DNA from: Lysobacteraceae bacterium
GTDB lineage: Bacteria > Pseudomonadota > Gammaproteobacteria > Xanthomonadales > Xanthomonadaceae
Assembly (NCBI GenBank): GCA_014879375.1
Contig: JACSSF010000040.1
Span: forward strand, 1-32,050
DNA length: 32,050 nucleotides
Direction: 5' to 3'
The notes beneath the pieces were generated by a model. It ran no database searches, was not told the origin of the DNA, and saw only the letters and a list, made by a program, of their open reading frames with translations. The first letter of the stretch is position 1; each line of letters starts with the position of its first letter. The position numbers were made by a program, and so were the translations under genes. This document shows, in pieces, positions 1 to 32,050 of this stretch.

Positions 1-87
1 ACCATTCGCCGGCGTCGCGTGGCATCCATGGTTTCCCGTACACTTACCACCAGCTTTCATCCGAACAATCCCCCGGAGGGGTCACAC

Positions 88-327
88 ATGAGCAATATCG
101 AAGAGCGCGTCAAGAAGATCGTGGTTGAGCAACTGGGCGTGAAGGAAGACGACGTCACCAACAGCGCGTCGTTCGTTGACGATCTGGGCGCCGATTCGCT
201 TGATACCGTCGAGCTGGTCATGGCACTGGAAGAAGAGTTCGAGTGCGAGATCCCGGACGAAGATGCCGAGAAGATCACCAACGTGCAGCAGGCCATCGAT
301 TACGTGAAGGCTCACGTCAAGGCTTGA
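88..327 (+). CDS. acpP: Acyl carrier protein
   Basis: 79 aa [23 protein letters not shown]..., phosphopantetheine motif [20 protein letters not shown]; strong SD (GGAGGGG) before ATG 88. The ORF-track start at 19 is over-extended. Confidence 0.98.
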
Positions 328-430
328 TCCTGCGTTCGCAGGCTTGACGCGCAGGGCCGCCTTGAGCGGCCTTGTGCATGTTTGAAGCCGCGACATCGAA
401 CCACGCAACACACGCATTACCGGAGCCCGC

Positions 431-1669
431 ATGTCCAAACGTCGCGTCGTCATCACCGGCCTCGGCATCCTTTCGCCGCTCGGCAACGACCTTGAATCCA
501 CCTGGGCCGGCATCAAGGCCGGGCGTTCGGGCATCGGCCCGATCACCCATTTCGATGCCAGCACCTTTCCAACCCGCATCGCCGGCGAGGTGAAGGATTT
601 CGATCCGGCCACGTTCATCAGTCCGAAGGACATCAAGAAGATGGACCCGTTCGTGCACTACGGCGTCGCCGCGGGGCTGATGGCGATCAAGGACGCCGGG
701 CTGGAAATCGCAGGCGACGACGCCGAGCGCATCGGCATCGCGGTCGGCGCGGGCATCGGTGGCCTGTCCGGCATCGAAGACACTACGCTGAAATACGCCA
801 ACGGCGGCGTGCGCAAGATCTCGCCCTTCTACGTGCCCAGCACGATCATCAACATGGTCTCCGGCCAGTTGTCGATCATGACCGGCGCCAAGGGCCCGAA
901 CATCGCCGCGGTCACCGCGTGCACCACGGCCACCCACAACATCGGCCTGGCCTACCGGATGATCCAGTACGGCGAAGCGGACGTGATGGTCTGCGGCGGC
1001 GCCGAATACGCCACCACGCCGACCGCGGTCGGCGGTTTCTGCGCGATGAAGGCGCTCTCCACCCGCAACGACGATCCGACGCGCGCCTCGCGCCCGTGGG
1101 ACGAAGGCCGCGACGGCTTCGTGATGGGCGATGGCGCCGGCGTGCTGGTGATCGAGGAATACGAACATGCGAAGGCGCGTGGCGCGCGCATCTATGCGGA
1201 AATCATCGGTTTCGGCATGAGCGGCGACGCCTACCACATGACCGCGCCGAGCGAGAGCGGCGAAGGCGCCGCGCGCTGCATGGTCAACGCGATGCGCGAT
1301 GCCGGCCTCAATGCCGGCGACATCGGTTACATCAACGCGCACGGCACGTCCACGCCTGCGGGCGACCTGGCCGAGACGATGGCGGTCAAGGCCGCGCTCG
1401 GCGAGGCCGCGAAGTCAGTGATGGTCAGCTCGACCAAGTCGATGACCGGGCATTTGCTCGGCGCGGCGGGTGGCGTGGAAGCCGTGTTCTCCGCGATGGC
1501 GCTGAAGGAAGGGGTGATTCCGCCGACGATCAACCTCGACCATCCATCCGAAGGCTGCGATTTGGACTACGTGCCACATACCGCGCGCGACGTGCAGGTG
1601 CATGTCGTGATGTCGAACTCCTTCGGCTTCGGCGGCACCAACGGCACGCTGGTGTTCCGTCGCGTCTGA
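431..1669 (+). CDS. fabF: Beta-ketoacyl-ACP synthase II
   Basis: [20 protein letters not shown]..., catalytic Cys in [54 protein letters not shown]; follows acpP. Confidence 0.98.
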
Positions 1670-1702
1670 GCACGAGCGCCGGCCAGCCCGGCGCCAAGCC
1701 CC

Positions 1703-3085
1703 ATGTTGATCGAATCCATCGCCACGCCGCTCGACCTTGCGGCGCTGCGACGCGTGGCGCCTGCACGTTACCCGTTGCTGGCGGTGTCGTCCGCCGCCGC
1801 GCTCGACGCATCCGCGCGCAAGCACGCGCGCTGGGACTTGCTGCTCGCGACCAATGGCGAGGGCTTCGTGCGCGAAGCCGACGGCCCGTTGCGCGATCTG
1901 TCCGGCAAAACGCTGGCAGGCGGATTCCTCGATCACCTCGAACAGGTTTGGCAGGCGCATCGCCTGCCGCATCGTGATGCGAACAGGGCGGTCGATGCGC
2001 TGCCGTTTCGCGGTGGCTGGGCGCTCCATCTTGGCTATGAGTTGGTGCAGGAAGTCGAGCCGATCCTGGATCTGCCACGCGCCGCAGGACGTCTGCCGAT
2101 GGCGGCGGCCCTGCGCTGCCCGGTGGCGGTGCTGCATGACCACGCGACTGGCGACGTGCTGCTGATGTCGGAAGCGGGTGCGGAAGAGTTGCGCGATGCG
2201 GTGCTGGCCGATATCGCTGCGGTCGCGGCATTGCAGGATTTGCCGGAATGGCAGCCACCCACATCGATGGAGGAAGACGCGCCGGCACGTTTCACCGACG
2301 GCGTGCGGCGCGTGCTTGACTACCTCGCCGCCGGCGACGTGTTCCAGGTGAACCTGTCGCGTGCCTGGCAGGCGCGTTTCGACGCGCCGCTTGATCCCGC
2401 GATGCTGCATCGGCAACTGACGCAGGCCAATCCCGCGCCTTTCGCAGGCGTGTTCGCGTTTGAGGACTGGGCCGTGGTCAGCGCATCGCCCGAGCGCCTG
2501 GTGTCGATCCGCGGCGATGTCGCCGAAACCCGTCCCATTGCCGGTACCAGGCCGCGCATGGCGGGTGATGACGATGCCGGGCGCGTGCGCGAGCTGATCG
2601 GCCATCCCAAGGAGCGCGCCGAGCACGTGATGCTGGTCGACTTGGAGCGCAACGACCTGGGCCGGGTCTGCGTCGGCGGTAGCGTGGAGGTGGACGAGTT
2701 GATGACGGTGGAGAGCTACGCGCACGTGCATCACATCGTCAGCAACGTGCGTGGCGTGTTGCGCGACGATGCAAGCCCGGTCGACGTGATCCGCGCGACG
2801 TTCCCCGGCGGCACCATCACTGGCGCGCCGAAAGTGCGCTGCATGGAGCTCATCGCGGAGCTGGAGAACCTGGGTCGCAGCGCCTATACCGGGGCGATGG
2901 GCTGGCTGAACCGCGATGGCGATCTTGATCTCAACATCCTCATCCGCAGCGCGGAGGTCGAGGACGACATGCTGCGCTTCCGTACCGGCGCCGGCATCGT
3001 GATCGATTCCGATCCGGACAAGGAACTGGCCGAGACTCGCGCCAAGGCGCGCGGCATGTTGCGCGCGCTCGGGGTGGCGGGATGA
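1703..3085 (+). CDS. pabB: Aminodeoxychorismate synthase component I (chorismate-binding enzyme)
   Basis: Chorismate-binding fold motifs DVFQVNLSRAWQ, PIAGTRPRMAGDDD, LVDLERNDLGRVC, FPGGTITGAPKVRCMELI; directly coupled to pabC. Confidence 0.92.
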   Translation: MLIESIATPLDLAALRRVAPARYPLLAVSSAAALDASARKHARWDLLLATNGEGFVREADGPLRDLSGKTLAGGFLDHLEQVWQAHRLPHRDANRAVDALPFRGGWALHLGYELVQEVEPILDLPRAAGRLPMAAALRCPVAVLHDHATGDVLLMSEAGAEELRDAVLADIAAVAALQDLPEWQPPTSMEEDAPARFTDGVRRVLDYLAAGDVFQVNLSRAWQARFDAPLDPAMLHRQLTQANPAPFAGVFAFEDWAVVSASPERLVSIRGDVAETRPIAGTRPRMAGDDDAGRVRELIGHPKERAEHVMLVDLERNDLGRVCVGGSVEVDELMTVESYAHVHHIVSNVRGVLRDDASPVDVIRATFPGGTITGAPKVRCMELIAELENLGRSAYTGAMGWLNRDGDLDLNILIRSAEVEDDMLRFRTGAGIVIDSDPDKELAETRAKARGMLRALGVAG

Positions 3086-3900
3086 CGGTGCGGATGTTCC
3101 TGGGCAGTGAACCCGTGACGGCCGTCGCGCCGGATGATCGCGGCCTGGCGTATGGCGAATCCTTGTTCGAGACGATGCGCGCACATCGCGGCACGCTGCC
3201 GTGGTGGACGGCGCACATGGCAAGGTTGCGGCATGGCGCCGAACGCTTGGCGATGCCGTTGCCCGATGTTGCGCACATGCACGCGGCGGCACGGGAATTG
3301 CTGGATGGCGCGGATGGCGTGCTCAAGCTGCAGCTCACGCGTGGGGGTGGCGTACGCGGTTATGCGCCGGACATGGACGCACCACCGTTCTGGATGCTGT
3401 CGGTCCACTCGTTGCCGCCACATGCCGATGCTCTTGCAGTGATCTGGTGCGAGACGACATTGGCCTCGCAACCGCGTCTTGTCGGACTCAAGCACGGCAA
3501 CCGACTTGAGCAGGTTCTCGCCGCGACCGAAGTGCGCGCCGTGCAGGCCAACGAAGGTTTGATGCGCGACGCCGCGGGCAACGTGATCGCCGCGACATCC
3601 GCCAATCTCTTCGCCTTGATCGACGGACGATGGCAAACCCCGGCGCTGGATGCCTGCGGCGTGGCGGGCGTGATGCGCGGCTGGCTGCTGGCGCATGCCG
3701 ATGCGCAGGTCACGTCGCTTGCACCTGACGACATCGACGGCGCCGATGCGGTTTTCCTGTGCAACGCGGTGCGCGGTATCCTGCCAGTCCGACGGTTGGA
3801 CGCTCGCGTCTGGTCACAGGTCCGTCCGGAGATTCGCGCGCTGCAATCGGCGTTGGCGCAGGCGCATCCGGGATTCGACGCATCCATGGAGGCATCGTGA
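3082..3900 (+). CDS. pabC: Aminodeoxychorismate lyase (class IV PLP-dependent)
   Basis: DDRGLAYGESLFETMR, KLQLTRGGGVRGY, NEGLMRDAAGNVIAATSANLFALIDG, CGVAGVMRGWLL; ATGA overlap with pabB. Confidence 0.9.
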   Translation: MTVRMFLGSEPVTAVAPDDRGLAYGESLFETMRAHRGTLPWWTAHMARLRHGAERLAMPLPDVAHMHAAARELLDGADGVLKLQLTRGGGVRGYAPDMDAPPFWMLSVHSLPPHADALAVIWCETTLASQPRLVGLKHGNRLEQVLAATEVRAVQANEGLMRDAAGNVIAATSANLFALIDGRWQTPALDACGVAGVMRGWLLAHADAQVTSLAPDDIDGADAVFLCNAVRGILPVRRLDARVWSQVRPEIRALQSALAQAHPGFDASMEAS

Positions 3901-5084
3901 AAAAAACAGGTTGCCGCAGCGCCCTGACCACCGCGTTCCTGTTCCTCGTCTGCGTCGTGCTGGCGCTCGGCGTGGTCTGGCAGCGCGGCAAGCACTTTGC
4001 CGATGCGCCGATCCAGGGCCTTGCGCCGGATGCCTCGCTGGTGGTCGCGCGGGGCGATTCGTTCAAGACGGTGCTCGGCAAGATCCGCGCGGTGGGTATC
4101 GAGTCCGGCCATGACGTCGAATGGCAGGCATTGGCGAAATTGACCGGCGCCGCCGGCAGGATCCAGATCGGCGAGTACGCGCTGCCGGAGGGCATCACCC
4201 CGCGCCGGCTGTTGATCGACATGCGCGACGGCAAGGTGGTGAGTTATCGCTTCACGCTGGTGGAAGGCTGGAACATCCGCGACCTGCGCCGTGCGCTCGC
4301 CCGCGCATCCAACCTCAAGCAGGAAACCGCCGGTATGAGCAACGAGGCGCTGATGAAGGCGCTGGGCCACCCGGATCAGCATCCTGAAGGGCGCTTCCTG
4401 CCCGAGACCTACCAGTACAACCGCAGCGAAAGCGACCTGGGCGTGCTGAAGCGCGCCTACGCGGCGATGGAAAAGGCGCTGGACGAGACCTGGCAGGGCC
4501 GCGACCCGGAAACGCCGTTCAAGACGCAGTACGAGTTGCTGACCATGGCCTCGATCATCGAGAAGGAGACCGGGCTCGCCGAGGAACGCGCGCAGATCGC
4601 CGGCGTGTTTGATCGTCGCCTGAAGCTCGGCATGCGCCTGGAAACCGACCCGACCATCATCTACGGGCTGGGCGATGCCTACCAAGGCAACATCACCTGG
4701 GCGCACCTGCGCACCGACGGCCCGTACAACACGCGCACGCGCGCCGGCCTGCCGCCGACCCCGATCGCGATGCCCGGCCTTGCCTCGCTGCAGGCAGCGG
4801 CGCATCCGGCGCCGGGTGATGCGATCTTCTTCGTGGCGATGGGCGATGGCAGCGGCCGCAGCCGCTTTGCTTCCACCTATCCCGAACACCAGCGCAACGT
4901 GGCGGCTTATCTTGCGAATCGTCGTGCCGATGCACGCCGCGCCGACGAGCCCATGCGCGGCACCGTGACCGTGTCGCGCGATGGCGCGGTCGAAAGCGTG
5001 TCCGATGCCGAGCCGGCCGAGGGCGCGGCGCCCGCGCTGCCGGCCGAGCAGCCATTGCCTTCTGCAACGTCGCCCGCACGATGA
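3897..5084 (+). CDS. mltG: Endolytic murein transglycosylase (YceG/MltG)
   Basis: GTG start overlapping pabC stop (GTGA); N-terminal TM; ASIIEKETGLAEERAQIAGVFDRRL, METDPTIIYGLGDAY-like LETDPTIIYGLG, TYNTRTRAGLPPTPIAMPG-type motif; order pabC-mltG-tmk-holB. Confidence 0.94.
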   Translation: MKKTGCRSALTTAFLFLVCVVLALGVVWQRGKHFADAPIQGLAPDASLVVARGDSFKTVLGKIRAVGIESGHDVEWQALAKLTGAAGRIQIGEYALPEGITPRRLLIDMRDGKVVSYRFTLVEGWNIRDLRRALARASNLKQETAGMSNEALMKALGHPDQHPEGRFLPETYQYNRSESDLGVLKRAYAAMEKALDETWQGRDPETPFKTQYELLTMASIIEKETGLAEERAQIAGVFDRRLKLGMRLETDPTIIYGLGDAYQGNITWAHLRTDGPYNTRTRAGLPPTPIAMPGLASLQAAAHPAPGDAIFFVAMGDGSGRSRFASTYPEHQRNVAAYLANRRADARRADEPMRGTVTVSRDGAVESVSDAEPAEGAAPALPAEQPLPSATSPAR

Positions 5085-5716
5085 AGCCGCTGCAGACGTA
5101 TCCGCGCTTCGTCAGCATCGAAGGCGGCGAGGGCGCCGGCAAGAGCACGGTCATCAATGCCCTGCGCAGCGTGCTGGAAGCGCAAGGCGAGCGCGTGGTC
5201 AGCACTCGCGAACCGGGCGGCACGCCGCTGGCGGAGATGATCCGCGACCTGCTGCTGGACCCCGCGCATGAACCCGCCACGCCGGAAACCGAGACCCTGC
5301 TGATGTTCGCCGCGCGTGCCCAGCATGTGCGCGAAACCATCGTGCCTTCGCTTGAATCCGGTGCGTGGGTGCTGTGCGACCGCTTCACCGATTCGAGCTA
5401 CGCCTACCAGGGCGCCGGGCGTGGCGTGGATGCGGCGTTCATCGCCACGCTGGAGCGCGATTGCGTCGGCATCGTCCCGGCGCTGACCTTCCTGCTGGAT
5501 ATCGATGTCGCGGCAGGGCGTGCGCGCATGCACTCGCGCGGCGGCGCTCCGGATCGCATCGAACGCGAACGCGATGAATTCTTCCAGCGCGTGCGTGCAG
5601 GCTTCCTCCATCGCGCCGAGGCCGATCCACGGCGTTTCCGCGTCATCGATGCCGCCCAGCCGATGGATGTCGTGGCTGCGGCAGCGCTGTCCGCGCTCGA
5701 GGCATATCGCGCATGA
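5081..5716 (+). CDS. tmk: Thymidylate kinase
   Basis: P-loop EGGEGAGKST, DR(F)TDSSYAYQGAGRG, TREPGGTPLAE; ATGA overlap with mltG. Confidence 0.97.
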   Translation: MKPLQTYPRFVSIEGGEGAGKSTVINALRSVLEAQGERVVSTREPGGTPLAEMIRDLLLDPAHEPATPETETLLMFAARAQHVRETIVPSLESGAWVLCDRFTDSSYAYQGAGRGVDAAFIATLERDCVGIVPALTFLLDIDVAAGRARMHSRGGAPDRIERERDEFFQRVRAGFLHRAEADPRRFRVIDAAQPMDVVAAAALSALEAYRA

Positions 5717-6717
5717 GCGAAGTGCTCGCCCCGTGGCAGCAACGCGTGTACGACAAGGCCGCGGCCGCGTTGGATGCAGGACGCCTGCCGCATGGCCTGT
5801 TGTTCGCCGGGCCACAGCGCCTCGGCAAACGCGCCGTCGCGGAAAAACTGGCGATGCGTGCGTTGTGCATGGGGCACGCACCGGGCGAGGAAGCCTGCGG
5901 TCGATGCCGCAGCTGCCAGCTGTATTCATCGCGGAACCAGATGGATCCGGTCGAGACGCGGCCCGATGGCACGCTGGCGCATCCCGATGGCCATCCGGCG
6001 CATCCGGACGCGCGCTTCATCAGCTATGCCGTCAATGACAAGACCCACAAGATGCGCAGCGAAATCGTCATCGAGCAGATTCGCACGATGAGCGGCAAGC
6101 TGGCGCTGACCCCGCAGTACGGCGAGAACCAGGTCGCGATCATCGAGCCTGCCGACGCGATCAACCACGCCGCCTGCAACGCGCTGCTGAAGACGCTGGA
6201 AGAGCCACAGCCGGGGCGTTTTCTGTGGCTGGTGAGCGCGCAGCCCGCGCGTCTGCCCGCCACCATTCGTAGCCGCGTGCAGGTGCTGGAGTTCCGCCTG
6301 CCACCACGGGACGAGGCGCGTGCGTGGCTGGTTGCGCAGGGACACAAGGCGGCGCAGGCCGACGAAGCGCTCGCCATCGCGCGTGGCCATCCGGGCCTGG
6401 CCCACGAATGGCTGGAGCAGGGCGCGCTGGCCTTGCGCGCCGAGGTCGTCACCGATCTTGACCGGCTGACGCGGGACGATTCGGGCGCCGCGGGCATCGC
6501 CCAGCGCTGGGCCGGCGATGAAGACGTGGCATTGCGCCTGCGCTTTGCCGCCGACATCGCTGCCGAACGCGCGCGTGTGGCCGATGGCCACGACATTCGC
6601 CTCTTGGCTGCATGGTTCGACCAGGCCAATCGCACACGCGAGCTGCTGCGCACCACGGTTCGCGCGGAGCTGGCGATCCTCGACCTGCTGCTGGCCTGGC
6701 CGCGCCCACGCAGCTGA
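5713..6717 (+). CDS. holB: DNA polymerase III subunit delta'
   Basis: LLFAGPQRLGKRAVAEKLA, zinc-module CMGHAPGEEACGRCRSC, NALLKTLEEPQPGRFLWLVS, PATIRSRVQ; ATGA overlap with tmk. Confidence 0.95.
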   Translation: MSEVLAPWQQRVYDKAAAALDAGRLPHGLLFAGPQRLGKRAVAEKLAMRALCMGHAPGEEACGRCRSCQLYSSRNQMDPVETRPDGTLAHPDGHPAHPDARFISYAVNDKTHKMRSEIVIEQIRTMSGKLALTPQYGENQVAIIEPADAINHAACNALLKTLEEPQPGRFLWLVSAQPARLPATIRSRVQVLEFRLPPRDEARAWLVAQGHKAAQADEALAIARGHPGLAHEWLEQGALALRAEVVTDLDRLTRDDSGAAGIAQRWAGDEDVALRLRFAADIAAERARVADGHDIRLLAAWFDQANRTRELLRTTVRAELAILDLLLAWPRPRS

Positions 6718-6729
6718 AACATCCGGCGC

Positions 6730-6757
6730 GGAACTTCGCGTCGTCCGCCTTGTCACA
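6730..6757 (+). promoter_or_regulatory. Sigma-E-type promoter upstream of the TonB-like membrane gene
   Basis: GGAACTT-N16-TCACA in the holB-6783 intergenic region, same spacing as the rpoE promoter. Confidence 0.6.
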
Positions 6758-6782
6758 TCCGCATCGCCGCAGGGAAGCGCGC

Positions 6783-7436
6783 ATGCAAACGACGACAGGC
6801 CACGCATCGGGAAGGAAGATGTCGCAGGATGGCGGCAGGCTGTCATGGCCGGCGCTGCTGGTTTCGCTTGCCATCAACGGGCTGGTCTGGGGCGGGTTGG
6901 CACTGGTCTATCAACGCGCTTCGCGCGGAAGTGAGGATGTCGCATTGCCGCGCACGCCCATCGTCTGGCTGCAGCCGATCGCATCGCCGCCTCGGGACGT
7001 ACCGCTGCACCCACGGCCACGTGATTCGGGCGCCAGGGCGCTGCCATCGAAACGGTCGCCCGCGACATCGACCCGCCTGCTCGACATCGCGCCATCGCCG
7101 GCCGAGAACGTGCAGGCCGATGACGACTGGCATTCCGCGCAAAGGCCGGTCGATGCAGGCAAGCCAGGCAGCCAGGGCCCGATGTTTCCTGCCGATCCGC
7201 TGCAATTGCGCCGCGCCCAGCCGTTTCCTCCGGCCATCACGCGGCTCAAGATTCGTCTGCGCGAGGCTCGCGGGCTGGCATCGATCGCGCAGGCCAAGAC
7301 GTGTGGGGTCTTGTTGCGGCAATGGGAAGGCATGCGACTGAACGCGGCCATCGACCGGGTGCCGTTTGGTCTGGATCAACCCGCGGGCCGGGAGGTGGTC
7401 TGGCGCACGATGCAGGCGGAGGGCTGTCTGGATTGA
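6783..7436 (+). CDS. Uncharacterised single-pass membrane protein with TonB-like N-terminus and proline-rich periplasmic region
   Basis: TM segment LLVSLAINGLVWGGLALVY, then PIVWLQPIASPP and a Pro-rich linker; ATG 6783 preceded by AGGGAAG SD and by a sigma-E-like promoter. ORF-track start 6612 lies inside holB. Confidence 0.75.
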   Translation: MQTTTGHASGRKMSQDGGRLSWPALLVSLAINGLVWGGLALVYQRASRGSEDVALPRTPIVWLQPIASPPRDVPLHPRPRDSGARALPSKRSPATSTRLLDIAPSPAENVQADDDWHSAQRPVDAGKPGSQGPMFPADPLQLRRAQPFPPAITRLKIRLREARGLASIAQAKTCGVLLRQWEGMRLNAAIDRVPFGLDQPAGREVVWRTMQAEGCLD

Positions 7437-7479
7437 GCGCAGCAGGTATCCTCGTCCCAATCCCGCGCAGGAATTCCCG

Positions 7480-7839
7480 ATGACACCCCCTCCCGGCGGC
7501 ACCCGCCAGAGCATTCTCAACGTCAGCCTGCCCGACGAAGGCGCGCTCTACAGCGCCTACATGCCCTTCATCAAGGGCGGCGGGTTGTTCGCGCAGACGC
7601 CCAATCGCCTGCCGCTGGGCCAGCCGGTCTTCATGATGGTCACCTTGCCCGGCTCGTCGGAGAAACTGCCGGTCTCGGGCCGGGTGTGCTGGTTCACCCC
7701 GGTCGGCGCGCAGGGCAACCGGCCCGCGGGCGTCGGCGTGCAGTTCGACGACACCCCGGAGGGCTACCAGTTGAAGGCGAAGATCGAATCGTTGCTGGCC
7801 GGCCGCCTGGAAAGCGAGAAACCGACCTACACGATGTAA
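7480..7839 (+). CDS. pilZ: PilZ-domain protein (type IV pilus PilZ type)
   Basis: ILNVSLPDEGALYSAYMPFIKGGGLFAQTP...LPVSGRVCWFTPVGAQGNRPAGVGVQFDD; located downstream of holB; AGGA SD before ATG 7480. Confidence 0.87.
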   Translation: MTPPPGGTRQSILNVSLPDEGALYSAYMPFIKGGGLFAQTPNRLPLGQPVFMMVTLPGSSEKLPVSGRVCWFTPVGAQGNRPAGVGVQFDDTPEGYQLKAKIESLLAGRLESEKPTYTM

Positions 7840-7858
7840 GGCCGGGTTCCACGTTCGC

Positions 7859-8863
7859 TCAGAACTGCGGACGGTGCTCGGGGCCGGAGAAGCCGATCAC
7901 CAAGCCGCCCGGGCCGAAATTCATCATCCCGGTGATGCTCATCTGCACGAGGTGCAACTGGATGCCTTCGTTCTCGCATGCATGCTGCAAGCGGGAGAAG
8001 TCGAGGTTGTCCTTCACCTCTGCCAGCGGCCCGGCATAGGACACGACCACGTGCGGCACGTTGAGGCCGCGGCTGACTTGCTTCGCCACCAGCCCGAACA
8101 GGTTGCCCCAGGCTTCCTTGCGGCCACGGAACTTGCCGACGGCTGCGGTGTTGCCCTGCGCGACCTGGATCACCGGCTTGATGTCGAGTGCGCCACCCAG
8201 CAATGCACTGACCATGCCGATGCTCTTGTCCCCGCGCAGCCTGGATCGCGCACGGGCATAACCCAGGTCATCCGGGACGGCATAGGCATAGCTGCTGTCG
8301 ATGACCCGGTAGAGCGCATCGCGGATCTCGCGCGTATCCATGCCGGACTTCAGCATGTCGTGCAATGCCAGCGGGGCGATGCCGGAACCGGCGAACATCT
8401 GCTTGGTGTCGATGACGCGGAACTGGAAGGGCCGTGAGATATCCGCCGCCTGGCGCTGCGCACGGATGGTGCTGAGGGCCTGGATGCTGCCCTGGCTTGC
8501 CGCGTCGTAGATCGGGCTGCGGCTCTGGGTGATGGTCAGGCAGTAGACGGAATCGTAGTCCAGCGAAAAACGCTCGACGAAGAGCGCCTTCATCGCTTCG
8601 GCATCCAGTGGCACCGACTGGCCCGTCGCACCTTCGCCATTGGCGTTCTCGCGCATGTAGCGGCGGGTGGCCACCGGATCGTGCTGGTCCACGTAGGTGT
8701 GGGCGCCGATGCGGATCGGGATCGGGATCACCGCGACATCGGGGTCATTGAGGAATTCGTCGGGGACGTCACAAGAGGCATCGATCACGATGCCGACCCG
8801 TGCCTTCGCGATGCGCGGCTTGTCCTGGGCGGGGAAAGTCAGGGGGGTGACATCGGCAACCAT
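7859..8863 (-). CDS. DegV family (fatty-acid-binding FakB-like) protein
   Basis: VGIVIDASCDVPDEFL, SVYCLTITQSRSPIYDAASQ, C-terminal FGPGGLVIGFSG; ATG 8863 with GGAG SD. Confidence 0.9.
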   Translation of the reverse strand: MVADVTPLTFPAQDKPRIAKARVGIVIDASCDVPDEFLNDPDVAVIPIPIRIGAHTYVDQHDPVATRRYMRENANGEGATGQSVPLDAEAMKALFVERFSLDYDSVYCLTITQSRSPIYDAASQGSIQALSTIRAQRQAADISRPFQFRVIDTKQMFAGSGIAPLALHDMLKSGMDTREIRDALYRVIDSSYAYAVPDDLGYARARSRLRGDKSIGMVSALLGGALDIKPVIQVAQGNTAAVGKFRGRKEAWGNLFGLVAKQVSRGLNVPHVVVSYAGPLAEVKDNLDFSRLQHACENEGIQLHLVQMSITGMMNFGPGGLVIGFSGPEHRPQF

Positions 8864-9023
8864 CGACGGAACTCCATGTAAGTGATGTTCCGCGGATATA
8901 AGCACGGACCGTGCCAATAAATGAGACGCGGGTCACGCTTGCTGCGCCAGTGATCAGGGCCAACGCAGACAGGCTACATACGCCTGGGTATTCAAGGATC
9001 GCCGCTTTGATGCTCCCTTAATG

Positions 9024-11096
9024 TCAGTGGGTGGCAGGCTGCAGCGCCGGATTGTCCCAACCCGGGCGCGGCGCGAAGCGGTCGCCATGCTTGGCCTGCA
9101 GCGCCATCAGGCGGCCGAGCACGGCATCGACGCCGGTCTCGCGTACGTACTGGATCGGGCCGCCACGGAACGGCGCGAAGCCGGTGCCGAAGATCACGCC
9201 GCCATCGAGCAGGTCCGCATCGCTGACCACGCCGTCATGCAGGCAGGCCACGGCCTCGTTGATCATCGGCAGGATCAGGCGATCCTGCAGGTCTTCGGGC
9301 GCCTTGTAATCGCCCGGGACCTCGGGCTTGACCGGCTTGCCGTTCTCCCATTTGTACAGGCCCTGGCCATCCTTCTTGCCGCGCTTGCCGCGCTTGCCGG
9401 CTTCCGGCGGCGCGGCGAGCGCGGCGGGAATCTGCAGGCCGAGGAACGGGGCGAGTTCCGCGCCGACGCCGGCAGCGACATCCAGCCCCACGGTGTCGAT
9501 CAGTTCGATCGGTCCCATCGGCATGCCGAACTTCACTGCGGCCTTGTCCAGGACCGGGCCGGGGATGCCTTCGGCATAGGCGGTCATCGCCTCCAGCATG
9601 TACGGGAACAGCACGCGATTGACCAGGAAGCCCGGGGTGCCCGCGACCGGCACCGGCAGCTTGTCCAGCTTCTTGCAGAACGCGGCCAGGCGGGCCTGCG
9701 TTTCCGGCGCCATCTCGTCGTGGTGGATGATCTCGACCAGCGGCATCAGTGCGACCGGGTTGAAATAGTGCAAGCCGGCGAACTGGGCCGGGCGCCGGAT
9801 GTGCTCGCGCAACTCGACGAGCGGGATCGACGAGGTGTTGGTGGTGAGCAGCGCATCGGCCTTCATGCGCGGCTCGACTGAGGCATACAGCTCGCGTTTG
9901 GCCTCGGGCTTTTCGATGATGGCCTCGATGACGAGATCGGCATCGGGCACACCATCGCCATCGAGGTCGCTCTTGAGGCGCGCGGCAACGGCAGGACGCT
10001 TGGCCTCGTCCTTCACCTTCTTGGCGAACAGCTCATTGGCGCGCGCCAAGGCGCCATCGATGAACTTCTGCTCGCGGTCCTGCAGCGTGACCTCGAAACC
10101 CTTGTAGGCGCTCCATGCGGCGATGTCGCCGCCCATCACGCCGGCCCCGATCACGTGCACCTTCCGGATGCCGCTCTCGCCGCTGCCGAGCGACTTCATC
10201 CGCTCCTGCAGGAAGAACACCCGGATCAGGTTGCGTGCGGTCGGGGTGGAAGCCATCTTGACCACGCCGCGACGCTCCGCATCGAGCTGCGCCTGGATGC
10301 CGCCTTTCGCGTTCTTCCAGCTGTCGATCAAGGCGTAGGGCGCGGGGTAGTGGGCCTTCGGCGCCTTGCGTGCAACCTGCTTGATCAGCATGGGTGCCAG
10401 CAACTGGCGCGCTGGCCAGGTGTTGGTGGTCCAGGCCAGCAAGCGCTGCTTGAGCGGGCGCTTGATCCCGCGCAGGGCGAGTTGTGCGGCGGTGTCTTCC
10501 AGCGTGGCGGGCTCGGCGGTCTTGTCGACCAGGCCCATCGCCTTCGCCGCGCTGGCCGAGACGCTGCGGCCGGTCAACATCAGGTCGAACGCGGCGGGGG
10601 CGCCGATCAAACGCGGCAAGCGCACGCTGCCACCCCAGCCCGGGAAGATGCCCAGCTTCACTTCCGGCAAGCCGATCCGGGTGGAAGGATCGGTCGATGC
10701 GGCGCGGTAGCGACACGCCAGCGAGATCTCGGTGCCGCCGCCCATGCAGAAGCCGTGGATCGCGGCGGCAGTCGGGCAAGGCAGGCGATTGAGCTTCTGG
10801 AACACGGTCTGGCCACGGCGGATCGCGTCGTTCACCGTGCCTTTCACGTCGAACTCGGCGAACTCCTTCAAGTCCGCGCCGGCGATGAAGCCGGACTTCT
10901 TGGCCGAGGCGATCACCACACCCTTCGGCGGCTCCAGCGCGATGCGTTCGAGCAGCGTGTCCAGCTCGATCAGTGCATCCTGCGAGAATGCATTCACGCT
11001 CGCATCGGCGCGATCGAACGCGAGGACCAGCACGCCATCGTCGCGCATGCGGGTTTGCCAGTGGCGCGGCTTGAGGCCGTCGAGCGCAGCGATCAT
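9024..11096 (-). CDS. Multifunctional enoyl-CoA hydratase / 3-hydroxyacyl-CoA dehydrogenase (FadB/FadJ type)
   Basis: Hydratase motifs SGFIAGADLKEF, HGFCMGGGTEISLACRYR, GLPEVKLGIFPGWGGSVRLPR; dehydrogenase motifs VIGAGVMGGDIA, GLHYFNPVALMPLVEII, GFLVNRVLFPYM. Confidence 0.95.
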   Translation of the reverse strand: MIAALDGLKPRHWQTRMRDDGVLVLAFDRADASVNAFSQDALIELDTLLERIALEPPKGVVIASAKKSGFIAGADLKEFAEFDVKGTVNDAIRRGQTVFQKLNRLPCPTAAAIHGFCMGGGTEISLACRYRAASTDPSTRIGLPEVKLGIFPGWGGSVRLPRLIGAPAAFDLMLTGRSVSASAAKAMGLVDKTAEPATLEDTAAQLALRGIKRPLKQRLLAWTTNTWPARQLLAPMLIKQVARKAPKAHYPAPYALIDSWKNAKGGIQAQLDAERRGVVKMASTPTARNLIRVFFLQERMKSLGSGESGIRKVHVIGAGVMGGDIAAWSAYKGFEVTLQDREQKFIDGALARANELFAKKVKDEAKRPAVAARLKSDLDGDGVPDADLVIEAIIEKPEAKRELYASVEPRMKADALLTTNTSSIPLVELREHIRRPAQFAGLHYFNPVALMPLVEIIHHDEMAPETQARLAAFCKKLDKLPVPVAGTPGFLVNRVLFPYMLEAMTAYAEGIPGPVLDKAAVKFGMPMGPIELIDTVGLDVAAGVGAELAPFLGLQIPAALAAPPEAGKRGKRGKKDGQGLYKWENGKPVKPEVPGDYKAPEDLQDRLILPMINEAVACLHDGVVSDADLLDGGVIFGTGFAPFRGGPIQYVRETGVDAVLGRLMALQAKHGDRFAPRPGWDNPALQPATH

Positions 11097-11204
11097 GGGG
11101 CACATCCGAGGCGGTATGGAAGCCCGTTATCATCCAACTGGCGTTGATATCGCGTCAAATCGCCGCATGATGGGGTATTCCCTGCGCTGTCGGATGTCGC
11201 ATCG

Positions 11205-11232
11205 GGAACTTTCGCGCATCGTCCCGGTCAGA
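11205..11232 (+). promoter_or_regulatory. Sigma-E-type promoter of rpoE
   Basis: GGAACTT-N16-TCAGA, 26 nt before the rpoE ATG; close to the E. coli sigma-E consensus (GGAACTT / TCTGA class). Confidence 0.75.
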
Positions 11233-11257
11233 ACCGGCAATCATCCGAGACGGCGCC

Positions 11258-11920
11258 ATGCATTCTGGAGCTGCGGCTTTGACAGCCGGCAACGACATCG
11301 ACGACAGCCATGCCCCGATCGACGTGCTCGACCACGAGCTGGTGCGTCGCGTGCAGGACGGCGAAACGGCGGCATTCGACTTGCTGGTGCGCCGCTACCA
11401 GCATCGGATCGTCGCGCTGGTCGCGCGCTACGTCGGTGACTGGTCGGAGGCGCAGGATGTCGCCCAGGATGCGTTCATTCGCGCCTACCGCGCGATCGGC
11501 GGCTTCCGCGGTGACGCCCAGTTCTACACCTGGCTGCACCGGATCGCGGTCAATACCGCCAAGAATCACCTGGTCGCGATGAAGCGACGCCCGCCCACCG
11601 CCGACATCGACGCGATCGATGCCGAGCAATATGCCGGCGCGCTGCAGATGCGCGACACCGACACGCCCGAGCGCGAGCTGCTGCGCCACGAGGTGGAGCA
11701 GGCGGTGATGCAGACGGTGAACGCGCTGCCGAAGGAATTGCGACTGGCCATCACCCTGCGCGAGGTGGAGGGCCTGTCATACGAGCAGATCGCCGAGCAA
11801 CTGCGTTGCCCGATCGGCACGGTGCGCTCGCGCATCTTCCGTGCCCGCGAGGCGATCGACCGCGAATTGCGCCCGCTGTTGGGCGCACAGGCCACATCGC
11901 GCGAAAGAGGACGTGCATGA
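11258..11920 (+). CDS. rpoE: RNA polymerase ECF sigma factor RpoE (sigma-E)
   Basis: Sigma region 2 RVQDGETAAFDLLVRRYQHRIVALVARYVGDWSEAQDVAQDAFIRAYRA and region 4 LREVEGLSYEQIAEQLRCPIGTVRSRIFRAREAI; followed by rseA and mucD. Confidence 0.95.
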   Translation: MHSGAAALTAGNDIDDSHAPIDVLDHELVRRVQDGETAAFDLLVRRYQHRIVALVARYVGDWSEAQDVAQDAFIRAYRAIGGFRGDAQFYTWLHRIAVNTAKNHLVAMKRRPPTADIDAIDAEQYAGALQMRDTDTPERELLRHEVEQAVMQTVNALPKELRLAITLREVEGLSYEQIAEQLRCPIGTVRSRIFRAREAIDRELRPLLGAQATSRERGRA

Positions 11921-12789
11921 ACCCCAACGACACCCATCGCGAACAACTCTCCGCCCTGATCGATGGCGCGCTCGACGCCGACCAGCGTCGTTTCCTGCTG
12001 CGCCGCCTGCAGCACGATGGCGAATTGACCGACAGCCTGTCGCGCTGGCAAATGGTCGGTGATGTGCTCCGTGGCCAGGCCGAGGCGCCGGCGCCCGCCG
12101 GGTTTGCCGAGGCCATCGCTACGCGCATCGCCGACGAGCCGCTGCCGTTGATCGAAGACGGAGGCATCGACATGCCGGTGCGCAATGCATCGGCAAGTGA
12201 GGTGGCTTCTAAGGCGGTCGTCGCCCGTGGCGCGCGCTGGCGCTGGTTTGGCGGCGGCGCGCTGGCGGCGTCGCTGGTGATCGCAAGCGTGCTGGCGCTG
12301 CGTCCGGACACGAGCCCGGTTGCATCGGCTACTTTCGCCACCAATGAAGCCGCATCGTCCACGCCTTCCGCAAAGGTGGAGGTCGCATCGGGCGGCATCG
12401 TCACTGCGGCGCCGCTCACCGTGGCCGCCGAAACCACGCCGCTGCCCGCATCCTCTCCGACCACGCGCGTGAACGCTGCGGCGCGTGGCCCCGTGCGCGT
12501 AGCCCGTGCCGCGCCCATGCCCGCACGATCCGCAAGCCCGGCGCCTGCAGCCGAGCGCGACATCGAAACCGCCGCGTCGCGCGTGACGCTGCCGGCCGAG
12601 TCGGCCCCGCGTACTGCGCAAACGGAACCCAGGCCCGCTGCCAATCCCTTCCAGGCACCGGCCGCGAAGGCGTGGCCGCGTGCGGTGATCCCACGCTCGG
12701 ACAACGGCACCTTCAATGCCAGCTTCAACAGCGATGCGTCGTACTACCCGTTCGCGCCCAATGGCGCGGAGCCCGCCAGCGAAGAGTAA
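11917..12789 (+). CDS. rseA: Anti-sigma-E factor RseA-like
   Basis: N-terminal LSALIDGALDADQRRFLLRRLQHDGELTDSLSRWQMVGDVLRG; TM WFGGGALAASLVIASVLAL; ATGA overlap with rpoE. Confidence 0.88.
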   Translation: MNPNDTHREQLSALIDGALDADQRRFLLRRLQHDGELTDSLSRWQMVGDVLRGQAEAPAPAGFAEAIATRIADEPLPLIEDGGIDMPVRNASASEVASKAVVARGARWRWFGGGALAASLVIASVLALRPDTSPVASATFATNEAASSTPSAKVEVASGGIVTAAPLTVAAETTPLPASSPTTRVNAAARGPVRVARAAPMPARSASPAPAAERDIETAASRVTLPAESAPRTAQTEPRPAANPFQAPAAKAWPRAVIPRSDNGTFNASFNSDASYYPFAPNGAEPASEE

Positions 12790-12849
12790 GCGCTGCGCAC
12801 GGCATCGCATCGAATCCCCTGACACCCCCAACGTCGAAGATCCCTCCCG

Positions 12850-14355
12850 ATGAAGAAACTCCTGCAACCGCTGATGCTTGTCCCGCTCACCGCGCTCGCC
12901 ACCGCGGGCGTGGTGATGCTGCCCGCTGCCGATGCCCAGCAAGCCGCCGTTCCTGCCCCCGCTGCCGCGCCGCAGCCGGAGCTGGTCACCGGCTTGCCCG
13001 ATTTCACCCGCCTGGTGGACCGCGTCGGTCCGGGCGTGGTGAGCGTGGAGGCGCGCATCGCCTCGCGTAGCCCGGGTGGCATGAACGATGACCCGATGGC
13101 CGAGATCTTCCGCCGCTTCGGCATGCCGATGCCGCCGGGCATGCAGGGCCCGCGTGGCCAGATGCCGCAGGCGCCGCGCGGCATCTCGCTCGGCACCGGA
13201 TTCCTGATCTCCCCCGATGGCTACGTGCTGACCAACCACCACGTCGTCGACAACGCCGACGAGGTGACGGTCAAGCTCGGTGATCGCCGCGAACTGAAGG
13301 CAAAGGTCGTTGGCAGCGATGCGCAATCGGATGTCGCCTTGCTGAAAGTCGAAGGCAGCAACCTGCCGGCGCTGCGCCTGGGCAATTCTTCCGGCGTGCA
13401 GCCGGGCCAGTGGGTGGTGGCGATTGGTTCGCCCTACGGCCTTGATCATTCGGTGACTGCCGGCATCGTCAGCGCGATCGGCCGCAACACCGGTGGCGGC
13501 CAGCAATACGTGCCCTTCATCCAGACCGATGTCGCGATCAACCGCGGCAACTCCGGCGGCCCGTTGCTCAACACGCGCGGCGAGGTGGTCGGCATCAATT
13601 CGCAGATCTTCAGCGTGTCCGGCGGTTACCAGGGCATCAGCTTCGCGATCCCGATCGATACCGCTATGAACGCGGTCGAGCAGCTCAAGAAGACCGGGCA
13701 GGTGCGGCGCGGGATGCTGGGTGTCGCGATGAATCCGGCCATCGATGCGGATCTCGCCCGCAGCCTTGGGCTGCCGGACAGCCGCGGCGCGCTGGTCACC
13801 CGGGTCGAGGCCGGCAGCGGCGCGGCCAAGGCGGGCATCCAGCCGGGCGACGTGATCCGCAGCTTCAACGGCGCCGCCGTCGGTGACGTGGGTGACGTGG
13901 CGCCGATGGTCGGCGCGTTGCCGCCGGGCAGCCAAGTGAAGCTGGGCGTCTGGCGCGACGGCCGCGAACGCAACATCGACGTGGTGCTGGGCGAGGCCGA
14001 AACCGAGCGCACCTCAGCGTTCAACCAAGGCGATGGCGGGCGCAGTGATGCCCCGCAAGTCCAGCCCACGCGTGGCCTGCTGGGCCTGCGCATCGCCGAG
14101 CTCGATGCCGACGACCGCCGTGAGCTGAAACTGGGCGCGAGTGAAGGCGTGGGCGTTACTGGCGTGGAGTCCATGGCGGCGCGCGAGGCCGGCCTGATGC
14201 CGGGCGACGTGATCCTGGCCGTGGGCCGCACGTCGGTCGGTTCGGCCAGGGCGCTCGAATCGGCGCTGGCAGGCGTCAAGCCCGGCGAGACGGTGATGCT
14301 GCGCCTGGGCGGCCGTGGCGGACCGCGTTTCGTCACCCTCAAGGCCGGGAGCTGA
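12850..14355 (+). CDS. mucD: Periplasmic serine endoprotease DegP/MucD (HtrA family, two PDZ domains)
   Basis: Signal peptide; catalytic motifs TNHHVVDNADEVTVKL, SDVALLKVEG, GNSGGPLLNTRGEVVGINSQIFS; two PDZ-like segments. Confidence 0.95.
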   Translation: MKKLLQPLMLVPLTALATAGVVMLPAADAQQAAVPAPAAAPQPELVTGLPDFTRLVDRVGPGVVSVEARIASRSPGGMNDDPMAEIFRRFGMPMPPGMQGPRGQMPQAPRGISLGTGFLISPDGYVLTNHHVVDNADEVTVKLGDRRELKAKVVGSDAQSDVALLKVEGSNLPALRLGNSSGVQPGQWVVAIGSPYGLDHSVTAGIVSAIGRNTGGGQQYVPFIQTDVAINRGNSGGPLLNTRGEVVGINSQIFSVSGGYQGISFAIPIDTAMNAVEQLKKTGQVRRGMLGVAMNPAIDADLARSLGLPDSRGALVTRVEAGSGAAKAGIQPGDVIRSFNGAAVGDVGDVAPMVGALPPGSQVKLGVWRDGRERNIDVVLGEAETERTSAFNQGDGGRSDAPQVQPTRGLLGLRIAELDADDRRELKLGASEGVGVTGVESMAAREAGLMPGDVILAVGRTSVGSARALESALAGVKPGETVMLRLGGRGGPRFVTLKAGS

Positions 14356-14382
14356 TCCCGCGCCGGCAACCTCGCCGATCTT

Positions 14383-14421
14383 GCATGACCGGTCCGGACG
14401 GCGTGGTCCGGGCCGGCATGC
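14383..14421 (+). other. Long near-perfect hairpin between mucD and lepA
   Basis: GCATG(A)CCGGTCCGGAC - GGCGTG - GTCCGGGCCGGCATGC: 16 bp including one G-U, one bulged A, 6-nt loop; no T-tract. Confidence 0.7.
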
Positions 14422-14474
14422 GATAATGTTGGGCTGAATTCACGTAGGGCCGCATGGGCGGCTGATTGCCGCCA

Positions 14475-16307
14475 ATGTCGTCCGAAACCCCCGCCAGCAT
14501 GCCCAACGCCGAGATGGCGAGCATCCGCAACTTCTCGATCATCGCCCACGTCGATCACGGCAAGTCGACGCTGGCCGACCGGATCATCCAGCTGTGCGGC
14601 GGCCTGACCGAGCGCGAGATGGAATCGCAGGTGCTCGACAACAACCCGATCGAGCGCGAGCGCGGCATCACCATCAAGGCGCAGTCGGTCTCGTTGCCGT
14701 ACACGGCGAAGGACGGCAACACCTATTTCCTGAATTTCATCGACACGCCGGGCCACGTGGACTTCAGCTACGAAGTGTCCCGCTCGCTCGCGGCCTGCGA
14801 GGGCGCGCTGCTGGTGGTCGATGCGGCGCAGGGCGTGGAGGCGCAGTCGGTCGCCAATTGCTACACCGCGGTGGAGCAGGGGCTGGAAGTGATCCCGGTG
14901 ATCAACAAGATCGACCTGCCGACCGCCGACATCGAGCGTGCGAAGGAGGAGATCGAGGCGGTCATTGGCATCGACGCGGACGACGCCGTGCCGATCAGTG
15001 CCAAGACCGGCCTCAACGTCATCGACGTGCTGGAGGCGATCGTGCATCGCATCCCGCCGCCCAAGCCGCGCGACACCGACAAGCTGCAAGCGCTGATCAT
15101 CGATTCGTGGTTCGACAATTACCTCGGCGTGGTGTCGCTGGTGCGCATCATGCAGGGCGAGCTCAAGCCCGGCGACAAGATGCTGGTGATGTCCACGGGA
15201 CGCTCGCACCAGGTCGATGCGGTCGGCGTGTTCACCCCCAAGCGCAAGGTGCTGAAGGCGCTGAAGGCCGGCGAGGTGGGCTGGATCACCGCGTCGATCA
15301 AGGACGTGCACGGCGCCCCGGTCGGCGACACCCTGACTCTGGCCAACGACCCGGCCCCGCATCCGCTGCCCGGCTTCCAGGAAATGCAGCCGCGCGTGTT
15401 CGCCGGCCTGTTCCCGGTCGATGCCGAGGATTATCCCGACCTGCGCGAGGCGCTGGACAAGCTGCGCCTGAACGATGCCGCGCTGCGTTTCGAGCCGGAA
15501 AGCTCGGAGGCGATGGGCTTCGGCTTCCGCTGCGGGTTCCTTGGCATGCTGCACATGGAGATCGTGCAGGAACGCCTGGAGCGCGAATACAACCTCAACC
15601 TCATCAGCACCGCGCCGACGGTCATCTACGAAGTGCTGAAGACCGACGGCACGGTGATGCCGCTCGACAACCCGGCCAAGCTGCCGCCGGCCAACATGGT
15701 GGCCGAGATCCGCGAGCCGATCATCCGCGCCAACATCCTCACCCCGCCGGACTACGTCGGCAACGTGATCAAGCTGTGCGAGGAAAAGCGCGGCATGCAG
15801 GTCGGCATCACCTACATGGGCAACCAGGTGCAGATCAGCTACGAACTGCCGATGGCCGAGGTGGTGCTGGATTTCTTCGACAAGCTAAAGTCGGTGAGCC
15901 GCGGCTATGCCTCGCTCGACTACCACTTCGTGCGTTTCGAGGCGGGCCCGTTCGTGCGCGTGGACACGCTGATCAACGGTGACAAGGTGGATGCGCTGTC
16001 GATCATCGTGCATCGCCAGCATGCCGATCGCCGCGGTCGCGAGCTGACCGAAAAGATGAAAGAGCTGATTCCGCGGCAGATGTTCGATGTCGCCATCCAG
16101 GCCGCCATCGGCAGCCAGATCATCGCGCGCACCACGGTCAAGGCGTTGCGCAAGAACGTGCTGGCGAAGTGTTACGGTGGTGATGCCTCGCGCAAGAAGA
16201 AGCTGCTGGAGAAGCAGAAGGAAGGCAAGAAGCGGATGAAGCAGGTCGGTCGTGTGGAAATCCCGCAGGAAGCCTTCCTCGCCGTCCTGCAGGTGGACAA
16301 CAAGTAA
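14475..16307 (+). CDS. lepA: Elongation factor 4 (LepA)
   Basis: [54 protein letters not shown]-terminal [32 protein letters not shown]. Start uncertain among TTG 14466, ATG 14475, 14499 and 14514. Confidence 0.98.
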
Positions 16308-16346
16308 CATCGCCGGCGCGCGTCGCCGCACTCATAAGGAACACGC

Positions 16347-17144
16347 ATGCGCTGGTTCGAAATCATCCTTGTCTCGCTGACCCTGGTCTCCGGCCTGTTG
16401 TGGGCATTGGACCGCTGGATGCTGCGCAAGCGCCGCGCCGAAGGCAGCCTGCTGGAGCGTGACGAGATCCCGTGGTACATCGATTACGCCAATGCGTTCT
16501 TCCCCATCCTGCTGGCGATCCTGATCCTGCGCAGCTTCATCGCCGAGCCGTTCCGCATCCCGACCGGCTCGATGATCCCGACGCTGAAGATCGGCGACTT
16601 CATCCTCGTCAACAAGTTCGCCTACGGTCTGCGCCTGCCGATCACCAACACCACGATCGTGCCGATCGGCCTGCCCGCACGCGGCGATGTCGCCGTGTTC
16701 AAGTATCCGGGCATGGGGCCGGACGACCCGGATCGCGGGGTGGACTTCGTCAAGCGCGTGGTCGGCATGCCGGGCGACAAGGTGAGCTACCACCGCGGCG
16801 TGCTGTCGATCAACGGCGTGCCGCTGAAGTACCAGGTGGTCGGGCAGGAGTCGATCGGCAACGGTAGCGACCGCTTCGACCTGCCGGGCGTGGTGGCTTG
16901 GGAGCAGCTGGGCGAGCACCGCCACCTGGTCCAGAACTACATCCAGTCGCTCGAGACCGGCAGCCAGGGCGATGGCGAGTTCGAGGTGCCGGCCGGGCAT
17001 TACCTGGTGATGGGCGACAATCGCGACAACAGTCTGGACGGCCGCTTCTGGGGCATGCTGCCGGAGGCCAACCTGCGCGGCAAGGCGTTCCTGATCTGGA
17101 TGAATTTCAACGACTTCTCGCGCATCGGCGACCGTATCCCGTAA
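16347..17144 (+). CDS. lepB: Signal peptidase I
   Basis: FRIPTGSMIPTLKIGDFILVNKFAYG, VDFVKRVVGMPGD, MGDNRDNSLDGRFWG; AAGGA SD. Confidence 0.97.
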   Translation: MRWFEIILVSLTLVSGLLWALDRWMLRKRRAEGSLLERDEIPWYIDYANAFFPILLAILILRSFIAEPFRIPTGSMIPTLKIGDFILVNKFAYGLRLPITNTTIVPIGLPARGDVAVFKYPGMGPDDPDRGVDFVKRVVGMPGDKVSYHRGVLSINGVPLKYQVVGQESIGNGSDRFDLPGVVAWEQLGEHRHLVQNYIQSLETGSQGDGEFEVPAGHYLVMGDNRDNSLDGRFWGMLPEANLRGKAFLIWMNFNDFSRIGDRIP

Positions 17145-17202
17145 GCTTCGCCTAGGCGCAGGCGTGCGCCGTACCCGTACGACATCCTCTGGGGGAGGAG
17201 TG

Positions 17203-17577
17203 ATGATGAAGCAGAATCAGAAAGGCATATCCTTCACCGGGTTCCTGGTCACCCTGGCCGTGGTCGGCTTCGCGCTGTTCATCGGCATGAAGCTCTTCCC
17301 GATGTACCAGGAGTACTGGGCGCTCAAGAAGGCCTTGAAGAGCGTGGCCGCGGATGACGCGGTGGGCTCGGATGCGATCAGCATTCGCAACTCGCTGGAG
17401 AAGTATTTCGACGTGGGCTACATCACCGGTGTGAGCGCGAAGGATGTCACCATCGAGCGCGCGCCCGAAGGCGTGCTCATCACCGCCGATTACGAAATCC
17501 GCAAGCCGTTGATCTACAACCTCGACATCGTCGGCAAGTTCAAGACGAGCGAGATCAAGCGGCCCGGTGCGCAATAA
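17203..17577 (+). CDS. DUF4845 family membrane protein
   Basis: [48 protein letters not shown]; typical position between lepB and rnc; GGGGGAGGAG SD. Confidence 0.85.
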
Positions 17578-18229
17578 CGCCATCCGCCACACGTTCCGCG
17601 ATGCCGACCTGCTGGCGCAGGCCCTCACGCATCGCAGCGCAGGCCAGCCGCACAACGAGCGGCTGGAGTTTCTCGGTGATGCCATCGTCAACCTGCTCGC
17701 GGCCGAGGCGCTCTACGCGGCCTGGCCCAAGGCCGACGAAGGCACGCTGACCCGCGCCCGCACCGAGCTGGTGCGCGAGTCCGCACTGGCCGGCATCGCG
17801 CGCACGCTCGAGCTTGGGCAGCAACTGCAAATGGGGCCGGGCGAGATGAAATCCGGTGGCCATCGTCGTGACTCGATTCTCGCCGACGCGGTCGAGGCCG
17901 TCGTCGGCGCGATCTACCTCGATGCGGGCCTCGCTGCCTGTCGGCAGGTCGCGATGCCGTGGTTCGAGCCGCTGATCGCGGGCCTGCCGCCGCCGAACAA
18001 GATCGGCAAGGACGCCAAGACCGCGCTGCAGGAATGGCTGCAGGCTCGGGGACGTGCGTTGCCAGTCTATGAGTTGCTGGCCGAATCCGGCGAGGAGCAC
18101 GCCCGCCATTTCGAGGTCGCCTGCCGGATCGAGTCGCCGGCGCTGCAAACCGGCGGGGAGGGGGCTTCGCGCCGCGCCGCCGAACAGCAAGCCGCGGCGG
18201 CGATGTTGGCCCTGCTGGAGCAAGCCTGA
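17567..18229 (+). CDS. rnc: Ribonuclease III
   Basis: [36 protein letters not shown]-terminal dsRBD; GTG start overlapping the DUF4845 gene by 11 nt. Confidence 0.97.
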
Positions 18230-18266
18230 TCACATCCGCCGGCTTGGCCTCGCCTACAATGCCGGG

Positions 18267-19163
18267 ATGAGCGAGCAACCCTATCGAGCCGGCCTCGTCG
18301 CCGTCATTGGCCGCCCCAACGTCGGCAAATCCACGCTGATCAACGGACTGGTCGGCACCAAGGTCAGCATCACCTCCGATCGCCCGCAGACTACGCGGCA
18401 TCGCATGCTCGGCATCGCCAGCTTCGACAACGGCCAGCTGGTGCTGGTGGACACGCCCGGCATCCACGGCGCGCAGAACAAGGCGATGAGCCGCGTGCTC
18501 AACCGCGCTGCGCGTGGTGCGCTGGAAGGCGTGGACGCCGCGATGCTGGTGGTCGAGGCCGGTCGCTGGGACGACGAGGACCAGATGGCCTTCGATGCGC
18601 TCAAGCAGGCCAAGGTGCCGGTGGTGCTGGTGGTGAACAAGATCGATCGCCTGCGCGAGAAGGGCGACCTGCTGCCTTATCTTGCCCAGGTGACCGAGGG
18701 GCGGGATTTCGCCGCCGTGCATCCGGTGTCTGCGGTGAAGCGACAAGGGCTGGAGCCTTTGGTCGAGACGCTGCTGTCGCTGATGCCCGAGCAACCCGCG
18801 CTGTACGACGTGGACGACGTTACCGACCGCAGCATGCGCTTCCTCGCCGCGGAGTTCGTGCGTGAGCAGCTGATGCGCCAGCTCGGCGCCGAGCTGCCGT
18901 ATGCAACGGCGGTGGAGATCGAAAAGTTCGAGGAAGACGGGCAGATGTTCCGCATCGGCGCGGTGATCTGGGTCGAACGCGACAGCCAGAAGGCCATCGT
19001 GATCGGCAAGGGCGGCGCGCGGCTCCGCAGCATCGGCACCAAGGCGCGCGAGCAGATGGAGAAGCTGTTCGGCCGCAAGGTGTTTCTGGAAACCTGGGTG
19101 CGCGTGCGCCAGGGCTGGTCCAACGACGAAGCCGCCCTGCGCGCGCTCGGCTACGGCGACTGA
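18267..19163 (+). CDS. era: GTPase Era
   Basis: [51 protein letters not shown] domain [30 protein letters not shown]-track start 18054 lies inside rnc. Confidence 0.98.
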
Positions 19164-19189
19164 GCCTTTCGGGCTAGGCCGGCGGCACG

Positions 19190-19930
19190 ATGCAGATCGC
19201 CAGCGACTCCGCCTACGTCCTGCACGCGCGTGCGTGGCGCGAGACAAGCCTGCTGGTCGAGGTTCTGTGCGCCGACCACGGGCGGGTGGGACTGGTGGCG
19301 CGCGGCGTGTCCACGCCGAAACGGCATCCTTTGCGGGCGGCCCTGCAACCACTGCAATGCATTCGCCTTGAAGCCGTCCAGCGCGGCGAACTGGCGACCT
19401 TGCGCCATGCCGAAGCCATCGATGTCGCGCCGCGCTTGTCCGGCGAGGCGGCCTTGGCCGGCTTCTACTTGAACGAGCTGACCCTGCGTCTTGCCCCGCG
19501 TCTGGACCCGTTGCCCACGCTGCATGCCGCCTACGCGCGCACTCGCGGGCTGCTGGGTGAACCGGCACGTTCGCTTGCCTGGGCACTGCGTTGCTTTGAG
19601 CGCGATCTTCTGGACGCGATCGGTTTCGGTTTCGACTGGCATGTGGATGGAGATGGCGCGGCGATCGATCCGGCCGCGCGCTATCGCCTCGATCCCGAGC
19701 ACGGCCCGCGTCGGCTCCTGCATGACCGGGGCAGCCAGGATCGCAGTGATGCCACGACCGGCGCCGCCCTGCTGGCCCTGGCCGGCGACCATCCACCGGA
19801 CGACGAGGACCTGCTCAGCCTGCGCCGGCCGATGCGTGCCCTGTTGTCGCATCACCTGGGTAGTCGCGGCTTGAAGTCGTGGGAGATGGTCGCGCAGCTG
19901 CGACGCCTGCAATCCGAGCCGGGGGCTTGA
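19190..19930 (+). CDS. recO: DNA repair protein RecO
   Basis: [48 protein letters not shown]; directly downstream of era. Confidence 0.93.
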
Positions 19931-19946
19931 ACAAACGGTCAGCGCA

Positions 19947-20636
19947 TCATGCGCTCGCCGGCGCGGCAGCGATCACGTCCGCCACCGCCTCATCGAACTG
20001 CCTGCGCGTCTCACCATCCAGCGGGGCGGCGTGCAAGGCGTCGGCGGCGCGTTGCATGCGCGCCGCGCCGACAAAAGCGCAACTTGCCTTCAGTCGATGC
20101 AGCTCGTCCCGCGCCGCATCGCCATCGCCACGTGTGATGGCGGCAAGAATCGTGCGATGTTGCTTCGGCAGTTCCGCCAGGAAAAGCGATCGCAACGATG
20201 CCACCGCCTCCGCGTTGCCGCTGAGCGCACGCAACGCACTGTCGTCGTCCCACGCCGGCGGCGGTTCGGCATCGCCCAAGCACGCACGAATCACCGACTG
20301 CCACGCCTCCGGCGCCAGCGGCTTGCTGGCCACGGCGTCGAAACCGGCCACGCGCAAGGCCGCAAGGTCCTCCGGCTGCCGTGACGCGGTATGGGCCAGC
20401 GCGGGCGGGTGGGGCGAGGGCTGCGCCCGGTGCAGGCGAGACAACAATTCCGTGCCGCTGCCGTCGGGCAGGTGCGCATCGATCAACCAGGCGTCGTACC
20501 GATGGCGGTCGGCCAGTTGCATCGCCTGGCTGAGGCTGCCGGCGCAATCGACCTCGGCAGGCAGCGCGCGCGCGGCCTCGGCCAGGTAGATCTGGCTGAT
20601 CGGGTCGTCCTCGACCAGCAGAAGGCGTGGATTCAT
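19947..20636 (-). CDS. Receiver-Hpt phosphorelay protein (REC + histidine phosphotransfer domain, no kinase or DNA-binding domain)
   Basis: MNPRLLLVEDDPISQIYL (acidic pair), WLIDAHLPDGSG (phospho-Asp), AHTAS, ASKPLAP (Lys); Hpt site LHRLKASCAFVGA. Alternative in-frame ATG at 20651. Confidence 0.88.
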   Translation of the reverse strand: MNPRLLLVEDDPISQIYLAEAARALPAEVDCAGSLSQAMQLADRHRYDAWLIDAHLPDGSGTELLSRLHRAQPSPHPPALAHTASRQPEDLAALRVAGFDAVASKPLAPEAWQSVIRACLGDAEPPPAWDDDSALRALSGNAEAVASLRSLFLAELPKQHRTILAAITRGDGDAARDELHRLKASCAFVGAARMQRAADALHAAPLDGETRRQFDEAVADVIAAAPASA

Positions 20637-20656
20637 TCCGCCGTCGCGCATCGTCT

Positions 20657-20663
20657 TTATCCT
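20657..20663. promoter_or_regulatory. Overlapping divergent -10 elements (receiver-Hpt gene / ydbH)
   Basis: Plus-strand TATCCT (20658-20663) and minus-strand GATAAA (20662-20657), each 5-7 nt from an ATG. Confidence 0.4.
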
Positions 20664-20670
20664 CTGACGC

Positions 20671-22710
20671 ATGTTGCTCCGCATCCTACGCCCGTGTTGC
20701 TGGATCGTGCTTGGCCTTGCGGCCTGCGGGCCGGCATGGGCGCGGACGGCCGAAGCACGCATCGCCCGCGTCACCACCCCCGTCGCCACGCTGGAAGGCG
20801 TGCAAGTGCAACTCGCATGGCCGGCGGATGCCGCGCAGGGACAATTGACGATGCACATGCGGCAGGTGCGTGCGGCAGACCTTGGTTACCGCTTCCGCGA
20901 CCTGCAATGGCGCTGTCCGCTGCGGCGCCTGCCGCGTTCGGGCTGGGCCTGCGATGGCGTGATCGATGCGCCGGGCGCATCGCCGTTGCGCTTGTCGGTT
21001 CGCCTCGACGATGCAAGCACCGAGGCCTCGCTCGCGCGCGGGGCGTCGCGACTGGCCCTGCAACGCAGCACCGATACGCCGGACCTCACCCGCATCGACC
21101 TTACCCGTGTGCCGGTGCAGTGGGCGGCGGCCCTGGCCGCGCAAGCCCGGCCCGGCGGCCGTTTCAGCCAAGGTCGGCTGGATGGCCGGCTGGCGATCAC
21201 CACGCCACGCGATGGTGCGGTGCACGTACAGGGGCCGCTGGCACTGGCAGGCGGCGCGCTGCAATCGGATGACGGCAGCATCGTCGGCGAAAACCTCGAC
21301 GCCCACCTCGACATCGATTACCGCACGCACGAAGGCAGCAGCCAACTCGCGCTGGATGGCACCTTGGGCGGCGAAGCGTTGTTCGGCGAAACCTACCTGG
21401 GTCTGGCCGGACAGCCGGTCCGGTTGGCGCTGCGCGGGGAGACATCGCCGGGGCAGGGCTGGCGTTTTCCGCTGATCGAATGGCGCGATGGCGCGACCTT
21501 GCACGCACATGGCAGTGCCCGCGTTGGCGCGGATAACGCGCTTGCCGCGCTCGACCTGACCCTGGATGGCGGCGACGCCGCGGGCCTGCGTGACCGCTAC
21601 CTCAGCGCCTTGCTGGGCAAGTTCGGGATGAGCGATGTCGAGATCAGCGGGCAGTGGAATGGCCGCATCCGTTTGGCGGACGGTCGCCTGCAGCAGGCTT
21701 CGGCGACCCTGCACGATGTGGACCTGCATGACCCGCGCGAGCGTTTCATCCTGCGCGGGCTGGATGGCACCGTCGCGTTTTCGGCCGGGGCGTCGATGGC
21801 ATCGGAATTGCGCTGGCGACAGGCGCGCATGTACGGCCTCGACTTCGGCGAAACCCGCTTGCCCTTCGACAGCCGCGATGGCGCGCTGATGTTGCAGGAG
21901 AACGCGGTCGTGCCGCTGTTCGGCGGACGCACGCTGATCCACGACCTGCGTATCGTGCCGCCGAATGATGCCGCCGGCCTGCAGATGGATTTCGGCCTGA
22001 CGCTTGAGGCGGTGGACGTGGGCGCGATGGCCAAGGCCTTCGGCCTGCCGGCGTTCCGCGGCGAATTGAACGGCGAGATCCCGCACGCGCGCTACGCCGA
22101 CGACCAGCTCACCTTCGATGGTGGCCTCAGCCTTGGTGTGTTCGATGGCGCGGTGCAGATCACCCGGCTGGCGATGGAGCGGCCGTTCGGGACCGCGCCG
22201 ACGCTTTCAGCCGACATCGACATCAGCGACGTCGACCTGCTGCGCCTGACCGAGGTGTTCGACTTCGGCAGCATCACCGGGCGGTTGGACGGCTACATCC
22301 ACGGATTGCGGCTGGTGGACTGGACGCCGGTGCGCTTCGACGCGGCCTTCGCTACCGATCGCAAGCCCGGCGTGCGCCAGCGCATCAGCCAGCGCGCGGT
22401 GCAGAACATCTCCAGCGTGGGTGATGCCAGCTTCGTGTCCAGCCTGCAGGGGCAGCTGATCGGCCTGTTCGACGACTTCGGCTACAGCCGCCTCGGCATC
22501 CGTTGCCAGCTGAACAACGAGGTATGCCTGATGGGCGGCCTGGGTGACCTCGACACCCCGCGTTCAGATTCGTCCGGCTTTACTATCGTGGAAGGTGCCG
22601 GCCTGCCGCGCCTGACCGTCGTCGGCTACAACCGCCGGGTCGACTGGCCTACGCTGGTGGAGCGGATGAAGGCGGTCGGCAAGGGCGACGTGAAGCCGGT
22701 CATCGATTGA
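20671..22710 (+). CDS. YdbH-like AsmA-type intermembrane phospholipid transport protein
   Basis: N-terminal signal/anchor; repetitive beta-rich AsmA-like body; C-terminal ITGRLDGYIHGLRLVDWTPVRFDAAFAT...RISQRAVQNISSVG...IVEGAGLPRLTVVGYNRRVDWPTLVERM, typical of the YdbH family. Confidence 0.85.
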   Translation: MLLRILRPCCWIVLGLAACGPAWARTAEARIARVTTPVATLEGVQVQLAWPADAAQGQLTMHMRQVRAADLGYRFRDLQWRCPLRRLPRSGWACDGVIDAPGASPLRLSVRLDDASTEASLARGASRLALQRSTDTPDLTRIDLTRVPVQWAAALAAQARPGGRFSQGRLDGRLAITTPRDGAVHVQGPLALAGGALQSDDGSIVGENLDAHLDIDYRTHEGSSQLALDGTLGGEALFGETYLGLAGQPVRLALRGETSPGQGWRFPLIEWRDGATLHAHGSARVGADNALAALDLTLDGGDAAGLRDRYLSALLGKFGMSDVEISGQWNGRIRLADGRLQQASATLHDVDLHDPRERFILRGLDGTVAFSAGASMASELRWRQARMYGLDFGETRLPFDSRDGALMLQENAVVPLFGGRTLIHDLRIVPPNDAAGLQMDFGLTLEAVDVGAMAKAFGLPAFRGELNGEIPHARYADDQLTFDGGLSLGVFDGAVQITRLAMERPFGTAPTLSADIDISDVDLLRLTEVFDFGSITGRLDGYIHGLRLVDWTPVRFDAAFATDRKPGVRQRISQRAVQNISSVGDASFVSSLQGQLIGLFDDFGYSRLGIRCQLNNEVCLMGGLGDLDTPRSDSSGFTIVEGAGLPRLTVVGYNRRVDWPTLVERMKAVGKGDVKPVID

Positions 22711-22729
22711 CCAAGGGAGAACACTGCAC

Positions 22730-23326
22730 ATGGCGATGAAACACTGGATGCCGCTGCCTGCCGCGCTCGCGCTGGCTGCCTGCGTCACCATCAATGTCTA
22801 CTTCCCGGCCGCCGAGGCCAAGGAAGCGGCCAAGGAATTCGTCGACAAGGTGATCGGCGAGGACGGCCAGCCGGTGCCGCAAACGGAGAAATCCGGTGGC
22901 GGAATGGCGATGTTGCATCGTCGCGTGGACCTGTGGTCGGTGCTCGGCGTCGGTAGCGCCTACGCGCAGGCCACGCCCGACATCACCATCAACACCCCCG
23001 CCATCCGCGCGATCCAGTCCTCGATGGAGCAGCGTTTCAACAGCACGTTGCGCGCGGGTTTCGATGCCGGCGCACTCGGCTTCAGCAGCGATGGCCTGGT
23101 CACCGTGCGTGACGCCTCGAAGCTGCCGTTGAAGGATCGCGTGGCAATCAACAGTGCCGTCGCCGACGACAACCGCGACCGCAAGGCGCTCTACCGCGAA
23201 GTGGCGGTGGCCAATGGCCATCCCGAGTGGGAAGGGCAGATCCGCGACGTCTTCGCGCGCCAGTGGGTCGACAGCGCTCGCAGCGGCTGGTGGTATCAGT
23301 CGGGCGGCAGCTGGAAACAGAAATAA
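22730..23326 (+). CDS. Lipoprotein with YnbE-like N-terminus and YdbL/DUF1318-like C-terminus
   Basis: Lipobox LAAC at residues 15-18 followed by VTINVYFPAAEAKEAAKEFVDKVIGE; C-terminus IRAIQ...GALGFSSDGLVTVRDASKLPLKDR...DNRDRKALYREVAVANGHPEWEGQIRDVFARQWVDSARSGWWYQ resembles DUF1318; follows the ydbH homologue by 19 nt. Confidence 0.8.
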   Translation: MAMKHWMPLPAALALAACVTINVYFPAAEAKEAAKEFVDKVIGEDGQPVPQTEKSGGGMAMLHRRVDLWSVLGVGSAYAQATPDITINTPAIRAIQSSMEQRFNSTLRAGFDAGALGFSSDGLVTVRDASKLPLKDRVAINSAVADDNRDRKALYREVAVANGHPEWEGQIRDVFARQWVDSARSGWWYQSGGSWKQK

Positions 23327-23345
23327 CCCATTTGAGGAGTCCCCC

Positions 23346-23714
23346 ATGACCCTGACCAAGACCGCGGGCGCCTTCGCGCTTGGCACCATCATGTTTGCGA
23401 CCAGTGCAGCGCAGGCTGCAGTTGGTGCTGGCCAACAGGCCAGCCAGTGTTTTGTCATCTACAAGATGGCGGCGGCCGCGCCCGCCAATGCCGCGCACAA
23501 GGACGAGATCGCCAAGCTGGGCGGCCTGATGTCGCGCACCATGCAGGATGCGAAGGTGAGCAAGGCCCAGTTCGATGACTGGACCGGCGACTTGCTGACC
23601 CGCATCGGCTCCAAGGACAAGCCGAACAAGTCCGTGCTGGACAAGGAAATCCAGGCCTGCAACGCCTTCGCCAAGCAGCGGTACGCGCACTACACCGCGA
23701 CGGCAGGGAAATAG
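23346..23714 (+). CDS. Small secreted hypothetical protein
   Basis: Signal peptide MTLTKTAGAFALGTIMFATSAAQAA; two cysteines (SQCFVIYK, QACNAFAKQRY); GAGGAG SD at 23334-23339; co-directional with the ydbH-type operon and ahead of a terminator. Confidence 0.75.
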   Translation: MTLTKTAGAFALGTIMFATSAAQAAVGAGQQASQCFVIYKMAAAAPANAAHKDEIAKLGGLMSRTMQDAKVSKAQFDDWTGDLLTRIGSKDKPNKSVLDKEIQACNAFAKQRYAHYTATAGK

Positions 23715-23735
23715 GCCGCACTGCGGCAGCTGGGC

Positions 23736-23768
23736 AAGGGGCGTGCGAAAATGCACGCCCTTTCGTTT
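23736..23768 (+). terminator. Rho-independent terminator
   Basis: AAGGGGCGTGC-GAAAAT-GCACGCCCTTT (11-bp stem with one G-U) followed by TTTCGTTT. Confidence 0.85.
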
Positions 23769-23779
23769 CCGGGCTTTCC

Positions 23780-25111
23780 GTGGCACGCATCGACCAGACG
23801 CCTTTCCAGGCCCACATCCTCGACCTCAGCCACGATGGCCGCGGCGTCGCCCGGCGCGAAGGCGGCACTCACGAGGGCAAGACCGTGTTCGTCTCCGGCG
23901 CGCTGCCGGGCGAGACGGTGATGGCGCAGCAGACCGCCCGTTCGCGCAGTTTCGATGAAGCGAAGACGCTGGAGGTGCTGGAAGCCTCGCCTGATCGCGT
24001 CACGCCGCGCTGCCCGCATTTCGGCATCTGCGGTGGCTGCGTGCTTCAGCATCTGGCCGAAGACAAGCAGATCCACGCCAAGCAGCGCGTGCTGATGGAA
24101 AACCTTGAGCGGATCGGCCACGTCACCCCGCAAGCGGTGTTGCCGCCGTTGGTGGATGCCGCCTGGGGCTATCGCCGCAAGGGGCGTTTCTCGGTGCGCC
24201 GGGTCGAGAAGAAGGACAAGACGCTGGTCGGGTTCCGCGAGCAGGACCCGCGTTTCGTGGCCGACATCGGCGAATGCCACACGGTGGTGCCGGAGATCGG
24301 CTTCAAGATCGCCGCGCTCTCCAGCCTGGTCGATTCGATGGATGCGCGGCGCGTGCTGCCGCAGATCGAGTTCATCGCAGGTGACGAGACACGCGCACTG
24401 GTCTTCCGCCACCTCGAACCCCTGTCCGAAGGTGACCTGCAGAAGCTGCGTGATTTCACCGCCGCCGAGGGCTTCGCCATCTACTTGCAGCCCAAGGGCC
24501 TGGATTCGGTGCACACGCTTGATGACGCGCCGCCGCCCAAGCTCTCGTTCCGCCTGGCGCCTTGGGACGTTGAATTGCTGTTCCGCCCGCTGGACTTCAT
24601 CCAGGTCAATGGCGGACTCAACGAAAAAATGATCGCGCGCACGTTGGAGTTGCTCGACGTGCAGCCCGGCGAGCGCGTGCTGGATCTGTTCTGCGGCCTC
24701 GGCAACTTCACCTTACCGCTCGCCCGCACCGCCGCGGAGGTGGTGGGTGTGGAGGGCGATGCGGGCCTCGTCGCGCGGGCGCGACAGAATGCCGAGCACA
24801 ACGGCCTCGCCAACGCCGAGTTCCACATGGCCGATCTCACCACCGACCTGCGCCAGGAGCGCTGGTTCAAGCAGGGCTTCGACAAGCTGCTGCTGGACCC
24901 GGCGCGCGCCGGTGCGCTGGAGGTGCTCAAGCAGATCCCGCTTGAGGGTATCCAGCGTATCGTCTACGTCAGCTGCCATCCGGGCTCATTGGCGCGCGAT
25001 GCCGGCTATCTGGTCAACGAGCGTGGCTGGAAGCTCAAGAGCGCAGGCGTAATGGACATGTTCCCGCACACCGCGCACGTGGAATCCATCGCGGTATTCG
25101 AACGGAGTTGA
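23780..25111 (+). CDS. rlmD: 23S rRNA (uracil(1939)-C(5))-methyltransferase RlmD
   Basis: TRAM domain ILDLSHDGRGVAR; Fe-S cysteines CPHFGICGGCVLQHL; SAM motif VLDLFCGLGNFTLPLA; LLLDPARAGA; IVYVSCHPGSLARD; GTG start. Confidence 0.96.
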   Translation: MARIDQTPFQAHILDLSHDGRGVARREGGTHEGKTVFVSGALPGETVMAQQTARSRSFDEAKTLEVLEASPDRVTPRCPHFGICGGCVLQHLAEDKQIHAKQRVLMENLERIGHVTPQAVLPPLVDAAWGYRRKGRFSVRRVEKKDKTLVGFREQDPRFVADIGECHTVVPEIGFKIAALSSLVDSMDARRVLPQIEFIAGDETRALVFRHLEPLSEGDLQKLRDFTAAEGFAIYLQPKGLDSVHTLDDAPPPKLSFRLAPWDVELLFRPLDFIQVNGGLNEKMIARTLELLDVQPGERVLDLFCGLGNFTLPLARTAAEVVGVEGDAGLVARARQNAEHNGLANAEFHMADLTTDLRQERWFKQGFDKLLLDPARAGALEVLKQIPLEGIQRIVYVSCHPGSLARDAGYLVNERGWKLKSAGVMDMFPHTAHVESIAVFERS

Positions 25112-25114
25112 GCC

Positions 25115-25624
25115 ATGGCCATCGAGATCGAACGCAAGTTCCTGGTCGCCGCAGATTCGTGGCGTGCCCGCGCGCATCGCAGCGTGGAAATGGCGCAGGG
25201 GTATTTGAATGATGCCGAATCGGTGGTGCTCGGGCGCCAGAACGCATCGGTACGGGTGCGACTGGAAGGCGACGAGGCCAGGCTCAACATCAAGTCGCGC
25301 GAGATGGGCGCGGCGCGGCAGGAGTTCGATTACCGCATCCCCGTCGAGGATGCCCGCGCGTTGCTCGCCTTGTGCGTCGGCGGCACGGTGGTCAAGCGCC
25401 GCCATTACGTGCTGAACGAAGGCCATGAATGGGAGGTCGACGAGTTCTTCGGTGATAACGCCGGGCTGATCGTCGCCGAGCTGGAACTGGGCAGCCTAGA
25501 TGAAACCTTCGACCTGCCGTCATGGGCGGGGCCCGAAGTCACCCACCTGCAGCGTTACTACAACCTCAACCTCGCCTCGCATCCGTTCTCGCGCTGGAGT
25601 GCGGAGGAACGCGAGGAAGCTTGA
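25115..25624 (+). CDS. CYTH domain protein (inorganic triphosphatase type)
   Basis: MAIEIERKFLV (ExExK), AQGYLNDAE, VRVRLEGDEARLNIKSRE, WEVDEFFGDNAGLIVAELEL. Confidence 0.93.
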   Translation: MAIEIERKFLVAADSWRARAHRSVEMAQGYLNDAESVVLGRQNASVRVRLEGDEARLNIKSREMGAARQEFDYRIPVEDARALLALCVGGTVVKRRHYVLNEGHEWEVDEFFGDNAGLIVAELELGSLDETFDLPSWAGPEVTHLQRYYNLNLASHPFSRWSAEEREEA

Positions 25625-25656
25625 TTCCACCTGCGATTGGCCCCACCTTGGGCGTC

Positions 25657-26379
25657 ATGGACACGAAAAAAGAACCGTTGCGCGTCGATGTCTGGTCGGA
25701 CGTGGTCTGTCCGTGGTGCTGGATCGGCAAGGGTCGCCTGCGCGAGGCGCTGAAAGCCGAAGGCGCTCCCGAGGTCGACATCCACTGGCATCCCTTCCTG
25801 CTGGATCCGGACATCGCGGTCGATGCCGCGCCGGTGCCGCTGCGCGAAGCCTACGAGAAGAAATTCGGCGGCGCCGACAAGGTCGAGCAGATCCTCGGCC
25901 ACACCCAGAGCACCGCGCAAGCCGAAGGCCTACCGATGGATTTCAGCCGCGGCCAGGTGCGCGCCAGTACCCGCGATGCACATCGCCTGATGCTGCTTGC
26001 CGCGCATGAAGGGGTGGCCGATGAAGTGGGCGAGGCGTTGTTCCGCGCGCATTTCGCCGAAGGCCGCAACATCGCCGATCACCACGTGCTGGCCGATGTC
26101 GGCGCGTCTGCCGGGATCGATCGCCAGGCGGCGCTCGATTTCCTCGTCTCCGATGCCGGCAAGCAGGAAGTCGAGGCCGAGATCGCGCAGGCGCACAACC
26201 TCGGCATCCGCGCGGTGCCGACTTTCGTCTTCGACGGCCAGCTGGCGGTGCAGGGCGCGCAGCCGCCGGCATTGTTCGCCGAGATCTTCCAGAAGCTGGG
26301 CCATGCGGCGCCGGCCACACCCGAGGCAGGCAAGGACGAAGCGGCGGCCTGCGGGCCGGAGGGTTGCAGCATCGACTAG
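25657..26379 (+). CDS. DsbA family / FrnE-type oxidoreductase
   Basis: RVDVWSDVVCPWCWIGKGRL (CPWC), HWHPFLLDPDI, RAVPTFVFDGQLAVQGAQP. Confidence 0.93.
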   Translation: MDTKKEPLRVDVWSDVVCPWCWIGKGRLREALKAEGAPEVDIHWHPFLLDPDIAVDAAPVPLREAYEKKFGGADKVEQILGHTQSTAQAEGLPMDFSRGQVRASTRDAHRLMLLAAHEGVADEVGEALFRAHFAEGRNIADHHVLADVGASAGIDRQAALDFLVSDAGKQEVEAEIAQAHNLGIRAVPTFVFDGQLAVQGAQPPALFAEIFQKLGHAAPATPEAGKDEAAACGPEGCSID

Positions 26380-26430
26380 CCTCAGCTGGATGCGGCTTCA
26401 TGCCGCGCCCCGCGCTTTGAGCGACAATGC

Positions 26431-26456
26431 AAGGCCGCGCACCCCGCGGCCTTTTT
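26431..26456 (+). terminator. Rho-independent terminator
   Basis: AAGGCCGCG-CACCC-CGCGGCCTT + TTT: 9-bp perfect stem, 5-nt loop, T-run. Confidence 0.9.
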
Positions 26457-26475
26457 CATTGCCATGAGGATTCCC

Positions 26476-27528
26476 ATGCTGGTCATCGGCATCGCCGGAC
26501 ACGAACTGAGGGCGCAGGAGCGCGAATGGTTGCAGCACGATGCCTGTGCCGGCGTGATCCTGTTTAGCCGCAACTTCGCCAGCAAGACGCAGGTGGCGGA
26601 GCTGACGCAGGCCATCCGCGAGGCCGCGCCGCGCCCGCAATTGCTGTGCGTGGATCAGGAAGGCGGCCGCGTGCAGCGTTTCCGCGAGGGCTACAGCGAC
26701 CTGCCGGCGTTGCAAGGTTTCGACCAGCTGCATGCGAAGGATCGCGGCGCGGCGCTTGATCTCGCCCGCGAACACGCGTGGCTGATGGCGAGCGAAATCC
26801 GCGCGACCGGCATCGACCTCAGCTTCGCGCCGGTGGTGGACCTTGGGCGTGGCAATCGCGCGATCGGCAACCGCGCGTTCTCGGCGGACCCGAACGTCGT
26901 CGCCGATTTCACCTGCGCCTATGTCGAGGGGATGCACGATGCCGGCATGGCGGCGACGCTCAAGCATTTTCCCGGGCATGGATCAGTGTTGGAAGACACC
27001 CATTTCGACGAGGCGGTGGATGATCGCTCGCTGGACGAGATCCGCGCGCTGGATCTGGTGCCGTTCGCGGCCGGCATCGATGCCGGCGCCGATGCGGTGA
27101 TGATGGCGCACGTGGTGTATCCGCAAGTCGCGCCCGAGCCGGCGGGTTATTCCCGGCGCTGGATCCAGGACATCCTGCGCGGCGACATGGGTTTCCGCGG
27201 CGTGGTGTTCTCCGACGACATCGGCATGGCGGCGGCGTTCTCCGCCGGCGGGGTGAAGGCGCGCATCGATGATCACCTGGATGCCGGCTGCGACGTGGTG
27301 CTGGTCAGCCACTCGGAGATGGTGGCCGAGTCATTGGCGGCGGTCGAAGGACGCAAGAGCAATACCGCGGCGCTCACCGGCTTGATCGGTCGTGGTCCGC
27401 TAGGTTGGGACGCATTGCTGGCCGATGCACGCTACGGGCGCGCGCAGGGTGACCTGGCCCGTGAACTGGGAAGCATCGCCACTTCCACGGGTTATTCCCG
27501 TGCCTTTGACGTGGGAGATGTCGCATGA
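26476..27528 (+). CDS. nagZ: Beta-N-acetylhexosaminidase NagZ
   Basis: MLVIGIAGHELRAQEREWL, LLCVDQEGGRVQRF, ATLKHFPGHGSVLEDTH, GFRGVVFSDDIGMAAA. ATG 26476 preceded by AGGA; ORF-track start 26464 lies 4 codons upstream. Confidence 0.96.
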   Translation: MLVIGIAGHELRAQEREWLQHDACAGVILFSRNFASKTQVAELTQAIREAAPRPQLLCVDQEGGRVQRFREGYSDLPALQGFDQLHAKDRGAALDLAREHAWLMASEIRATGIDLSFAPVVDLGRGNRAIGNRAFSADPNVVADFTCAYVEGMHDAGMAATLKHFPGHGSVLEDTHFDEAVDDRSLDEIRALDLVPFAAGIDAGADAVMMAHVVYPQVAPEPAGYSRRWIQDILRGDMGFRGVVFSDDIGMAAAFSAGGVKARIDDHLDAGCDVVLVSHSEMVAESLAAVEGRKSNTAALTGLIGRGPLGWDALLADARYGRAQGDLARELGSIATSTGYSRAFDVGDVA

Positions 27529-28082
27529 CGCCGAGCCTGTCCGCCGCCCTGCTGGACGCTGACGTGGTGCATGATCGCGCCGCGATCCGTGCAGCCATCG
27601 AAGCCATGGCCGATGACCTCCGTCTGGACTACGACAACGAGCAACCGCCGCCGCTCTACATCACGGTGATGAACGGCGGCATGTTGTTCGCGAGCGATCT
27701 GGCGATGGCGCTGGGCGAACGCGGCCTGGACCTCGAATTCGATTACCTGCATGCCACGCGCTATCGCGGGCAGACCAGCGGCTCGGGGCTGGCCTGGCTG
27801 CATCGCCCGGCCACCCCGATGCGCGGCCGTCGCGTGCTGCTGGCCGATGACATCCTCGACGAAGGACACACGATGCTGGCGGTGAAGCGCTGGTGCGAGG
27901 ACCAAGGCGCCGAGGACGTGCGCATCGCGGTGCTGGCGGTGAAGGTGCATGGGCGCTGTGTGGACGGGATCGAAGCCGATTACGTGGGGCTGGACGTGCC
28001 GGACCGCTACGTCTTCGGGTACGGCATGGACTACCACGAGCAGGGCCGCAACCTGCCGGCGATCTACGCGCTACGGAGCTGA
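27525..28082 (+). CDS. Hypoxanthine-guanine phosphoribosyltransferase-like protein
   Basis: VMNGGMLFASDLAMAL, PRPP-binding VLLADDILDEGHTMLAV; ATGA overlap with nagZ. Confidence 0.92.
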   Translation: MTPSLSAALLDADVVHDRAAIRAAIEAMADDLRLDYDNEQPPPLYITVMNGGMLFASDLAMALGERGLDLEFDYLHATRYRGQTSGSGLAWLHRPATPMRGRRVLLADDILDEGHTMLAVKRWCEDQGAEDVRIAVLAVKVHGRCVDGIEADYVGLDVPDRYVFGYGMDYHEQGRNLPAIYALRS

Positions 28083-28084
28083 AC

Positions 28085-28834
28085 ATGGCGGGCATCGACC
28101 TTGCGATCATCGGCGGTACCGGCGTGTATGCGCTGGTGGACTTGGCCGATGTCGAGACGCACCAGCCGGTCACACACTATGGCCCGCCATCCGGCCCGAT
28201 CCGCATCGGCACGCTCGCAGGAAAACGTGTCGCGTTCCTTGCGCGCCATGGCGAGGGGCATTCCATCCCGCCGCACCAGATCAACTATCGCGCCAACCTC
28301 GCCGCATTGAAGGCGCTCGGCGCGCAGACGGTCCTCGCGCTCAACACCGTCGGCGGCATCACCGGCCGCTGCGGGCCACGCGCCCTGGTGATGCCGGACC
28401 AGTTGATCGACTACACCTGGGGCCGGATCTCCACATTGAGCGAGGAACCCGGCACCGAGGTCCTGCACGTGGACTTCGGCGATCCGTACACGCAAAGCCT
28501 GCGCGAGCGCGTGATGGCGGCGGCGGGTCGGCTGGGCATCGATCTGGTTGCGCAGGGCTGCTATGGCGCGACCCAGGGCCCGCGTCTGGAAACCAAGGCC
28601 GAGATCACCCGCATGAAACGCGACGGTTGCGATCTGGTCGGCATGACCGGGATGCCGGAAGCGGGCCTCGCACGCGAGCTGGGGCTGGATTACGCTTGCC
28701 TCGGCATCGTCGCCAACTGGGCCGCAGGCGCGGGTCCCGACCCGGACGAGATCATCACGATGGACGAGGTGCTGGCCAACGTGAAGGCAGCGATGGACCA
28801 GGTCCCGCGCATCCTGCAGGCGATGCTCGACTAA
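28085..28834 (+). CDS. mtnP: S-methyl-5'-thioinosine phosphorylase (MTAP/PNP family)
   Basis: LAIIGGTGVYAL, RHGEGHSIPPHQINYRANLAALK, QGCYGATQGPRLETKAEI, GMTGMPEAGLARELGLDYACLGIVANWAAG. Confidence 0.93.
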   Translation: MAGIDLAIIGGTGVYALVDLADVETHQPVTHYGPPSGPIRIGTLAGKRVAFLARHGEGHSIPPHQINYRANLAALKALGAQTVLALNTVGGITGRCGPRALVMPDQLIDYTWGRISTLSEEPGTEVLHVDFGDPYTQSLRERVMAAAGRLGIDLVAQGCYGATQGPRLETKAEITRMKRDGCDLVGMTGMPEAGLARELGLDYACLGIVANWAAGAGPDPDEIITMDEVLANVKAAMDQVPRILQAMLD

Positions 28835-28837
28835 GGC

Positions 28838-30061
28838 GTGCGTCGGCACGTCGCCATCGTCGGCTACGGCACGGCGGGACAGGCATGCGCATTGGCGCTG
28901 ACGCATGCCGACGACAACATCGAGGTCTTCGAGCGCGTGCCCGAACCGGGCCCGGTGGGCGCGGGTTTCCTGCTGCAACCGACCGGCTTGCAGGCGCTCT
29001 GGCAGCTGGGCCTGCTGGATGATGCACGTCGGCATGGCGCGCCGGTCATGCGCCTGTACGGCGAGAATACCCGTGATCGCGTGGTGATGGACATGCGCTA
29101 CGCCGATCTGGATGCACGCCTGCACGGACTGGGCATGCAGCGTGGCGCGTTGTACTCGATCCTCCATCGCGCCATCGGTGGTCGTGTGCAAATGCATGCA
29201 GGCACCCGCATCGACCAGATGGATCACGATGCCGGCCGCGTGCGCGACCAGCATGGCCGATGGCATGGGCCGTTCGACCTCGTGATCGTCGCCGATGGCG
29301 CGGCCTCCTGCCTGCGCGAGACGATCGCTGCGCCCGCCATCAACCAGCCATATCCGTGGGGCGCGCTGTGGTGCCTCCTGCCGGCGCGGGATTGGCCGTG
29401 GCTGGATGAACTGCGCCAGCGCTACCGGCTTGCACGCAACATGGTCGGCCTGTTGCCCGTCGGCACGACGCCGGACGACGACACCCCGCGGCTAAGCTTC
29501 TTCTGGAGTCTGCCGACCACCGGCTTCGAGCCATGGCGGCAAGCGGGTGCATCGGCCTGGCGAGCGGAACTGGCTGCCCTCTGGCCGCAAGCAGATGCCT
29601 TGCTGGAGGAAGACTTCGATGTCGGCCAGCTGGCACGTGCGGCCTATCGCGACGCCGTCATGCCGGGCTGGTGGCGCGGCCGCGCGGTGCTGGTGGGCGA
29701 CGCCGCGCATGCGATGAGCCCGCAGCTGGGGCAGGGCGCGAACATGGCCCTGCAGGATGCGGTGACCTTGATGGAATCACTCGACTTGCACGATTCCCTG
29801 CTCGAGGCGCTGGCGCGTTTCACTCGCCTGCGACGTCGGCATCTGGCGGCCTACCATCGTTGGAGCCGCTGGCTGACGCCGATCTTCCAGTCGCATCACG
29901 ACGGGCTGGCACGGGTGCGGGACATTGCTTTCCGGCCCTCCGGCAAGCTGCCGGGCGCGCGCGGCCACATGCTGCGAGTGCTGGCGGGCACCCAGCAGGG
30001 CTGGCTGGGGCGATTCGCGTTGCGGGAGGATTTCCTGCGTGCCTGGACCGCGCACGACTGA
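28838..30061 (+). CDS. FAD-dependent monooxygenase (UbiH/PHBH-like)
   Basis: Rossmann motif VAIVGYGTAGQACALAL...VFER, GGLQ-type GAGFLLQPTGLQAL, FAD motif GRAVLVGDAAHAMSPQLGQGANMALQDA; GTG start. Confidence 0.9.
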   Translation: MRRHVAIVGYGTAGQACALALTHADDNIEVFERVPEPGPVGAGFLLQPTGLQALWQLGLLDDARRHGAPVMRLYGENTRDRVVMDMRYADLDARLHGLGMQRGALYSILHRAIGGRVQMHAGTRIDQMDHDAGRVRDQHGRWHGPFDLVIVADGAASCLRETIAAPAINQPYPWGALWCLLPARDWPWLDELRQRYRLARNMVGLLPVGTTPDDDTPRLSFFWSLPTTGFEPWRQAGASAWRAELAALWPQADALLEEDFDVGQLARAAYRDAVMPGWWRGRAVLVGDAAHAMSPQLGQGANMALQDAVTLMESLDLHDSLLEALARFTRLRRRHLAAYHRWSRWLTPIFQSHHDGLARVRDIAFRPSGKLPGARGHMLRVLAGTQQGWLGRFALREDFLRAWTAHD

Positions 30062-30074
30062 TCTTTTTCAGTCG
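30055..30074. repeat. Inverted repeat spanning two convergent stop codons
   Basis: CGACTGA-TCTTTT-TCAGTCG, perfect 7-bp arms. Confidence 0.75.
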
Positions 30075-31843
30075 AGGAATTGCAGCTTTGCCAGCTCCGC
30101 GTACAGACCGCCCTGCGCGAGCAATTCCGCGTGGGTGCCTTCGGCGACGATGCGCCCGGCGTCCATCACCACGATGCGATCTGCCTTGAGGATGGTGGCG
30201 AGGCGATGGGCGATGACGAGCGTGGTGCGGCCGGCCATCAGGTGCTCCAGTGCGGTCTGCACGGCACGTTCGCTTTGCGCGTCGAGGGCGGAGGTCGCTT
30301 CGTCGAGCAGCAAAATCGGCGCGTCCTTCAGTAGCGCGCGTGCGATGGCGATGCGTTGCTGCTGGCCGCCGGACAGGCGCGCGCCACGTTCGCCGAGTTG
30401 TTCGTCGAAACCTTCCGGCAGGGCGTGGAGGAAGTCGCTGGCTTCGGCGGCGCGCGCCGCGACTTCGACTTCCTCGTCGCTGGCGTCCAGCCGACCGTAG
30501 CGGATGTTGTCGGCGGCACTGGCGGCGAAGATGGTCGGTGACTGCGGCACCAAGGCGATGGCGCCGCGCAGCTGGGCCGGGTCGAGCGTGCGGATATCGA
30601 CGCCGTCGACATCGATCTGGCCGTGCTCCGGGTCGTGGAAGCGCAGCAGCAGCGAGAACACGGTGCTTTTGCCGGCGCCGGAAGGACCGACCAGCGCGAC
30701 CGTCTCGCCGGGCGACACGTGCAGGCTGAAATTCTCCAGGGCGGCGGTGTCGGGGCGCGCGGGGTAGTGGAAGGTGACATCCTCGAAACGCACCTCGCCA
30801 CGCAGTGGGACGGGCAACGGCTTCGGATTGGCTGGCGCACGCACGCGAGCCTCTTCGACCAGCAGTTCGTTGATGCGGCCCATGCCGCCGGCAGCGCGTT
30901 GCAATTCGTTCCAGACCTCGGCCAGCGCGCCGACGGAGCCGCCGCCGATCAGCGCGTAGAACACGAACTGGCCCAGCGTGCCCGCGGTCATGCGCCCGGC
31001 GATCACGTCGTGCGCGCCGGTCCACAGCACCAGCGTCACCGCGCCGAAGATCAGCACGATGGCGAGCGCGGTGACCAGTGCCTGCCAACCGATGCGGCGA
31101 CGCGCGGTATCCACCGCGATCGCGATGGCCTGGCTGAAACGACCGCGCTCGTAGGGCTCGCGGGCATGCGCCTGCACGGTCTTGACCGCGCCGAGGGCCT
31201 CGGCGGCATGGGTATTGGCATCGGCAAGGCGATCCTGCCCCTCGCGCGAAATCTTCTGCAGGCGGCGGCCGCCGATGACGATCGGCAACACGGCAAGCGG
31301 AATGCCCAGCATCGCCCACGCGGCGAGCTTCGGGCTGGTCACGAACAGCATCACCAGCGAGCCTAGCACGGTCACCGTGCTGCGCAAGGCCACCGACATG
31401 CTGGAGCCGACCACGCTGCGCAGGAGTTCCGCATCGGCGGTGAGGCGAGAGATCAATTCGCCGCTGCGGTTGCGATCATGGAAGGCGGCGTCCAGGCCGA
31501 TCAGGTGCGCGTACAGGCGCTCGCGCAAGTCGGCGACCACGCGCTCGCCCAGCAGCGAGACGAAGAAGAACCGCGCGGCCGTGGCCAGTGCCAGCACCAC
31601 CACGACGATGAAGACCAGACTGAAGGTGCGGTCGATGTTGCTGCCGCTGGAGAAGCCGTGGTCGATCATCTGCCGGAATGCCACCGGCAACGTGAGTGTC
31701 GCGGCGGAGGAACAAGCCAGGGCCAGCAGCCAGGCAATGAACAGGCCGCGCTGGCGCATGACATAGGGCCAGAGCGCGCGCAGGGTGCCGACGGGAGTCT
31801 TGCCAGCGGGGGCCTCGGTCGAGGTCGGATCAGGGTTGGACAT
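30068..31843 (-). CDS. ABC exporter half-transporter (MsbA/ABCB-like, fused TMD-NBD)
   Basis: Walker A VGPSGAGKST, signature LSGGQQQRIAIARALL, Walker B ILLLDEATSALD, H-loop VIAHRL; six-TM N-terminal region. Confidence 0.95.
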   Translation of the reverse strand: MSNPDPTSTEAPAGKTPVGTLRALWPYVMRQRGLFIAWLLALACSSAATLTLPVAFRQMIDHGFSSGSNIDRTFSLVFIVVVVLALATAARFFFVSLLGERVVADLRERLYAHLIGLDAAFHDRNRSGELISRLTADAELLRSVVGSSMSVALRSTVTVLGSLVMLFVTSPKLAAWAMLGIPLAVLPIVIGGRRLQKISREGQDRLADANTHAAEALGAVKTVQAHAREPYERGRFSQAIAIAVDTARRRIGWQALVTALAIVLIFGAVTLVLWTGAHDVIAGRMTAGTLGQFVFYALIGGGSVGALAEVWNELQRAAGGMGRINELLVEEARVRAPANPKPLPVPLRGEVRFEDVTFHYPARPDTAALENFSLHVSPGETVALVGPSGAGKSTVFSLLLRFHDPEHGQIDVDGVDIRTLDPAQLRGAIALVPQSPTIFAASAADNIRYGRLDASDEEVEVAARAAEASDFLHALPEGFDEQLGERGARLSGGQQQRIAIARALLKDAPILLLDEATSALDAQSERAVQTALEHLMAGRTTLVIAHRLATILKADRIVVMDAGRIVAEGTHAELLAQGGLYAELAKLQFLD

Positions 31844-31891
31844 CAGTCTGCGATGGTGGCGATGTGCGGATTTTTCAATCCTCGCACGTCG

Positions 31892-32050
31892 TCAGGGTTG
31901 GGAGGACGGCGCGGGCGCCGCGGGCGCCGCGGGCAGCAGCGGCTTGAGATCGGCCGGGATCTCGGCCTTGGGATTGCGCCTGGCGAACGCGGCGAGGCTC
32001 TGCCGGGCTTCTTCCAGTTCACCCGCATCACGCAGTTCGCGGATGCGCGC
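31892..32050 (-). CDS. C-terminal fragment of an unidentified protein (5' end outside window)
   Basis: Open minus-strand frame from the right edge to TGA: ARIRELRDAGELEEARQSLAAFARRNPKAEIPADLKPLLPAAPAAPAPSSQP*. Absent from the ORF track, presumably because no start lies in the window. Confidence 0.7.
   Translation of the reverse strand, partial: ARIRELRDAGELEEARQSLAAFARRNPKAEIPADLKPLLPAAPAAPAPSSQP

Follow-up and report, generated by a model that had tools for sequence, protein, structure and literature searches.

A lipoprotein and a YdbL-like DUF1318 protein encoded as one chain with a conserved internal A-x-A site in Lysobacterales

Results and Discussion

Organization of the locus

We analysed a window of 32,050 nucleotides, contig JACSSF010000040.1 of the Lysobacteraceae assembly GCA_014879375.1, whose nearest relative is Lysobacter tolerans. 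On the forward strand a long partner ORF ends 19 nt before a 198-aa ORF that joins a lipoprotein to a DUF1318 domain. The features are as follows.

20671–22710, + strand: partner gene, coding for a 679-aa, apparently exported, β-strand-rich protein that seems remotely YdbH/AsmA-like (upstream placement, hhalign, AF2 strands, N-termini)
22730–23326, + strand: fused lipoprotein–DUF1318 ORF, 198 aa, ATG start
22730–22780, + strand: lipoprotein signal peptide, residues 1–17, lipobox LAAC (sequence; kept in all homologues)
22781–22858, + strand: mature lipoprotein part, residues 18–43, C-VTINVYFPAAEAKEAAKEFVDKVIG (conservation; a separate gene of ~60 aa in another order)
22859–22930, + strand: variable linker, residues 44–67, containing Met59 (22904) and Met61 (22910) (Cys-to-site length 54–96 aa among homologues)
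22931–22966, + strand: signal-peptide-like segment, residues 68–79, core LWSVLGVG plus A77-Y78-A79 (site conservation, hydropathy)
22967–23323, + strand: YdbL-like DUF1318 part, residues 80–198, with Q80 as the predicted new N-terminus (PF07027 match, fold match)

These coordinates and landmarks agree with an earlier sequence-only reading of this DNA, which had placed the ORF, both internal methionines and the A77-Y78-A79/Q80 site correctly. The N-terminal lipoprotein signal is likewise as described there: the lipobox L15-A16-A17-C18, followed by VTINVYFPAAEAKEAAKEF, can be read directly in the sequence. From the N-terminus, the chain runs LAA-C18, VTINVYFPAAEAKEAAKEFVDKVIG, linker, LWSVLGVGSAYA, Q80 and DUF1318 domain, and the predicted cut between A79 and Q80 would correspond to the junction of nucleotides 22966 and 22967. 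Residues 18–43 form the most conserved block outside DUF1318. Among 51 non-redundant Lysobacterales homologues, residues 18–26 (CVTINVYFP), A77 and A79 are invariant; D67 is a polar residue that recurs in Lysobacteraceae, and Met59 and Met61 are not conserved. Since residue +2 is Val, the lipoprotein part is probably placed in the outer membrane.

Fold of the DUF1318 part

The C-terminal part had been described as DUF1318-like, and residues 102–198 indeed match PF07027 (DUF1318; Pfam) with an E-value of 1.9e-17 and 64 bits, against a curated cut-off of 27. The AF2 model of the closest relative has the YdbL fold, matching the crystal structure of E. coli YdbL (28oj, 2026) with a TM score of 0.81 on the target and a probability of 1.00 (Foldseek). 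Searching solved structures by sequence for relatives of this part gave nothing useful, and a literature search on DUF1318 fusions found no report. In the fused ORF this part has neither an N-terminus nor an N-terminal signal peptide of its own, whereas its split relatives (see below) have one. A free periplasmic DUF1318 protein would be expected here only if the precursor is cut.

Comparison with the E. coli ydbH–ynbE–ydbL system

In E. coli, YnbE binds YdbH, and YdbL has been proposed to prevent self-assembly of YnbE. The ydbH–ynbE–ydbL system (PF11739, PF13617 and PF07027) shows the same order of parts, the YdbL fold and a T-I-N motif in its lipoprotein, but here the lipoprotein and DUF1318 form a single ORF. 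Published work describes YdbH as interacting or functioning with YnbE (PMC12977461, PMC11784454).

The proposed homology of the N-terminal part to YnbE did not hold up. The 34-residue PF13617 profile has no match in the fused protein at E up to 10, and the profile–profile score (hhalign, 9.9) lies within the range of 40 column-shuffled controls (up to 13.4). The lipoprotein block, VTINVYFPAAxAxxAA.., has the T-I-N motif in common with E. coli YnbE and is not homologous to it by profile. Its placement is nevertheless that of YnbE, a small lipoprotein between the partner protein and DUF1318, be it the first part of the ORF or a separate gene; the lipoprotein half is YnbE-like by position, not by sequence. 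The fusion interpretation also presumed that no separate ynbE exists elsewhere, and we found none in the window's genome, the assembly of which is 83% complete.

The upstream ORF had been called a YdbH homologue, which is sustained only as a suggested, remote kinship. PF11739, which recovers E. coli YdbH at 3e-291 as a control, matches neither the 679-aa partner nor anything else in the window's genome. A profile–profile comparison with YdbH (hhalign) gave probabilities of 91 (global) and 75 (local), with E-values of 1e-7 to 3e-5 when reckoned for a single comparison, which suggests that the two may be distantly related. Foldseek with part of the partner gave no significant match. The partner is shorter than YdbH (679 versus 879 aa), and its N-terminus resembles a signal peptide rather than an anchor: judged by eye, the stretch encoded by 20671–20760 reads as a cleavable signal peptide (..GPAWA/RT), and the N-termini of many partner homologues end in an A-x-A-like site, in contrast to the long anchors of YdbH-type proteins. 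The partner may therefore not be fixed in the inner membrane. Two AF2 runs modelled the partner C-terminus and the lipoprotein as one read-through chain (13 paired rows, with linker and signal peptide included), and in neither did VTINVYFP form a strand with the partner; in the first alignment, two of the rows (L074 and L080) were out-of-frame ORFs.

The window's genome encodes YhdP and TamB as well, and so has further lipid-transfer bridges of this superfamily.

The fused form is standard over most of the sampled class

The full-length fused form is found in 28 of 41 sampled relatives and in the 80 top-ranking loci from the genome collection. At 107 Lysobacterales loci a lipobox leads into CVTINVYFP; 105 of these have a long partner ORF directly upstream, mostly at distances of −4 to +90 nt. 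A second match to the ORF in the window's own genome, on contig C40, contains a stop and was discarded as chance similarity.

In a sample of 276 genomes of the class, DUF1318 is present in 76 and YnbE (PF13617) in 27. Of the latter, 26 also have DUF1318, and where their loci were read a short YdbL-type ORF lies beside ynbE. YnbE is thus found in 26/26 genomes with the YdbL type and in 0/50 with the long type. The fused ORF is intact in 48 of the 49 loci that were read from the 50 YnbE-less DUF1318 genomes, and profile matches place partner homologues upstream in most of the long-type loci. Five genomes from other classes of the phylum carry the fused form as well (loci L257, L258, L260, L261 and L263). 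Across most of the sampled class the fused architecture is the norm rather than a peculiarity of one locus. The earlier view of a gene fusion therefore needs dividing: the two parts do occur elsewhere as adjacent genes behind the same partner, but their union is not particular to this genome.

Most DUF1318 genomes in the class sample use this version, which is missed by the Pfam families for YdbH and YnbE; since neither family recognises it, the system is probably undercounted. The route of phospholipids to the outer membrane is an open question, and ydbH–ynbE–ydbL is among the few known routes.

A natural split form

In one other order of the class, represented by genomes G405, G557 and G595, the same two parts are encoded by separate adjacent genes, an arrangement seen in 27 of 27 assessable loci with this DUF1318 type. 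The lipoprotein gene has about 60 codons and begins its mature part with CVTINIYFP (e.g., MKKCSSYASLILILAMFLSACVTINIYFPAAAAEKAADKIIEEVWQLDQEKNEEEQ); the DUF1318 protein carries a normal signal peptide whose final A-x-A is followed by NLEVNTPAI. The split loci (L271–L273, L278–L303 and L305) share the lipoprotein block and the DUF1318 subfamily with the fused ones, and L271–L273 have the same kind of partner ORF upstream. They differ in a stop codon and a new start between the parts, and where the fused chain has its weak internal segment they have a strong signal peptide of the ordinary kind. The split point coincides with the aligned A-x-A of the fused proteins. The internal stretch accordingly lies where a stand-alone DUF1318 protein has its signal peptide, as the sequence-only reading had supposed.

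The split loci cluster together (SH-aLRT 90) among the fused proteins in a tree of DUF1318, corresponding to a single change of state. When rooted on distant YdbL, the tree makes the fused form ancestral and the split form derived. We regard this direction as uncertain, given a short alignment and the great length of the outgroup branch. Genomes that carry the two parts joined and genomes that carry them split constitute a natural matched experiment.

The internal A-x-A segment

In an alignment-based survey of 155 fused proteins, position −1 of the site is Ala in 155/155 and position −3 is Ala in 153/155 and Val in 2/155, so that the A/V-x-A of the signal peptidase I −3/−1 rule is present throughout. 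Position −2 is variable, and +1 is mostly Gln or Ala, while Pro does not figure among those listed. Within the class set, the entropy is 0.25 bits at −3 and 0 bits at −1, compared with 3–4 bits per position in the surrounding linker. AF2 gives a pLDDT below 50 across linker and site, and the invariance is therefore not explained by the predicted fold. Judged by its sequence, the −3/−1 pattern is that of a signal peptidase I site under selection.

The segment that precedes the site is a different matter, as it lacks the core able to enter the membrane that a signal peptidase I substrate has. Its maximum KD15 averages 0.92, whereas the split signal peptides average 2.20; the hydropathy of the weakest of 27 real signal peptides is reached by just 4 of the 48 class-set segments. 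A polar residue (Asp, Asn or Glu) is found at −9 in 37/48 class-set fused proteins and in 0/27 split signal peptides. The core is weakened mostly by a conserved Asp/Asn/Glu or by shortening; in Lysobacteraceae it is short.

Proposed function and alternative explanations

We propose that the ORF encodes a precursor of two proteins, a small lipoprotein (C18-VTINVYFP..VIG) and a YdbL-like DUF1318 chaperone, that is most likely cut by signal peptidase I, and we put the probability of this reading at roughly one half (0.52). The chain would enter the periplasm through the lipoprotein signal and would then be cleaved at the invariant A-x-A/Q, releasing the same two mature proteins that the split order makes from two genes. 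Both would act for the neighbouring exported, β-rich YdbH/AsmA-like protein, much as YdbH is served by YnbE and YdbL in E. coli; we infer a function in lipid traffic. Selection would keep the cut site and blunt the core, as translocation would presumably stop at a normal core, with the DUF1318 part left behind in the cytoplasm.

Several observations speak against this proposal. Signal peptidase I usually acts on a hydrophobic segment in the membrane, the N-terminal side of which is cytoplasmic, whereas here the N-terminal flank would already be periplasmic. A charged residue inside the core also makes a poor signal peptidase I substrate. Finally, the lipoprotein part has no YnbE homology, the partner is only remotely YdbH-like and seemingly has no membrane anchor, and the two AF2 runs on read-through chains did not pair VTINVYFP with it.

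Internal processing by signal peptidase is known from flavivirus-type polyproteins and from LtaS in Gram-positives. There, too, an A-x-A site lies within a longer chain between two functional parts, but it follows a true transmembrane segment; the present segment appears too weak by comparison and would sit in a lipoprotein that has already been exported. We tentatively consider that the ORF encodes a bacterial polyprotein of this sort, in which a signal peptidase I cut at the weakened internal segment would free the chaperone in a 1:1 ratio, and that this arrangement is ancestral to this branch of DUF1318 proteins and was later split in one order, the internal segment there turning into a true signal peptide. 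The invariant internal A-x-A bears on whether Gram-negative bacteria make and cut an exported precursor of two proteins.

A somewhat less probable explanation is that the protein stays whole, with the lipoprotein tethered to its own YdbL-like chaperone and the segment with its P-x-A-x-A serving as a docking motif, for instance as an amphipathic helix lying against the partner or in its groove. The conserved Asp/Asn/Glu at −9, the prolines at −4/−5 and the hydrophobic pattern all depart from an ordinary signal peptide core and could suit binding, and a union of the two genes across most of the sampled class hints that tethering is of benefit. On the other hand, the free −2 between fixed −3 and −1 is a signal peptidase pattern, and the segment is disordered in the AF2 model with the partner. 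Moreover, the split order has a generic signal peptide before its A-x-A, without the polar residue, so that no docking motif survives there although the system does.

It is unlikely, in our view, that the locus encodes an independent periplasmic complex with nothing but the DUF1318 fold in common with YnbE, YdbL and YdbH. Such a complex would account for the missing PF13617 and PF11739 matches, for a lipoprotein block unrelated in sequence to YnbE and for a partner seemingly exported with a cleaved signal peptide. Against it stand the identical gene order (large β-rich protein, small lipoprotein, DUF1318), the fact that the long type and YnbE never occur together in the class sample, the remote similarity of the partner (hhalign probability 75–91) and the YdbL fold.

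The sequence-only reading had raised a nested start at Met59 or Met61 that would give a free YdbL-like protein with a signal peptide beside the full lipoprotein. Both methionines precede HRRVD, which resembles a basic n-region, and the linker contains an ATG in 72 of 141 distinct homologues (ATG, GTG or TTG between block and site in 124/141). In the class set, by contrast, ATG is found in only 12/48 and any of the three codons in 36/48, while A-x-A is universal, and the hydrophobic core would make a weak signal peptide. Start codons are not conserved, which rules the nested start out as a general mechanism and makes it very improbable here. Least probable of all is that the stretch is passively left over from a gene fusion and now has no function. 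Its core is degenerate compared with real signal peptides, but a relic is hard to reconcile with an invariant A-x-A (−1 fixed and −3 either Ala or Val in 155 proteins, which represent dozens of families) inside a linker saturated with change. Should the split form be the derived one, no earlier signal peptide existed from which a relic could remain.

Variant and neighbouring genes

The 49th class locus, L190 (genome G274, minus strand), has the CVTINVYFP and DUF1318 parts in different frames, owing either to a frameshift in the assembly or to a second, independent disruption of the fused gene. YnbE without a listed DUF1318 match occurs in G262, G413 and G551 (one family) and in G488 and G579 (one genus), and YnbE may work without YdbL in these groups.

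Elsewhere in the phylum, L262 and L264–L267 encode a different DUF1318 lipoprotein, C-GG/GSGP..(V/T)(L/V)VDERTA(L/I)ENQ.LG.Y.., which has neither VTINVYFP nor an internal A-x-A segment. In the DUF1318 lipoprotein of L259 (G333) the N-terminal block is short and divergent (CATTQPQF), and a hydrophobic A-x-A segment is missing; this protein is possibly a secondarily shortened fused form.

In the window, the lipoprotein gene is followed on the same strand by a 122-aa ORF (23346–23714) that has a signal peptide and no clear family match. The next ORF that we considered (23780–25111; 443 aa), which we take to encode the rRNA methyltransferase RlmD, has a downstream homologue in split loci as well (e.g., L273, L300 and L302).
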